Source of the DNA: Paracoccaceae bacterium | Lineage (GTDB): Bacteria; Pseudomonadota; Alphaproteobacteria; Rhodobacterales; Rhodobacteraceae | Direction: 5' to 3' | Assembly: GCA_016938875.1 (NCBI GenBank) | Contig: JAFGTV010000056.1 | Location: forward strand, 1 to 59,917 | DNA length: 59,917 nt | Shown here: piece after piece, positions 1 through 59,917 of the stretch | Layout of the letters: each line of letters opens with the position of its first letter | Position numbering within the stretch: the first letter of the stretch is position 1 | Notes under the pieces: model-generated | What the model was told of the DNA's origin: nothing | Databases searched by the model: none | The model's input: the letters and a program-made list of their open reading frames with translations, nothing else | Position numbers and translations under genes: made by a program

Positions 1-24
1 ATCGGTGCAATCGGGCAAGTCGCG

Positions 25-1554
25 TCAGGTCGCCAGAAACATCGGGAACGTCACACCCAGCGCCCAGGCCAGGAAAAGCCCCAGCCCGATCCCGGCGCCG
101 GCGGGCCGGGCAGTGGCACGGCCGACCCAGCCGCCCATCATCCCGAACAGCAAAAAGAACAACAGCACCACCGGCAGGATGATCAGCAGGAAAAACAACC
201 GCTCGAAATCCAGGGCCGTGGCGATCCCCAGCGACGCCAGAAAGGCACCCCGCGCGGTCAGGCTGCGCCACAGCGGGGCGCGCCCGCCCTCGACCACCAG
301 CGCATCGGACAGCATGTAGGGCACAGCGCCCAGGGCCATCGCGGCGATGATGACCGCCCGTCCCGCATGCGGAAAAAACGAGGTCACATAGCGGTCCATC
401 GCCAGGCCATAGACGCCGATGCCATAGGCCGCGACCAGGCCGGCCAGGATCGCGATCCGACGCACCTCGGGCCAGCCGGGCCAGCACAGCTCGCCCCACC
501 ACGCCAAGAGCGCCAGCACCACCGCGCCATAAAGCGCAAAGTGCAACGCCAGGTAATCGGCCACCAGCACCGGCAGGAACCGGGTGTCGAACGGCGCCAG
601 CGCCAGCGGCACGGCCACCGCCGGCAACAGCGCCACGATCAGGAACCGGCGGCGCGACAGCGGTTCGGGGCGGGTATCGTGCATTTTCTCGCCCAGCCGC
701 GCCAACGGCCAGCCCAGCGCCACGATCCCCGCCAGCAGCAGCGCGATCCAGCCGCCCCGGCGGGCGACATCACCGGTGCTCTGCCGGCCAAAGGTCGCGT
801 CCAGCCAGGCGCGCGCCTCGCGCATGGTGGTGGGGGAAAACAGCACGCCGACATGTTCCACATGGGGCGCCAGCGCGGCACGCCGCCCGGTGCCCTGGGA
901 CGGATCGCCAACGGTCTGGCCCATTTCGGCGTTCGGATCGGCCAGGCGCAGGACGCGCAGCGCCTCGGCCCCCAGGAACGATTCCCATGCACCATCGACG
1001 ATCAACAGGTTGCGCGGCGTGGTTGCCGTCACCGCCTGAGAGAACATCGACACCGCGACGGTCGCCGCGATCCGGTCATCGGCCAGCGCCTCGCGCACCA
1101 CGATGTCAGAGGCCATCGAATGGCCCAGGATCGCCAACCGCCCATCGGCCCAGGGCTGGGCCAGCGCCGCATCGGTGACGCGCCGGGTTTCGGCCATCAG
1201 CAGTTGGGTGGTGCCCTCGATCTTGGTCACGTCCCCGGACATCGGCACCGGGTTGCGCCCGTGCCCCTCGTAATCGAACGCGACGGCGGCATAGCCCGCG
1301 CGGGCCGACGTCAGCGAAAAGCTTTGCATCAGCTGCTTTGAGCCGGCAAACCCGTGCGAGATGATGACGACCGGGGCGGGGCCTGCATCGGCCAGCCGAT
1401 AGACGGTGGTGGGCGTGGTGCCGGTGCCGGGCACCGGTTCGATGATCAACCCGGCGCGGTCCGATTCCAGATGCCAGACCGAAACGGCGATGGCGATCAG
1501 CGCCACGATGCCCACGGCCCAGCGGGCGGGTGTCAGGCGCGCGCTCAGCCCCAT
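25..1554 (-). CDS. alpha/beta hydrolase with C-terminal membrane domain
   Basis: Predicted 509-residue membrane-anchored serine hydrolase of unknown substrate. One hydrophobic segment at about residues 13-27 is followed by an alpha/beta-hydrolase domain with an oxyanion-type HGFAG motif near residue 67 and the nucleophile elbow GHSMAS (Ser about 146). The C-terminal half, from about residue 268, is a run of roughly eight hydrophobic segments, so this is a hydrolase fused to a polytopic membrane domain. Its ATG lies 10 nt inside the end of map, which suggests co-transcription from map. Fold assignment is from the motifs; the substrate is not inferable. Confidence 0.8.
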   Translation of the reverse strand: MGLSARLTPARWAVGIVALIAIAVSVWHLESDRAGLIIEPVPGTGTTPTTVYRLADAGPAPVVIISHGFAGSKQLMQSFSLTSARAGYAAVAFDYEGHGRNPVPMSGDVTKIEGTTQLLMAETRRVTDAALAQPWADGRLAILGHSMASDIVVREALADDRIAATVAVSMFSQAVTATTPRNLLIVDGAWESFLGAEALRVLRLADPNAEMGQTVGDPSQGTGRRAALAPHVEHVGVLFSPTTMREARAWLDATFGRQSTGDVARRGGWIALLLAGIVALGWPLARLGEKMHDTRPEPLSRRRFLIVALLPAVAVPLALAPFDTRFLPVLVADYLALHFALYGAVVLALLAWWGELCWPGWPEVRRIAILAGLVAAYGIGVYGLAMDRYVTSFFPHAGRAVIIAAMALGAVPYMLSDALVVEGGRAPLWRSLTARGAFLASLGIATALDFERLFFLLIILPVVLLFFLLFGMMGGWVGRATARPAGAGIGLGLFLAWALGVTFPMFLAT

Positions 1555-2357
1555 GTGGGATAGAATTTTCCAGCGGGCGAGAGGGTAAAGATATCATACC
1601 CGTCCGCGGTCACACCGATGGAATGTTCGAACTGGGCCGACAGGGATTTGTCGCGCGCCACTGCCGTCCAGTCATCCGACAGCACCTTGGTTTCGGGGCG
1701 GCCCAGGTTCACCATCGGCTCGATCGTGAAGAACATCCCCTCTTCCAGCACCGGCCCCAGGCCCGCGCGGCCATAGTGCAGCACGTTGGGCGGCGCGTGG
1801 AACACCCGGCCCAGCCCGTGACCGCAGAAGTCGCGCACCACGCTCATGCGGTTGGCCTCGACATAGGTCTGGATGGCCGCGCCGATATCGCCAAAGGTGT
1901 TGCCGGGTTTGACCGCCTCGATCCCCTTCATCAGGGCATCGTGGGTCACCTGGATCAGCCGCTCTGCCTTGCGCGACAGTTTTCCGGCCACATACATCCG
2001 CGAGGTGTCCCCGAACCAGCCGTCCACGATCACGGTCACGTCGATATTCAGGATATCGCCGTCCTTCAGCACCTTGTCGCCGGGGATGCCGTGGCAGACC
2101 ACGTGGTTCACCGAGATGCAGCTGGCGTGCTGATAGCCCTTGTAGCCGATGGTGGCAGAGGTCGATCCCTTGGCCTGAACCTTTTCGGTGATCACGCGGT
2201 CGATCTCGGCGGTTGTCTGGCCGGGAAAGACCAGCGGCGCGATCTCGTCCAGGATCTCGGCCGCGACACGTCCAGCGGCATGCATCCCGGCGAAATCCGC
2301 GGGGGAATAGATACGAATGTTGTCCCTGGTCCGGCGGCCGCCCGATTTCTCGTCCAC
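1545..2357 (-). CDS. map: methionine aminopeptidase, type I
   Basis: Cytosolic metalloprotease that removes the initiator methionine from nascent proteins; 270 residues. All five metal ligands are visible in family context: the Asp pair in DILNIDVTV and WFGDTSR, the His in GHGLGRVFH, and the Glu residues in FTIEPMV and QFEHSIG; the substrate His is in the QHASCISVN region. The start is GTG at 2357, chosen because an AGGAGAG ribosome site lies just upstream and the family N-terminus fits; in-frame starts further upstream lack homology. It sits 64 nt after sfsA and overlaps the downstream hydrolase. Confidence 0.95.
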   Translation of the reverse strand: MDEKSGGRRTRDNIRIYSPADFAGMHAAGRVAAEILDEIAPLVFPGQTTAEIDRVITEKVQAKGSTSATIGYKGYQHASCISVNHVVCHGIPGDKVLKDGDILNIDVTVIVDGWFGDTSRMYVAGKLSRKAERLIQVTHDALMKGIEAVKPGNTFGDIGAAIQTYVEANRMSVVRDFCGHGLGRVFHAPPNVLHYGRAGLGPVLEEGMFFTIEPMVNLGRPETKVLSDDWTAVARDKSLSAQFEHSIGVTADGYDIFTLSPAGKFYPTWG

Positions 2358-2421
2358 TGAGCTCTCCTTTGGCTGTTGCCCAAGAGATAAGGTGCCAACC
2401 CGCCAAAGGCCAGAGGGGCGG

Positions 2422-3138
2422 CTAGGGATGCGGCGCAAGGTCCACGGGCAGCGCACCGGCCAGCGTCACGCCCCGCACGTCGATCGCGGTGGCGTGGCAG
2501 ATCACCTCGACCCCGGCGGCGCGGGCCCGGGCGCTGGCGCGGGCATAGGCCGGGTCCAGATCGGCGGCCAGCCGGAACCGCGCGCAATCGGTGCGCTGCA
2601 CCAGGTAAAGTAGAACCGCACGGTGCCCGGCGCGCGCCATCCCGGCCAGCTCTGCCATATGCTTGGCGCCGCGCGCGGTGACGCAATCGGGAAACTCGGC
2701 CCAATCCTCGGTCCGCCGCAGGTGCACATTCTTGACCTCGACATAGGCATCGGGCAGGCCGGGGCCGCGCAACAGGAAATCGACGCGGCTGTTGGTGCCG
2801 TATTTCACCTCTGCCCGGATGTCGCGATAGGCGGCGAGCGGGGGAACCTGCCCGCCCTCCAGCGCCTCGCGCACCACGCGGTTGGGCAGGGTGGCGTCGA
2901 TCCCGGCCCAGTGCCCGTCGGGCAATTCCGCCAGCCGCCAGGCATGGCCCAGCTTTCGCCTGGGGTCGTCGTTGGGTTCCAGCCAGACGCGCAGGCCCGG
3001 TTCGCCAAGCCCAAGCATCGCGCCGGGGTTGGGGCAATGGGCGGTGACCTCGGCCCCGCTGTCCAGCATCACATCGGCCAGGAACCGTTTATAGCGCCGG
3101 ATCAGGCGACCGGGCACAAGAGGGGTTTGAAAGCGCAT
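2422..3138 (-). CDS. sfsA: SfsA family protein (sugar fermentation stimulation homolog)
   Basis: 238-residue SfsA-family protein beginning MRFQTPLVPG. Family signatures include RYKRFLADV, CPNPGAMLGL and the nuclease-like core around VEVKNVHLRR. SfsA proteins are DNA-binding or nuclease-fold proteins first linked to maltose gene expression in E. coli; the cellular role in this lineage is not established. The ATG at 3138 fits the family N-terminus; the frame continues upstream without similarity. It is the first gene of a probable sfsA-map-hydrolase operon and diverges from the CinA-like gene with only 47 nt between the two starts. Confidence 0.9.
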   Translation of the reverse strand: MRFQTPLVPGRLIRRYKRFLADVMLDSGAEVTAHCPNPGAMLGLGEPGLRVWLEPNDDPRRKLGHAWRLAELPDGHWAGIDATLPNRVVREALEGGQVPPLAAYRDIRAEVKYGTNSRVDFLLRGPGLPDAYVEVKNVHLRRTEDWAEFPDCVTARGAKHMAELAGMARAGHRAVLLYLVQRTDCARFRLAADLDPAYARASARARAAGVEVICHATAIDVRGVTLAGALPVDLAPHP

Positions 3139-3155
3139 GAGAGGGCACCTATACC
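3127..3155 (+). promoter_or_regulatory. sigma-70-like promoter for the CinA-like gene
   Basis: TTGAAA at 3127-3132 and TATACC at 3150-3155 are separated by 17 nt, 31 nt before the ATG at 3186. The -35 overlaps the sfsA start region on the other strand. The -10 runs into the palindromic 19-bp motif at 3152-3170, so anything binding that motif would cover the transcription start. Prediction by consensus only. Confidence 0.5.
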
Positions 3156-3170
3156 GGGATGAAACCCCGG
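3152..3170 (+). repeat. 19-bp motif TACCGGGATGAAACCCCGG, copy 1
   Basis: The motif contains an inverted repeat CCGGG / CCCGG around a 7-nt centre. An identical copy lies at 10594-10612 on the minus strand. This copy spans the -10 and start region of the predicted CinA-like promoter and ends a few bases before the AAGGAGG ribosome site. It could be a protein-binding operator or a short leader hairpin; no family assignment. Confidence 0.55.
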
Positions 3171-3185
3171 ACAAGGAGGCCATGC

Positions 3186-3917
3186 ATGACCAACCCCACA
3201 GCCGCCATGCTGGTGATCGGCGACGAGATCCTGACCGGCCGCACCCGCGATGCCAACATGCACTTTCTCGCCGGAGAGCTGACCAAGCACGGCATCCGCC
3301 TGGCCGAGGTGCGCATCGTGCCCGACATCCAGGATCGTATCGTCGCGGCGCTGAACGCGCTGCGGGCGGGATATGACACGGTGTTTACCTCGGGCGGGAT
3401 CGGGCCGACCCATGACGACATCACCGCCGACGCGGTGGCCGCGGCCTTTGGCGTGGGGATCGACGTGCGCGACGATGCCTGCGCGATCATGCAGGATTAT
3501 TGCGACCGGATGGGGCGCGAGTTGAACGAGGCCCGCCTGCGCATGGCCCGCATCCCCGAGGGGGCCCGCCTGATCGACAACCCGGTTTCGGCCGCGCCGG
3601 GCTTTACCCTGGGCAACGTGCATGTGATGGCCGGGGTTCCGTCGATCTTTCAGGCGATGGTGGCGGGGGTTCTGCCGACCCTGACGGGGGGCGACCCGCT
3701 GTTGTCACAGAACCTGAACCTGCAACGGGCCGAGGGCGATATCGCCGTCGTCCTGGGCGGGCTGGCCGCCGATTTTTCCGACCTGTCCATCGGATCCTAC
3801 CCCTATCAGCGCGACGGGGTCTACGGCACCAATATCGTGATCCGGGGCACCGATGGCGCGCGCATCGACGCGGCGATGGCGCAGCTTTGCGCCCTGTTCC
3901 CCGAGGCCGTCGCGTGA
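3186..3917 (+). CDS. CinA-like competence/damage-inducible N-terminal domain protein (molybdopterin-binding fold)
   Basis: 243 residues of the MoaB/MogA-type fold found at the N-terminus of CinA (COG1058). Diagnostic motifs are GDEILTGRTRDAN near the N-terminus, TSGGIGPTHDDITAD and the VMAGVPSIFQAM stretch. The C-terminal CinA deamidase domain is absent, so it is a stand-alone domain of unproven reaction. The start at 3186 is set by AAGGAGG at 3173-3179; the in-frame ATG at 3159 lies inside the promoter motif and has no ribosome site. The stop overlaps the next start (GTGA). Confidence 0.9.
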   Translation: MTNPTAAMLVIGDEILTGRTRDANMHFLAGELTKHGIRLAEVRIVPDIQDRIVAALNALRAGYDTVFTSGGIGPTHDDITADAVAAAFGVGIDVRDDACAIMQDYCDRMGRELNEARLRMARIPEGARLIDNPVSAAPGFTLGNVHVMAGVPSIFQAMVAGVLPTLTGGDPLLSQNLNLQRAEGDIAVVLGGLAADFSDLSIGSYPYQRDGVYGTNIVIRGTDGARIDAAMAQLCALFPEAVA

Positions 3918-4639
3918 CGCCGAGCGATATCTTCGCCGCGCAAGAGGCCACCTGGCCCCCCGCGGCGAAAACCCGTGTCGGCCCGTGGTGCATTCGCGAT
4001 GGTCAGGGCGGGGGCAAGCGGGTGTCCGCCGCCAGCGCCGAGGCGCCTGTTACCGCCGCCGACATCCCCCTGGCCGAGGCCGCGATGGCTGACCTGGGCC
4101 AGCCCGCGCTGTTCATGATCCGCCCGGGCGACGAGGATCTGGACGCGGCCCTGGCCGCACGCGGATACCGGGTCGTGGACCCGGTGACGATCCTGTCCGC
4201 GCCACTGGCCACCGTGGCGACCCAGCCGCCGCCGCCGGTCAGCGCCTTTACCGTGTGGGAGCCATTGGCGATCATGCAGGAGCTGTGGGACGAGAACGAC
4301 ATCGGCCCGGCCCGCCGCGCCGTGATGGCCCGTGTGCAGGGGCCCAAGACCGCCATTCTGGGCCGTCAGAACGACCGCGCCGCCGGCGTCGCCTTTGCCG
4401 CGGTCGATGGTGAAATCTGCTTTGTGCATGCCGTCGCGGTCAGTGACGCGCATCGTCGGCAAGGAACCGCCATCAACATGATGCGGGCGGCGGCCTTTTG
4501 GGCCCAAGATCAGGGGGCAACGTCGCTGGCCGTGCTGGTGGTAGAGGCAAACAGGGGGGCCTGTGCGCTCTATGCTTCCTTGGGATTGGCAAATGTGGGA
4601 CACTACCACTATCGAACCAATGCGCCGCAACAGGCCTGA
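3914..4639 (+). CDS. GNAT family N-acetyltransferase
   Basis: 241-residue acetyltransferase. The GNAT core lies in the C-terminal half: the strand-loop FVHAVAVSDAHRRQGT is the acetyl-CoA pyrophosphate-binding region (motif A), followed by LAVLVVEANRGACALYASLGL (motif B) and a Tyr-containing end. The N-terminal 100 residues are divergent. The GTG start at 3914 overlaps the CinA-like stop by 4 nt, implying translational coupling. Substrate unknown. Confidence 0.85.
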   Translation: MTPSDIFAAQEATWPPAAKTRVGPWCIRDGQGGGKRVSAASAEAPVTAADIPLAEAAMADLGQPALFMIRPGDEDLDAALAARGYRVVDPVTILSAPLATVATQPPPPVSAFTVWEPLAIMQELWDENDIGPARRAVMARVQGPKTAILGRQNDRAAGVAFAAVDGEICFVHAVAVSDAHRRQGTAINMMRAAAFWAQDQGATSLAVLVVEANRGACALYASLGLANVGHYHYRTNAPQQA

Positions 4640-4642
4640 GCA

Positions 4643-5218
4643 GTGACCAAGGACATGACATCCCCGACCGCGCTGGACCTTCCCATGGTCGAGCCGCTGC
4701 CCGATGACACCGAGGCCTATTTCGCGCTTTGCGCCGAAAAGCTGGGCCTCGTGCCCAATGTGCTGCGCGCCTATGCCTTTGACATCGCCAAGCTGAACGC
4801 CTTTTCGGCGATGTATAACGACCTGATGCTGGGCCCCAGTGGCCTGTCCAAGCTGGAACGCGAGATGATCGCGGTCGTGGTCTCCTCCATCAACCGCTGC
4901 TGGTATTGCCAGGTGGCGCACGGCGCGGTGGTGCGCCAGCTCTCGGGCGATCCGGCGCTGGGCGAGGCGATGGTGATGAACTATCGCGCGGCACCGCTGG
5001 ATCCACGGCAAAAGGCGATGCTGAATTTCGCGGCCAAGCTGACCGAGGAAAGCCACAAGATCGAGGAACCCGACCGCGCCGCGCTGCGCGCGCACGGGTT
5101 CACCGATCGTGACATCTGGGACATCGCCGCCGTGACGGGGTTTTTCAACATGTCGAACCGGGTCGCCGCGGCCTCGGGGATGGAACCGAACCCGGAATAC
5201 CACGGCGCCCACAGATGA
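4643..5218 (+). CDS. peroxidase-related / carboxymuconolactone decarboxylase-fold protein
   Basis: 191-residue AhpD-like protein. The redox motif CWYCQVAH (CxxCxxxH) lies near residue 92, preceded by the Glu-rich helix LEREMIAVVV, as in AhpD-type peroxidatic centres; a disulfide-based peroxidase or thiol oxidoreductase activity is likely. It starts with GTG at 4643, 3 nt after the acetyltransferase stop; an ATG at 4655 is an alternative. Its TGA overlaps the ATG of the OmpA-like gene, so the four genes from 3186 form one coupled run. Confidence 0.85.
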   Translation: MTKDMTSPTALDLPMVEPLPDDTEAYFALCAEKLGLVPNVLRAYAFDIAKLNAFSAMYNDLMLGPSGLSKLEREMIAVVVSSINRCWYCQVAHGAVVRQLSGDPALGEAMVMNYRAAPLDPRQKAMLNFAAKLTEESHKIEEPDRAALRAHGFTDRDIWDIAAVTGFFNMSNRVAAASGMEPNPEYHGAHR

Positions 5219-6159
5219 CGCTGCGCGCGCTGATACCCGGCGCCCTTTTGGCGCTGCTGCCGGTGGCGGCGGGCGCGCTGAGCCTGGAATTCCCCGCCGC
5301 CGCCACCTTGGCCGGGCAGACCATCGCGCCGCTGTCCAGCACCCGCATACCGACCGGCCCCTTTGACGGCACCAAGGTTCCGGTGATCGAGGCCGAGGGT
5401 CAGGTGACCCAACAGGCCTGGCATCACCCGCGCAAGGGGATGACCACCCTGCAAATCCTGAAACCCCTGCGCGAACAACTGATCGCGGACGGGTTCGAGG
5501 TGATCCTCGACTGTGCGGCGGCCACCTGCGGGGGCTTTGATTTCCGCTATGCGACCGACACCCTGCCCGAACCGACAATGCATGTGGACCTGGGCGATTA
5601 CCGCTTTGTCTCGGCCCGGCGAACGGGGGATGGGGCGCCGGAATATGTCTGCCTGATGGTCAGCCGCTCGGCCACCCGCGCCTATGTCCAGCTTACCCGC
5701 GTCGGGCCGGCCGACACCCCCGCGCCCACGGTCTTTTCCTCGTCCAAAAGCCCGGCCCCCAATGCCGAGATCGCCGACGACATGCCGCTGGCCGACCGGC
5801 TGGCGCTGGATGGGCGCGCGGTGCTGGGCGACGTGGATTTCGCCACCGGCTCTGCCAGCCTGGAGGAGACCGGCCTGCGCACCCTGGACGCGCTGGCCAA
5901 CTATCTGATCGAAAACCCGGAAAAGTCCGTCGTCCTGGTTGGACACACCGACACTGAGGGCGCGTTGGAAAGCAACATCGCCCTGTCGCGCAAACGCGCC
6001 CAATCCGTGCGCCTTTACCTGGTAGAGGCCCTGGGCGTTCCGGCGCGACAGGTCGCGGCCGAAGGGGTGGGATACCTGGCGCCATTGGCCAGCAACCTGA
6101 CCGAGGACGGGCGCATGCAGAATCGCCGCGTCGAGGTCATCGTGACCTCGCAGGACTGA
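5215..6159 (+). CDS. OmpA family protein
   Basis: 314-residue exported protein. A signal peptide (about residues 1-21, ending near AGA) is followed by a roughly 170-residue periplasmic domain with one CAAATC cysteine pair, then an OmpA C-terminal peptidoglycan-binding domain from about residue 195. That domain shows VDFATGSASL, VVLVGHTDTEG, LSRKRAQSVR and NRRVEVIV, the usual diaminopimelate-contacting signatures. It probably tethers to peptidoglycan. Last gene of the chain, starting by ATGA overlap. Confidence 0.88.
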   Translation: MTLRALIPGALLALLPVAAGALSLEFPAAATLAGQTIAPLSSTRIPTGPFDGTKVPVIEAEGQVTQQAWHHPRKGMTTLQILKPLREQLIADGFEVILDCAAATCGGFDFRYATDTLPEPTMHVDLGDYRFVSARRTGDGAPEYVCLMVSRSATRAYVQLTRVGPADTPAPTVFSSSKSPAPNAEIADDMPLADRLALDGRAVLGDVDFATGSASLEETGLRTLDALANYLIENPEKSVVLVGHTDTEGALESNIALSRKRAQSVRLYLVEALGVPARQVAAEGVGYLAPLASNLTEDGRMQNRRVEVIVTSQD

Positions 6160-6171
6160 CGCCGGGGCCGT

Positions 6172-7074
6172 CTAGGCGACGGGCGTACCGCTCGAGAAAT
6201 GTTCCGCCAGGAAATCAATGAACGCGCGCACCTTGGGTTGGGTGAACCGCCCCGGGGGGTAGACCGCGTAGATGCCCAGCTTTTCATGGGGCAAATCCGG
6301 GATTGCCTCTTCGACCAGACCGTTCTTCAACGCGTCGGCAAAAAGAAAGCCCGGCAGATAGGCAATGCCCAGTCCCGCGATCGCCGCGTTCAGCAACGAC
6401 TGGCCGTCATTGACCGTCAACCAGCCCGCCGTGCGCACCTGCCGCCGCTCGCCCGAGGGGGCGGTGATTTTCCACAGGTTTCCGTTGGCCTGGTTGGAAT
6501 AGTGCAACAGCTTGTGCTCGTTCAGGTCGTCGATACGCTGCGGGTGGCCGTATTTCTGAAAGTAAGACGGCGCGCCGATCATCCGCTTGGTCGTCTCGGT
6601 CAGCTTGCGCGCGCGCAGGGTGCTGTCCTCCAGCTCTCCGACACGGATCGCCATGTCGAACCCTTCGGAAATCAGTTCCACGTAGCGGTTGTTCAGCACC
6701 ATGTTCACGGTGATGTCGGGATATCGCAGCAGGAATTCCCCCAGGAGCGGGGACAGGTGGTTGACCCCGAAATCGGTGGCGACCGAGATTCGCAAAAGCC
6801 CCGATGGCGCCGACTGCATCGAGGTGACCAGCGCGTCGGCTTCGCCTGCGTCGTTCAACACCCGGCGGGCGCGGTCGTAATAGGCCAGACCGATTTCGGT
6901 CGGGCTGACGCGGCGTGTGGTGCGGTTCAACAGGCGCGCACCCAGGCGGGCCTCCAGCGACGAGACGTGCTTGGACACCGCGGACTTGGAAATCCCCATC
7001 TTTTTCGCAGCATCGGTAAAGCCGCCCTGATCCACCACTGTGGCGAAGGCTTCCATCTCGGTCAGTCGGTCCAT
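6172..7074 (-). CDS. LysR family transcriptional regulator
   Basis: 300 residues. A winged helix-turn-helix at residues 1-60 (MEAFATVVDQGGFTDAAKKM, SAVSKHVSSLE) is followed by a type-2 periplasmic-binding-like effector domain starting near residue 90. Close in pattern to the DsdC/YhjC-like LysR group that is common in proteobacteria. It ends 12 nt from the convergent OmpA-like gene and lies downstream of the fadH-like gene, so its own target is not obvious from position. Confidence 0.9.
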   Translation of the reverse strand: MDRLTEMEAFATVVDQGGFTDAAKKMGISKSAVSKHVSSLEARLGARLLNRTTRRVSPTEIGLAYYDRARRVLNDAGEADALVTSMQSAPSGLLRISVATDFGVNHLSPLLGEFLLRYPDITVNMVLNNRYVELISEGFDMAIRVGELEDSTLRARKLTETTKRMIGAPSYFQKYGHPQRIDDLNEHKLLHYSNQANGNLWKITAPSGERRQVRTAGWLTVNDGQSLLNAAIAGLGIAYLPGFLFADALKNGLVEEAIPDLPHEKLGIYAVYPPGRFTQPKVRAFIDFLAEHFSSGTPVA

Positions 7075-7231
7075 CTGAACACCTTTACTCGCACCCCCCC
7101 GGATTGCGCCACCATCCCCTGCAATTCAGGCAGGATTGGGGAAGGCGCCCGACAATAGTTGGGTAAAATGCGGATCGTCACTGTCGCGGAAACACGGGCG
7201 TCCGGGCGAGCGTTGGCCCAAGCCCTTGATT

Positions 7232-9316
<2,085 letters not shown>

Positions 9317-9373
9317 TCACCGCACTGGCAGGGGCCCCGCATCCGGGTGTCCAGGACGGATCGCGGGGTGCCC

Positions 9374-9772
9374 CTAGGATTGCGTCATTTCCAGGCAATG
9401 GCGGCGGAACGCCTTTTTGAGCATGTCCAGTTCCGCGCGCAGCAAATCGACCTCGGCGCGGATGTCCTCTTCCAGCGGCACGCCGGTCAGGATCGCGAAA
9501 CTGCCCAGTGTTTCATCCCGCTCGACATCGCGGATCAGAAAGGTCTGCACCCCGTCCGACAACAGCACCGACGGGATCGGCACCGACAGGGTAAACCGAC
9601 CCGGCAATGCGGGATCGGCGGCCAGGCTGACCCCCTCCAGCGGGGTTTCCAGATGCACCACCTCGATGGGCGGGGGTGTCGCGCCCCCCTCCAGGTCCAG
9701 GATCCCCTCCCAGACGCCGGCGTGCAGGCGGGTCTTGGTCACGCGCACGGGGCTGTTCATCACGTCTCTCAT
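9374..9772 (-). CDS. conserved hypothetical protein
   Basis: 132 residues, no recognised family. It is beta-rich and acidic, with a heptad-like C-terminal helix (EEDIRAEVDLLRAELDMLKK) that could form a coiled coil. The ATG at 9772 overlaps the stop of the upstream gene (ATGA), so the two are translationally coupled and probably work together; an internal ATG at 9760 is possible. The fadH-like gene follows 117 nt downstream on the same strand. Confidence 0.7.
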   Translation of the reverse strand: MRDVMNSPVRVTKTRLHAGVWEGILDLEGGATPPPIEVVHLETPLEGVSLAADPALPGRFTLSVPIPSVLLSDGVQTFLIRDVERDETLGSFAILTGVPLEEDIRAEVDLLRAELDMLKKAFRRHCLEMTQS

Positions 9773-10542
9773 AGCTCGGCCCTCGGTCGGCGGCTGAGGG
9801 TTACATCGCGCAGGATGATCTGGTTCATCTGCGGCCCCTCAAAGATCAGGTCGAGCCACATCTTCTCGACCCGCTTTTCGTTCAGCTTGGTATAGGCCAG
9901 GTCGAATTCGACAGCGACCTCGCTGTCGCCCAGTTGCAATTCGCGCACGATCTGTTCGACGTTCGGCCCGTGCTTGACGTTGAGCCGGGCAAAGATTTCC
10001 AGCGGCGCCTCGGTTTCGACAATGGTTTCCAGCCGCACCAGGTGCTTGCGCCGCAAACCCTCGATGGCGTCGGGCGGCAGATCAATGACCAGCGACAGAA
10101 AGCTGCCGTCAAAGCGAAACACATCCAGACGCATGCCAAAGGGGGCGATGTCCTCGGGCCGGGTGTTGCGGATCTGGCGCAGGGTCAGTTCAGACCGGAT
10201 ACAGTCGTGAAACAACGTCGCCTCGGTCCCGACGGCGGTCTTGCTGGCCACCGCCGCGGCGCCGGGCGGCGAAAGCGGGCCGCGAAAGAGTTCCGGCCGA
10301 TAGCTCCAGTCCGTGCCCATCGGCTTGCGTATCGCGTTCGATCCGATCAGCGGCAGGGTCAGCCGCCCCTCGGCGGTATGGATCACCCGGTCCAGGCGGC
10401 GGCGCAGTTGCCAGGCGCGCCCGCGCAACACCTTCAGCTCGGCCAGGTCCATATCGCCGACCGTTTCCGAAACGCGCCCCCAAGAGGCAAGCGTGCGCCG
10501 AAACAGCAAGCGATCCAGGAATGCGTCGGTTCTGCGTGTCAT
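9769..10542 (-). CDS. conserved hypothetical protein (possibly DUF6478)
   Basis: 257 residues beginning MTRRTDAFLDRLLFRR. Not matched to a functional family; the length and the tryptophan-rich start (FGMRLDVFRFDGSFLSL in the core) resemble a Rhodobacteraceae-restricted family that I recall as DUF6478, recalled rather than verified. No signal peptide or membrane segment is seen. The frame is open up to 10647, with another ATG at 10605 inside the repeated 19-bp motif; the 10542 start is preferred because the upstream residues look non-coding. Coupled to the downstream 132-residue gene. Confidence 0.7.
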   Translation of the reverse strand: MTRRTDAFLDRLLFRRTLASWGRVSETVGDMDLAELKVLRGRAWQLRRRLDRVIHTAEGRLTLPLIGSNAIRKPMGTDWSYRPELFRGPLSPPGAAAVASKTAVGTEATLFHDCIRSELTLRQIRNTRPEDIAPFGMRLDVFRFDGSFLSLVIDLPPDAIEGLRRKHLVRLETIVETEAPLEIFARLNVKHGPNVEQIVRELQLGDSEVAVEFDLAYTKLNEKRVEKMWLDLIFEGPQMNQIILRDVTLSRRPRAEL

Positions 10543-10593
10543 AGGGGCTGTGCCTGCACCTGGTTTTCCAGTTTCCAGTCTATCCCAGACAGG

Positions 10594-10612
10594 CCGGGGT
10601 TTCATCCCGGTA
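10594..10612 (-). repeat. 19-bp motif TACCGGGATGAAACCCCGG, copy 2
   Basis: Exact match, read on the minus strand, to the motif at 3152-3170. Here it lies in the 101-nt gap between the lipoprotein gene and the DUF6478-like gene, about 50 nt before the latter's chosen start. The CCGGG/CCCGG palindrome is retained, and the bases before it (TTTACC) resemble a weak -10. Confidence 0.5.
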
Positions 10613-10643
10613 AATCGCTTTGCCTTTGACAAGCGAACCGGCC

Positions 10644-11357
10644 TCATTTTTCGGGGATCTGGGGCGCTTTGGTGACCATGGCGGCGGGCAAGCGCGCGCT
10701 TTCGGTGCGAATACGCGCCGCGAAATCGCGCAGGATGTTCAACCCCGTCGAGGTGCTGAACGGCTGCGCCTCCATCCCCACGACAGAGGCGGTCACGATC
10801 CGCCCATTGACCTCGAAGATCGCCCGCCAGAAATCGTCACGCAGGCCCGACGCCAACCCCGCGCTGCGATCGCGGGCATGGATCAAGAACAGCCCGTCAC
10901 GGTCACGCATCTCGTCGATCGCGATACTGCCGGGCCGGCCATCGCGGGCCAGCGCCGCGCGCCCCTCGTCCGAGGCAAAATAGCGTTTCAGAACCAGCGC
11001 ACGGTCCTTGGCGCTGCCGCCCGGCCCCGGCTGCGGCGAGACCGAGGCGGTCAGCAACGCCTCTTCCGGGGGAACCGGCGCCTTGCGGTTGCGGGTGATC
11101 GCGGCACAACTGGCCATCAGCACAAAGGCCCCGTCGGCGCCATCGCGGCTGGCGCGGCCGTCTATGCAGAACCCCTGTGGCCCGGCGATCGTCACGGTGC
11201 CGCCTGCGACCGCCAGTTTTTGCGGCGCCGCGCGCGAGAACGCAAATCCCCCGGTGCCCGATCCGGCCTGTGGCCCGGTCCCGACACAGCCCGACAGCGC
11301 CAGCGCCGCAACCAAAACGCCGATCTTGCATGTTGGATCAAAGACCCGTGCGGACAT
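10644..11357 (-). CDS. predicted lipoprotein of unknown function
   Basis: 237 residues starting MSARVFDPTCKIGVLVAAL. The signal peptide ends in the lipobox LSGC (Cys about 24), so it is probably lipid-anchored. The mature part has a conserved-looking GFCIDGRAS segment, further cysteines (ASCAAIT) and a globular C-terminal half; the pattern recalls small lipoproteins typical of this family of bacteria, but no function is known. The start is placed by the signal peptide; the frame extends about 38 codons upstream without features. Confidence 0.75.
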   Translation of the reverse strand: MSARVFDPTCKIGVLVAALALSGCVGTGPQAGSGTGGFAFSRAAPQKLAVAGGTVTIAGPQGFCIDGRASRDGADGAFVLMASCAAITRNRKAPVPPEEALLTASVSPQPGPGGSAKDRALVLKRYFASDEGRAALARDGRPGSIAIDEMRDRDGLFLIHARDRSAGLASGLRDDFWRAIFEVNGRIVTASVVGMEAQPFSTSTGLNILRDFAARIRTESARLPAAMVTKAPQIPEK

Positions 11358-11727
11358 GATCTTTCCAAAGGCCCGTACGGCGCCGCGCCCACGGGGCCGC
11401 CCATGACATGACGATCGGTCCCGCACTTGGGGGCCGGGCAGGCAGGAGATGGGCATCGCGTTCAGGGGCATTGCACTCGATCAGGTGACTGGATTTTCGG
11501 AATAGACCCCCGCGCAAACCGGCACAAGGGATTGACGCCGCCCGGCAATAGCCCGGAGGAATCCCGCCGGCGAGGCGGCGCATTCGACAGGCCCAACATG
11601 CACGACAATCCCCACGGCAGTCCCGGGAACGGGCCACAGCCGTCGGGCCCCCGAGGGTCTGGTTGAAGCGCGCCCCGGGGCAGAGTAGCCTGCGCCGACG
11701 CGCAACAGCCACAGCCGGAATATCCCC
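11358..11727. other. 370-nt intergenic region between divergent genes
   Basis: Separates the minus-strand lipoprotein gene from the plus-strand CPBP gene and must hold promoters for both. I see no convincing -35/-10 pair, RNA gene, repeat or conserved small ORF; the open frames here read as proline/arginine-rich non-coding shadow. Confidence 0.5.
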
Positions 11728-12603
11728 ATGCGTTCAGCCGTTTTCGAGGCCTATATCGACCCCGCCCGCCTCTACCCCGAGATCTGGCGCCTGTGCCTGG
11801 GGATCGGCGTGATCGTGCTGTTCTATGCCGGGATCTTTTCGCTGATGCTGGTGGCTGCCTACCCGGTGCTGGGGCCGTTGAACTATTTTGGCTGGCTGAT
11901 GGGGCTGAGCGCGCCCAACACACCGGCGCAGACGCTCTTTGTGCTGGCCACCTTTCTGGGCATGGGGGTGGGGGTGCTGATCGCCGCCCCGGCGCTGCAC
12001 TACCGCGAACCCGGCTCGCTCTTTGGTCCACTGCGCGAAACCACCCGGGGGTTTTTTACCGCGCTGCTGGCGATCGTGCCGGTCTATGCGGTGCTGGTGG
12101 CGGTCGGCTGGCTGTTGTCCCCGCCCGAGGCGAACATGGAAATCGGCCAGTGGCTGCGCCTGTTGCCCGTCGCGTTGCTGCTGGTGCTGATCCAGACCAG
12201 TTCCGAAGAGCTGCTGTTTCGCGGCTATCTGCAACAGCAACTGGCCGCCCGCTTCGCCGCGCGGGTGATCTGGATGGGGTTGCCCGCGCTGATCTTTGCC
12301 GGGCTGCACTATAACCGGCTGGCCGGACCCAATGCGTGGTTCATCATGGCCGTGGCGTTGGCCTATGCGCTGGCGGCGGCCGATCTGACCGAACGCTCGG
12401 GCAGTCTGGGCATGGCGATGGGTTGGCATTTCGCGAACAATTGCAGCTCGATCCTGCTGGTCTCGCTCAAGGGGACGATCACCGGGCTGGCGCTTTATGT
12501 CACGCCGTATGACATGGCGGACATGACCACGGCGCCGCTGGCGGTGGGCCTGGATATATTGGTCGTCTTGGTGATCTGGCGGCTGCTGCGCGCGCTGATC
12601 TGA
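11728..12603 (+). CDS. CPBP family intramembrane metalloprotease
   Basis: 291 residues, about eight hydrophobic segments. The CPBP/Rce1-type glutamic protease signature is present: SSEELLFRGY with Glu160-Glu161, then a His motif (GLHYNR, about 191) and a second His motif (MGWHFANN, about 235). Homologs cleave prenylated or membrane peptides, but bacterial substrates are mostly unknown. No partner gene nearby suggests the substrate; accD follows 75 nt downstream in the same orientation. Confidence 0.88.
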   Translation: MRSAVFEAYIDPARLYPEIWRLCLGIGVIVLFYAGIFSLMLVAAYPVLGPLNYFGWLMGLSAPNTPAQTLFVLATFLGMGVGVLIAAPALHYREPGSLFGPLRETTRGFFTALLAIVPVYAVLVAVGWLLSPPEANMEIGQWLRLLPVALLLVLIQTSSEELLFRGYLQQQLAARFAARVIWMGLPALIFAGLHYNRLAGPNAWFIMAVALAYALAAADLTERSGSLGMAMGWHFANNCSSILLVSLKGTITGLALYVTPYDMADMTTAPLAVGLDILVVLVIWRLLRALI

Positions 12604-12678
12604 CCGCAGCAGGGCCGATTGCATTTCCCCGCGCCGCGGCTTATCTGACCACCAGACCCAGCGGAGAGCGCCCATCCC

Positions 12679-13686
12679 ATGAACTGGATCAACAACTACG
12701 TCCGGCCCAAGATCAACTCGCTGTTTTCGCGCCGCGAGATGCCCGAGAACCTGTGGACGAAATGCGACGCGTGCGGAACCATGCTGTTCCACCGCGAGCT
12801 TTCGGACAACCTGAACGTCTGCACCTCGTGCGGCCATCACATGGGGATCACCCCGCGTGACCGGTTCCTGACGCTGTTCGACGGCGGCATCTTCACCGAG
12901 GTGGCCGTGCCGATGCCGACGCCCGACCCGCTGGGGTTCCGCGATCAAAAGAAATACCCCGACCGCATGAAAGCCGCCCAAAAGGGCACCGGCGAGAAAG
13001 AGGCGATGCTGGTCGCCGAGGGTGAGATCGGGCGCACCCCGGTGGTCGCCGCGGCGCAGGATTTCAGCTTTATGGGCGGGTCCATGGGCATGTATGTCGG
13101 CAACGCCATCGTCGCCGGGGCCGAACGCGCGGTGGCCCTGCGCCGCCCGCTGATCCTGTTTTCCGCCGCCGGTGGCGCCCGGATGCAGGAGGGGATCCTG
13201 TCGCTGATGCAGATGCCCCGCTCGACCGTGGCGATCCAGATGCTCAGAGAGGCCGGCCTGCCCTATATCGTGGTGCTGACCCATCCCACCACGGGCGGTG
13301 TGACCGCATCCTATGCGATGCTGGGCGATGTGCATATCGCCGAACCCGGTGCGTTGATCTGCTTTGCCGGGCCGCGGGTTATCGAACAGACGATTCGGGA
13401 AAAGCTGCCCGAGGGGTTCCAGCGCGCCGAATACCTGCTGGAACACGGCATGCTGGACCGCGTCACCCCCCGCCCCAAAATGCGCGAAGAGCTGATCACC
13501 ATCACCCGGATGCTGATGGGCCTGCCGCCAGCCGTGATCGCAGACCTGCCGCCGCCGGCCAGCTTTACCCATGGCCCGCAGGACGATGCTGCGCCCGACA
13601 CGGAAACCGAAACCACCAGCGCCAAGGCCGCCGCGCGCCCGACCGTGCCCGATGTCGAACCGCCCGAAGGGAAACCCAAGGGGTGA
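12679..13686 (+). CDS. accD: acetyl-CoA carboxylase carboxyltransferase subunit beta
   Basis: 335 residues. An N-terminal zinc ribbon (Cys 29, 32, 48, 51 in CDACGTM and CTSCGHH) is followed by the carboxyltransferase core with [24 protein letters not shown] and [16 protein letters not shown]. With AccA it transfers carboxyl from carboxybiotin to acetyl-CoA to make malonyl-CoA for fatty acid synthesis. The C-terminal 35 residues form an acidic/proline-rich tail beyond the core, a common alphaproteobacterial extension. accD-folC is a widespread gene pair; folC starts by GTGA overlap. Confidence 0.97.
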
Positions 13687-14957
13687 GCGGGGCGTCCAGC
13701 GACATCCTCTTGTCCCGGATGATGGCGCTGCATCCCAAGATCATCGACCTGACGCTGGACCGGGTGTGGCGCCTGCTGGCGGCGCTGGACCATCCCGAAC
13801 GCGCCCTGCCCCCGGTGATCCATATCGCGGGCACCAACGGCAAGGGGTCGACCCTGGCGATGATCCGCGCCGGGCTGGAGGGGGCAGGCCATCGGGTACA
13901 GGCCTATACCTCGCCACACCTGGCGCGATTTCACGAACGCATCCGGCTGGCCGACGGGCTGATTTCCGAGACCGCGCTCAGCGCCGTGCTGGACGAATGC
14001 GAACGGGCCAATGGTGGCGCGCCGATCACCTATTTCGAGATTACCACCTGCGCCGCCCTGCTGGCCTTTGCCCGCGACCCGGCCGATTTCTGCCTGCTGG
14101 AGGTCGGTCTTGGCGGGCGGCTGGATACCACCAACGTCGTGGACCGCCCCGCCCTGACGGTGATCACCCCCGTGTCCATCGACCACCAGCAATTCCTGGG
14201 CGAAACCCTGCCCGAAATCGCCGGGGAAAAGGCCGGGATCCTGAAACGTGGCGTGCCCTGCATCGTCGGCCCACAAGAGGACGCCGCCCTGGAGGTGATC
14301 GAGGAACGCGCCGCGCGGCTGGGCGCGCCGCTGATCGCCCATGGCCAGCACTGGCATGTCTGGGAAGAACGCGGCCGGCTGATCTTTCAGGACGAACGCG
14401 GCCTGTTGGACCTGCCAATGCCGCGCCTGATCGGGGCGCACCAGGTGCAAAATGCCGGCGCCGCCCTGGCCGCGCTGCGCACGCTGGAGCAAGGCGAACA
14501 GGCCTGCGAGGCCGCGCTGCGCAACGCCGTGTGGCCCGCGCGGCTGCAACGGCTGCGCACCGGGCCGCTGATCGACGCGGCGGGCCGGGCCGAGCTGTGG
14601 TTGGATGGCGGCCACAACCCGGCCGCCGGGATCGCCCTGGCCGAGGCCCTTACCCGCCTGCCCGCCCGGCCGCTGCACCTGGTCTGCGGGATGCTGAACA
14701 CCAAGGATGTGGCCGGCTATATGCGGCCCCTGGCCGCGCAGGCCGCCAGCCTGAGCGCGGTGTCGATCCCCGGCGAGGCCGCGACGCTGCCCGCCGAGGC
14801 CACTGCCGCCGCCGCCCGCGCCGCAGGCATATCCGCCGCCCCCGCCCCAAGCGCGGCCGAAGCGGTGGCCCGTATCGCCGCAGAGGTGCCGAACGCGCGC
14901 ATCCTGATCTGCGGGTCGCTCTACCTGGCCGGACAGGTTCTGCGCGAAAACGGATAG
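13683..14957 (+). CDS. folC: bifunctional folylpolyglutamate synthase / dihydrofolate synthase
   Basis: 424 residues, Mur-ligase-like ATPase. The P-loop [11 protein letters not shown] (about residue 42) and the folate loop [15 protein letters not shown] are intact, as are the central [12 protein letters not shown] and SIDHQQFLG motifs and the C-terminal LDGGHNPA. It adds glutamate to dihydropteroate and to folates in the cytosol. The GTG start at 13683 overlaps the accD stop by 4 nt, so expression is probably coupled to accD. Confidence 0.96.
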
Positions 14958-14980
14958 GGCCGCATGCGGGGTCTGGCGCT

Positions 14981-15008
14981 GGCCCGGACCGGCTGACGCC
15001 GGCGGGCC
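14981..15008. terminator. candidate hairpin between convergent folC and zapE
   Basis: Inverted repeat GGCCCG-ga-CCGGC / GCCGG-CGGGCC with a TGAC loop and a 2-nt bulge, between the folC stop and the zapE stop. No T-run follows on either strand, so it is at best a weak or Rho-assisted terminator. Confidence 0.3.
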
Positions 15009-15052
15009 GTCGGTGCGTTTGGCTCTTTGGACCCAGACGAAGGGGGGGGCGA

Positions 15053-16132
15053 TCAGTCCCGGCCCCAATCGGCGCTTTGCATCTCGCGCAGTCGGCTGGC
15101 GGTGCGCTCGAACTCGAAGACACCCGCGCCTTCGAGATAGAGCATTTCGGGGGCGGCGGCGGCGCTGGCGATCAGGCGCACCCTGGCCTCGTAGAGCGCG
15201 TCGATCAGGGTCACAAAGCGGCGCGCCTCGTTGTAATTTTCGCTCGACAGCATGGGGATGTCTTCGAGGATCAACACCCGCACGGCGGCGGCGATCGCCA
15301 GGTAATCGGCCGGGCCCAGCGGCTTGGCGCACAGATCCCAAAAGCTGGCGCGCGCCACGCCGTTGTGAAAAAGCGGCAGTTCCACCGCGCGGCCCTGCAC
15401 CTGCAAGATCAGCGGCCCGCCCGCCCCTTCGGTGAACCCGTGCCAGATCGAGGCCATCGCCTCGCGGGCCAGCCGATCGGCGGGGGTGAAATAGACATCC
15501 GCGCCCGACAGACGGTTCTGCCGGTAATCGGTGGGCGAGGCCAGGTGCACCACCTCTAGCCGGTCCTTGAGCATCGCGATAAAGGGCACGAAGCGCGCGC
15601 GTTGCAGGCCATCCTTGTAAAGGTCATCGGGCACCCGGTTCGAGGTCGTCACCACCGTCACCCCGGCGGCGAACAGCAACTCGAAAAGCCGCCCCACGAT
15701 CATCGCATCGGTAATATCGGTGATCTGCATCTCGTCGAAACACAGCAGCCGCAGCCCCTGGGCGATTCCGGCCGCCACCGGTTTCAGCGCGTCATCGGCA
15801 CCCTTTTGGCGCGCCGCGTGCAGCCCCTTTTGGACCTCTTGCATGAAGGCGTGGAAATGCACCCGGCGCTTGGCCCTGATCGCGACGTTTTCAAAAAAGA
15901 AATCCATCAGCATGGATTTGCCGCGCCCGACCCCGCCCCACAGGTAGAGGCCGCGCACCGGCTCGGGCGGGGGGGGCTTGCGGAACAGTCCCGCGCGGGG
16001 GGCGGGCGGCGGGGATTCCAGCGCGGCGCGGATCCGGTCCAACGCGGGCAACGCGACAATCTGGGCGGGATCGGGCCGCAGGTCTCCTGCGGCCACACGC
16101 GCGTCATAGAGGCTGCAAAGCGTCTGGTCCAT
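15053..16132 (-). CDS. zapE: cell division protein ZapE (AFG1-like ATPase)
   Basis: 359-residue AFG1/ZapE P-loop ATPase. Walker A is YLWGGVGRGKSMLMD (about residue 70) and Walker B LLCFDEMQITD; VVTTSNRVPDDLY resembles the sensor-1 region. In E. coli ZapE acts at the constricting Z-ring; mitochondrial AFG1 homologs assist protein quality control. No leader peptide. Convergent with folC, 95 nt apart. Family is certain, cellular role by homology. Confidence 0.93.
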   Translation of the reverse strand: MDQTLCSLYDARVAAGDLRPDPAQIVALPALDRIRAALESPPPAPRAGLFRKPPPPEPVRGLYLWGGVGRGKSMLMDFFFENVAIRAKRRVHFHAFMQEVQKGLHAARQKGADDALKPVAAGIAQGLRLLCFDEMQITDITDAMIVGRLFELLFAAGVTVVTTSNRVPDDLYKDGLQRARFVPFIAMLKDRLEVVHLASPTDYRQNRLSGADVYFTPADRLAREAMASIWHGFTEGAGGPLILQVQGRAVELPLFHNGVARASFWDLCAKPLGPADYLAIAAAVRVLILEDIPMLSSENYNEARRFVTLIDALYEARVRLIASAAAAPEMLYLEGAGVFEFERTASRLREMQSADWGRD

Positions 16133-16203
16133 GGCGCGGGGTTCTAGGATGCTGCGCCGCAGAAGGGAAGGGGCCTGTCAGGGCGGATGCTGCCGGGGCG
16201 CCG

Positions 16204-17136
16204 TTACCTGTCGCGCAAAAAGGTCTGAATGGCCGCATGGATTTCGCGCGTGTGGGTGACGGGCATGACATGGCTGGCGCCGGGGATGGCCTGCTGCATG
16301 GCGCGCCGGTCGATCGCGGCCAGCCGACCCGGTGCGGTTGGCGGAATCACCTCGTCCGCATCGGCCCACAGGGCCAGCACGGGGATGTCACCGCGCGCCA
16401 GTTTGCGGTGGGCCTGGGTCATGTCACGGGCCAACAGATGGCGCAGGCTGGACAGCACGGCGGGCAGAAATCCGCGAAAGCGCGTCTCGGCGATCTGGGC
16501 GGCGATCAAGGCCTGCCCCCCGCCCTGGGGCAGGTCCGGCATGGCGGCAAATGCGCGGGCCATACGCCGAATCTGCCAACCGCCGGTGACCTGCACCAAC
16601 CAATCGCCCAGAATGGGCAGGTCGATGGCGATACGCGCCAGCGCGGGCGGGGCGGTGCCCAGTCCGGCACTGGCCAGCAGGATCAGCCGGTCGACGCGGT
16701 GCGGCGCCTCGGCGGCAAAGGCGGTGGCGATGGCCCCGCCCATGGAATAACCCACCAAGGTCAGATCGCCCTCCAGTCCCTCATGGGTCAGCATCTCGTC
16801 CAGTTGGCGCAGAAAGAACGCGCTGTCCTGGGCCCCGGGGGGACGGTCGGAAAAGCCCCGTCCGTAAAGGTCATAGCGCAGCACGCGAAAACCCATCCGC
16901 GCCAGGCCCTCGGCCACGCCGTCCAGGATCGGACCACTGACCGTCAGACCGTGCAGGCACACCGCGACCGGCCCGCGCAGCGGTCCGTCCCAACGGTAAT
17001 GGGTGCGCCCCGAGGGCAGATCGGCGAACCGGCCCGGCGCCGCGCGCCGCGCGGTGTCGTCCATCGGCGCGCGCAGGGCCTCGGACAGGGGAAAGGCCGC
17101 GACCAACAGCGCGACCAGCAGCCCCGCCCAGATCAT
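16204..17136 (-). CDS. alpha/beta hydrolase, membrane-anchored
   Basis: 310 residues. An N-terminal hydrophobic segment (MIWAGLLVALLVAAFPLSE) probably anchors it. The hydrolase core has VCLHGLTVSG (oxyanion), the nucleophile elbow GYSMGGA, an acid in WADADEVIP and the late His in GASHVMPVTH, a complete triad. Substrate unknown. The ATG at 17136 overlaps the stop of the ornithine cyclodeaminase-like gene (ATGA) and is preferred over the in-frame start at 17148. Confidence 0.85.
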   Translation of the reverse strand: MIWAGLLVALLVAAFPLSEALRAPMDDTARRAAPGRFADLPSGRTHYRWDGPLRGPVAVCLHGLTVSGPILDGVAEGLARMGFRVLRYDLYGRGFSDRPPGAQDSAFFLRQLDEMLTHEGLEGDLTLVGYSMGGAIATAFAAEAPHRVDRLILLASAGLGTAPPALARIAIDLPILGDWLVQVTGGWQIRRMARAFAAMPDLPQGGGQALIAAQIAETRFRGFLPAVLSSLRHLLARDMTQAHRKLARGDIPVLALWADADEVIPPTAPGRLAAIDRRAMQQAIPGASHVMPVTHTREIHAAIQTFLRDR

Positions 17137-18050
17137 CGCGCCCGCCACGCGTCGAGGATATATCGCCCCGTCATCAGGTCCAGATGCGCGCCACCGCCGT
17201 TCTTGAAGAGCGTGATTTCATCGTCCGACCGGCGCGTGAAACCACCCTGGGCCAAGTCATAGTAATCGGCCTGCACCGCATCGGGGGTGATCGCGCCCGA
17301 TGCCAGGGGGATCTTCATCTCGCCGATATGGGCCAGCGTGGTCTCGCGGCTGTCAACGAAGATACGCGCCCGTTGCAGGGCCCTGTCGTCCGCCTCGCGC
17401 ATGTCGGGGCGATAGGCGCCGATCAGGTCCAGGTGCTGGCCGGGCTGCAGCCAGTCGCCCCGGATCAGCGGCTGGGTCGCCATGGTGGCGCTGGTGACGA
17501 TGTCGGCCGCGCGCACGGCGGTTTCCAGATCCTCGGCGATGGCAATGCCGGGGTGATCGGCCGCCAGCCGCATGGCCCCGGCCGGGGATCGGTTCCAGAC
17601 CGTGAACCGTGCGTCGGGAAAGGCGCTGGAATACGCCTGATAAAGCGAATGCGCCACGGTGCCCGCCCCAACGATCAGGATGTCGCGACTGTCAGCACGG
17701 GCCAGTTTCGTCGCCGCCAGCAGGCTGTCACCGGCGGTTTTCCACTTGGTCACCAGGTGGAAATCGACGATCGCCTCCAGGGTGCCGTCGGTGTCGGAAT
17801 AAAGGTTGAGGCCGCCATTGACGACCGGCTTGCCCTTTGAGGGGTTGCCCGTAAAGATCGTCGCCGATTTCACCGCGATCCCCATGCCGTCGATCCAGGC
17901 CGCGCGCGACAGCAGCGTGTCATCGCCGCGATAGAGAAAGGTATCGGCGATCTCGGCCCGTGGCCGGGTGTGGCCGCGTTCCAGCGCATCGCACAGCCCC
18001 GACCAGCGCAGGGCCTTTTCGCCCTCTTCGAACCCGATGATTTCAACCAT
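17133..18050 (-). CDS. ornithine cyclodeaminase / mu-crystallin family protein
   Basis: 305 residues starting MVEIIGFEEGEKALRW. The Rossmann signature ILIVGAGTVAHSLYQAY (about 120-140) and the family GIAVKSATIF motif with its Lys place it in the OCD/mu-crystallin family, which includes cyclodeaminases, ketimine reductases and alanine dehydrogenases. Substrate not predictable. The ATG lies 8 nt inside the end of the HAD gene and its stop overlaps the hydrolase start, giving a three-gene coupled unit. Confidence 0.85.
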   Translation of the reverse strand: MVEIIGFEEGEKALRWSGLCDALERGHTRPRAEIADTFLYRGDDTLLSRAAWIDGMGIAVKSATIFTGNPSKGKPVVNGGLNLYSDTDGTLEAIVDFHLVTKWKTAGDSLLAATKLARADSRDILIVGAGTVAHSLYQAYSSAFPDARFTVWNRSPAGAMRLAADHPGIAIAEDLETAVRAADIVTSATMATQPLIRGDWLQPGQHLDLIGAYRPDMREADDRALQRARIFVDSRETTLAHIGEMKIPLASGAITPDAVQADYYDLAQGGFTRRSDDEITLFKNGGGAHLDLMTGRYILDAWRAR

Positions 18051-18672
18051 GGCCCAGGGCCTCCTCTTTGCGCAGCAGGGTTTCGGCCACCAGGCGATCG
18101 GACCACCCCTGCGGCCCCTCGAACAGGTGGGTTTGCCAGCCGCGCCGGACGGCGGCGGCGATGTTGTCGGCCCGATCATCGGTAAAGAGCAGCCGGTCGG
18201 GCGCAATGGCACAGTCCCGCTCGACCAGTTGATAAATGGCCGGGTCGGGTTTCATCATCCTGAGCTGCCCCGAAACATAGTGACGGTCGAAAAGGTCCAG
18301 GAACGGATAGGCCGCACGGGCGATCTGAAACGTCGTCACCCCGAAATTCGTCAGGGCAAAGACCGGCACCCCACGCGCCTTGAGCGCCCGCAAAAGATGG
18401 ACAGAGCCGGGGATTTCGGGACTGGCCATGTCCAGCCAGTGCGTGTGCCAAAGACGGATGTCGGCGGCAAAGTCGGGGTGACGCGACGCCAGGTCCGCAA
18501 CCGCCTGGTCGAAATCGGCGCCCAGATCCACCGCGTCGTTCATCGTCCAGAAATCGACGCTGGAAAACAATGCCTTGCGCCGGTCAGGGCCCAGGTGGCG
18601 GTCGAACATCCGCTCTGGCTGCCAATCAATCAGCACCCGACCTATGTCAAAGATGACCGCCTCGATGGGCAT
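18043..18672 (-). CDS. HAD-superfamily phosphatase (YihX-like)
   Basis: 209 residues. Motif I is VIFDIGRVLID, with the nucleophile Asp and Gly in place of the usual second Asp, the pattern of the YihX subgroup; motif II is ALTNFG; motif III/IV are KPDPAIY and LFTDDRADN. YihX of E. coli dephosphorylates alpha-glucose-1-phosphate; whether this protein does is unknown. First gene of a coupled minus-strand trio (HAD, OCD-like, hydrolase). Confidence 0.85.
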   Translation of the reverse strand: MPIEAVIFDIGRVLIDWQPERMFDRHLGPDRRKALFSSVDFWTMNDAVDLGADFDQAVADLASRHPDFAADIRLWHTHWLDMASPEIPGSVHLLRALKARGVPVFALTNFGVTTFQIARAAYPFLDLFDRHYVSGQLRMMKPDPAIYQLVERDCAIAPDRLLFTDDRADNIAAAVRRGWQTHLFEGPQGWSDRLVAETLLRKEEALGHG

Positions 18673-18756
18673 GGCTGCGGTGACCCCCCGTATGGTTTCA
18701 GGCGCAGGCTAACGGTTTGCCGGGGCGGGGTGAAAGGGGGAATGCGCCCGCCCGCG

Positions 18757-19212
18757 TCATTCGGCCCGGGGCGCCAGGCGCAGGGCGCGTTCCAACCCCT
18801 CCAGGAACCGGGCGCGGTCAGCCTTGCCAAAGGCGCGCCCGCCGCCCTGGCGAAACGGGTCGGCGGCGCGCAGATCCGCCATCAGGTCGCGGGTGGCCAG
18901 CTTTTGCCCCATGTTGGCGGGGGTAAAGGCCTCGCCGTTATGGCCCAGCACCTGGGCGCCGGCGGCCACGCATTTCGCCGCCAGCGGCACATCCCCGGTC
19001 ACCACCACATCGCCAGGCCCGGCGCGTTCGGCGATCCATTTGTCCGCCTCATCCGGGCCTTGGGCCACGTAGATCATGCGCACCAGCGGGTGATCGACGG
19101 GACGCAGCCCGCCATTGGCCACATACAGCAACTCTACCCCGTGGCGTTCGGCGACGCGCAGGGCCTCTGCCTTGACCGGGCAGGCATCGGCATCGACGAA
19201 GATCCGGCTCAC
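18757..19212 (-). CDS. YaiI/YqxD family protein (UPF0178)
   Basis: 151 residues of the PIN-like UPF0178 family: [10 protein letters not shown] at the N-terminus with paired Asp, then [15 protein letters not shown] and the [16 protein letters not shown] stretch. Conserved acidic residues suggest a PIN-type nuclease fold, though activity is unproven. The ATG at 19212 overlaps the fghA stop (ATGA), so it is made from the fghA transcript. Confidence 0.88.
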
Positions 19213-20039
19213 GCGTAGAGCGCCTCGGCGTGAAAGGCGACGTGATCCTCCATAAAGGTGGAGACGAAGAAGTAGCTGTGGTCATAGCCCTTTTGCAGGC
19301 GGATCACGCCTGGGTGGCGGGTTTCGGTGATCGCGGCGGCCAGCGCTTCGGGCATCAGCGCATCGAGGAACTGATCGCCCGTGCCCTGGTCGATCAGCAT
19401 CGCCCCGGCAAAGCCGTTTGCGCGCAGCGACAGGCAGGCGTCGTGCCGGGTCCAGTCCACGTTCCCCTCGCCCAGGTAGGCGTGGATCGGCTTTTTCGCC
19501 CAGTCCGACGCGCTGGGATGGGTGATCGGCGCAAAGGCCGACACAGACGCGAACCGCCCCGGATAGGCCATCGCGATGGTCAGCGCGCCGTGCCCGCCCA
19601 TGGAATGGCCGGTGATCGCCTGGCGTTCCTCGTCCACCGCGAAATTATTGAGGATCAGGCGCGGCAATTCCTCGGCCACATAGTCCCACATCCGGTAATT
19701 CGCGGCCCAGGGATCCTGGGTGGCGTTGACATAGAATCCCGCACCGGTCCCCAGGTTATACATCTCGTGATCGGCCACGCCCTCGCCGCGCGGCGAGGTG
19801 TCGGGAAAGACCAGCGCGATGCCCTGCTCGGCGGCCCATTGCTGGGCGCCCGCCTTGACCATCGCGTTTTCATGGGTGCAGGTCAGCCCCGACAGATACC
19901 ACAGGACCGGCACCGGGCCGTCCTTGGCCTCTTCGGGCAGGAACAGGCCAAAGGTCATGTCGCAGGCGCAGACATCCGACGCGTGGCGATAGACGCCCTG
20001 TGTTCCGCCAAAGCACTTGTTTTCCGATACCGTTTCCAT
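19209..20039 (-). CDS. fghA: S-formylglutathione hydrolase
   Basis: 276-residue esterase-D family enzyme that hydrolyses S-formylglutathione to formate and glutathione, the second step of glutathione-dependent formaldehyde oxidation. The nucleophile elbow is [10 protein letters not shown] (Ser 146); the start [11 protein letters not shown] and the GAGFYVNAT motif are typical, with the C-terminal His in GYDHSYFF. The partner class III dehydrogenase lies 3.6 kb away (23672-24784) on the same strand, separated by unrelated genes. Confidence 0.95.
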
Positions 20040-20099
20040 GACCTGTCCTCTGTCATTGACCTGCCTTGGGCCTAGCGCGCGGCCGGGCGCGGGGCAAGG

Positions 20100-21029
20100 C
20101 TAGAGCGTGGCAACCCAGGCGATCACCGCCGAAACCGTCACGATCGAGGCCGCCGTCGAGACCAGGATCGCCGCCGATACCCGCTGCGGGGCCACGCCGT
20201 AATGCTGGGCCAGGATATAGACATTGCCCGCCACCGGCAGTGCGGCGGCGGCGATCATCACCCCGGCGGCATATGGTTCAACGTTAAACAATACCAGCGC
20301 GGCCAGCGCCACAGCCCCCGGATGCAGCACCAGCTTGGCAAAGGACAGCCAGGCGGCGACCTGCACACGCTCGGCCGATTTTGTCGCCAACGAGGCGCCG
20401 ATGGCAAAGAGTGCACCAGGCGTCGCCGCTGCCCCCAGGGTGGTCAGGAACTCGTTCATTGGCACCGGGATCGGCAGGCGCAGCGCCGACCAGCCCAACC
20501 CCAGCACGATCGAGACGATCATCGGGTTCTTGAGCAACCCCAGCCCCACCGTGCGCAAGACCGCCGGCGACATCCGCCCGTCGCGCGCCCCGGTGATCAG
20601 GATCACGATCAGGCTGCCGAACACGATCAGATCCACCGACAGCACCAGCATCACCGGCCCGACCGCCGCCGGGCCCAGCAACAGCACCAGCATCGGCACC
20701 CCCAGGAACCCCACATTGCCGATCACGGCGCATTGGGCCTCGACGGCGGCCTCTTCGATGCCCTTGTGGCGCAACATGGCCACGGCGGTGGCCAGCAGAT
20801 ACACCGCCCCCGTGCCGCACAAATAGGCCATGACAAAGCGGCCATCGACAATCTCGGCGATCGACAGGGTCGCGGAAAACCGGAACAGCATCGCCGAAAG
20901 GGCAAAGTAAAAAACGAACTTGGTCAGGGCCGCGGTGGCCTCGGGCGTGAAAAAGCGGGTGCGCCCGGCCCCGTAGCCGAGGCCGATCAACGCGAAAAAC
21001 GGCAGGGTTTTCAACAGGACCGCCAGCAT
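20100..21029 (-). CDS. AEC family transporter (auxin efflux carrier fold)
   Basis: 309-residue polytopic inner-membrane protein with about ten hydrophobic segments in two similar halves, typical of the AEC/BART group. It begins MLAVLLKTLPFFALIGLGYGAGR; the central VGFLGVPML and the C-terminal LPVAGNVYILAQ segments are family features. Bacterial members move dicarboxylates or similar anions, but the substrate here is unknown. It follows mbfA on the same strand after 68 nt. Confidence 0.87.
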   Translation of the reverse strand: MLAVLLKTLPFFALIGLGYGAGRTRFFTPEATAALTKFVFYFALSAMLFRFSATLSIAEIVDGRFVMAYLCGTGAVYLLATAVAMLRHKGIEEAAVEAQCAVIGNVGFLGVPMLVLLLGPAAVGPVMLVLSVDLIVFGSLIVILITGARDGRMSPAVLRTVGLGLLKNPMIVSIVLGLGWSALRLPIPVPMNEFLTTLGAAATPGALFAIGASLATKSAERVQVAAWLSFAKLVLHPGAVALAALVLFNVEPYAAGVMIAAAALPVAGNVYILAQHYGVAPQRVSAAILVSTAASIVTVSAVIAWVATL

Positions 21030-21097
21030 GGGGCGGACCTAGCACGCGATGGCGCGCTTGGGAATGTGCGACGTGGCGGCGGGCGCGGGCGGGCCGG

Positions 21098-22075
21098 TCA
21101 GCCCGACCCGATCAAGATCCCCGCCGCCAGCACCAGCGCGCCGCCCAGCACCACCTGGAAGGCCGCGCGGAAGAAGGGCGTTTCCATGTATTTCTTCTGG
21201 ATCCAGGCAATCGCCCACAGCTCCACGAACACCACGGCCAGCGCGATGATCGTCGCCGTCCAGAAATGCGGGATCAGGTAGGGCAGCGCGTGGCCGAGCC
21301 CCCCCAGCGCCGTCATCACCCCCGAGGCGATGCCGCGTTTCAGCGGCGAGCCGCGCCCCGAGATTTCCCCGTCATCCGACGCCGCCTCGGTAAAGCCCAT
21401 GGAAATCCCCGCCCCGATCGAGGCGGCCAGACCGACCAGGAAGGTCGTCCAGGTGTCCTGGGTGGCGAACGCCGTGGCAAAGATCGGCGCCAGGGTCGAC
21501 ACCGATCCGTCCATCAGCCCGGCCAGCCCGGGCTGCACCCAGGTCAGCACGAATTGCCGGTGCGCGGTGCGCCCCTCTTGTTCGCGCGCGGCGTCGTCCA
21601 GATGTTTGCCCATCAGCCGGTCAGCGGCGGCGGAATGGCCGGCCTCTGCGGCGGCCAGGTCGCCCAACAGCTTGCGCGTATCGGCATCGGTGGTGCGCTG
21701 CGCGGCCTTGAGATAGAAATGATGCGCGTCACGCTCCATCATCTCGGCCTCTTCGCGGATCCGTTCCAGCCCGAGGTTCTGCACCAGCCAGACCGGGCGG
21801 CGGGCGTAATAGCCTGACACATGCTCGCGCCGGATCAGCGGGATCACGTCGCCAAAGCGGTGGCGGAATTTCTCGATCAGACGGCGCCGGTGGCCGTCCT
21901 CTTCGGTGGCCATATCCTCGAATATACGGGCCGAATCGGGGTAATCGGCGCGCAATTGCTCGGCGTAGGTGCGGTAAATGCGGGCGTCGTCCTCTTCCGA
22001 GGAAATCGCGAGGGCCAGGATTTCCTGTTCGCTCAGGTCCGAAAAGCGGCGGCGTTGGCTGACACCGGGAATCAT
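21098..22075 (-). CDS. mbfA: membrane-bound ferritin MbfA (ferritin-VIT1 iron exporter)
   Basis: 325 residues. The N-terminal ferritin-like diiron domain (about 1-160) carries the EExxH-type ligands in SSEEDDARIY, MATEEDGHRRR, REEAEMMERDAHH and AAAEAGHS; the C-terminal VIT1-like domain has about five membrane segments starting near GLAGLMDGSVSTLAP. In Bradyrhizobium and Agrobacterium MbfA exports iron and protects against iron and peroxide stress. The ATG at 22075 is supported by GGAG upstream and by the Irr element, which would be coding if a longer start were used. Confidence 0.93.
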   Translation of the reverse strand: MIPGVSQRRRFSDLSEQEILALAISSEEDDARIYRTYAEQLRADYPDSARIFEDMATEEDGHRRRLIEKFRHRFGDVIPLIRREHVSGYYARRPVWLVQNLGLERIREEAEMMERDAHHFYLKAAQRTTDADTRKLLGDLAAAEAGHSAAADRLMGKHLDDAAREQEGRTAHRQFVLTWVQPGLAGLMDGSVSTLAPIFATAFATQDTWTTFLVGLAASIGAGISMGFTEAASDDGEISGRGSPLKRGIASGVMTALGGLGHALPYLIPHFWTATIIALAVVFVELWAIAWIQKKYMETPFFRAAFQVVLGGALVLAAGILIGSG

Positions 22076-22088
22076 CGGCAATCTCCAA

Positions 22089-22105
22089 TTTAGAATACTT
22101 CTAAG
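22089..22105 (-). promoter_or_regulatory. Irr iron control element (ICE)
   Basis: The plus strand reads TTTAGAATACTTCTAAG, one base short of the published palindrome TTTAGAA-N3-TTCTAAA bound by Irr in Rhizobiales and Rhodobacterales. It lies 14 nt upstream of the mbfA ATG. A minus-strand promoter TTGAAG (22126-22131)-17 nt-TACCTT (22103-22108) overlaps it, so Irr binding under low iron should block mbfA transcription. Confidence 0.85.
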
Positions 22106-22131
22106 GTAGGCCGGGGATGGCAGGGCTTCAA
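22103..22131 (-). promoter_or_regulatory. mbfA promoter
   Basis: Minus-strand -35 TTGAAG at 22126-22131 and -10 TACCTT at 22103-22108, 17-nt spacing. The -10 overlaps the Irr element. Predicted by consensus. Confidence 0.5.
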
Positions 22132-22138
22132 CCCGCAA

Positions 22139-22161
22139 CCTCGCCCGATGGCGGGGCGAGG
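22139..22161. promoter_or_regulatory. 8-bp inverted repeat between mbfA and the TetR gene
   Basis: CCTCGCCC and GGGCGAGG flank a 7-nt centre, 89 nt before the TetR start. TetR regulators often bind such palindromes in their own promoter region, so autoregulation is possible; GC-rich chance similarity is not excluded. Confidence 0.3.
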
Positions 22162-22250
22162 ACCAGAGGGCCATTCGCCGCGTTTGGCGGCCCCGCTTGC
22201 CCGCGATGAACCGCGCGGTCTAGACTGGCGCCTCAGTCAGCGGAGCGGCC

Positions 22251-22880
22251 ATGCACGCCACACCCCAAAAGATCAAGAAAGGGCGCAAGTTCGCCCAGGT
22301 GCTGGAGGGCGCCCGTGACGTGTTCCTGCGCGACGGGTTCGAGGGGGCCAGCGTGGACGACATCGCCCGCGTGGCGGGCGTGTCCAAGGCAACGCTTTAC
22401 AGCTATTTCCCCGACAAGCGGCTGTTGTTCATCGAGGTGTTCCGCCTGGAATGCGACCGCCAGACCGTCGCCGCCCTGAACGAGATCGACTTTACCGCGC
22501 CGGTGGCCGAGGTGTTGCGCCAGGCGGCGGGGCACATGATCAGTTCATTCCTGTCAGAGTTCAACCAAGCCATGTTCCGCATCTGCGTGGCCGAGGCAGA
22601 CCGCTTTCCCGACCTTGGCGCGGCTTTCTACGAGTCGGGGCCGGTGCAACTGCGCGAACAGATCGCCGCATTTCTGGAACAGGCCACCGCGCGGGGCGAT
22701 CTGGCCGTGGACGACATGCATCTGGCCGCCGATCAGTTCATCGAGCTGTGCAAGGCAGACCTCTACATGCGGCGGGTGTTTCGGGTCGATCAGACCTTTG
22801 GCCCCGCGCAGATCACGCGGGTGATCGACGGGGCGGTGACGACCTTTCTGGCCCGCTATGGCCGTGCGCCCCGGGCCTAG
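22251..22880 (+). CDS. TetR/AcrR family transcriptional regulator
   Basis: 209 residues. The N-terminal helix-turn-helix (about 15-60) reads FLRDGFEGASVDDIARVAGV then SKATLYSYFPDKRLLF, the standard TetR DNA-binding pattern. The C-terminal ligand domain matches the AcrR C-terminal type (MFRICVAEADRFPDLG, often annotated TetR_C). It diverges from mbfA and converges with the NYN gene, overlapping it by 4 nt; no effector or target is indicated. Confidence 0.9.
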   Translation: MHATPQKIKKGRKFAQVLEGARDVFLRDGFEGASVDDIARVAGVSKATLYSYFPDKRLLFIEVFRLECDRQTVAALNEIDFTAPVAEVLRQAAGHMISSFLSEFNQAMFRICVAEADRFPDLGAAFYESGPVQLREQIAAFLEQATARGDLAVDDMHLAADQFIELCKADLYMRRVFRVDQTFGPAQITRVIDGAVTTFLARYGRAPRA

Positions 22881-23596
22881 TCGACCCGGCGGATGTGCAG
22901 CTGATTGCCGACCTTCTTGGTCTCGAACCGCTTCAGATCGCGCACCAGGTCCGACAGCTTGCGCTTGCCATAGGTTCGGGTGTCGAAATCGGGGTTGTCG
23001 GCGGTCAGGAACTGGCCGATCTGGCCCAGGGTGTACCAGTCGTCCTCTTGGTTGATCTTGTCCATCGCGCGGATGATCAGGTCGGTCGCCTCTTGCGGGG
23101 ACAGCTTGCCGGCGGGTTCGGCGGTGGGCTTGCCCTTTTGCGCCGGGACCGGTTCATCCATGATGTTTTCGATCAGCACGAAACGGTTGCAGACATTGCG
23201 CAGGCTGACCGGGGCCTTGGCCTCGCCGATGCCGATCACGTCCAGGCCATGCTCGCGGATGCGGCTGGCCAGGCGGGTGAAATCGCTGTCGGACGACACC
23301 AGCACAAAGCCGTCGAACCGGCCCGAATGCAGGATGTCCATCGCGTCGATCACCAGACCGATATCGCTGGCGTTCTTGCCCTTGGTGTTGGCGGTTTCCT
23401 GATGCGCCAGCAGGCCCAGCGACAGAACCTTGTCCGCCCAGGGTTTCAGCCGATCCGACGACCAGTCGCCGTAAACCCGGCGCAACGCCGGTTCCCCGTA
23501 AGAGGTGATCTCTTTCAGGATGGGTTCGGCATAGCGGGCGGGGATGTTGTCGGCGTCGATCAGGACGGCCAGAAGCGGCGGTTTGGGGTCAGACAT
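22877..23596 (-). CDS. NYN domain protein with C-terminal OST-HTH/LOTUS domain (LabA-like)
   Basis: 239 residues. The N-terminal NYN ribonuclease-like domain (about 1-150) shows conserved acidic residues in LAVLIDADN, DIGLVIDAMD and LVSSDSDFTRLA. A C-terminal OST-HTH/LOTUS module (about 165-239, YTLGQIGQFL and TYGKRKLSDLVRDL) probably binds RNA. This architecture predicts an RNA-processing enzyme; the target RNA is unknown. Stand-alone gene, 75 nt upstream of the class III dehydrogenase gene's end and converging on the TetR gene. Confidence 0.87.
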   Translation of the reverse strand: MSDPKPPLLAVLIDADNIPARYAEPILKEITSYGEPALRRVYGDWSSDRLKPWADKVLSLGLLAHQETANTKGKNASDIGLVIDAMDILHSGRFDGFVLVSSDSDFTRLASRIREHGLDVIGIGEAKAPVSLRNVCNRFVLIENIMDEPVPAQKGKPTAEPAGKLSPQEATDLIIRAMDKINQEDDWYTLGQIGQFLTADNPDFDTRTYGKRKLSDLVRDLKRFETKKVGNQLHIRRVD

Positions 23597-23671
23597 TCAG
23601 GTTCTTTTCATTCTTTCGGACGCGCCAGTGTGGCGCGCCCTGTTCCCCTCTACATGGGGGGTATCGCGGGG

Positions 23672-24784
23672 TTAGTAAACCACCACCGCGCGGATGCTCT
23701 CGCCCGCGTGCATCAGATCAAAGCCCTTGTTGATCTCATCCAGGGCCAGGGTGTGGGTGATCATCGGGTCGATCTCGATCTTGCCCTGCATGTACCAGTC
23801 CACGATTTTCGGCACGTCGGTGCGCCCGCGCGCCCCGCCAAAGGCCGTGCCTTTCCAGGTGCGCCCGGTCACCAGTTGAAACGGGCGGGTGGAAATTTCA
23901 GCGCCAGAGGGAGCGACGCCGATGACGATGCTTTCGCCCCACCCCTTGTGCGCGCATTCCAGCGCCGTGCGCATCACCTGCACATTCCCCGTGGCATCAA
24001 AGGTATAGTCGGCCCCGCCCTTGGTCAGATCCACCAGATAGGGCACCAGGTCGCCCTCGACCTCGGACGGGTTGACGAAATCGGTCATGCCGAACCGTTC
24101 GGCGATCGCGCGCTTGGCGGGGTTCAGATCCACCCCCACGATCTGATCCGCCCCGATCAGCCGCAGCCCCTGGATCACGTTCAGCCCGATGCCGCCCAGC
24201 CCGAACACCACCGCGCGGCAGCCCGGCTCGGCCTTGGCGGTGTTGATGACGGCACCGACCCCGGTGGTCACGCCGCAGCCGATATAGCAGACCTTGTCAA
24301 AGGGCGCGTCGGGCCGGATTTTCGCGACCGCGATCTCGGGCAGAACGGTATAGTTCGAAAAGGTCGACGTGCCCATGTAATGCAGGATCGGGTCGCCATC
24401 CAGCGTGGTGAACCGCGAGGTGCCATCGGGCATCAGCCCCTGCCCCTGCGTCGTGCGGATCGACTGGCAGAGGTTCGTTTTGGGGTTCAGGCAATAGTCG
24501 CATTCCCGGCACTCGGGCGTATAAAGAGGGATCACGTGATCGCCCTTTTTCACGCTGGTCACACCGGGGCCCACATCCACCACGACGCCCGCGCCCTCAT
24601 GCCCCAGGATCGCGGGGAACAGCCCCTCGGGATCGGCGCCAGAACGGGTGAATTCATCGGTGTGGCAAATGCCGGTCGCCTTGATCTCGACCAACACCTC
24701 GCCCGCGCGGGGGCCGGCAAGGTTGACCTCGGTGACCTCTAGCGGCTGGCCGGCCTTCCACGCCACGGCAGCACGGGTTTTCAT
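23672..24784 (-). CDS. frmA: S-(hydroxymethyl)glutathione dehydrogenase / class III alcohol dehydrogenase
   Basis: 370-residue zinc-dependent MDR enzyme oxidising S-hydroxymethylglutathione to S-formylglutathione with NAD. Catalytic zinc ligands are visible in GICHTDEF and GHEGAGVVV, with the third Cys in [11 protein letters not shown]; structural zinc cysteines in [17 protein letters not shown]. The Rossmann motif is [14 protein letters not shown]. Two in-frame ATGs exist; the one at 24784 is chosen because GGAGG lies 8 nt before it and only 2 nt before the one at 24790. fghA acts next in the pathway. Confidence 0.95.
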
Positions 24785-24889
24785 TGGCATATCCTCCCTG
24801 TTCGATTGGCCGCAGGGTGGGCCAAACCCACCCCCTTTGCAAGCGCGCGGGCGGACTCGACTCTGTGCGGCAACGCACGTAGATATCTA

Positions 24890-24904
24890 GAACATATAGG
24901 GAAC
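24890..24904 (+). promoter_or_regulatory. LexA (SOS) box of imuB
   Basis: GAAC-ATATAGG-GAAC exactly fits the alphaproteobacterial LexA direct repeat GAAC-N7-GAAC. It ends 15 nt before the imuB ATG, so the transcription start must be in or next to the box and LexA would block imuB directly. Confidence 0.88.
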
Positions 24905-24919
24905 ATTTAGGTTGCTGCC

Positions 24920-26563
24920 ATGCCCCCGCGCCGTATCCTTTCGCTGTGGTTTCCACGGCTTGCCGCCGAACGGGTGCTGCGCCAGGCGCGCGGGCTGCCG
25001 CCCAGCCCGCTTGCCATCCTGCACGAGGTGAACGGCGCCCAGGTCATCGCCAGCCTGACCGCCGAGGCCCAGGGCGCGGGGCTGCGCACGGGGCAGCCGC
25101 TGCGCGATGCGATGGCGATCTGTCCCCAGCTGCTGACCCGTCCCGCCGATCCCGGCGGCGAGGCGGCGTTCCTGAACGGGCTGCGCCGCTGGGCCGGCAA
25201 ATTCTCGCCCTGGGTCGCCGAGGAACCGCCCGACGCGCTGGTGCTGGACATCACCGGCTGCGCGCATCTGTTCGGCGGCGAAGAGGCGATGATGGCCGAG
25301 GCCCAGGCCGATTGCGCGGCCCTGGGGCTCAGCGTGCGCGCCGGGCTGGCCGATACCCGCGGGGCGGCCTGGGCGCTGGCGCGGTTCGCCGGGCGTGATG
25401 CGCGGCCCCACCGCTCGGGCGATGCCATCGCGCAAGAGGCCCGCGCCACCCGGTCGCGCGCGGCACGCCGCCAGGTGTGGCAACGGGTGCCCGCGGGGGG
25501 CGATACCCCCCCCGCGCCGCGCATCGCAGCACCAGGTCAGACCCGGGCGGCCCTGGCCCCCCTGCCGCTGGCGGCACTGCGCCTGCCCCAGGACACCGTC
25601 GCCGGGTTGGCCCGGTTGGGGTTGCGGCGCGTCGAGGATCTGCTGGGTATGCCACGCGCGCCGCTGGTGCGCCGGTTCGGGCAGGCGGTGGTGCTGCGGC
25701 TGGACCAGGCGCTGGGTTCCGCGCCCGAACCGATCTCGCCCGCCCGCGCGGCGCCGCATTTCGCGGTGCGCCTGTCGCTGCCCGATCCGATCGGCCTGGA
25801 GGAGGACATCCTGGCCGGGATCGACCGTTTGTTGCCGGCTTTGTGTGCCCGGCTGCGCAGCGCCGGGCGGGGCGCGCGGCGGCTGCGGCTTCAGGCGTTT
25901 CGCTGCGACCACGCGGTGCAGCAGATCGAACTGGGCCTGGCCCGACCCGCCGACACGCCCGAGCGGATGCGCCCGCTGATCGTGCTGAAACTGGGGGGGA
26001 TCGACGCGGGCCCCGGCATCGACCGGCTGCGGATCGAGGCGACGCTCAGCGAACCGCTGCACGCGCGCCAGCATGCCGGCCACCTGGAGGCCGCCCGTGC
26101 CGCCCAGGACCGTCAGCGGGCCGATACCGCGCTGGACGATCTGATCGGGCGGCTGGGCACACGTGTCGGGCTGGAGGCGTTGACACGGCTGGCCCCGGCC
26201 GAAAGCCACATCCCCGAAAAGGGCTGGCAGGTGCTGGCCGCCGCCTGGTCCGCGCCGGTGACCGATTGGCCCGTCCGCGACCGTCCGCGGCCGCTGTTGC
26301 TGTTTCCACCCGAACCCGTCACCGCCCCCGACACCCCCACCCCGCCCGCGCGGTTTCGCTGGCGGCGGCGCGATTTCGTGGCGCTGGCGCATGGCGGACC
26401 GGAGCGGATCGCGCCGGAATGGTGGCTGGACGATCCGGCCTGGCGCGCCGGGCCGCGCGATTACTGGCGCGTTGAAACGGATGCCGGGCTGCGGCTGTGG
26501 CTCTATTATGCCCATGGCGGCGAGATGTCATCAGGCTGGTTCTGCCATGGGCAGTTCGCCTGA
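24920..26563 (+). CDS. imuB: ImuB, inactive Y-family polymerase-like SOS mutagenesis protein
   Basis: 547 residues. The Y-family fold starts RRILSLWFPRLAAERVLRQ, where true polymerases have an acidic DxD-type strand; here Trp/Pro replace those Asp, the hallmark of ImuB. The later catalytic position keeps an Asp but lacks the adjacent Glu (EPPDALVLDITG). A helix-hairpin-helix region follows (TVAGLARLGLRRVEDLLGM). ImuB normally bridges ImuA, DnaE2 and the beta clamp in damage tolerance. Neither imuA nor dnaE2 is adjacent; the gene is first after its LexA box. Confidence 0.92.
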   Translation: MPPRRILSLWFPRLAAERVLRQARGLPPSPLAILHEVNGAQVIASLTAEAQGAGLRTGQPLRDAMAICPQLLTRPADPGGEAAFLNGLRRWAGKFSPWVAEEPPDALVLDITGCAHLFGGEEAMMAEAQADCAALGLSVRAGLADTRGAAWALARFAGRDARPHRSGDAIAQEARATRSRAARRQVWQRVPAGGDTPPAPRIAAPGQTRAALAPLPLAALRLPQDTVAGLARLGLRRVEDLLGMPRAPLVRRFGQAVVLRLDQALGSAPEPISPARAAPHFAVRLSLPDPIGLEEDILAGIDRLLPALCARLRSAGRGARRLRLQAFRCDHAVQQIELGLARPADTPERMRPLIVLKLGGIDAGPGIDRLRIEATLSEPLHARQHAGHLEAARAAQDRQRADTALDDLIGRLGTRVGLEALTRLAPAESHIPEKGWQVLAAAWSAPVTDWPVRDRPRPLLLFPPEPVTAPDTPTPPARFRWRRRDFVALAHGGPERIAPEWWLDDPAWRAGPRDYWRVETDAGLRLWLYYAHGGEMSSGWFCHGQFA

Positions 26564-26782
26564 GCCGGGACCGGGGATGATCTGGGGGAAAGCAAAAGTC
26601 CCGATGCCGCGGACAGGGTGGGGGCTGTTGCTCCGCGGCACCGGGTAGCGTTTTCGCTATGGAAACAATATCCCTCCCGATCCGGGCCGCTTGACGGTGC
26701 ATATAGGTCTGAGCGGGGGTATTTTCGTGGCAAAATCCGGGCGCATCTTGATTTGCACGGCGCGCAGCGTCAGGCTGGACGG

Positions 26783-27127
26783 ATGAACGCAGTGCCGCCC
26801 ACCCCGTTTCCCCGCAGCCCCGTTCCCGAACAGGTGGCCTTTCACCGGACCGAGCTGGGGCCGATCCTGACGCTTTATGGGCGCATGGTCGCCGCGGGAG
26901 AGTGGCGCGATTACGGGATATCCTGCCTGCGCGACGTGGCGGTCTTTTCGATCTTTCGCCGCACCGCCGAACACCCGCTGTACCGCATCGAAAAACGCCC
27001 CCGGCTGCGCAACCGGCAGGGGATGTATGCGGTGATCGGCATGGACGGGCAGATCCTGAAACGCGGGCACGACCTGAAAACCGTGCTGCGCGTGCTGGAG
27101 CAAAAGCTGATCCGCGCCGTCGACTAG
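26783..27127 (+). CDS. DUF2794 family protein
   Basis: 114 residues, matching the alphaproteobacterial DUF2794 family in length and in the stretch VAFHRTELGPILTLYGRMVA, then VFSIFRRTAEHPLYRIEKRP and the DLKTVLRVLEQKLIR end. Function unknown. The 219 nt upstream contain a loose CCGCGGA/TCCGCGG hairpin but no clear promoter. It ends 4 nt inside the convergent NlpC/P60 gene. Confidence 0.85.
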   Translation: MNAVPPTPFPRSPVPEQVAFHRTELGPILTLYGRMVAAGEWRDYGISCLRDVAVFSIFRRTAEHPLYRIEKRPRLRNRQGMYAVIGMDGQILKRGHDLKTVLRVLEQKLIRAVD

Positions 27128-27969
27128 GCCGACCCCAGATCCCGGCGGTGCGCGGTGACCGGGCCATCGCCCTGACCCTCGATCCGGGCGATGGCCTCGG
27201 GGATCCGCTCATAGGCGACCGACATGGTGTGGGCGTTGGCGTGGATCATCACCTGCGGATCGACCACCAGCGCGACATGCCCCGCCCAGAACAGCAGATC
27301 CCCCCGCTCTGGCGTCGTGCCCGGCGGCAACGCGGTGCCCAGGCTGCGCGCCTGTTGATCGCTGTCGCCCGGACAGGCCCGGCCGCTGGCCAGCCAGGCG
27401 GCCTGCACCAGCCCCGAACAGTCGATGCCCCAGATCGCGTTACCCCCCCACAGGTAGGGCGCCCCAAAGAAAAGCTGTGCCACCGTCACCGGATCGGCAA
27501 AGGGCGCATTGGCCGGGCGCAGATGCGGTTTGGGCACGAACCAGCCCTCGGCCGTCTCGAAAAACGCGCCACTGGCCGACACCACCCGCAGCCGTGTGCC
27601 AAAGCTCAGGCCCATCACCTCGGGGCGTTTCAGATCGGGGGCGGAATAGGCATGGCTGGCGGGCACGGCGACGATATGAGTGGGATCCGGCGCACTGTCC
27701 GACAGCGCCTGGGCGGGAACATAGCCCACGAACCCATCCCGCGCGGCCCAGCCAAAGGCATGGCCCTCGTGGATCTCAAGCACCTCGAACGCCTCGCCCA
27801 GCAGCATCTGCCGTTCGCGCGGCCCACCCGGTGCGCGCAGCAGATCCACCAGCGGACGGGTGACGCGGTACGGCACCGGATCGACGAACCGCGCGGCGGG
27901 CACCTGCCCCTCCAGATGGGCGGCGGCCACGCGGGCGTTGGCGGGGGTTTCGCGGCGATCCCCGGTCAC
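27124..27969 (-). CDS. NlpC/P60 family peptidase with SH3-like domains
   Basis: 281 residues without a signal peptide. The N-terminal part has two bacterial SH3-like segments (about 35-135). The C-terminal NlpC/P60 domain has the catalytic Cys in NAIWGIDCSGLVQAAW (about residue 184) and the His in WAGHVALVVD; a polar third residue follows in MIHANAH. It resembles cell-wall dipeptide (gamma-D-Glu-mDAP) hydrolases of the YkfC type. The GTG start overlaps the stop of the M17 aminopeptidase (GTGA), suggesting shared muropeptide breakdown. Confidence 0.9.
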   Translation of the reverse strand: MTGDRRETPANARVAAAHLEGQVPAARFVDPVPYRVTRPLVDLLRAPGGPRERQMLLGEAFEVLEIHEGHAFGWAARDGFVGYVPAQALSDSAPDPTHIVAVPASHAYSAPDLKRPEVMGLSFGTRLRVVSASGAFFETAEGWFVPKPHLRPANAPFADPVTVAQLFFGAPYLWGGNAIWGIDCSGLVQAAWLASGRACPGDSDQQARSLGTALPPGTTPERGDLLFWAGHVALVVDPQVMIHANAHTMSVAYERIPEAIARIEGQGDGPVTAHRRDLGSA

Positions 27970-29348
27970 AGGCCCAGCACCCCGGGCAAGGCGGCCAAAA
28001 GCGCGCGTGCACCCTGACCGACGCCCCCCTTGGGCCGGGCGGGGGCATCGGCGGGCTGCCAGCCGTAGATGTCGAAATGGGCATAGCGCGCGGTGCCGGC
28101 AAAGCGGCGCAGAAACAGCGCCGCCGTGATCGACCCCGCGAACCCGCCCTTGGGGGCGTTGTCCAGATCGGCAATGCCGGGCTCCAGCATCGCCTCATAG
28201 GGGGTATGAAAGGGCATCCGCCAGACCGGGTCGGCGGCATCCTCGGCCGCGCCGATCACCCGCCCGGCCAGCGCCTCGTCATCGGTATAGAACGGCGCCA
28301 GGTCAGGGCCCACCGCGACCCGGGCCGCCCCGGTCAGCGTGGCCATCGAGACCAGGCAATCGCTGTCCTCCTCAGCCGCCAGGGCCAGGGCGTCGGCCAA
28401 CACCAGCCGCCCCTCGGCATCGGTATTGTTGATCTCGACCGTCAGCCCGTTGCGCGCGGTCAGGATGTCCTGCGGACGGAACGAGGTCGACGAGACGCTG
28501 TTTTCCACCGCGGGCACCAGCATCCGCAGCCGCAGCGGCAGGCCCAGCGCCATGATCGTTTCGGCCAGGCCCATCACGGTGGCCGCCCCGCCCATGTCCT
28601 TTTTCATCAGCCCCATCGAGGAACCCGGTTTCAGGTTCAGCCCGCCGGTGTCAAAACACACCCCCTTGCCCACCAGCGTCAGGCGCGGCCCGGTCGTGCC
28701 CCAGCGCATGTCCAACAGGCGCGGGGCCTGGGGGCCGGCGCGGCCCACCGCGTGGATCAGCGGGAAATTCCCGGCGATCAGATCGTCGCCGCGCACCGCA
28801 CTGGCCGTGGCCCCATGGCGCGCGGCGAGTTGAAAGAACGCATCCTCCAGCGCCTCGGGGCCCATGTCGCTGGCGGGAGTGTTGATCAGATCGCGGGTCA
28901 GGCATTCACCCTTGGCCAGGGCCTCGATCCGGGCGGCGTCAACACCCACCGGTGCCTTGAAGTTGGCGCGCAGGGCGGGCTGTGCGCGGTAGCGGTCGAA
29001 CCGATAGGCCGCCAGCAACAGGCCCAGCGCCTCGGCGTCCAGAACGGGACCGGCCAGGTCGGTTTCCAGGTGATAGACGCCCTGCGGCAGGCGCGGCGCA
29101 GCGGCCGCCAGGTGATGCCGGCCCCGGGCGCGGCTGGCGGGTGTGCCATAGCCCACGACCGCCCCGGCCAGCGTGCCATCTGGACCGGGCAGCGGCTGCC
29201 CCTCGCCCAGGGTCGCGGCAAAGCCCGTGGCCCGCAACCAGGCGGCCTGCGGCGCGGGGCGGCTGTCCAGCCAGGCCCCCAACGCATCCTCGGACACGAC
29301 ATAAAGCGGCAACGAGGGCTCGGCGGGTGCGGCGAAACGGGGGGGCAT
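27966..29348 (-). CDS. M17 family leucyl aminopeptidase
   Basis: 460 residues starting MPPRFAAPAEPSLPLYV, placed by AGGAGAG seven nt upstream. The M17 signatures are intact: KGVCFDTGGLNLKP (metal and bicarbonate region), MKKDMGGAATVMG and NTDAEGRLVLADAL. It is a cytosolic zinc/manganese aminopeptidase. Translational coupling to the NlpC/P60 gene suggests the pair completes degradation of wall peptides (inference from gene context). Shorter N-terminal domain than PepA. Confidence 0.93.
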   Translation of the reverse strand: MPPRFAAPAEPSLPLYVVSEDALGAWLDSRPAPQAAWLRATGFAATLGEGQPLPGPDGTLAGAVVGYGTPASRARGRHHLAAAAPRLPQGVYHLETDLAGPVLDAEALGLLLAAYRFDRYRAQPALRANFKAPVGVDAARIEALAKGECLTRDLINTPASDMGPEALEDAFFQLAARHGATASAVRGDDLIAGNFPLIHAVGRAGPQAPRLLDMRWGTTGPRLTLVGKGVCFDTGGLNLKPGSSMGLMKKDMGGAATVMGLAETIMALGLPLRLRMLVPAVENSVSSTSFRPQDILTARNGLTVEINNTDAEGRLVLADALALAAEEDSDCLVSMATLTGAARVAVGPDLAPFYTDDEALAGRVIGAAEDAADPVWRMPFHTPYEAMLEPGIADLDNAPKGGFAGSITAALFLRRFAGTARYAHFDIYGWQPADAPARPKGGVGQGARALLAALPGVLGL

Positions 29349-29415
29349 GGGATCTCTCCTGCGGGGCGTGGGTCGGCGCAAAGCCTACCCGCCTGAGCGC
29401 CACCCGCAAGCGCGA

Positions 29416-29802
29416 TCAGCCGGAACGGTGGCGCAGTTCCGCCGCAATCCGAAATGACCGCAGCGCCACCCGTTTCAGCCGGGCCATCGTTGCCGACACC
29501 GCCACCTGATCGCCCGATTGCACCGCGCGGCCCACGCCACCGGCGGCCTGCGACAGGCTGAGCAGGCCCAGCGCATCGCCCAGCGCGCCGATCTGGCCCG
29601 CCAAATCCGTGCAATCGCCGCCGCGCACCTGCGCCGTGGCCAGTTCCAGCCCAGCCAGCAGATCCTCAAGCCGTGCGATCGACAGGGTGATCAGATGCGC
29701 GGCGCGCACCTCTCCCAGGTCGACGAACATATCGGCGAGCCGTTCTGAATCCAGCTTCAACGGCTCTTGCTGCCGCAACTCCACCACAAAGGTCACCCGC
29801 AC
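29416..29802 (-). CDS. hypothetical protein
   Basis: 128 residues, no recognised family. The sequence is predicted mostly helical (LDSERLADMFVDLGEVRAAH, then a long Ala/Leu-rich region), basic at the C-terminus (RLKRVALRSFRIAAELRHR), no signal peptide. It precedes the M17 peptidase gene by 67 nt in the same direction and diverges from the carbonic anhydrase gene, so it probably heads that operon. Confidence 0.65.
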   Translation of the reverse strand: MRVTFVVELRQQEPLKLDSERLADMFVDLGEVRAAHLITLSIARLEDLLAGLELATAQVRGGDCTDLAGQIGALGDALGLLSLSQAAGGVGRAVQSGDQVAVSATMARLKRVALRSFRIAAELRHRSG

Positions 29803-29944
29803 CCCTCCGCTTGCTGCCCCCGCAGTCGCCGCAACCCTGCGCCCAGAGGGTCAAGAAAGCGTTGCTGGCGGGCCGTGGAAATCACTCGAATTGCTGACAA
29901 ATGTCCTGTATGCAGATGCGCCAAAGGAACGAGGGAACGCCACG

Positions 29945-30595
29945 ATGCAAAATGCACGGCCGCTGCCGCACTATCTGGTCCAGCGATATCAAGGCTGGAA
30001 AGCCACGACTCATGCCGAGAACAAGGCCTGGTATCGTCGCTTGGCGGACGAGGGCCAGCGTCCGCGTGCAATGATCATTTCGTGCTGCGACTCGCGCATC
30101 CATGTCACGTCGATCTTCGGCGCGGACGAGGGAGAGTTCTTTATTCACCGCAATATCGCCGGGCTGGTGCCGCCCTATGCACCGGACGGCGACTATCACG
30201 GCACCTCGGCGGCGGTGGAATACGCGGTGACGGTTCTTAAGGTGGCCAACCTGCTGGTGGTGGGCCATTCCAATTGCGGCGGCGTGCGCGGATGCCATGA
30301 CATGTGCGCCGGAAACGCGCCCCAACTGGAGGAAAAGACCAGCTTTATCGGCCGGTGGATGGATATCCTGCGTCCCAGCTATGAACGCCAGTCCGACATC
30401 GCGGACGAGACTGCGCGCCTTCAGGCGATGGAAAAGGACGCGGTCCTGGTGTCGCTGGAAAACCTGATGACCTTCCCCTTCGTGCAAGAGGCCGTCGCAT
30501 CCGAAGAGTTGACCCTGCACGGGCTGTGGAACGATATCGGCGAGGGCAGCCTGGAATATTACGACCCCGAAAAGGCCCAGTTCGTCCTGGTCTGA
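29945..30595 (+). CDS. beta-class carbonic anhydrase
   Basis: 216 residues. Zinc ligands and the Asp-Arg dyad are seen in ISCCDSRIHV and the His-Cys pair in VVGHSNCGGVRG, the beta-carbonic anhydrase pattern. It interconverts CO2 and bicarbonate in the cytosol and supplies bicarbonate to carboxylases such as acetyl-CoA carboxylase. The ATG at 29945 has AGGGAA upstream and matches family length; the frame extends upstream without homology. Convergent with the MuiA-like gene, 6 nt apart. Confidence 0.94.
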   Translation: MQNARPLPHYLVQRYQGWKATTHAENKAWYRRLADEGQRPRAMIISCCDSRIHVTSIFGADEGEFFIHRNIAGLVPPYAPDGDYHGTSAAVEYAVTVLKVANLLVVGHSNCGGVRGCHDMCAGNAPQLEEKTSFIGRWMDILRPSYERQSDIADETARLQAMEKDAVLVSLENLMTFPFVQEAVASEELTLHGLWNDIGEGSLEYYDPEKAQFVLV

Positions 30596-30601
30596 CCCGC
30601 G

Positions 30602-32230
30602 TTAGCGCAGCACCTTGCCCTCGGGCCAGCTCATGCGATGGGACAGCGCAATGTCGCGGCTGTCGCCCGCCGCCAGATCGAACCGCCATTCCAGCACCCC
30701 GCGCAGCCCGTCGATATCGGTGGCGGTGGGTTCGGGACGGGCGGTCCAGGTGATCGCCAGATCCTCTTGTTCGGAATAGGGAACGCGGTCGATCAGGCGG
30801 ATCGGCCAGGCCGCGTCGGTCAGGTTCTCGACGGTGATGCGCACCTCTTCGGTCCAGTCGTTGGATTTGCGGATCACGCCGCGATCCCCCTCGTTGCGGT
30901 CCAGCACGGTGCGGGTCAGCCGCAGCCCCTCGATCGGACCAAAGGACAGCGCGGCGGCGCCCCCCGCCGGGATCAGGTCCAGCGTGCGTTTCCCAACGAA
31001 ACGGCCATCGAGATAGAACATCGCCTCGTCCGTGGGCAGGATCAATTCTCCGGTGTCGTTGGTCAGATCGGCCATCAGGAACGCCGTATCGTCCCACAGC
31101 GGCGCGGCCTGGGCGGTGATCGTGGCATTGGTGGACAGCGCGCCCAGCGCCAGCCGCACACGGTCCGCCCCCGAGGCGATATCGACCGCACCGGGATAGA
31201 CATAGCTGACCGACAATCCGTCAAAGCTGGCCGTTGCCATCTCGGCCATCGGGGCGGGTTCGGGGGCGTCGGCCATCATGCCGCCCATCACGCCCTCGGC
31301 CATCCGCGACCGGACGGATTTCGGCAACATCTCTGCGGGATCCTCGATCCGGTGCAGCAGGGGATCGACGGTGCTGGGCGCGGTCTGTTCACTGGGCCGC
31401 AGCGTGGACAGGGTCAACGCCACATCCTGCCAGTTCTCGCCGGTGTCCTGCGCGACAAAGGCGCCGCGCGCGATCGCCAGCATCCCCGCGCCCCGATCCA
31501 GCCGCAGATCATAGACCGGCCGCCAGCCCGCCTCATCGACGGTATAGGTTACGCTTAGCGTGCCCTGGGCGGGGGCATCGGCGGATACCGCGACGGCCAG
31601 CAGGGCGCGCTCCTGGGCTTCGGGGACCAGGGCGGCCAGGGCCTGGCGGGCCTGGTCCAGCGCCTCGTGCAGATCCTTTAGCGCGCGCTCGGCGGTCCCG
31701 GCGCGTTCGTCGGCGTCCAGCGCGGCGCGGGTGGCGGCCAACGTCTCATCCCCGATCATCGCGGCCAGATCGCGCAGGGCGGCCACGTCCATCTGCGCGG
31801 CCGGGTCGGGCGCGCCCAGCCTGGCCAGAAAGGCGATACGGGCACGCGCGGCATCGCCCTCGGCGCGGATCGCGCGCACGCGGGCCTCGGCGGTGCGCAG
31901 GGCGTCCTCGGCGGCGGTGACGCGGGCCTCGGCGGCGGCAAGGGCGGCGGTCTTGGCCGCGTCGCGGGGTGGGACGAAATCGGCGCGGGTGGTCACGCTG
32001 CCCATGGTCGCGCCGGTGACGGCGACGCGCACCCCCGCCAGCGGGGTGTATCGGGGCAGATCGGTAAGGATCAGACGGTGCTGCCCGGCGGGCATCTGGA
32101 ACGGAACCGTCCGGGTCAGCGTCGCCCCCCGGGGATAAAGCGTGGCGGCGGTCACGGCGCTGGCCAGCGGAATATCATCGGCCCACAGGGCCGTGGGGAT
32201 CAGGACAAGGCAACAGGCAAGGGCACGCAT
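30602..32230 (-). CDS. mucoidy inhibitor MuiA family protein (DUF4139)
   Basis: 542 residues. A signal peptide (about 1-17) precedes an N-terminal DUF4140-type region, an alanine-rich coiled coil (about 85-190) and a C-terminal DUF4139 beta domain (SVTYTVDEAGWRPVYDLRLD, GVLEWRFDLAAGDSRDI). Periplasmic or surface location is likely; no enzymatic role is known for the family, named from a mucoid-phenotype gene. The ATG at 32230 is chosen for its signal peptide. It follows the asd terminator, so it probably has its own promoter. Confidence 0.85.
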   Translation of the reverse strand: MRALACCLVLIPTALWADDIPLASAVTAATLYPRGATLTRTVPFQMPAGQHRLILTDLPRYTPLAGVRVAVTGATMGSVTTRADFVPPRDAAKTAALAAAEARVTAAEDALRTAEARVRAIRAEGDAARARIAFLARLGAPDPAAQMDVAALRDLAAMIGDETLAATRAALDADERAGTAERALKDLHEALDQARQALAALVPEAQERALLAVAVSADAPAQGTLSVTYTVDEAGWRPVYDLRLDRGAGMLAIARGAFVAQDTGENWQDVALTLSTLRPSEQTAPSTVDPLLHRIEDPAEMLPKSVRSRMAEGVMGGMMADAPEPAPMAEMATASFDGLSVSYVYPGAVDIASGADRVRLALGALSTNATITAQAAPLWDDTAFLMADLTNDTGELILPTDEAMFYLDGRFVGKRTLDLIPAGGAAALSFGPIEGLRLTRTVLDRNEGDRGVIRKSNDWTEEVRITVENLTDAAWPIRLIDRVPYSEQEDLAITWTARPEPTATDIDGLRGVLEWRFDLAAGDSRDIALSHRMSWPEGKVLR

Positions 32231-32291
32231 GGCAATCGCTCCGGTCAACAACACTGGGGCAAGCCTGCGGCAGGGGCGCGCGCGGAGCAAC

Positions 32292-32323
32292 GGAAAACGG
32301 CGCGGGGGGGATCCCGCGCCGTT
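32292..32323 (-). terminator. Rho-independent terminator after asd
   Basis: On the minus strand an 11-bp perfect stem AACGGCGCGGG / CCCGCGCCGTT with a 6-nt loop is followed by TTTTCC. It lies 78 nt beyond the asd stop and would separate asd from the MuiA-like gene. Confidence 0.7.
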
Positions 32324-32400
32324 CGTGTCACGGATGTTCTGTCCGCATGGGCCTGGATGGCACGATGGACCGCCCCGCCAGAGGCCCGCCCGGACCGGAC

Positions 32401-33423
32401 CTAACCCTTTTTCAGCACCCGCTGGCCCAGCAATTCGGCGATCTGGACCGCGTTCAGTGCCGCGCCCTTGCGCAGGTTGTCGGACACGCACCAGATGTTC
32501 AGGCCGTTGTCGATGGTGGAATCCTGCCGAATGCGGCTGATATAGGTGGCATATTCGCCGACGCATTCGATCGGGGTCATATAGCCGCCATCCTCGCGCT
32601 TATCGATGACCATGATGCCGGGCGACTCGCGCAGGATGTCGCGTGCCTCGTCCTCGTCCAGAAAGTCCTCGAACTCGATATTGATGGCCTCGGAATGACC
32701 GACAAAGACCGGCACCCGCACACAGGTCGCGGTGACCTTGATCTTGGGATCGACGATCTTTTTCGTCTCGGCGACCATCTTCCACTCTTCCTTGGTGGAG
32801 CCGTCGTCGAGGAACACGTCGATATGCGGGATCACGTTAAACGCGATCTGCTTGGGGTAGACCGACGGCTCGACCTCCTGGCCCGGGACATACATGCCCT
32901 TGGTCTGGTTCCACAGCTCGTCAATCGCCTCTTTGCCGGACCCAGACACCGACTGATAGGTGGATACGACCACCCGCTTGATCGTCGCGCGGTCGTGCAG
33001 CGGTTTCAGCGCCACCACCATCTGTGCGGTGGAACAGTTCGGGTTGGCGATGATGTTCTTCTTGGAATAGCCCATGATCGCGTCGGCGTTCACCTCGGGC
33101 ACGATCAACGGCACGGCCGGGTCGTAGCGATAGAGCGACGAGTTGTCGATCACCACGCAGCCCGCTTGGGCGGCCTTGGGCGCATAGATCTTGGTCGCGT
33201 CCGAACCGATCGCGAAAAGCGCGATGTCCCAGCCGGTGAAATCGAACTGCTCCAGATCCAGGGTCTTGAGGGTCTTTTCGCCAAAGCTGACCTCGGTGCC
33301 CATGCTGCGGCGCGAGGCAAGCGCCACGATCTCGTCCACCGGGAACTGGCGCTCGGCCAGGATGTTCAGCATTTCGCGGCCCACGTTCCCCGTGGCGCCG
33401 ACGACGGCGACCTTATAGCCCAT
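32401..33423 (-). CDS. asd: aspartate-semialdehyde dehydrogenase
   Basis: 340 residues. NADP-binding VVGATGNVGREML at the N-terminus, the catalytic Cys in NPNCSTAQMV, and the substrate-binding EDFLDEDEAR and the C-terminal RQDSTIDNGLNIW are all intact. It reduces aspartyl phosphate to the semialdehyde, the branch point to lysine/diaminopimelate, threonine and methionine. It follows the capsule-type gene by 76 nt in the same direction; a terminator follows it. Confidence 0.97.
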   Translation of the reverse strand: MGYKVAVVGATGNVGREMLNILAERQFPVDEIVALASRRSMGTEVSFGEKTLKTLDLEQFDFTGWDIALFAIGSDATKIYAPKAAQAGCVVIDNSSLYRYDPAVPLIVPEVNADAIMGYSKKNIIANPNCSTAQMVVALKPLHDRATIKRVVVSTYQSVSGSGKEAIDELWNQTKGMYVPGQEVEPSVYPKQIAFNVIPHIDVFLDDGSTKEEWKMVAETKKIVDPKIKVTATCVRVPVFVGHSEAINIEFEDFLDEDEARDILRESPGIMVIDKREDGGYMTPIECVGEYATYISRIRQDSTIDNGLNIWCVSDNLRKGAALNAVQIAELLGQRVLKKG

Positions 33424-33499
33424 GTCTTGGCTCCTCTAGCGTCTGGGAATACTCGGGGCGGAGCCTTACAGCAAAGCCGAACCGGGCGAAAGAGCCCGT

Positions 33500-34630
33500 T
33501 CAGGCCCGCGCGGCGGCCAGTTTCGCGGCCAGGTGCGCCGGGTCGATCACGATCGTCCCATCGGGGCGCTCGTCGATCCGGGGGTAATAGACCTGGTCGA
33601 GATAGCTCATGAAGGCCGCGCGCAGGGCGGGATCAAAGCCCAGCGCGCCGGGATCGGCCAGGACCTCGGCCAAGACCTCGGCGGAATGGGCGGGGGTGAC
33701 GAGGCCCGGCAGGGCAAAGAAAGCCTGTCCCAGCACGATCACCGGCTTGTCATGAAAAAACGCCTGAAGCCCCATCGACGAATTGATCGTCAGCACCCCT
33801 GCGGATGCCGCCAGCTGGGCAAAGCTGTCGGTGGCGTTGTCCACCACCAGCCGCCCGCCGCTGTCGCCCACCGCCCGCGCCAGCGGTTCGGCCAGAGAGG
33901 CCCGCGCCGAGGGATGTTCCTTCAGCCGGATATGCCAGCCCGCGGGCAGCGCCCGGGCGGCATCGGCCAGGGCGGCGATCATCCCCTCGACACTGCCGAC
34001 CCAGCCGGAGAAAAGCGTGATCTGGCTGTCGTTGGGCACCTGAAGCGGGCAGAACAGAAACCGGCCCGCCTGCGACAGCGCGTCGCCGTCCCCCTGCCCC
34101 ACATCCGCCCGGCGCGAGGCACGCGCGGTCAGATTCGCCCCCAGCGCGCGCCACCCCTCGCCCCGACGGGCCGGATCCTCGGCGGCCCAGTCCAGGTAAA
34201 ACCGCGGATCGCGCGGCAGGCCGTTCTGCGCGTTCACCCCCACAGGGTCCAGCGTGATGCGCCCCGGAAAGGGGGCCAGTTCGGCATAAAGCCGCCCGGC
34301 GCCGGCATCCCGCGCCCCCTCCATGAAGGCGCGGCGTGATCCGGTCAGGCCATTCCAGCACACCGCCAGACGGTCGGGATGTCGGCTGAAATAGCGCCGT
34401 GACCAGTTGTATTGCGCACGGATCAGGGCGCGCTTGAAAAACCGGCCCACGGGCCCCTTGGGCTGGCGCTTGGCCACGGCCAGCGCCGCGGCGCTGCGCG
34501 CATCGCTTTCGGGAAAGCCCCGGAACGACAGCCCGATAAAGGCCAGCCGCACGCCCCCACCTGCCCCATGGGCGATGGCCGCAAAGATCGCGTCCTTGCG
34601 CCGGGTCCATCCCCTGAGCCAGGCGATCAT
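33500..34630 (-). CDS. capsule polysaccharide biosynthesis family protein (KpsS/LipB-like)
   Basis: 376 residues, with a fold similar to capsule polysaccharide export/biosynthesis proteins (Capsule_synth family): GWHIRLKEHPSA in the core, then LTINSSMGLQAFFHDKPVIVLG, the segment that in KpsS/KpsC-like enzymes binds the nucleotide sugar. KpsS-type enzymes add Kdo to a lipid acceptor at the capsule reducing end; the substrate here is not shown. The ATG at 34630 lies 9 nt after the CBS gene stop (an in-frame TTG at 34636 is possible), so it may belong to the cassette upstream. Confidence 0.8.
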   Translation of the reverse strand: MIAWLRGWTRRKDAIFAAIAHGAGGGVRLAFIGLSFRGFPESDARSAAALAVAKRQPKGPVGRFFKRALIRAQYNWSRRYFSRHPDRLAVCWNGLTGSRRAFMEGARDAGAGRLYAELAPFPGRITLDPVGVNAQNGLPRDPRFYLDWAAEDPARRGEGWRALGANLTARASRRADVGQGDGDALSQAGRFLFCPLQVPNDSQITLFSGWVGSVEGMIAALADAARALPAGWHIRLKEHPSARASLAEPLARAVGDSGGRLVVDNATDSFAQLAASAGVLTINSSMGLQAFFHDKPVIVLGQAFFALPGLVTPAHSAEVLAEVLADPGALGFDPALRAAFMSYLDQVYYPRIDERPDGTIVIDPAHLAAKLAAARA

Positions 34631-34639
34631 CCCCAACGC

Positions 34640-35053
34640 TCAGTCCGGCCGGTGGCTTTGATCCGCAAAGCGGGCCACCATATCGCGCTGGGTGACGATG
34701 CCCACCAGCGTATCCTCGCGGGTGACCAGCGCGCGGGTCAGGCCCAGACGGGCAAGCTGGCGGATCGCGTATTTGATGTTCATCCCGGCCGAGACCGTGA
34801 CCACCGGCTTGCGCATGATCTCATAGACCGAAACCCGCTCGAAGCTGCGGTTCTTGGCCACCACTTCGCGCGCGATGTCATAGACGGTGACCAGGCCGAA
34901 CTCGTCCCCCTCATGGCGCCGTTCGATAATCAGCGAGCCGACGCGGGCGCGGTTCATCTGGTCGATGGCCTGGCGCACGCTGGCCAGCCCGTTGATGGTT
35001 TGCAATTCGTGGCTCATGACCTCGGCCACGGTGGTAAAGTTGCGCCCGCTCAC
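34640..35053 (-). CDS. CBS domain-pair protein
   Basis: 137 residues made of two CBS domains: TVAEVMSHELQTI...RVGSLIIERR and SVYEIMRKPVVTVSAG...LTRALVTRED. Each has the Gly/Asp end typical of adenine nucleotide-binding pairs (VTVYDIAREV, IVTQRDMVARF). CBS pairs usually sense AMP, ATP or related ligands. The GTG start at 35053 overlaps the stop of the PII-like gene (GTGA), coupling their translation. Confidence 0.88.
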   Translation of the reverse strand: MSGRNFTTVAEVMSHELQTINGLASVRQAIDQMNRARVGSLIIERRHEGDEFGLVTVYDIAREVVAKNRSFERVSVYEIMRKPVVTVSAGMNIKYAIRQLARLGLTRALVTREDTLVGIVTQRDMVARFADQSHRPD

Positions 35054-35403
35054 AGGTCTTCCTCCTCGATCTCGCTGCGGATCGAGGCGATCTGGGTGCC
35101 CAGCCCGATCACGTCCTCGATGTCGATCTGCATGGCCACGCCGTTGCCCGGCTCGGTCTCGAACCCGGCGGCGGCGGACACCTCTTCCAAGATGTGGCGG
35201 CAGACATGTTCCTCGACCAGCAACAGCACGATATCGCGCTGGCCCTCTACGGTCAGGCCCATGAAACTCTTTTTGGGTTTCAGCCCCTCGCCGCGCGCAT
35301 TGGTGATGACGGTGCAGCCCGTGGCGCCACTGGCGCGGGCGGTTTCCGTCACAAGGTCGGTCTTTTCGTCCTTGGTGATGACCAGGATCATCTTGAACTT
35401 CAT
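35050..35403 (-). CDS. PII-like signalling protein
   Basis: 117 residues of the PII trimer fold. The recognisable elements are the N-terminal strand [20 protein letters not shown], the ATGCTVITNARGEG segment entering the T-loop, and AGFETEPGNGVAMQIDIEDVIGL at the C-terminal ligand-binding strand. The T-loop lacks the uridylylated Tyr of GlnB, so nitrogen-type control by GlnD is not expected. A role in sensing a nucleotide for the adjacent DUF1538 membrane proteins is inferred from context. Confidence 0.85.
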   Translation of the reverse strand: MKFKMILVITKDEKTDLVTETARASGATGCTVITNARGEGLKPKKSFMGLTVEGQRDIVLLLVEEHVCRHILEEVSAAAGFETEPGNGVAMQIDIEDVIGLGTQIASIRSEIEEEDL

Positions 35404-36203
35404 TGCGGTCCTCCTTGCGGTTGGGGCGTTTTCCCGCCGTCCCCGCGTCCTGCGCGCCAGGCGCTGATCTGGGCATAGCCCATCACGGTAATCATCGGAA
35501 AGAGGCTGGCCAGCGCGATCAGCCCGAACCCGTCCATCAACGCGCTGCGCCCCGGCACGGTCGAGGCCAGCCCCAGCCCCAGGGCCGCCACCAGCGGCAC
35601 GGTCACGGTCGATGTCGTCACCCCGCCCGAATCGTAGGCCAGCGGCACGATCATGCGCGGCGCGAACATGGTCTGGACGATGACGATGGCATAGCCCGCG
35701 ATCATGTAAAGATAGAGCGGCGTGCCGGTCACGATACGAAACGTCCCCACCGACAGGCTGAGGGCGACGCCGATGGCCACCGCGATCCTGAGGCCCCAAG
35801 CCGTGATGCCCCCCGCCGACACCTCGCGCGCCTTGATCGCCACGGCGATCAGCGAGGGTTCCGCGATCGTGGTGGCAAAGCCTATGGCAAAGGCGAAAAT
35901 GTAGGTCCAGTAATAGTCGGTCCAGGTGATCGCCCCGATCGGCTTGCCAGCGGCCACAAAGGCCGGGTCGGTCAGGCTTTGGGCCATCATTTCGCCGATG
36001 GGGAACAGGGCCTCTTGCAGCCCGAACAGGAACAGCGCCAGCCCCAGAACGACGTAGAACGATCCGATCAGCACCTTTTTGAGATGCGGCACCTTGCGGC
36101 GCAGCACTCCGACCTGAAAGCCGACAAGCACCAGCGCGATCGGCGCTACATCCCGCAGCGTCCCCACAAAGGTATCGACCAGTTGCAGCACAAAACCGTT
36201 CAT
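35400..36203 (-). CDS. DUF1538 membrane protein, second copy
   Basis: 267 residues, about seven membrane segments. It shares with the adjacent copy the motifs [15 protein letters not shown] and [20 protein letters not shown] plus [16 protein letters not shown], so the two are paralogues that likely pack together. A hydrophilic C-terminal tail (about 245-267) is unique to this copy. DUF1538 proteins are thought to be transporters, but no substrate is known. ATG at 36203 overlaps the upstream copy's stop; its own stop overlaps the PII gene (ATGA). Confidence 0.88.
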
Positions 36204-36940
36204 GCCTGCACCACCACGCCAAAGATCAGCACAAAGACAATCGGCAGCAGGCTGGCAAAGGCGATGAGGCCAAAGCCGTCCACCATCGGGTTGCGCCCCT
36301 TGATCGCCGAGGCCAGCCCGACACCCAGCGCGGTCACCAGCGGCACCGTGATGGTAGAGGTCGTCACACCCCCGGAATCATAGGCAATTCCGACAATCTC
36401 GGGCGGGGCCACGGCGGTCAGCGCCACCACCAGCCCATAGCCCGCGATGATGAACCAGTGGATCGGCCAGCCCTTCAGGATGCGCCACACCCCGATCACC
36501 AGTGACGTGCCCACCGACACCGCCACCGTATAGCGCAGCGCCAGCGCGTGGCTGGCCACGGCCGCGTCGCCCGCCGGGATCACGCCGCCCTCTGCCATGA
36601 TCGACGCGGCCTCGGCGGCGATGGCGATCAGCGCGGGTTCGGCCACCGTGGTCCCGAACCCCAGGCCAAAGGCAAAGACCAACAGCCAGAACAGCGATCC
36701 TTTTTGCGCAAATGCATTGGCAAGGGATTCGCCCAGCGGAAACAGGGCCATTTCCAGACCCTGGATAAAGATCGCCAGCCCCACCATGACGAACACCAGG
36801 CCCAGGGCGATCTCGGCCAGGCCATCAATGGGCTGGTGCAGCACGACGATCTGGAAAAACCCGACGACCAGGACGATGGGCAAGAGGTCGCGGATCGTTC
36901 CCGCCACCTGCATCGTCATGCCGCGCATCACTTCGAACAT
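36200..36940 (-). CDS. DUF1538 membrane protein, first copy
   Basis: 246 residues, about seven membrane segments, no signal peptide. Core motifs [15 protein letters not shown] and [20 protein letters not shown] match the second copy, and both end in a DGFGLIA helix. In some genomes the two halves occur as one long protein; here they are separate, overlapping genes. This is the first gene of the cassette and has a good upstream promoter (TTGAGA, TAGAAG). Confidence 0.88.
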
Positions 36941-36973
36941 CGCGCCTGCCTGTTGACGTTGCCCCCTGCCCCG

Positions 36974-37002
36974 CTTCTAGGCAGAGGCGCGCCGCTTCTC
37001 AA
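36974..37002 (-). promoter_or_regulatory. promoter of the DUF1538-PII-CBS cassette
   Basis: Minus-strand TTGAGA (36997-37002)-17 nt-TAGAAG (36974-36979), about 34 nt upstream of the first DUF1538 ATG. The remaining 36941-37102 region, also upstream of the tesA-like gene's end, shows nothing else of note. Confidence 0.5.
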
Positions 37003-37102
37003 CCCCCAGGCGGCCACGCGCACCGGATCCCGAAGGCCCCGGGATCGGACCGGGACGGCGGGCGCCGGATCGCCCCGACCGATCGCGGGACCGGGGCCGC
37101 TG

Positions 37103-37753
37103 TCACGTCCCGTCGCCCGCGCGAACCCGCGCGATCAGGTCCAAAACCTTGGGCCCCATCGCCTCTACGATCAGCGCGACGCCTTTGGCGGTGGGGTGGA
37201 TGCCGTCGCCCTGCATATAGTCGCGCAGCGCGGCCCCGCGATCGGGCAGGTCGGTCAACCCCTTGAGAAAACTCGGGTAATAGAGGGCGCCATAGCTTTG
37301 CGCCAGGTCGGGATAAATGGCATCGAACGCGGTCTTGTAGTCGGGGCCGTAATTGCCAGGCGCACTCAGCCCGACCAGCAACACCTCGACCCCGGCGGCC
37401 TGGGCTGTCTGCATGATGGCATCAAGGTTGGCGCGCGTATTGGCCGGGTCGATGCCGCGCAGCAGATCGTTGCCCCCCAGCGCAACGATCAGCCCGCCCA
37501 CCTCGGGCGTCAGGGTCCAGGCGACACGCGACAATCCGCCCGCCGTGGTATCGCCCGAAACACCGGCATTGATCAGATTCACCTGCTCGCCCTGCGCGCG
37601 CAGCCAGCGTTCCAGTTGCGGGACGAACCCGTCCTCTTGCGGCAGGCCATACCCTTGGGTCAGGCTGTCGCCCAGGGCCGCGATGGTGATCTGCTTGGCT
37701 CCTGCGGTGCCTGCGCACAGGCTGACCGCAATTGCCGCCGCGAGGTTGAGCAT
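37103..37753 (-). CDS. tesA: TesA-like arylesterase / lysophospholipase (SGNH hydrolase)
   Basis: 216 residues starting MLNLAAAIAVSLCAG, a signal peptide indicating periplasmic location. SGNH block motifs: block I ALGDSLTQGYGL (nucleophile Ser), block II (INAGVSGDTT), block III ALGGNDLLRG, block V DGIHPTAKG. These give the Ser-Gly-Asn-His residues of the TesA family. It diverges from a ybbA-like ABC gene by 52 nt, the same arrangement as tesA-ybbA in E. coli. Confidence 0.92.
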   Translation of the reverse strand: MLNLAAAIAVSLCAGTAGAKQITIAALGDSLTQGYGLPQEDGFVPQLERWLRAQGEQVNLINAGVSGDTTAGGLSRVAWTLTPEVGGLIVALGGNDLLRGIDPANTRANLDAIMQTAQAAGVEVLLVGLSAPGNYGPDYKTAFDAIYPDLAQSYGALYYPSFLKGLTDLPDRGAALRDYMQGDGIHPTAKGVALIVEAMGPKVLDLIARVRAGDGT

Positions 37754-37805
37754 GGCCGCGCGCACCCCATATCCAGACCCAGGCAACCGCTGCAAAAGGC
37801 CCCCC

Positions 37806-38501
37806 ATGGCAGATCTGATCCTTTCGCTTACCGATGTGACGCTGACGCTGGACGGCAATGCCGGGCCGGTCGAGATCCTGCACGGCATCTCGCTGGATGT
37901 GCACCGGGGCGAAACCTTGGGGCTGGTCGGTCCTTCGGGGTCGGGCAAATCCTCTCTCCTCATGTTGATGGGCGGGCTGGAGCGGGCCAGTTCAGGACAG
38001 GTTCTGGCCCTGGACCAGGACCTGACGCGGATGAACGAGGACGCTCTCGCCCGTTTCCGCAGGGCATATATGGGCGTGGTATTCCAGTCTTTCCACCTGA
38101 TCCCGACGATGACCGCGCTGGAAAATGTGGCAACCCCGCTGGAACTGGCCGGGCACCGCGACGCCTTTGAGCGCGCCGCGGAGGAATTGCACGCCGTCGG
38201 GCTGGACGCACGCAAGGACCACTATCCCAGCCAGATGTCAGGTGGCGAGCAACAGCGCGTCGCCCTGGCGCGCGCCGCGGCCCCGCGCCCGCAGATCCTG
38301 CTGGCGGACGAGCCGACCGGGAACCTGGACGGGGCCAATGGCGCGGCGATCATGGATCTGCTGTTCGGGTTGCGCGACCGGCATGGCGCGACGCTGGTCC
38401 TGGTGACCCACGCGGCCGAACTGGCGGCGCGCTGCGACCGCGTGGTACGGCTGGCCGATGGGCGCATCGCCGGCGAAGATGCCCGGAGGGCGGCTGAATG
38501 A
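37806..38501 (+). CDS. ybbA: ABC transporter ATP-binding protein (YbbA-like)
   Basis: 231-residue LolD/MacB-class ATPase. Walker A is GPSGSGKSSLL, the Q-loop VFQSFHLIPTMTALENV, the ABC signature MSGGEQQRVALARA, Walker B ILLADEPTGNLD and the switch His in VLVTHAAELA. It drives the FtsX-like permease encoded immediately downstream (4-nt overlap). Neighbouring tesA supports a YbbA-YbbP assignment. Confidence 0.93.
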   Translation: MADLILSLTDVTLTLDGNAGPVEILHGISLDVHRGETLGLVGPSGSGKSSLLMLMGGLERASSGQVLALDQDLTRMNEDALARFRRAYMGVVFQSFHLIPTMTALENVATPLELAGHRDAFERAAEELHAVGLDARKDHYPSQMSGGEQQRVALARAAAPRPQILLADEPTGNLDGANGAAIMDLLFGLRDRHGATLVLVTHAAELAARCDRVVRLADGRIAGEDARRAAE

Positions 38502-41020
38502 ACCTGCCTGTCGCCGCCCGGATCGCCCGGCGCGAATTGCGCGGCGGCTTGCGCGGCTTTTACGTCTTTCTGGCCTGCCTGGCGCTGGGCGTGGCCGCGA
38601 TCGCCGCCGTCGGCACGGTCCGCCAAAGCATCGAGGGCGGGCTGAAGCGCGAGGGTGCGGTGCTGCTGGGCGGCGACGCCGAGATGTCGTTCACCTATCG
38701 ATATGCCGACGCGGATGAGCGGGGCTGGATGCGGCGCAATGCGACCCGGGTGTCCGAAATCGTCGATTTCAGGTCGATGGTCGTGGTCACCCGCGACGGA
38801 CAGACCGAACGGGGGCTGACCCAGGTCAAGGGCGTGGACGCGGCCTATCCGATCTACGGCGCGGTCGAGTTGGACCCGCCGATGCCGCTGGATCAGGCGC
38901 TGGCCGGAAACGGCGCGGTGATGGAGCGGGTTCTGGCCGACCGGCTGGGCCTGGCGCCCGGCGACAGGTTCCGGCTGGGCACGGGCGACTATACCCTCTC
39001 GGCGGTGCTGATGCGCGAACCGGACGGGGCGGGCGACGGCTTTGGCCTGGGGCCGCGGCTGATCCTGCGCACAGACGCGCTGGAGGGGGCCGGCCTGTTG
39101 GCCCCCGGCACGCTATTCGAGACGAAATATCGCCTGGCGCTGACGCCCGGCGCGGATATGGCCGCGCTGGAACAACGCGCCGAGACGCGGTTTGCCGACA
39201 ATGGAATGCGCTGGCGCGATGCGCGCAACGGGGCACCGGGCATGACCCGTTTCGTGGACCGGCTGGGATCGTTCCTGGTGCTGGTGGGCCTGGCCGGCCT
39301 GGCGGTGGGCGGCGTGGGCGTTTCGGCGGCGGTGCGCGCCTACCTGGACGGCAAGACCGAGGTCATCGCCACCCTCAAGACCCTGGGCGCCGAGGGGCGC
39401 ACGATCCTGTGGGCCTATCTGATCCAGATCGGGGTGCTGGCGGGGCTGGGGATCGTTCTGGGTCTGGTGCTGGGGGCGTTGACGCCGTTGGCGCTGAGCC
39501 CGCTGATCCAGGCGCGCCTGCCGGTCCCGGTCGAGGTGGGCCTGCACCCCCGATCGCTGGGCGAGGCTGCCCTCTACGGGGTGCTGACCGCGCTGTTGTT
39601 CACGCTCTGGCCGCTGGCGCGGACCGAGCAGGTGCGCGCGGCGGCGCTCTTTCGCGATGCGGCGGGGCCGATCCGGGTCTGGCCGCGCCTGCGCTATATC
39701 GCGATAACGGGCCTGCTGGCGGCGGCGTTGATCGGGGTGGCCGCGTGGTTCTCTGGCGTGCCGAAACTGGCGCTTTGGACGGCCTTTGGCATCGTGGCGG
39801 CGCTGGGTCTGCTGGTGCTGGCGGCGGCGGGGCTGAAACGGCTGGCACGGCGCGCGGCACGGGCCCGAATGGTGCGCGGGCGCACGGCGCTGCGCCTGGC
39901 GCTGGGCGCGGTGGGCGGGCCCGGCGGAGAAACCGCGGCGGTCGTGCTGTCGCTGGGTCTGGGGCTGTCGATCCTGGCCGCGGTGGGCCAGATCGACGCC
40001 AACCTGCGCGACGCCATCGCCCAGGAACTGCCCGAGCGCGCACCGTCCTATTTCGTGGTCGACATCCAGGGCGATCAACTGGACGGTGTGCTGACACGGC
40101 TGAACGGCGATCCCGGCGTCAGCCGGATCGAGACCGCGCCGATGCTGCGCGGCATCATCACCCGGATCAACGGGCGCCCCGCCAAAGAGGTCGCGGGCGA
40201 TCACTGGGTGATCCGGGGCGACCGAGGCGTGACCTATTCCGCCACCCCGCCGCCGGGCACCATCGTCAATGGCGGGCAATGGTGGCCCGCGGATTACGAC
40301 GGCCCCCCGGTCATGAGCTTTTCCGACGAAGAGGCCGAAGAGATCGGGCTGAAGCTGGGCGATGCGGTGACGGTCAACATCCTGGGCCGTGACATCACCG
40401 CGACCGTCACCAGCTTTCGCGACGTGGATTTCTCGACCGCCGGGATCGGGTTCGTGATGGCGCTGAACCCCGGCGCGTTGCAGGGCGCGCCGCATACCCA
40501 TATCGCCACGATCTATGCCGAACCACAGGCCGAGGCCGCGATCCTGCGCGACCTGGCCACGGCCTATCCCAATATCACCGCGATCCGGGTCCGCGACGCG
40601 ATCGACCGGGTGGCCGAGGTGCTGTCCTCGATCGCGGCGGCGATCACCTATGGGGCGTCGGCCGCGTTGATCACCGGGGGGGTCGTGTTGATCGGCGCGG
40701 CGGCGGCTGGCCAGCGCGCGCGGATCTATGAGGCCGCAGTGCTGAAAACCGTGGGTGCGGTGCGCGGGCAGGTGCTGGCTTATTTCGCGCTGCGCTCGGC
40801 GCTGTTGGGGGCGGCGGCGGGGGTGGTCGCGATTTTCACCGGGGCCGTGGCGGGCTGGGCGGTGATGGAATTCGTGATGACCGGCGGCTATGCGTTCGAA
40901 CCGGTCTCGGCCATCGCGATCGTTCTGGGCGGCGCATTGGCGACGCTGTTGGCCGGGCTGGCCTTTGCCTGGCGGCCACTGGCGGCGCGGCCCGCACGGG
41001 TGTTGCGCGCGCGCGAGTAG
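38498..41020 (+). CDS. ybbP: FtsX-like ABC transporter permease (YbbP-like)
   Basis: 840 residues. An N-terminal membrane segment is followed by a large periplasmic region, three membrane segments (about 255-370), two more mid-protein segments (about 385-450), a second periplasmic region and three C-terminal segments, the two-FtsX-domain layout of the YbbP/LolE-like group. The family is thought to transport or extract lipids or other hydrophobic substrates; the substrate is unknown. ATG at 38498 overlaps the ATPase stop. Confidence 0.92.
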   Translation: MNLPVAARIARRELRGGLRGFYVFLACLALGVAAIAAVGTVRQSIEGGLKREGAVLLGGDAEMSFTYRYADADERGWMRRNATRVSEIVDFRSMVVVTRDGQTERGLTQVKGVDAAYPIYGAVELDPPMPLDQALAGNGAVMERVLADRLGLAPGDRFRLGTGDYTLSAVLMREPDGAGDGFGLGPRLILRTDALEGAGLLAPGTLFETKYRLALTPGADMAALEQRAETRFADNGMRWRDARNGAPGMTRFVDRLGSFLVLVGLAGLAVGGVGVSAAVRAYLDGKTEVIATLKTLGAEGRTILWAYLIQIGVLAGLGIVLGLVLGALTPLALSPLIQARLPVPVEVGLHPRSLGEAALYGVLTALLFTLWPLARTEQVRAAALFRDAAGPIRVWPRLRYIAITGLLAAALIGVAAWFSGVPKLALWTAFGIVAALGLLVLAAAGLKRLARRAARARMVRGRTALRLALGAVGGPGGETAAVVLSLGLGLSILAAVGQIDANLRDAIAQELPERAPSYFVVDIQGDQLDGVLTRLNGDPGVSRIETAPMLRGIITRINGRPAKEVAGDHWVIRGDRGVTYSATPPPGTIVNGGQWWPADYDGPPVMSFSDEEAEEIGLKLGDAVTVNILGRDITATVTSFRDVDFSTAGIGFVMALNPGALQGAPHTHIATIYAEPQAEAAILRDLATAYPNITAIRVRDAIDRVAEVLSSIAAAITYGASAALITGGVVLIGAAAAGQRARIYEAAVLKTVGAVRGQVLAYFALRSALLGAAAGVVAIFTGAVAGWAVMEFVMTGGYAFEPVSAIAIVLGGALATLLAGLAFAWRPLAARPARVLRARE

Positions 41021-41065
41021 GGCGCGCGTCACGCGGGGCGGGGGTATTCACGCCAAGAAGACGGG

Positions 41066-42115
41066 TTAACGCCGCGCCATCACACCCCGGGTGCGCGCCA
41101 CCGCGACGGGCAGGATCACCGTCAGGACCAGCAGGCGGAACACGTGGTGAGCGGCCACAAAGGCCGGGTCGGCATCCAGCAGCAGCGACATCGCCATCAT
41201 CGTTTCCAGCCCGCCCGGGGCAAAGGCGATCAGCGCCGAAAGCATCGGCACCCCCAGCAGATACGCGACCAGCGCGGCCGCCCCCAACGAGACCAGCGCG
41301 GCAAAGCCTGTCAGCAGGCTGGCCGCGCCCAGGGATTGCAGGACCATGCGCGGCGTGACGCCGGAAAACCGGGTGCCGATCAGCATACCCATGACCACAA
41401 AGGCCGGCAGCGACAGCTCGACGGGCACCGCGCCCGAGATCGCCCCCGTGCCATGGCCCAGCGCCGACAGCCCCATCCCCCCCAGCAACAAGGCCGCGGG
41501 CACCTTCAGCCGCATCAGGCCCAGCCCCACCAGCAGCGACAGCCCCAGCAACGCCAGCAGGGTCGCGGGGTGCATGGTCGGGCCCGTGGGCGCCAGGGTG
41601 GGCAGATCGCCCGATCCCAGCAGCGGGGCCAGCAGCGGCACGATCAGTGTCAGCGCCAGGACGCGCAGGGTCTGGATCATTGTCACCCGTGGCAGGTCGG
41701 CCTTTACATCCGTCGACAGGCTGAGAACAAAGCTCAGGTGGCCCGGGGTTGCGGTCAACAGCGCGCTCATCCGGTCAAAGCCGAAGAGGCGTTGCAGCAG
41801 GACCGCACCCAGCCAGAGAATCCCGATCAGCGCGAGGGTCAGGATGGCCAGGCTCAGCGGCCATTTGATCGCGGTCGCAACGGCCTCGGGGGTGACGCCA
41901 GCGCCGATATTGACCCCGATCAGCACGAAACACGCATCGCGCAGCCGATTGGGCAGCGCCACTTGCCATCCGGCCAGTGCGACCAGGGTCAGGGTCAGCG
42001 CGGGGCCGGTCAGAAACGGGGCCGGCACATGCAGCAGGGCGGCCAGCGCCGCCCCTGTGGTGCCGGCTGCAAGGGTCAAAAGGGCAGGGCCCATGGGCGA
42101 TCCGGGTTGTGTCAT
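41066..42115 (-). CDS. AbrB family (PF05145) membrane protein
   Basis: 349 residues starting MTQPGSPMG, about ten hydrophobic segments in two duplicated halves, each with a GxxxG-type helix and the VLIGVNIGAGVTPEA / VMGMLIGTRFSGVTP motif. Often annotated as an ammonia monooxygenase-related or AbrB-duplication protein, and possibly a transporter. No function can be inferred. Converges with the ybbP-like gene 46 nt away. Confidence 0.83.
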   Translation of the reverse strand: MTQPGSPMGPALLTLAAGTTGAALAALLHVPAPFLTGPALTLTLVALAGWQVALPNRLRDACFVLIGVNIGAGVTPEAVATAIKWPLSLAILTLALIGILWLGAVLLQRLFGFDRMSALLTATPGHLSFVLSLSTDVKADLPRVTMIQTLRVLALTLIVPLLAPLLGSGDLPTLAPTGPTMHPATLLALLGLSLLVGLGLMRLKVPAALLLGGMGLSALGHGTGAISGAVPVELSLPAFVVMGMLIGTRFSGVTPRMVLQSLGAASLLTGFAALVSLGAAALVAYLLGVPMLSALIAFAPGGLETMMAMSLLLDADPAFVAAHHVFRLLVLTVILPVAVARTRGVMARR

Positions 42116-42184
42116 GCCTGGGCGGTCCAAGGTGGCCCGCGCCGCCAGCATCCCCGCCCAGGACGGAAAGTCAATTCGTCCCGA

Positions 42185-43108
42185 TCAGGCCCGCCACAGC
42201 GGGTTCGACCAGCCCCGCCGGCCGGCGCGGTCGATCACCGTCACCCGCAGCCAGGGCGAGTTGGCGAACCGGCCCAGATCCATCCGGGCGGTGGTCATCG
42301 ACTGGCCGTGGATCGCCTGCGCGGCCGAGCCATGCCCCTGCACGATCACCGATGCGACCGGCGAGCAGTCGACCTCGATCTGGCCCTCGCCCAGGCGGAT
42401 GTCGCGCAGCTCTGGCCCTTGGGTGGAATAGAACCGACCGGCCTTCAGGGCGTCGAGCAGCGCCTCGGGGGTGTTTTCCAGCGCCTTGACCATGACCCAG
42501 CCGCCGAAATGGTCGGGTTCGGTGAAATGGGCGTCGTCGGTGGCGACAAGGGTCAGGTGGCGCCCCTCGGACAGCAGCAGATCGAGGGTGTGGAACCCGT
42601 CGGCCCGGTCACACCCCGTGGCGCAACCGTGGTTGTAGGTTTCGACCGCGTGGGCGGCGGTGATGCCGCGCGCGTCCTCCATGGTCAGGCCGGACCACTG
42701 GGGGTGGGCGATGGCCACGAAGGCCCCTGCCTGAACACAGCGTTGGGCGATCTCGGCGCCGGTTTCCTGATCCGCGACCGGACGAAAGCCGGGCGCGTTG
42801 GGCGGCGCGAAATCGGCGGGCAGGCCGACCGCCAGGATATGCCACAGCTCGCCATTGGCCATGGCGCCGGAATGCATCTCGGCGCCCAGGATCGTGGTGA
42901 ACCCGGCATCGCGAAACCCGGTCGTGTCGGTGATCGGATAGTCGTAAAGGCCGATGAAATGATCGGTCAGCGCAATGAAGTCATACCCCTCGGCGCGGTA
43001 ACGGCGGCAGACCTCTTGCGGGGGCAGCGCACCGTCGGAGCGGTCGGAATGGGTATGCAGGTTCCCGCGATAGAACCGGCCCGGCGCGGTAAAGAAATCG
43101 GTCTGCAT
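42185..43108 (-). CDS. PHP-domain metallohydrolase (CehA/McbA family)
   Basis: 307 residues starting MQTDFFTAP. PHP motifs with metal ligands are clear: NLHTHSDRSDG (His-x-His, Asp), ALTDHF (Asp-His), GAEMHSG (Glu-His), IAHPQWSG and ATDDAHF. The family hydrolyses phosphodiesters, carbamates or similar esters. It is the last gene of the ABC importer operon, starting 11 nt before the permease gene's end, so it probably acts on the imported compound after entry (inference). Confidence 0.87.
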   Translation of the reverse strand: MQTDFFTAPGRFYRGNLHTHSDRSDGALPPQEVCRRYRAEGYDFIALTDHFIGLYDYPITDTTGFRDAGFTTILGAEMHSGAMANGELWHILAVGLPADFAPPNAPGFRPVADQETGAEIAQRCVQAGAFVAIAHPQWSGLTMEDARGITAAHAVETYNHGCATGCDRADGFHTLDLLLSEGRHLTLVATDDAHFTEPDHFGGWVMVKALENTPEALLDALKAGRFYSTQGPELRDIRLGEGQIEVDCSPVASVIVQGHGSAAQAIHGQSMTTARMDLGRFANSPWLRVTVIDRAGRRGWSNPLWRA

Positions 43109-43118
43109 GGGGGTGTCC

Positions 43119-43955
43119 TTAGCTGCCCTGGCGCATCTCGCGCCGCCGCAACAGGGTGTGAACCAGAGTTGCGGCAACCGTAAGGGCGATGATGACCGTT
43201 CCCACCGCGTTGATCACCGGGGGATGGCCGTTGGGGTTGCGCGCCATGGCGCCGATTTCGGTGGCAAAGGTGCAGGCCCCGCCCTTGGCGAACATGGTGG
43301 TGTTGTAATTCTCCATCGAGGCCAGGAACGCGATCACCGCGGCCGAGGCCAGCGCCGGGAACAGAAACGGCAGGGTGATCCGCCGAAACACCCGCAGCGG
43401 CGTGGCGCCCAGATCCAACGCGGCCTCTTCCAGCTCGACCGGCTGGCGTTGCAGACGCGCCATCAGGATCAGCATCGGATAGCCGGCGACAAAGGTGGTC
43501 TGCGCCATGATGATGGTGAAAAGGCCTGCGTTGACCCCCAGCCGGCCCCAGAACACCAGCGCCGACAGGCCCAGCACGATCCCCGGCGCCAGCATCGGCG
43601 ACAGCAGCACCCACCACAGCAGGCCATTGGCACGTGCCTGCCAGCGGGTCAGAAACACCGCCCCCGCCAGCCCCAGCAACAGCGACAGCGGCACCACCGC
43701 CCCCGCCACCTTCAGCGAATTGCCGAAACAGGCGGTGAACCGTTCGCGGTCCAGCGCGCGCAGCACCGGATCGGCCCTTAGCTGTTCCTGGTCCATCCAG
43801 AAGAACGCATACCACTTGCCCGTCAGCCCGTGCCATTCCGTCACCGAGGGCGGCGAGATGTCGTTGAACGAGCTGATGATCATCAGCACCAGCGGCGTGA
43901 ACATAAAGGCCAGAAAGGCCGCGGTATAAAGATTGAGCAGCCGCTGAGAACTCAT
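43119..43955 (-). CDS. ABC transporter permease (PotC-like)
   Basis: 278 residues, six membrane segments. The EAA loop reads ELEEAALDLGATPLRVFRRITLP and is the ATPase-contact region. It is the second permease of the spermidine/putrescine-type importer. The ATG at 43955 overlaps the stop of the larger permease gene. PotC-type permeases typically form a heterodimer with PotB-type ones. Confidence 0.92.
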   Translation of the reverse strand: MSSQRLLNLYTAAFLAFMFTPLVLMIISSFNDISPPSVTEWHGLTGKWYAFFWMDQEQLRADPVLRALDRERFTACFGNSLKVAGAVVPLSLLLGLAGAVFLTRWQARANGLLWWVLLSPMLAPGIVLGLSALVFWGRLGVNAGLFTIIMAQTTFVAGYPMLILMARLQRQPVELEEAALDLGATPLRVFRRITLPFLFPALASAAVIAFLASMENYNTTMFAKGGACTFATEIGAMARNPNGHPPVINAVGTVIIALTVAATLVHTLLRRREMRQGS

Positions 43956-45334
43956 TGCACCCTCGCAAAATCTTTCAGCCGGGTTCGCATGCCCCACATG
44001 AACAGCCCCACCAACCCGAAACAGACCAGCGTATAGGCGAACGAATAGGCCGCCCCGATGTTGGAATTCGCGGATTCGAAAAACTTGTTATAGATCGACT
44101 GGCTGAACCATTCGGCCTGAAGTCCGCGACTGATGATGCGCGGCACCGAGAACGCCCCCGCGGCCAGCATGAAGGTTGCGATGCAGCCCACCGCGATGCC
44201 GGGTTTCGAATGGGGGATGACGATGCGCCAATGCACCCGCCAGTTGCGCGCGCCCAGGTCGCGTGCGGCCTCGATCTGGTTGCGGTCCAGCGTCGACATC
44301 ACGTTGAAGATCGGAAACACCATGAACAGCACATAGGTATAGACGATCACCAGAAAGACCGTGCCGGGCATCCGCTTGAACTGGATCGCCTCGCCTGCGT
44401 CCAGGTCGATCACCCCGATCAGGTCGAGCATAACGTTCAGCAGGCCCCGCGTGTCGATGATCGCGGTCCAGGCATAGATCCGCATCAACTCGACGATGGC
44501 ATAGGGGATCACCAGCCCCAGGAACAGCCAGGCCGCGCGCCGGGGCGGGGTGGCCAGCGCCACCTTGTAGGCGATGGGATAGCACAGAACCAAGGCCAGC
44601 GCCGTGGCCAGCACCGCAAAGAACAGCGTGCGCGTCAGGGTGATCAGCGCCAGCCGCTTGTAGGTCTCGCCGTCCTTTTGGAATTGCAGCCCCAACAGGG
44701 TTTGCACCCGGCCGCGCAGGGTGGCGGCCTCGGTCGCCTGTTGCGCGGCGGCCATGGGGATGCGGGTGGCCCCCATCAGCGCCTGGAAATTCGCGGTGGT
44801 CAGGCCCAAGCCGCGGGATTCCTCGTCCAGCAGGCGGGTGTAGAGGGTCTGGGCGATCCCGGCGATTTCCTCGGCGTCCGTAATCTGGGTGGCGATCGGG
44901 TCCGTGGGATCGATGGATCGCGCGGGCAGGTCGAACAACTCGTCCAGCCAGACCTGTTCGCCGTTGCCGCGCACCATGGTCTGGTGGGTGTTTGCCCGGT
45001 CGCATTGCAGGATATAGGGTCGGGACGCCCCGCCCGTGGCCGCCCCCCCACCCATCGAGGGCACCGCCATTCCCCCCGCCGAGGGGATCGCCAGCCCGCC
45101 GTTCGACGCGGGGGCATCGAGCGTTTGATAGGTTTTCAAAACGCCGACGCAGGTCTGCGCGTCACGCACCAACGCCCCAGCGATCGAGCTGTCCAACTGC
45201 CGGTTTGGCGCGGTTACGGCGCGTTCCAGCATGGTCAGCTGCGGCAACAGGATCAGCACAAAGGCCCATACCAGGATCGCCACGGTAAAAAGCGCGACCA
45301 GCCCCCGGCCATATCCGCGGATCAGCCCGTTCAT
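43952..45334 (-). CDS. ABC transporter permease (PotB-like) with large extracytoplasmic insert
   Basis: 460 residues, versus about 280-300 for typical PotB. After the first membrane segment (about 12-32) there is an insert of roughly 170-180 residues before the second, containing a Gly/Ala/Pro-rich stretch (GGLAIPSAGGMAVPSMGG, then AATGGAS) and two cysteines (CVGV and QCDRAN). The remaining segments and the EAA loop (EAARDLGARNWRVHWRIVIP) are standard. ATG overlaps the ATPase gene's stop; it pairs with the PotC-like subunit. Confidence 0.9.
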   Translation of the reverse strand: MNGLIRGYGRGLVALFTVAILVWAFVLILLPQLTMLERAVTAPNRQLDSSIAGALVRDAQTCVGVLKTYQTLDAPASNGGLAIPSAGGMAVPSMGGGAATGGASRPYILQCDRANTHQTMVRGNGEQVWLDELFDLPARSIDPTDPIATQITDAEEIAGIAQTLYTRLLDEESRGLGLTTANFQALMGATRIPMAAAQQATEAATLRGRVQTLLGLQFQKDGETYKRLALITLTRTLFFAVLATALALVLCYPIAYKVALATPPRRAAWLFLGLVIPYAIVELMRIYAWTAIIDTRGLLNVMLDLIGVIDLDAGEAIQFKRMPGTVFLVIVYTYVLFMVFPIFNVMSTLDRNQIEAARDLGARNWRVHWRIVIPHSKPGIAVGCIATFMLAAGAFSVPRIISRGLQAEWFSQSIYNKFFESANSNIGAAYSFAYTLVCFGLVGLFMWGMRTRLKDFARVQ

Positions 45335-46431
45335 GCCCCCACCAGCTCCTGTCCCGTGGCGGCCAGCGGCCCCTCGGGCAGCACCAGCGCATCGGCGGGT
45401 TCAAAGCCCAGCGCGACACTCTCGCCCAGATCATGGGGCAGCGCGCCGGTATTGGTCATGTGCACGGCGATCTCTTCGCCGCCCGCGTCGAAGAAGAGGT
45501 TGACGAACGGCCCCTCCAGATCGCGGCGCGTCAAATGCCCGTCGATCCGGTTGCCCCCCGCGCCCAGGCGCACCGCCTCGGGGCGCACGAACAGATAGGC
45601 AGGCGCGCCGACGGCCATGCCCTGGGGGTTGCGGGCGGCAAAGGTGCCCCGCGCGGTCTCGATCCGGGCCTCGGTGCCGTCAACGGCGTCGATCCGGCCC
45701 TTCAGGATGTTGCTTTCGCCGACGAAAGAGGCGGCAAAGGCGGTGGCGGGGTTGGAATAGACCTCGTCCCCGGTGCCCACCTGTTCGATCCGGCCCGCGT
45801 TCATCACCGCGATCCGGTCGGACATGGTCAGCGCCTCGCCCTGGTCGTGGGTGATGTAGATAAAGGTCACGCCGGTCTTTTTCTGGATCGCGCGCAACTC
45901 GGCGCGCATGTGGCTGCGCAGTTTCAGGTCCAGCGCCGACAGCGGCTCGTCCAGCAGCAAGACCGCCGGCTCAACCGCCAGCGCGCGGGCAATGGCCACC
46001 CGCTGGCGCTGTCCGCCGGACAGTTCGGGCGGTGTCTTGTCGGCCTGGTCCTGCAACGCCACCAGCGCCAGCAGCTCGGCCGCGCGGGCGCGCCGTTCGC
46101 GTTTGGGCATGCCGCGGGCCTCTAGCCCGAAGGCCACGTTGTCCAGGACGCTCATCAATGGAAAGAGTGCCAGGTTCTGAAAGATCAGCGCGGTGGGGCG
46201 TGCGTTGGGATTGCGCCCGGCCTGATCCTCGCCGCCGATCAAAACCCGCCCGGCACTGGGCGCCACAAAGCCCGACACCGTGCGCAAAAGCGTGGTCTTG
46301 CCACAGCCCGACGGCCCGAGGATCGAAAAGAATTCACCCGCCGCGATCTGCAAATCGGTGGGCTGAACCGCCATGAACCCGTTGGGATAGGTGATGGAGA
46401 CGCCCTCTAGCGTCACGTCCTTGCCGCGCAT
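45331..46431 (-). CDS. ABC transporter ATP-binding protein (PotA-like)
   Basis: 366 residues starting MRGKDVTLEGVSITYP. Walker A GPSGCGKTTLL, Q-loop (FQNLALFPLMSV), signature LSGGQRQRVAIARAL, Walker B VLLLDEPLSALD, His switch ITHDQGEAL. The C-terminal 120 residues form the TOBE/OB-type regulatory domain (LFVRPEAVRLG) typical of PotA, MalK and similar importers. Follows the substrate-binding protein gene after 164 nt containing a strong hairpin. Confidence 0.94.
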   Translation of the reverse strand: MRGKDVTLEGVSITYPNGFMAVQPTDLQIAAGEFFSILGPSGCGKTTLLRTVSGFVAPSAGRVLIGGEDQAGRNPNARPTALIFQNLALFPLMSVLDNVAFGLEARGMPKRERRARAAELLALVALQDQADKTPPELSGGQRQRVAIARALAVEPAVLLLDEPLSALDLKLRSHMRAELRAIQKKTGVTFIYITHDQGEALTMSDRIAVMNAGRIEQVGTGDEVYSNPATAFAASFVGESNILKGRIDAVDGTEARIETARGTFAARNPQGMAVGAPAYLFVRPEAVRLGAGGNRIDGHLTRRDLEGPFVNLFFDAGGEEIAVHMTNTGALPHDLGESVALGFEPADALVLPEGPLAATGQELVGA

Positions 46432-46556
46432 GCGATGTCTCTTTCTCTGGTCCTGCTCGGTGGGGCGCCGGTGGCGCGCCCCTTCGTGTTCTGCATTGGG
46501 CGTCAGATCCCCGCCGGGGGCAACCGCCCGTCCAGTCGGGCGGATGGCCGCGGCAG

Positions 46557-46584
46557 GGGCGCCCCCGATATTCCGGGGGCGCCC
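46557..46584 (-). terminator. intercistronic hairpin between binding protein and ATPase genes
   Basis: GGGCGCCCCCG-ATATTC-CGGGGGCGCCC, an 11-bp perfect stem 11 nt after the stop of the binding-protein gene. No T-run follows, so it probably acts as a 3' stabiliser or partial terminator that keeps binding-protein mRNA in excess over the membrane subunits, as in other ABC importer operons. Confidence 0.6.
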
Positions 46585-46595
46585 ATCAACGCACG

Positions 46596-47720
46596 TCAGG
46601 CGTTGGTGATGATTTCCACATACTCGTTGCGGATCGGGTCGAAGAACGGGGTAGAGGCCTGCCACCACCACATGTTGCCCAGCACCGCGTCGGTATAGAC
46701 CTCGTTGAACTGGCGCTTGAACTCGTCATTGGCAAAGTTCGCAGCCTCCGCCACGGCCGAGTTGTAGCCGGTGTTGTTCGAGAACATGCCGCCCACTTCG
46801 GGCTGGAGCATGAAGTTCATGAACGCGACCGCCTGTTCGGGGTTCGGCGCGCCGCGCAGCATGCCCATCGAGTCCATCCAGGTGATGATGCCCTCTTTCG
46901 GCGCGCGGTAGACGAAGTCGGGGTTTTCGCGGTTCAACAGCAGCCCGGTGGTATCCCAGGTCTGGCCGATGACACAGCCGGCATCCTTGAACGCCGCGGT
47001 CGCCTCGGTGGCGTTGTTCCAGAAGGCGCCGAAATTGTCCTTGTGGGCCAGGATCCACTGGGTGACGGCGCCCCAGACGCGGCGGGCGTCCTCTTCGGAT
47101 TTGTAGACATCCAGCATACGGTTCGAGGGCACCTCGCCGGTGGCATCCAGATAGAGACCGGCCCCCATGATGACCGATTTCTGGCGGAACGCGGCGGCGC
47201 CCTTGGCGGCCTCTTGCAGGAACATGTCGCCATAGGACAGATCGGCATCCGCGATCGGCAGCTTGGCGCGGTTCAGGGTCATCCCCTCGGTGCCCCAGTC
47301 AAAGGGCAGCAGGATCTGGTTGCCGGCATGCATGCCGCCCAGGCCGACGCTGTCACGCAGAAAGCTGGGAATGATCGCGCCGGTATTCACGCTGTCGGGG
47401 ATCGGGGCGAAATAGCTCTCGCCGTTTTCGTCCAGATAGTTCACGGCGGTGTCGATCGACGGGAAAACGATATCGAAATCCGACGCGTTCGAGGCGCGCA
47501 CGGTCGACTGGGCCTCATCGTTCGAGCCATAGGTCGTCAGCTCCAGCTTGATGCCGGTTTCGGCCTCGAACTTTTCGGCGATGTTGGGCTGGATGTAGTC
47601 CTGCCAGGCATAGACCTTGACCGTGCCCGAAGAGGCCAGCGCGTCGCTGGCCCGCAAAAGCGCGGGGGCAGCGACGGCGGCGCCGGTCAGCTGCAGGGCG
47701 GTGCGGCGAGAGAACTTCAT
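46596..47720 (-). CDS. extracellular solute-binding protein (PotD/PotF-like)
   Basis: 374 residues. The N-terminus MKFSRRTALQLTGAAVAAPA carries a twin-arginine-type signal, so export is probably by Tat. The mature part is the polyamine-type periplasmic-binding fold (VKVYAWQDYIQPNIAEKFEAE, DIVFPSIDTAVNY, LLPFDWGTEGMTLN, VIGQTWDTTGLL). It heads the importer operon and is divergent from ugd. Ligand class (polyamine or similar cationic amine) is by homology only. Confidence 0.9.
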   Translation of the reverse strand: MKFSRRTALQLTGAAVAAPALLRASDALASSGTVKVYAWQDYIQPNIAEKFEAETGIKLELTTYGSNDEAQSTVRASNASDFDIVFPSIDTAVNYLDENGESYFAPIPDSVNTGAIIPSFLRDSVGLGGMHAGNQILLPFDWGTEGMTLNRAKLPIADADLSYGDMFLQEAAKGAAAFRQKSVIMGAGLYLDATGEVPSNRMLDVYKSEEDARRVWGAVTQWILAHKDNFGAFWNNATEATAAFKDAGCVIGQTWDTTGLLLNRENPDFVYRAPKEGIITWMDSMGMLRGAPNPEQAVAFMNFMLQPEVGGMFSNNTGYNSAVAEAANFANDEFKRQFNEVYTDAVLGNMWWWQASTPFFDPIRNEYVEIITNA

Positions 47721-47785
47721 GTGTTAGTCCCTTCTTTCTGTTTCCCGGAAGCCACGCGTCTGCGTGGTGCAAGCGGCGGCTAACG

Positions 47786-47803
47786 CGCAATCGTAACATT
47801 GCG
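47786..47803. promoter_or_regulatory. inverted repeat CGCAAT-N6-ATTGCG upstream of the importer operon
   Basis: Perfect 6-bp arms around CGTAAC, 65 nt before the solute-binding protein start in the 221-nt gap to ugd. This could be an operator for the importer operon. The rest of the gap is relatively AT-rich (GTAACAGGTTTACAACG nearby) but gives no clear promoter pair. Confidence 0.35.
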
Positions 47804-47941
47804 TTGATGGAAAAGTAACAGGTTTACAACGCCATCTGTTCCGTGCGGCCCCGGCCCCACCCGGGACCGGTGCGCGCTGTTGACTTGCGCTGCGAGTTGA
47901 CGCATCGCCTAATGGGTCGGTCGGGTCCACGGAGGGGTGAC

Positions 47942-49267
47942 ATGAAGATTGCGATGGTCGGAACAGGCTATGTTGGCCTGGTGTCTGGTGTGTGTTTTTC
48001 CGATTTCGGGCATGAAGTTGTCTGCGTCGACAAGGATCCCCGCAAGATCGAGATGCTGGAACGCGGCGAGGTTCCGATCTATGAGCCGGGCCTGGACGAG
48101 GTGATGGCGCGCAACGTCGCCGCCGGGCGGCTGTCGTTCACCGGCGATCTGGCCCGTGCCGTGGATGGTGCCGATGCGGTGTTCATCGCGGTGGGCACAC
48201 CGACGCGGCGCGGCGACGGACATGCGGATCTGACCTACGTGATGGCCGCCGCCGAGGAAATTGGCCGCTCGATGACCAGCTATACCGTGGTGGTCACCAA
48301 ATCCACGGTGCCCGTCGGAACCAATCGCCAGGTCCAAAAAGTGATCAGCGCGGCCAATCCCAAGGCCGAATTCGACGTGGCCTCGAACCCTGAATTCCTG
48401 CGCGAAGGCGCCGCGATCGACGATTTCATGCGCCCCGACCGGGTCGTCGTGGGCGTCCAGACCGAGCGCGCCCAAGAGGTGATGGCCGACATCTATCGCC
48501 CCTTGTTCCTGCGCGATTTTCCCATCGTCTATACCGATCTGGAATCGGCCGAGATGATCAAATACGCCGCCAACGCCTTTCTGGCGACCAAGATCACCTT
48601 TATCAACGAAATGGCGATCCTGTGCGAAAAGGTCGGTGCCGACATCAAGGCGGTATCGCGCGGCATGGGCCTGGACGGGCGCATCGGCAACAAGTTCCTG
48701 CATGCCGGGCCCGGCTATGGCGGGTCGTGTTTCCCCAAGGATACCACCGCATTGGCCCGGATCGGGCAGAGCCATGCCGCGCCGTGCCACATCACCGAGA
48801 CGGTCATCAAGGTCAACGAAGAGGTCAAGCGCCGGATGATCGACAAGGTGGTCGATCTGTGCGGCGGGTCGGTGAACGGCAAGACGATCGCGGTGCTGGG
48901 TGTCACCTTCAAACCCAATACCGACGACATGCGCGATGCGCCCGCGCTGACCATCGTGCCCGCCCTGGTGGGCAGCGGCGCCAAGGTGCGCGTGGTCGAC
49001 CCCCAGGGGCGGCGCGAAGGCGAGGCCTTGTTGCCCGGCGTGCAATGGGTGGACGATGCCTATAAGGCCGCGCAAAAGGCCGATGCGCTGGTCCTGTTGA
49101 CCGAGTGGAACGAGTTTCGCGGCCTGGACCTGAAACGCCTGGCCAAGAAGATGGCCGCGCCCCGGATGGCCGACCTGCGCAACATCTACGCGCCCCAGGA
49201 TGCCCAACGCGCCGGGTTCGAGGCCTATGTCGGCGTCGGCCGCGTGGGGTTCGATACAACCGGCTGA
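47942..49267 (+). CDS. ugd: UDP-glucose 6-dehydrogenase
   Basis: 441 residues. N-terminal NAD-binding MKIAMVGTGYVGLVSGVC; the catalytic Cys is in GPGYGGSCFPKDT; the central dimer helix and LGVTFKPNTDDMRDAPA in the UDP-binding domain are complete. It oxidises UDP-glucose to UDP-glucuronate for exopolysaccharide or glycolipid synthesis. GGAGG sits 7 nt before the ATG at 47942. A sugar transferase gene 10 kb away may use its products, though that is inference. Confidence 0.96.
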   Translation: MKIAMVGTGYVGLVSGVCFSDFGHEVVCVDKDPRKIEMLERGEVPIYEPGLDEVMARNVAAGRLSFTGDLARAVDGADAVFIAVGTPTRRGDGHADLTYVMAAAEEIGRSMTSYTVVVTKSTVPVGTNRQVQKVISAANPKAEFDVASNPEFLREGAAIDDFMRPDRVVVGVQTERAQEVMADIYRPLFLRDFPIVYTDLESAEMIKYAANAFLATKITFINEMAILCEKVGADIKAVSRGMGLDGRIGNKFLHAGPGYGGSCFPKDTTALARIGQSHAAPCHITETVIKVNEEVKRRMIDKVVDLCGGSVNGKTIAVLGVTFKPNTDDMRDAPALTIVPALVGSGAKVRVVDPQGRREGEALLPGVQWVDDAYKAAQKADALVLLTEWNEFRGLDLKRLAKKMAAPRMADLRNIYAPQDAQRAGFEAYVGVGRVGFDTTG

Positions 49268-49416
49268 AACGGGTTTGGCGTGGTGACCCTCGTCCTCTAA
49301 AATTCCACCCGCGTCGGCCGCCTTGCGATCCTGCCCCCGTGGCGGGACCATCACCGGGACAACGGGCGGCCCGATACCCCCTTTCGGTTCGCCCGCCCAC
49401 ATCCTAATAAGGCCAG

Positions 49417-50478
49417 ATGCCGCTGATCCTCTCCTCGCTCACCGAGCTTTCCGCACTGGCCTTCGATGACATCATCGACGTGCGCTCTCCTGCCGAATAC
49501 GCCGAGGATCACATCCCCGGCGCGATCTCGCTGCCTGCGCTGGACAATGACCAGCGCGCGCAGATCGGCACGATCTATACCCAGGAAAGCCCGTTTCGCG
49601 CGCGCCGCCTGGGGGCTGCACTGGTGGCGCGCAACGTGGCGCATTACCTGGAAACCACGCTGGCCGACCGGCCCAAGGGCTGGCGCCCGCTGGTCTATTG
49701 CTGGCGCGGCGGGCAACGCTCTGGCAGCGTGGCGATGATCCTGCGCCAGATCGGCTGGCAGGCCGAAACCATCGACGGCGGCTGGCGCAGCTATCGCCGC
49801 CTGGTCAAAACCACGCTTTACGAGGATCTTTGGCCCACCCCGGTCGTGGTGCTGGATGGCGATACCGGCACCGCCAAGACCGACCTGCTGGCCCTGTTGG
49901 CGGAGGCCGGGGTGCAGGTGCTGGACCTGGAGGGGATGGCGAATCACCGTGGCTCGCTTTTCGGGGCGATGCCGGGCGGGCAGCCTGCGCAAAAGGGGTT
50001 CGAGACCGAGCTGGCCTTTGCCCGCATGGGGCTGGACCCCGCCCGCGTGGTGGTGGTCGAGGCCGAGTCCAGCAAGATCGGCCATATCAACCTGCCGCCC
50101 GGCCTATGGCGGGCGATGAAATCGGCCCCCCGACTGGTCCTGGCGGCCCCGCTGGCGGCGCGTGCGGAATACCTGGCGCGGCGCTATGCCGACGTGACCA
50201 GCGACCCCGCCCGTCTGCTCGCCACGATCGAGGGGCTGGCCCCCCAACATCCGCGCGCCCAGATCGACGCCTGGCGCGAAATGGCCCAGGCGCGCGCCTA
50301 TGAGGAACTGGCCGCGACGCTGATGGCCGATCACTATGACCCGCGCTATGGCCGTCAGCGCGACCGGTTCGACGATCGCCCCTGTGCGCAGCTCGATCTG
50401 ACGGCGCTGGACCCGGCGACATTGCAGGCCGCGGTGCCGGGGATCGTCGCGGCGATCGGCAAGCTCAGCGCAGGGTGA
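49417..50478 (+). CDS. mnmH: tRNA 2-selenouridine synthase
   Basis: 353 residues. The N-terminal rhodanese domain has FDDIIDVRSPAEYAEDHIPG and the catalytic Cys 95 in VYCWRGGQRSGS; a C-terminal P-loop domain follows (VLDGDTGTAKTDLL, about residue 145). It replaces sulfur with selenium at the wobble 2-thiouridine of certain tRNAs (Lys, Glu, Gln), using selenophosphate. Convergent with selD, the two 3' ends overlapping by 14 nt. Confidence 0.94.
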   Translation: MPLILSSLTELSALAFDDIIDVRSPAEYAEDHIPGAISLPALDNDQRAQIGTIYTQESPFRARRLGAALVARNVAHYLETTLADRPKGWRPLVYCWRGGQRSGSVAMILRQIGWQAETIDGGWRSYRRLVKTTLYEDLWPTPVVVLDGDTGTAKTDLLALLAEAGVQVLDLEGMANHRGSLFGAMPGGQPAQKGFETELAFARMGLDPARVVVVEAESSKIGHINLPPGLWRAMKSAPRLVLAAPLAARAEYLARRYADVTSDPARLLATIEGLAPQHPRAQIDAWREMAQARAYEELAATLMADHYDPRYGRQRDRFDDRPCAQLDLTALDPATLQAAVPGIVAAIGKLSAG

Positions 50479-52651
50479 TCCGGGGCGGGCCGGCGGTGAT
50501 CGTACCGATCCGCGCCGCCCCCTCGCCCAGATCCGTCAGCAGGGCGTCGGCCGCGGTCCCCGGCACGGCGGCCAGCAGCCCGCCCGCCGTCTGCGGATCG
50601 AACAGCAACGCGGTGCCCGCATCGGCGATATCCACGCCCTCCATCTGCTTGGCAACAGCGGCGTTCTGGGCAAAGAGCGTCGAGCGGATGCCACCCTGGG
50701 CCAGCCGCAGCGCCCCGGCCATCAACGGCAGGTCAGCCACCCTGAGATCGGCCCCCACGCCCGAGGCGCGCAGCATCGACATCAGGTGCCCGGCCAGCCC
50801 ATAGCCCGTCACGTCGGTCATCGCATGGGCCAGCGGCGTCAGCAGGCGGGCGGCATCGCCCTGGGGCCGCTGCATCCACCCAAGGGCGGCCAGAACCTCG
50901 GGGCCGGTGGCCTTTTTCTGCATCTCGGCGGCCAGGATCGTGCCGGTGCCCAGCGGTTTGGTCAGGATCAACGCATCGCCCGGCTGCGCCCCCTCCAGCC
51001 CCAGGATGCGATCCCTGGCCAGCCCCGTTACCGTGAACCCGATGGTCAGTTCGGCCCCGGTAGAGCTGTGCCCGCCAGCCAGATCGGCCCCTGCGGCGTG
51101 CAGCACCTCTTGGGCGCCGATCAGGATTTCGCGCAAGGTCGCGGCCTGCATCCGGTCGCTCATGCGCGGCAAAATGACGGTGGACAGGGCCACCTGCGGG
51201 TCCGCGCCCATCGCCCAGATATCGCCCAGCGCGTGGGTCGCGGCGATCCGCGCCATCACATAGGGATCCTCGGTCACCGCGCGCAGATGATCGGTGCTGA
51301 GCACCTGCATTCCCGCCCCACAGGCCAGCACCCCCGCGTCATCGCCCGCCCCGCGCAACACGTCCGCGCGGCTGGGGGATGCCAGGGTGTCCAGCGCACC
51401 GGCCAGCGTCGCCGCACCGGGTTTTGCCGCGCAGCCGCCGCAGGGCGGTTGGCTGCCGCCCGCGACCTGAGCCATGTCCAGGGCCGCGCCACGGGGTATT
51501 TTCGGGGCAAGGTCCATGTCGGGCAGGTGATGGAACCGATCCATGAACTTGCGGTCGATCCGGTTTTTCCAGCGCCAGACCCAAGCCCCCTCGATCCGCC
51601 GTTCCAGCCGGTCGGCGGCGGCGCGTTTGCCGCCCATCGAGATCAGTTTCAGATAGTCCTTTTGCGGGTGATAAGGCTTTTGCCGCCCGCCGGTCAGCGC
51701 AGCCGCCAGGTTGTGCAGCAACACCGGCGCCTCGCGCACCGCATAGACGCCGGCCTTGGGGCGGGGATCGTGGCTGAGATGGGCGCAATCCCCGACCGCG
51801 TAGATCAGCGGATCGGTGGGCGAGCGCAGGGTTTCATCCACCGTTACAAAGCCATTGGTCAGATCCAGGCCGGTTTCAGCCAGCCAGTCCTGGGGCCGCG
51901 CACCCGCCGCACCGATCACGATCCCGGCGGGGATCGCCTCGCCCCCGCTCAGAACGGTGCCCTCGGCGGTGATGCGGTCGATCGTGACGCCGGTGCGCAG
52001 GGTGACGCCCTGTGCCGCGATCTGGTCCATCAGGGCCGCGCGCGCGCCAGAGCGCACGTCGCGCAGCACCTCGGGGGCGGCGTCCAGCAGCGTGACCTCT
52101 GGCTGCAGCCCGGCCTGGGTCAGCCGATGCCGCGCGGCCAGGGCCAGTTCGACGCCGGCCACACCCGCACCGATGACGGTGACGCGGGGGGCGACCGCCC
52201 CGGCGCGGGCGCGTTCGACATAGTCCTGCCAGGCCTCGGCAAAGGCGCCCAGCGGCTTGGCCGGCACCGCGTGATCGGCAAAGCCCGGCAGCGCGGGCAG
52301 GTCGGAGGTGATGCCGATGTCGATCGAGGCCAGGTCGTAATAGACATCCGGCCGCCCCGGCACCGTGATCCGCCGCGCCGCGCGATCAATCCCGGTCGCC
52401 CGGCCCAGGATCAGCCGCGCCCCGGCATGGCGGGCCAGCGGCACCAGGTCCATTTCCAACTGGTCGCGGGTGTAGTGGCCAGCGATCAGCCCCGGCAACA
52501 TGCCCGAATAGGGCGCGGTGGGGCCGGGGTTGATCAGGGTCAGCCGCACCCCTGGAACCGGCTTCATCCCCCAGGACCGCAACACCAGCGCGTGGGTGTG
52601 ACCCCCACCGATCAGAACCAGGTCACGGGTCAGGGGAAGGGGGGATTGCAT
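50465..52651 (-). CDS. selD: SelD, selenophosphate synthase fused to an N-terminal FAD oxidoreductase
   Basis: 728 residues. The N-terminal half (about 1-375) is an NADH dehydrogenase-like FAD protein (VLIGGGHTHALVL, VGDCAHLSHDP). The SelD half begins at about residue 400 with PCGGCAAK, a Cys pair followed by the conserved Lys of the active site (no selenocysteine needed), then LRGAGDDAGVL, STDHL, GDIWAMGADP and AGGHSSTGAELTIG. It makes selenophosphate from selenide and ATP; the oxidoreductase may supply or reduce selenium species. Such fusions are known. Confidence 0.95.
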   Translation of the reverse strand: MQSPLPLTRDLVLIGGGHTHALVLRSWGMKPVPGVRLTLINPGPTAPYSGMLPGLIAGHYTRDQLEMDLVPLARHAGARLILGRATGIDRAARRITVPGRPDVYYDLASIDIGITSDLPALPGFADHAVPAKPLGAFAEAWQDYVERARAGAVAPRVTVIGAGVAGVELALAARHRLTQAGLQPEVTLLDAAPEVLRDVRSGARAALMDQIAAQGVTLRTGVTIDRITAEGTVLSGGEAIPAGIVIGAAGARPQDWLAETGLDLTNGFVTVDETLRSPTDPLIYAVGDCAHLSHDPRPKAGVYAVREAPVLLHNLAAALTGGRQKPYHPQKDYLKLISMGGKRAAADRLERRIEGAWVWRWKNRIDRKFMDRFHHLPDMDLAPKIPRGAALDMAQVAGGSQPPCGGCAAKPGAATLAGALDTLASPSRADVLRGAGDDAGVLACGAGMQVLSTDHLRAVTEDPYVMARIAATHALGDIWAMGADPQVALSTVILPRMSDRMQAATLREILIGAQEVLHAAGADLAGGHSSTGAELTIGFTVTGLARDRILGLEGAQPGDALILTKPLGTGTILAAEMQKKATGPEVLAALGWMQRPQGDAARLLTPLAHAMTDVTGYGLAGHLMSMLRASGVGADLRVADLPLMAGALRLAQGGIRSTLFAQNAAVAKQMEGVDIADAGTALLFDPQTAGGLLAAVPGTAADALLTDLGEGAARIGTITAGPPRITLR

Positions 52652-52711
52652 CGGCGTCTCCGGCTGGGGTGTTCCGATGATATAGGGCGCCGCGGGGCGG
52701 GGCGACAGGGG

Positions 52712-53269
52712 TCAGGGCGCGCGCCACGCCCCCTGCCAGCCGTCAGCGGCACGAAATACCGCCCGGCGGTGGCGCGGCAAGCCCAGTTGCAGGGTCTCGA
52801 CCTCGACCACGGTGCCGCGCAGCACGCAATAGGCGCCGTCCTTGGCCCCGGCGACGTGATCCTGGGGTTGCGCAATCGGGGTGCCGGGGGCGGGGGTGCC
52901 GCCATAAAGGGTGCGTGCGGGGTCCGGCATGGCCTGCCAATAGGGAACCACCGCGTCCCCCTCCAGCACCTCGAACCGCACGCGCAGGCGGATTTGCAGC
53001 TTGGCGCGCGGTTCCCACACCACCAGGCTGGCCTGGGGATTGGCGCGCAGTTCATCCACCTTGGCGGCGCGCAGATCCGAATGTACCTCGATGCGGTTCT
53101 TGGACCGTTTCGCCTGGCGCAGCACGACGATGCGGGCCTCGGCCCCCTCGGCCCCGACGGTGGCCATCACCGGGTGGCGCGCCGGGGCGCGTTTCTCGAC
53201 CACGCCGCGGGAAAGCCTGCGCCAGACCTCGTCCAGGGTACCGGACAGGGTTTCGAAAGGGTCACTCAT
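52712..53269 (-). CDS. pyridoxamine 5'-phosphate oxidase-like FMN-binding protein
   Basis: 185 residues, split-barrel flavoprotein fold: ARHPVMATVGAEGAEARIVVLR, then NRIEVHSDLRAAKVDELRANP, and a QIRLRVRFEVLEGD strand. Resembles the Alr4036-type PNPOx-like family rather than PdxH itself. Ligand probably FMN; reaction unknown. Its ATG at 53269 lies 8 nt inside the end of the lipocalin-like gene, so it is the last gene of the downstream ABC operon and may be unrelated in function. Confidence 0.85.
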   Translation of the reverse strand: MSDPFETLSGTLDEVWRRLSRGVVEKRAPARHPVMATVGAEGAEARIVVLRQAKRSKNRIEVHSDLRAAKVDELRANPQASLVVWEPRAKLQIRLRVRFEVLEGDAVVPYWQAMPDPARTLYGGTPAPGTPIAQPQDHVAGAKDGAYCVLRGTVVEVETLQLGLPRHRRAVFRAADGWQGAWRAP

Positions 53270-54329
53270 AGCCAGTCATCTCCAGGTAGCCGCGCCCGGC
53301 ATGGCTGCCGCTGACGCGCACGGGCCCCTCCCAATAGGGGATGAGGGTGTCCATCCAAGCGGCCTCTTGCAGGGCGGTGACGGTGATGTCCAGCCCCTGC
53401 CGGGGTAGAGTCAGCCGCCAGACGGTGGGAATTTCCCGCCCGGCCACCCGTGACAGGCGCGTGGGCGTCATGCCCAATACGCCGGGCGCCAGCGGCGTGG
53501 CGGTGCCATCGGGCGCGATCCACGTGCCCACCGCATAGTCCCCACCGCCCCCACGCAGCCGATAGCCCATCAGCTTGGCCCCGCTATCGAGATGCAGCGA
53601 AACCCAGTCCCAGCCGTCCTGATCGCTGGCCAGCGGCTGGCTGGACCATTCGCGATCCAGCCAGGCCTGACCGGTGACCTGCACCGGCCCGTCGGGCAGG
53701 GTCAGGGTGCCGGTGACGCGATAAAAAGGTTGCGAATAATAGTTGCTGGCCTGGCCGCTTGCGGATTTCACCGAAAACCCTGCGTCACCATGCAGCACCA
53801 GCGGCCCCTCGGCCGTCAGGGTCAGCGCATAGGCGAAATCGGTCCCGCTGGCGGTCAGGTCCAGAACCGAGAGGGGGTCGTCGCCGGCCGCGGCACGGCT
53901 GTGCATCTGCCAGTCGTCGATCCACGCGGCAAAGGGCGTGGTGGTGACCCCGGCCTGCCCGATCCCGCCGCGTCCCAGCCGCATCGCGGAATAGTGGGCC
54001 CGGGGTGTGGTCAGCCCCGCATTGCCCATCCAGGCGGTGGCGGCGGCCCAGCCGGTGCCCGGATCGCCCGGCGCCAACGCATTGCGAAACAGCGTCCACT
54101 GCACGCCATAGTCCTGACCGTCAGGGCCAGTCAGATTGGCGGTCAGATACCACCATTCGATGCGGAACGCAGGATGCGCGCCGTGATCGCGGGGAAACTC
54201 CAGCGCCTGGCCTCGCTCTGGCAGGGCATAGCCATCGGCGGTCTGTCCCAGCCCGGCAAACCCCTGCGCCAGCGCGGGCAGCGGCAGCAGCAGTCCCAGG
54301 ATCAACGTGCAAAGGGCCCTAGCGTTCAT
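53262..54329 (-). CDS. AttH-like lipocalin/CrtC-type secreted protein
   Basis: 355 residues starting MNARALCTLILGLLLPLPAL, a signal peptide. The mature part matches the AttH/CrtC lipocalin-like family: HPAFRIEWWYLTANL near the start, YSAMRLGRGG, SGQASNYYSQPFYRVTG and WLDREWSSQPLASDQDGWDW. In Agrobacterium AttH is encoded with an AttEFG ABC system. Probably a periplasmic hydrophobic-ligand carrier; the reaction is not known (CrtC homologs hydrate carotenoids). Start at 54329, not the TTG at 54335. Confidence 0.88.
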   Translation of the reverse strand: MNARALCTLILGLLLPLPALAQGFAGLGQTADGYALPERGQALEFPRDHGAHPAFRIEWWYLTANLTGPDGQDYGVQWTLFRNALAPGDPGTGWAAATAWMGNAGLTTPRAHYSAMRLGRGGIGQAGVTTTPFAAWIDDWQMHSRAAAGDDPLSVLDLTASGTDFAYALTLTAEGPLVLHGDAGFSVKSASGQASNYYSQPFYRVTGTLTLPDGPVQVTGQAWLDREWSSQPLASDQDGWDWVSLHLDSGAKLMGYRLRGGGGDYAVGTWIAPDGTATPLAPGVLGMTPTRLSRVAGREIPTVWRLTLPRQGLDITVTALQEAAWMDTLIPYWEGPVRVSGSHAGRGYLEMTGYE

Positions 54330-56730
54330 CGGCAAATACCTTCAGCAACTCGGTGGGCTGGATCCGTGCCAGCCGCCAGGCGGGCCAGGCCGCCGCCAGC
54401 CCCGCCGCCGCCAGGGCGAGCGCCCCCAGCCACAGCCAGTCGCCCGGAAACACATGCATCGGCAGCCGCCAGCCAAAGGCCGCCACGTTCACCACCGCGA
54501 GCAGCACCCAGGCCAGCAACAGCCCCACCGGGATCGCCAGCACCATCGTCAGCGCCGCCAGCATCATTGCCCGCCCCAGTTCCAGCCGGGCCAGCCGTCC
54601 CCGCGTCAGACCCAGCGCCCAGACCGGTGCCAGTTGCGGCAGCCGCATGGTCGAGAGCGTCAGCAAACTGGTGAACATCGCCAGCCCCGCCACCCCCATG
54701 GTCAGCACGTTCAGCGCGGCGGTCACCGCAAAGGTACGCTCGAACACCATCAAAGAGATCTGCTTGACCGTGACCTGGTCGATCATGCTGTCCTGGGGCA
54801 GACCGAAATCCGCGACCAGCGCGGCGCGCAGCTCTGGCACCTTGGCCGGGTCGGTGCGGATCGCAAAGCGGCGCCGGTCGAGGTCTGGAAACTGCGCGAC
54901 CAGATCGGCCAGCCCGACGATCACCTGCCCACGCGGGTTGCCATAGTCGGAATAGACCCCCACCAAGGGCCGTTCGACCCCCCCGGGCAAGGGCACCGGA
55001 TCGCCCAGCGACAACCTTTCGCGACGCCAAAGCTGTTCGTTGACGATCGCGCCCTCGCCGCGGGCCAGCGTTTGCCAGACATCGGGTTCGGCGCGCAGCA
55101 TCGGCCAATTGTCGGCATAGGTGCGGTGATCGGCGACGCCGTAAATCTCGGCCGGTTGGCCCAGCACGGGGCCCTCGACCTTCCAGATCGGCAGGATGGC
55201 GTCGCTGCGCGGGGTCAGCCAGTCGCGCAGGCGGGCGGCCTCCTCCTCGGTGCGGGCGGTGACATACAGCTCTGACGGCAGGCGCTGGTCCAGCCACTCG
55301 GTAAAGGTCATGCGAAAGCTCGACACCATCGTGCCCACGCCGATATTGGCCGACAGCGCCAAGAGCAGCGCCATCAGCGCCAAGGACAAACCCGGCAATT
55401 GCTGGCGTGTGTCGGCCCAGAACCATTGCGCCAGAACGCCCCGGCTGATCCGTTCCGCCCCGGCCAGCACCACCGCCAACGCACCGGGCAGCGCCAGCGC
55501 CGCAGAGATCAGCATCGCCCCCAACAGGACGAACCCCGCCACGATGCCCTGCCCGAAAACACCGGCCAACACAGCAACCCCGGCCAGCACGGCGGCCAGC
55601 CCCCCCTGCCGCAGCAATCCCCGCGCCGAAGCCCGCGCCCAGGCCCGTGGCTGCGCCGGGGCCAAGAGCGGCAGCCGCCACAGGCGCCACAGGCTTTGCG
55701 CGGCGGCGACCCCGGCCCCGGCCAATGCGATGGCCAGCCCGCCCAACCACCACGAGGGGCGCAGCGACAGCCCGCCCGACAAGGTCGCGCCATAAAGCCC
55801 GCGCAGGGTCGCGGCCACGTCGGGCAACAGCGCCGCTGCGATGACATAGCCCAAGGCGATCCCGACCAGCCCGGCGATCAACGCCAGGATCATCACCTCG
55901 GCGGCCAGCAGCCCCACCAGCGTGCGCAGTGGCAGGCCCAAGGCGCGCAGGGTGCGAAACATCGGGCGGCGCTGCTCGAACGCCAGGCCGATGGCGGAAT
56001 GCACGATGAACAGACCCACCGCAAAGGACAGAAAGCCAAAGGCCGTCAGGTTCAGGTGAAAACTGCCGGTCAGCTGGGCGACATCGGCCTGTTCCTGGGG
56101 CGCGCGCGGTTCCAGCCCCGGGGCGATCTGTGCCAGCGGGGGGCGGTTCGCGGGCTGCCCCTGGGCCAGCAGCAGGCGCGAGATGCGGCCCGGCGCGCGC
56201 AACAGATCCTGCGCGATGCCGATATCGGTGAACAGGATGCCCGGCACCATCCCCTCGGCGGCGATCAGCGGCGGCAGGCCCTCTTGGCCGGCCAGATCCG
56301 CGACGGTCTGCGGCGCGGCATAGGCCTGTCCCGGCGGGGTGATGAAATCGACGATCCCGCCACCCGCCTGCACCGCGCCGGGCAGCGTGCCCTGCGGCGC
56401 GGTGAACGGGTCGATACCATAGACCTGAACCGAATGGCCGGCGCGAAACCAACGCCCCTCGACCACGGGCGAGACGATCCAACCGGCACGGCGCAGGGTG
56501 ACATAGACATCCTGGGAAAACCGCTGGCCATCGCTGGGCACCAACTGTTCCAGCCGGTCCTGCCCCAGAACCTGCGCGGCGCGGTCATAGCTGGCGCGGG
56601 CCTCGGCGTTGATGGCCTGCACGCCGGACCACAGCGCGGTCGCCAGCGCCAGACCCAACAGCAGGCTGACCAGTTGCAGCGGATGCCGCCGCCAGTGGGA
56701 CAACAGGGCGGACAGGGCGGTGCGGCGCAT
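54319..56730 (-). CDS. FtsX-like ABC transporter permease (AttF/AttG-like)
   Basis: 803 residues. N-terminal membrane segment (about 15-35), a large extracytoplasmic domain, then two sets of FtsX membrane segments (about 225-355 and 370-450) and a C-terminal trio (about 690-790). The layout is a single-chain AttFG/LolCE-type permease, with TTASTLT-like hydrophobic helices. Substrate unknown. ATG at 56730 shares one base with the ATPase stop (TGATG), and the AttH-like gene starts inside its end. Confidence 0.88.
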   Translation of the reverse strand: MRRTALSALLSHWRRHPLQLVSLLLGLALATALWSGVQAINAEARASYDRAAQVLGQDRLEQLVPSDGQRFSQDVYVTLRRAGWIVSPVVEGRWFRAGHSVQVYGIDPFTAPQGTLPGAVQAGGGIVDFITPPGQAYAAPQTVADLAGQEGLPPLIAAEGMVPGILFTDIGIAQDLLRAPGRISRLLLAQGQPANRPPLAQIAPGLEPRAPQEQADVAQLTGSFHLNLTAFGFLSFAVGLFIVHSAIGLAFEQRRPMFRTLRALGLPLRTLVGLLAAEVMILALIAGLVGIALGYVIAAALLPDVAATLRGLYGATLSGGLSLRPSWWLGGLAIALAGAGVAAAQSLWRLWRLPLLAPAQPRAWARASARGLLRQGGLAAVLAGVAVLAGVFGQGIVAGFVLLGAMLISAALALPGALAVVLAGAERISRGVLAQWFWADTRQQLPGLSLALMALLLALSANIGVGTMVSSFRMTFTEWLDQRLPSELYVTARTEEEAARLRDWLTPRSDAILPIWKVEGPVLGQPAEIYGVADHRTYADNWPMLRAEPDVWQTLARGEGAIVNEQLWRRERLSLGDPVPLPGGVERPLVGVYSDYGNPRGQVIVGLADLVAQFPDLDRRRFAIRTDPAKVPELRAALVADFGLPQDSMIDQVTVKQISLMVFERTFAVTAALNVLTMGVAGLAMFTSLLTLSTMRLPQLAPVWALGLTRGRLARLELGRAMMLAALTMVLAIPVGLLLAWVLLAVVNVAAFGWRLPMHVFPGDWLWLGALALAAAGLAAAWPAWRLARIQPTELLKVFADER

Positions 56731-57389
56731 CAGGCGGCCAACCTTCCGCCCGACAGGTGCACCCGGCGCGACAACCGCGCCGCCAGCCGGGGCGAATGGG
56801 TGACCATCAACAGCCCGGCGCCGGCCTCGGCCACCAACTCCATCATCAGGTCCAGCACGGCGTCGCCGGTGGCCTCGTCCAGGTTTCCGGTGGGTTCATC
56901 CGCCAGGATCAGCGCGGGCCGCGCGGCCAATGTGCGGCCGATGGCGACGCGCTGTTGCTGCCCGCCCGACAGCTGCTCGGGATAGCGCCCCAAGAGATCC
57001 GACAGGCCCAGCCGGTCGGCCAGCGCCTTGATCCAGGCGTCATCCTCGTGCCCGGCCAGGCGCGCCTGAAACGCCAGGTTCGCCGCCACGTTCAACGAGG
57101 GGATCAGGTTGAACTGTTGAAACACCAGCCCCACGGCGGTCCGCCGCAAGGCGGCCAGGGCCGCGTCATTGGCGGCCGTCAGGTCATGCCCGGCCACCTC
57201 GATATGTCCGCGATCCGCCCGGTCCAGCCCGGCGCACAGATGCAAGAGCGTGCTCTTGCCCGACCCGGACTCGCCGGTCAGCGCCACGGTTTCGCCGCGC
57301 CCCAGGCACAGGTCCACCCCGCGCAGCACCTCGACCGGCATGCCCGCGCTGACATAGGTCTTGCCGACCTGCTCAAGAGATAAAAGCAT
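56730..57389 (-). CDS. ABC transporter ATP-binding protein (AttE-like)
   Basis: 219-residue LolD/MacB-type ATPase: Walker A TGESGSGKSTLLHL, Q-loop VFQQFNLIPSL, signature LSGGQQQRVAIGRTL, Walker B ILADEPTGNLD, switch His MVTHSPRLA. It heads the operon ATPase-permease-AttH-like-PNPOx-like and should energise the 803-residue permease. The sugar transferase gene is divergent, 329 nt away. Confidence 0.93.
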   Translation of the reverse strand: MLLSLEQVGKTYVSAGMPVEVLRGVDLCLGRGETVALTGESGSGKSTLLHLCAGLDRADRGHIEVAGHDLTAANDAALAALRRTAVGLVFQQFNLIPSLNVAANLAFQARLAGHEDDAWIKALADRLGLSDLLGRYPEQLSGGQQQRVAIGRTLAARPALILADEPTGNLDEATGDAVLDLMMELVAEAGAGLLMVTHSPRLAARLSRRVHLSGGRLAA

Positions 57390-57718
57390 TCCGCCCCTTT
57401 CGTCACTCGTCCCTATCTAGCGCGCAGAATGACGCGGAACACCCGGACAAGGCGCGGCATCGCGTCCGCGTGCCGTGCGCGGGCCCCATCCCGGACCACC
57501 GGGCCAAGCATCAGGCTGACCGTGCGATCTGCATTTATGCGAAATGGGCGGAAATCGCGCATGAGTAGAGCGGAATTTCGCAAAACCTGTCCTTTTAGGT
57601 TAGTGAAAGTTGATTTTTAGGAGAGTTCCGAATATTTTTGCAATCAAAGGGCGAGCTTTCATGCAGGAAAAGACGGCGCCCGATCAGCCGATAGCGACCC
57701 TGGAAAGGTGTGGGTGCC
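57390..57718. promoter_or_regulatory. 329-nt divergent promoter region with AT-rich half
   Basis: 57590-57680 is notably AT-rich against the window. A good plus-strand promoter is TTGATT (57610-57615)-17 nt-TATTTT (57633-57638), giving a leader of about 75 nt before the sugar transferase gene. Just upstream, TGCGAAAT (57538-57545) and ATTTCGCA (57575-57582) form a perfect 8-bp inverted repeat 29 nt apart, a possible regulator site. No clear promoter for the divergent ABC operon is seen. Confidence 0.5.
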
Positions 57719-58378
57719 ATGTTCGATAGTCTTGCGATGGCGGAACTTGACCCCATCCCCTACGTGGAACGTACACGGGGCATCGGGGGAACAGCCCTGT
57801 TCTGGGCGTCCAAGCGTATCTTTGATCTCGGGATGTCGATCCTGCTGTTGCCGGTGCTGGCGATTTGCGCGCTGGTGCTGCTGATCCTCAACCCGTTCGG
57901 CAATCCCGGCCCGCTTTTCTTTGTCCAGATCCGCATGGGGCGGGACTGCCGTGCGTTTCGGGCGATCAAGTTTCGCTCGATGGTGCCGATGGAACGCATG
58001 CGACGGGGCCATGACGATCCGATCGAACACGACCGCATCACGCCGCTGGGCCGGGTTCTGCGCAGGTCGCGGATCGACGAGTTGTCGCAAATTCTCAACG
58101 TCCTGCGGGGCGAGATGAGCCTGATCGGCCCCCGCCCCGACTATTTCGCGCACGCCAAGGTGTTCATGCGCGCAATCCCCGAATACCGCCACCGCCACGT
58201 GGTGCGCCCCGGCATCAGCGGCCTGGCCCAGGTGGACCTGGGCTATATAGAGGGGATAGAGGCCACCCGCGCCAAGGCCTATGCCGACCTGGCCTATATT
58301 CGAAACGCGGGCTTTGCGCTGGACGGCAAACTGGTGTGGCGCACAATCCAGACCGTTGTGCGCCACCAAGGGGCCTGA
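57719..58378 (+). CDS. sugar transferase (undecaprenyl-phosphate glycosyl-1-phosphate transferase)
   Basis: 219 residues. One membrane segment (about 30-55) precedes the catalytic bacterial sugar transferase domain: FKFRSM-like IKFRSMVPMERM, GRVLRRSRIDELSQILNVLRGEMSLIGPRPD and VRPGISGLAQV, the conserved phosphotransferase signatures. It would transfer sugar-1-phosphate from a UDP-sugar to undecaprenyl phosphate to start polysaccharide synthesis. GGAAAGG lies 10 nt before the ATG at 57719. No other polysaccharide gene follows, so its cluster is incomplete or elsewhere. Confidence 0.93.
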   Translation: MFDSLAMAELDPIPYVERTRGIGGTALFWASKRIFDLGMSILLLPVLAICALVLLILNPFGNPGPLFFVQIRMGRDCRAFRAIKFRSMVPMERMRRGHDDPIEHDRITPLGRVLRRSRIDELSQILNVLRGEMSLIGPRPDYFAHAKVFMRAIPEYRHRHVVRPGISGLAQVDLGYIEGIEATRAKAYADLAYIRNAGFALDGKLVWRTIQTVVRHQGA

Positions 58379-58402
58379 GCTAAGGCAGGCACTGTTCTTA
58401 CC

Positions 58403-58606
58403 TTACTCAAAGGCGTTGCCAGACCGAATTCCCAGCTTCTTGAAAATGATCGCCGCCGGGCAGAATCCGGTGATCGAGCTTTGCATCAGGTTCACACCGA
58501 CAAAAGCGGTGAAAAGATACCACCAGCCCGACACCCAGGTGCCAAGCGCCAGCGACAAAAGGATCATGAAGCCAGCGAACATCATCACTGCGCGATCAAG
58601 GGTCAT
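58403..58606 (-). CDS. DUF2892 small membrane protein
   Basis: 67 residues starting MTLDRAVMMFAGFMI, two hydrophobic segments (about 7-25 and 27-48) and a FCPAAIIFKKLG end, the DUF2892 pattern. Often a small inner-membrane protein with a single Cys in the FCP motif, sometimes next to rhodaneses. Start 58606 has a GGAG ribosome site 7 nt before it. Ends 24 nt from the sugar transferase gene. Confidence 0.83.
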   Translation of the reverse strand: MTLDRAVMMFAGFMILLSLALGTWVSGWWYLFTAFVGVNLMQSSITGFCPAAIIFKKLGIRSGNAFE

Positions 58607-58731
58607 CGAAGATCTCCTACTTTGTAACGCCATGGAATCGCGACCGTTGCGCCCACGGAATGATCCTAGCCCGAGCCGTGGATGAATTCAATTCCTTGAA
58701 TATCAGCGGCACGACGTCGCGCATCATTGCC

Positions 58732-59271
58732 CTACCAGAGCGCGGGATCGTCGAAGGCAGCGACGCAGCGCGCCGGTCCGCAAAGGGGCGTAAGCGGCGC
58801 CTGCGCCAGGGATTGGGCGATCCAGCCCCGTGGCAGCTGGAGCGGTTGCGGCGCGGGCAGGTCGGCCGGCGAGACCGGCTTGAACCCAACGCGGCCGTAA
58901 AAGGCCGGATCGCGGTAGGTTACGGCGATCTCCACGCCCTCTTGCCGGAGCGCGTCGAGGCCATGGGCGATCAGCCGCTGGCCAATGACCTTGCCCTGAT
59001 GCACCGTGGCAACCGCCACGGGTGCCATCATGAAGACCGTGCGCGGATCGCCCGCGTAGGTGAGGCGCGTGAAGAAGATGCCGCCGAGGAGCACACCATC
59101 CGCCCAGGCGGTGAACACGCGCAGGTCCTGGGCGGGTGTCTCTGCGATCAGCCGGCGCACGAGATCACCGATCAGCGCGCCTCCCTCTGCGCCCTCCGAG
59201 GCGGTGAAGGTCGCCCTGAACAGCTCTGTGATCGCGTCGGCCTGCGCCCTGTAGTCTGTTGAAACGTCCAT
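58732..59271 (-). CDS. GNAT family N-acetyltransferase
   Basis: 179 residues. The acetyl-CoA motif A region is MMAPVAVATVHQGKVIGQRL, with FYGRVGFKPV as motif B; the overall form resembles YhbS-type acetyltransferases. The preferred ATG is 59271 (MDVSTDY) because GGAG lies 8 nt upstream; ATG 59277 has almost no spacing to it. Codon use is slightly less GC3-skewed than in neighbours, which with the nearby mobile-element remains hints at acquisition. Confidence 0.8.
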   Translation of the reverse strand: MDVSTDYRAQADAITELFRATFTASEGAEGGALIGDLVRRLIAETPAQDLRVFTAWADGVLLGGIFFTRLTYAGDPRTVFMMAPVAVATVHQGKVIGQRLIAHGLDALRQEGVEIAVTYRDPAFYGRVGFKPVSPADLPAPQPLQLPRGWIAQSLAQAPLTPLCGPARCVAAFDDPALW

Positions 59272-59337
59272 GGTCATGTCTCCAACGGCGTGCTGAGCCT
59301 GCCCTGCTGGGATTTGCACACGGACTCGGGCCGTCCG

Positions 59338-59430
59338 TCAGGTCTTTTTCGACACGACCATCTCGAAGGCCACGATCCCGTCACGGGCGGGCCAGGCGCG
59401 CAGTTCCGCGCGCAGAATATCCAGACCGCG
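59338..59430 (-). pseudogene. truncated C-terminal end of a protein gene
   Basis: A minus-strand reading frame ends in TGA (59338-59340) after about 30 residues with a protein-like ending: RGLDILRAELRAWPARDGI then VAFEMVVSKKT. Upstream it meets the transposase fragment near 59435 and soon hits a stop, so only the 3' end of a gene seems to survive. Family not identified; the residues suggest a globular C-terminus, but chance is possible. Confidence 0.4.
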
Positions 59431-59444
59431 CGTGCATGTCCTGG

Positions 59445-59687
59445 ACTCAGCCGCCTATATTGGTCACGGCGTGGCCCGATGCGCTCTGGTCACTGGATTT
59501 CGTCCAGGACCCGTTCGTCAACGGCCAGCTCGTCCGAGTTCTCAACGTGGTCGACGATGTCACCCGTGAATTTCTTGCGGCGATCCAAGACACTTGAGTA
59601 TCAGGGCGCGTCGCCATGGTTGCTCGACCCAATGGCGCTCCTACGGCGACCGCGCGTGAACTGACGGCCCTTACGCCCGAACCCTGA
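59445..59687 (+). pseudogene. decayed IS3-type transposase fragment
   Basis: The frame reads ALWSLDFVQDPFVNG, then RVLNVVDDVTREFLAAIQDT, the start of the rve integrase core of IS3-family transposases, with the first catalytic Asp in SLDFV. An in-frame TGA (59595-59597) follows where relatives continue DTSISGRRVARELTAL; past it the same frame still gives VSGRVAM and, after an inserted stretch, ARELTAL. It lacks both ends of the gene and is inactive. Confidence 0.7.
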
Positions 59688-59837
59688 CCACCGCAATCAC
59701 CCGCCCCGCTGTGCGACATGAAAGCTGCGCGCGTCGGGCGATTGGTCACCCTGCGCCGATCGGCGTAAACACCAACCACGCTCCGGTCGCGGCTGGATGA
59801 AAGACCCGTGGGAGGTCAACCTGGAATGCACGCACGC

Positions 59838-59861
59838 AAAAAGCCCCGCGTGATGCGGGGC
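59838..59861 (-). terminator. Rho-independent terminator of the tRNA gene
   Basis: On the minus strand GCCCCGC-ATCAC-GCGGGGC is followed directly by TTTTT (59838-59842). It lies 28 nt beyond the tRNA 3' end and is the best terminator in the window. Confidence 0.85.
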
Positions 59862-59889
59862 CTAAGGCTGTGGTATTGTTCGCTAAAGT

Positions 59890-59917
59890 TGGTTGCGGGG
59901 GTAGGATTTGAACCTAC
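59890..59917 (-). tRNA. tRNA-fMet, 3' part (runs off the window)
   Basis: The minus strand gives the T-arm GTAGG-TTCAAAT-CCTAC, the acceptor 3' strand CCCCGCA, discriminator A and an encoded CCA. This 3' half matches alphaproteobacterial initiator tRNA-fMet, whose 5' partner would be CGCGGGG with the diagnostic C1-A72 mismatch; the anticodon lies outside the window, so the identity is inferred. Confidence 0.75.

Follow-up and report, generated by a model that had tools for sequence, protein, structure and literature searches.

The window, a 59,917-nt stretch of a Paracoccaceae bacterium genome (contig JAFGTV010000056.1), carries at positions 34640-36940 of the minus strand a series of overlapping genes, umpA, umpB, a PII-like gene and a CBS-pair gene, in this order. 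We consider it probable that this cassette encodes a monovalent cation/proton antiporter of the UmpAB type that is gated by a metabolite through a dedicated cytosolic control unit, comprised of the PII-like and the CBS-pair proteins. The four-gene arrangement is beyond chance, as all four genes lie on one strand in 75 of the 80 named relatives, and in four others the set runs off the contig.

The first gene (36200-36940) encodes a UmpA-like subunit of 246 aa with the DUF1538 domain (PF07556), assigned by Pfam and NCBIfam scores and conserved motifs; the second (35400-36203) encodes a UmpB-like DUF1538 subunit of 267 aa that ends in a hydrophilic tail, assigned by the same two kinds of scores. 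They are followed by the genes of a PII-like signalling protein of 117 aa (35050-35403; Pfam score, alignment and structure model) and of a stand-alone CBS-pair protein of 137 aa with a GTG start (34640-35053; Pfam score and a relative in PDB). The Pfam scores are 224 and 217.3 bits for the two DUF1538 domains (cut-off 22.6), 37.1 bits for P-II, PF00543 (cut-off 25), and 70.2 bits for CBS, PF00571 (cut-off 24). Consecutive genes share 4 nt, read directly from the minus strand as ATGA at 36200-36203 (umpA/umpB) and 35400-35403 (umpB/PII) and as GTGA at 35050-35053 (PII/CBS). Hence, the four genes and three overlaps reported in an earlier note on this DNA stand, as do the motifs shared by the membrane proteins, while the “one good promoter” is not supported: a scan of positions 34300-37300, restricted to sigma-70-type promoters, yielded no sites on either strand, with 0.4 expected in shuffled sequences. 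Among loci having both respective genes, a 4-nt overlap is possible in 33 of 79 for umpA/umpB, 27 of 78 for umpB/PII and 60 of 76 for PII/CBS; therefore, it is typical of the PII/CBS junction only.

The membrane proteins form an adjacent paralogous pair, each matching its own counterpart best. The UmpA-like subunit scores 359.6 bits against the NCBIfam model of UmpA and 185.2 against that of UmpB, and the UmpB-like subunit scores 329.7 bits against UmpB and 207.3 against UmpA. Both miss the equivalog cut-offs (490 for UmpA and 500 for UmpB); the UmpA cut-off was also reached by none of the 398 genomes of the phylum sample and none of the 369 genomes of the second class sample. The paralogy proposed in the earlier note holds: both proteins carry TTxAEPxLIA and a common 15-residue motif, found in UmpA at residues 97-106 and 186-200, respectively. 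In an alignment of the two window subunits with 50 of 51 UmpA and 55 of 57 UmpB rows, thinned at 85% identity and by score (107 rows), the columns of these motifs are mostly invariant or at least 90% conserved. The conserved acidic residues of UmpA are D18, E101, D188 and D221. A Foldseek search with UmpA gave no PDB match at E<=0.001, a sequence search gave no PDB relative at E<=1, and no internal repeat was detected in UmpA by sequence (HHalign probability 0.5).

DUF1538 pairs have been described as UmpA/UmpB, and the pair of Halomonas zhaodongensis (NF041627/NF041628) is a heterodimeric Na+(Li+,K+)/H+ antiporter, according to the accessible part of its publication (PMC5484666). The window pair shares with it the two paralogous DUF1538 subunits, overlapping genes, subunit order and family models, whereas it falls below both equivalog cut-offs, and PII and CBS genes, which the publication does not mention, belong to its cluster. 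Pairing of the two window subunits, as suggested earlier, is thus backed by homology to a pair proven to be heterodimeric, and the substrate, previously called undescribed, has published counterparts in the homologous system, namely Na+, Li+ and K+ exchanged against H+ (PMC5484666, as far as accessible). By the same homology, the window pair would be expected to perform cation/proton antiport. In E. coli, Halomonas UmpAB functioned as an antiporter alone, without PII or CBS partners, and the words PII, P-II and CBS are absent from the accessible text of that paper (PMC5484666). This suggests that the PII-like and CBS-pair proteins, rather than belonging to the pump itself, plausibly regulate it.

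The predicted model of the PII-like protein (mean pLDDT 85.2) has the ferredoxin-like fold of PII proteins and yields 211 PDB matches at E<=0.001, with CPII, SbtB and GlnK1 among the best; for CPII (5d4l_B), the TM-score is 0.79 by target and 0.64 by query, with an rmsd of 2.0. We aligned the window protein with all 59 PII rows kept after thinning at 85% identity and by score (alignment A1, 60 sequences). The T-loop region, residues 34-54, is modeled with low confidence, and it contains the invariant residues G38, G40, F47, G49 and L50; also invariant are two glycines of the B-loop, G86 and G88, along with other positions. In canonical PII proteins (GlnB/GlnK), ATP and 2-oxoglutarate are bound by a GDGK-type B-loop and a C-terminal R-x-R. 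These residues are not kept here: the profile has G-T-G-I versus G-D-G-R in archaeal PII and L-E-S-Q at the place of archaeal I-R-T-G, and the window protein has GNGV in the B-loop position. Therefore, nucleotide binding by the PII-like protein is a guess from the superfamily.

In the CBS-pair protein, the Pfam match covers two stretches, that is, two CBS repeats, and its PDB relative is 5nmu (9.7e-19). Both halves contain G-x-V-T-x-x-D, a motif associated with adenine nucleotide binding in CBS pairs; it is only partly conserved in the relatives. Osmolyte transport by OpuA is controlled by CBS domains. A CBS pair also serves as the nucleotide-sensing module for ion transport in MgtE, CorB and MpfA, as described in the accessible part of a review (PMC10710835). 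Unlike in these systems, the CBS pair of the cassette is a separate small protein, replaceable by a second PII.

The earlier note would have been refuted by a lack of conserved linkage between the four families; the survey of own-class genomes, named relatives and further samples instead favors linkage. DUF1538 is present in 20 of 240 genomes of the window's class, including the window's own, and a PII-like gene is adjacent to it in all 20. The PII profile built from A1 finds it in 19 of these, each time 44-111 nt from DUF1538, and in the twentieth (G150) an abutting PII gene is recovered with a refined profile. Outside DUF1538 genomes, the A1 profile has only two matches (E 7e-7 to 1e-6; 230 genomes searched). 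In two further samples, a short stretch around the 59 best-scoring loci contains PII in 58 cases, and in the remaining one, which first seemed to lack PII, a longer stretch shows PII and CBS ∼1.4 kb further on, beyond an open frame that looks, by eye, like a transposase. The best-scoring relative (L141, 422.7 bits) has both PII and CBS. The adjacency is seen in Pseudomonadota and Bacillota; in Clostridia, there are fusions of the two membrane genes as well as of two PII copies, and all six clostridial plasmid loci examined carry an adjacent tandem PII-PII protein. Hence, a PII-like gene is co-encoded with the transporter, as in PII-gated transporters. We have found no earlier description of this linkage; the literature under the names UmpAB and DUF1538, as far as found, treats only the membrane pair.

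One locus, L176, has UmpA-UmpB and no PII within ∼1.2 kb downstream. The seemingly unlinked PII of genome G059 lies at a contig end. Genome G789, with a weak match to the UmpA model and no PF07556 match, was dropped. The sole apparent UmpB-PII fusion, seen in one genome (L012/L029), was rejected as proof of contact, the PII there having a strong ribosome-binding site and an ATG. A mirror comparison of the four proteins across 74 loci gave Spearman coefficients of 0.53-0.72, which include shared species history and therefore do not count as evidence here.

Two sensor slots are usual, as the loci where CBS is missing tend to have a second or tandem PII. Among genomes with fused UmpAB, all 13 with CBS also have PII. 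Of the 20 without CBS, 19 carry PII and, in addition, a second or tandem copy, as do the six clostridial plasmids; a locus counts here as lacking CBS when none lies in the sequence retrieved, which in some cases stops shortly behind the second PII. The second PIIs were called partly with a profile trained on such sequences. In an independent check with HHalign, the second PIIs, represented by 16 of the 19, gave a probability of 93.7 against alignment A1 and 0.1 against the CBS alignment. In L236, L237 and L238, the second PII has a weak score of 15 to 24 bits, and Pfam recognized neither of the two tested. Judging from these sequences, the CBS slot appears to be exchangeable with a second PII, a feature that the first reading overlooked. 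The rule is not universal. A single PII without a recognizable second sensor is seen in L178, L181 and L235; in G685, the single PII precedes a further DUF1538 gene, where the contig ends; and L076 has no CBS.

Since nearly every relative found keeps the sensor beside the pump, the exchanger is probably under the control of a metabolic signal. We infer the following course. UmpA and UmpB would form a heterodimeric cation/proton exchanger, and the PII-like protein, probably a trimer, would dock onto its cytosolic face by the conserved T-loop and open or close it according to the small molecule bound; an adenine nucleotide or a metabolite akin to it is the most likely candidate. The CBS-pair protein would fill the second sensor slot, taken by a diverged second PII in other lineages. 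The cassette may thus let the energy or metabolic state of the cell set Na+/K+ extrusion and cytoplasmic pH. Cyclic di-AMP was ruled out as the ligand in the tested genomes, as the diadenylate cyclase domain is missing from all 50 genomes with UmpAB tested in the window's phylum and is present in 11 of 14 controls. Similar to SbtA-SbtB, a PII-like gene shares an operon with a membrane transporter, and SbtB and CPII are among the matches of the predicted PII fold; unlike in that system, the cassette adds another sensor (CBS or the second PII) and its transporter is not known to be a trimer, and the Foldseek search with UmpA matched neither SbtA nor any other PDB entry at the above threshold. 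AmtB-GlnK is also a PII beside a transporter with the T-loop as the likely contact, whereas the cassette PII lacks the canonical ATP/2-oxoglutarate residues and no link to ammonium was seen. A point against the proposed gating is that PII control appears limited to transporters able to work as trimers, according to the review (PMC10710835, accessible part), while UmpAB is described as a heterodimer (PMC5484666, accessible part). On the whole, the interpretation in the earlier note is supported as regards paralogy, heterodimer homology and linkage, and is corrected in the claim about the substrate.

The independence of UmpAB from PII and CBS in E. coli (PMC5484666, as accessible) would also fit co-transcribed sensors that are not gates and act elsewhere, e.g. 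in nitrogen or energy metabolism, perhaps reporting the membrane ion state, and PII proteins may have several targets (PMC10710835, accessible part). We regard this as unlikely, given that the PII subfamily has so few matches outside DUF1538 genomes in the class sample, both at E about 1e-6, that the adjacency spans two phyla, and that Clostridia have fused pairs of both components. Loss of the canonical ligand residues raises another explanation, a real antiporter controlled by PII and CBS through expression or stability, with no small-molecule switch and with PII ligand binding lost. It seems rather improbable in view of the B-loop glycines and other positions invariant in 60 sequences, and CPII and SbtB bind adenine nucleotides, according to their PDB titles.

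It is similarly doubtful that PII-linked DUF1538 pairs carry another solute, such as bicarbonate, ammonium or a metal ion, the Halomonas antiport being special or secondary. In favor of it, the only functional study that we found deals with one DUF1538 pair, the window pair stays under the equivalog cut-offs, and other PII-controlled transporters handle ammonium, nitrate, urea or bicarbonate (PMC10710835, accessible part). Against this, none of the gene families flanking the 80 loci hints at another substrate (the commonest occurs at 14 loci and the next at 5), the four conserved acids of UmpA would suit a cation/proton carrier, and DUF1538 is listed in the key-family table of a model predicting growth pH (PMC13255231, accessible part).

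If the PII-like and CBS-pair proteins do gate UmpAB, homeostasis of sodium, potassium and pH would respond directly to a metabolic signal, and a PII-type system would set Na+/K+ extrusion and cytoplasmic pH, not nitrogen or carbon uptake. It would also place PII on a pseudo-symmetric dimeric transporter or on a trimer of such dimers. The exchange between CBS and a second PII would be a natural experiment with two sensors on one transporter, and the parts of the cassette are each small and testable. A PII-like protein of Borrelia has no bearing on the cassette, being a DUF2179 protein (PMC6516651, accessible part). More tentatively, the cassette may represent a class of cation/proton antiporters that is widespread and metabolically gated, having a fold unseen among solved structures, two DUF1538 domains and two sensor domains (PII and CBS, PII and a second PII, or fused PII-PII). 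In the phylum sample, 125 of 398 genomes (43 of 213 genera) have UmpA-type matches, and in the second class sample 126 of 369 genomes (99 of 272 genera) do, which makes this a common ion-transport system in bacteria.

The cassette is a real, conserved and widespread system that combines an antiporter of known type with what is probably its own two-sensor control unit. We did not find this control unit, or the linkage of PII and CBS genes to UmpAB, described in the literature searched, although most subscription journals were outside its scope and the linkage may be known. In the window, four minus-strand genes, all with Pfam scores over the cut-off, follow one another in a row. They encode UmpA-like (36200-36940) and UmpB-like (35400-36203) DUF1538 membrane proteins, then a PII-like (35050-35403) and a CBS-pair (34640-35053) protein. 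The window sequence confirms the three 4-nt overlaps, and both membrane proteins carry the shared motifs named in the earlier note. The same note placed a good promoter upstream of the cassette; a scan of 34300-37300 for sigma-70-type sites gave none, so this claim is unsupported. The window's genome (95.34% complete) has no DUF1538 matches beyond the cassette's two. A Capsule_synth (PF05159) gene at 33500-34636 (-) may start 3 nt past the stop codon of the CBS gene and might share its transcript; this family is not prominent among those flanking the cassette in relatives.

DUF1538 occurs in 20 of 240 genomes of the window's class, its own counted. A PII profile built from 60 sequences (A1), searched in 230 genomes of the class at E<=1e-6, matched 21, of which 19 belong to the 20 DUF1538 genomes. 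In all 19, the PII-DUF1538 distance is 44-111 nt (in G059 the PII gene is truncated by the contig end). The two matches outside the DUF1538 set have E of 7e-7 to 1e-6. In the twentieth genome, G150, the PII gene abuts (locus L234, refined profile). Among 80 named relatives, the best 80 of 521 from the genome scan and hence biased to near relatives, 75 carry the complete set of four on a single strand; contig ends cut loci L073, L088, L108, and L109, and L076 misses CBS. The neighborhood survey proposed earlier thus bears out the linkage, with PII beside DUF1538 in 20/20 genomes of the class and four genes in 75/80 relatives. Among other neighboring families, the most frequent (a response regulator, by eye) is seen at 14/80 loci, and the next at 5/80. 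At 59 loci from the best-scoring genomes of a phylum sample and a second class sample (L111-L169), PII lies within the short stretch at 58; the remaining one, L148, has it in a longer stretch (L223), where a transposase-like open frame (2393-3772, by eye) separates umpB from the PII gene, splitting the cassette in this one genome. The PII match beside DUF1538 at G075:C1:50198-50524 has one in-frame TGA, a decayed copy or sequence error. In L012, one stop-free open frame (2173-3336) spans UmpB and PII, and PII keeps its own strong ribosome-binding site.

By NCBIfam, the first DUF1538 protein matches UmpA with 359.6 bits (equivalog cut-off 490) and the second matches UmpB with 329.7 bits (cut-off 500), so both fall short of equivalog level. 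Halomonas zhaodongensis UmpAB, cloned via rescue of E. coli KNabc, was characterized as a heterodimer that performs pH-dependent Na+(Li+,K+)/H+ antiport (PMC5484666). Hence, although the earlier note held the substrate to be undescribed, the transport class is already published for this homolog, and homology supports antiport for the window pair, which is not a callable equivalog. In cable bacteria, UmpAB is treated as a salt-adaptation gene (PMC12093952, PMC10030654). A term search found no PII, P-II or CBS in the Halomonas paper, and no P-II or CBS domain in PMC10030654.

The UmpA model (from 107 sequences; mean pLDDT 94.2, pTM 0.85) has two discontinuous helices, whose breaks (residues 99-102 and 192-198) coincide with or adjoin the TTVAEP and DSGGVTTST motifs. 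In transporters, ion sites are commonly found where a helix is interrupted and acidic residues lie close by. Foldseek found no PDB match to the model at E<=0.001, and no sequence relatives of UmpA were found in PDB at E<=1. The fold can be called new only provisionally, because it might become recognizable in the dimer and not in one subunit.

Since Halomonas UmpAB functions in E. coli without PII and CBS partners (PMC5484666), the simplest role for the PII-like and CBS proteins is that of regulators. By analogy with SbtB docking on SbtA and GlnK on AmtB (PMC8352866, PMC10710835), the PII-like protein probably docks via its T-loop on the cytosolic side of UmpAB. Its ligand state would set docking, and the CBS protein, or a second, diverged PII in other loci, would give a second input. 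The PII-like model (pLDDT 85.2) matches GlnK1, CPII, and SbtB; its confidence is lowest within the T-loop region (34-54), which nevertheless holds residues invariant in 60 sequences, as would be expected of a partner-binding loop.

The residues that bind ATP in canonical PII proteins are not retained in the PII-like protein (profile alignment). Its fold neighbors CPII and SbtB bind adenine nucleotides, according to PDB titles, and SbtA-SbtB is described with AMP (PMC8352866). Diadenylate cyclase was found in 0/50 UmpAB-bearing genomes of the window's phylum, and therefore c-di-AMP is an unlikely ligand there. The remaining candidates are ATP, ADP, AMP, cAMP, or a non-nucleotide.

The sensor slots vary with architecture. 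In fused-UmpAB loci, a non-random sample picked for diversity or weak score, genomes with CBS also have PII (13/13; L170-L174, L215-L222), and those without CBS in the fetched stretch have a second PII gene or tandem PII in 19/20; G685, also without CBS, has one PII followed, where the contig ends, by a further DUF1538 gene. The second PIIs are divergent, three of them scoring just 15-24 bits with our profile, and Pfam recognized neither of two tested. HHalign of 16 second PIIs gave 93.7 against A1 and 99.2 against the first PII, versus 0.1 against CBS. UmpA matches are found in nine plasmid records, eight of which were examined. All six clostridial loci have fused UmpA-UmpB followed by a tandem PII-PII protein (unannotated L182 and L183 were assigned from our profiles), and the two alphaproteobacterial records show A and B with one PII gene. 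In L235, L178, and L181, exceptionally, PII is the only sensor seen. The L178 (Methylocystis) and L181 (Chelativorans) plasmids, typed as mobilizable and conjugative, respectively, carry DUF1538-PII genes. L176 (2467-3647) has no PII in the ca. 1.2 kb downstream of UmpA-UmpB; a DUF4236 gene takes its place, followed by a YchF-like gene (by eye), making this locus the clearest exception to the PII linkage. In L171, two DUF1538 systems stand back to back on the same strand (3496-7714), in the order fused UmpAB, PII, CBS, PII, UmpA, UmpB. L032 carries a second PII gene (6391-6849, -) on the opposite strand just beyond a complete four-gene cassette.
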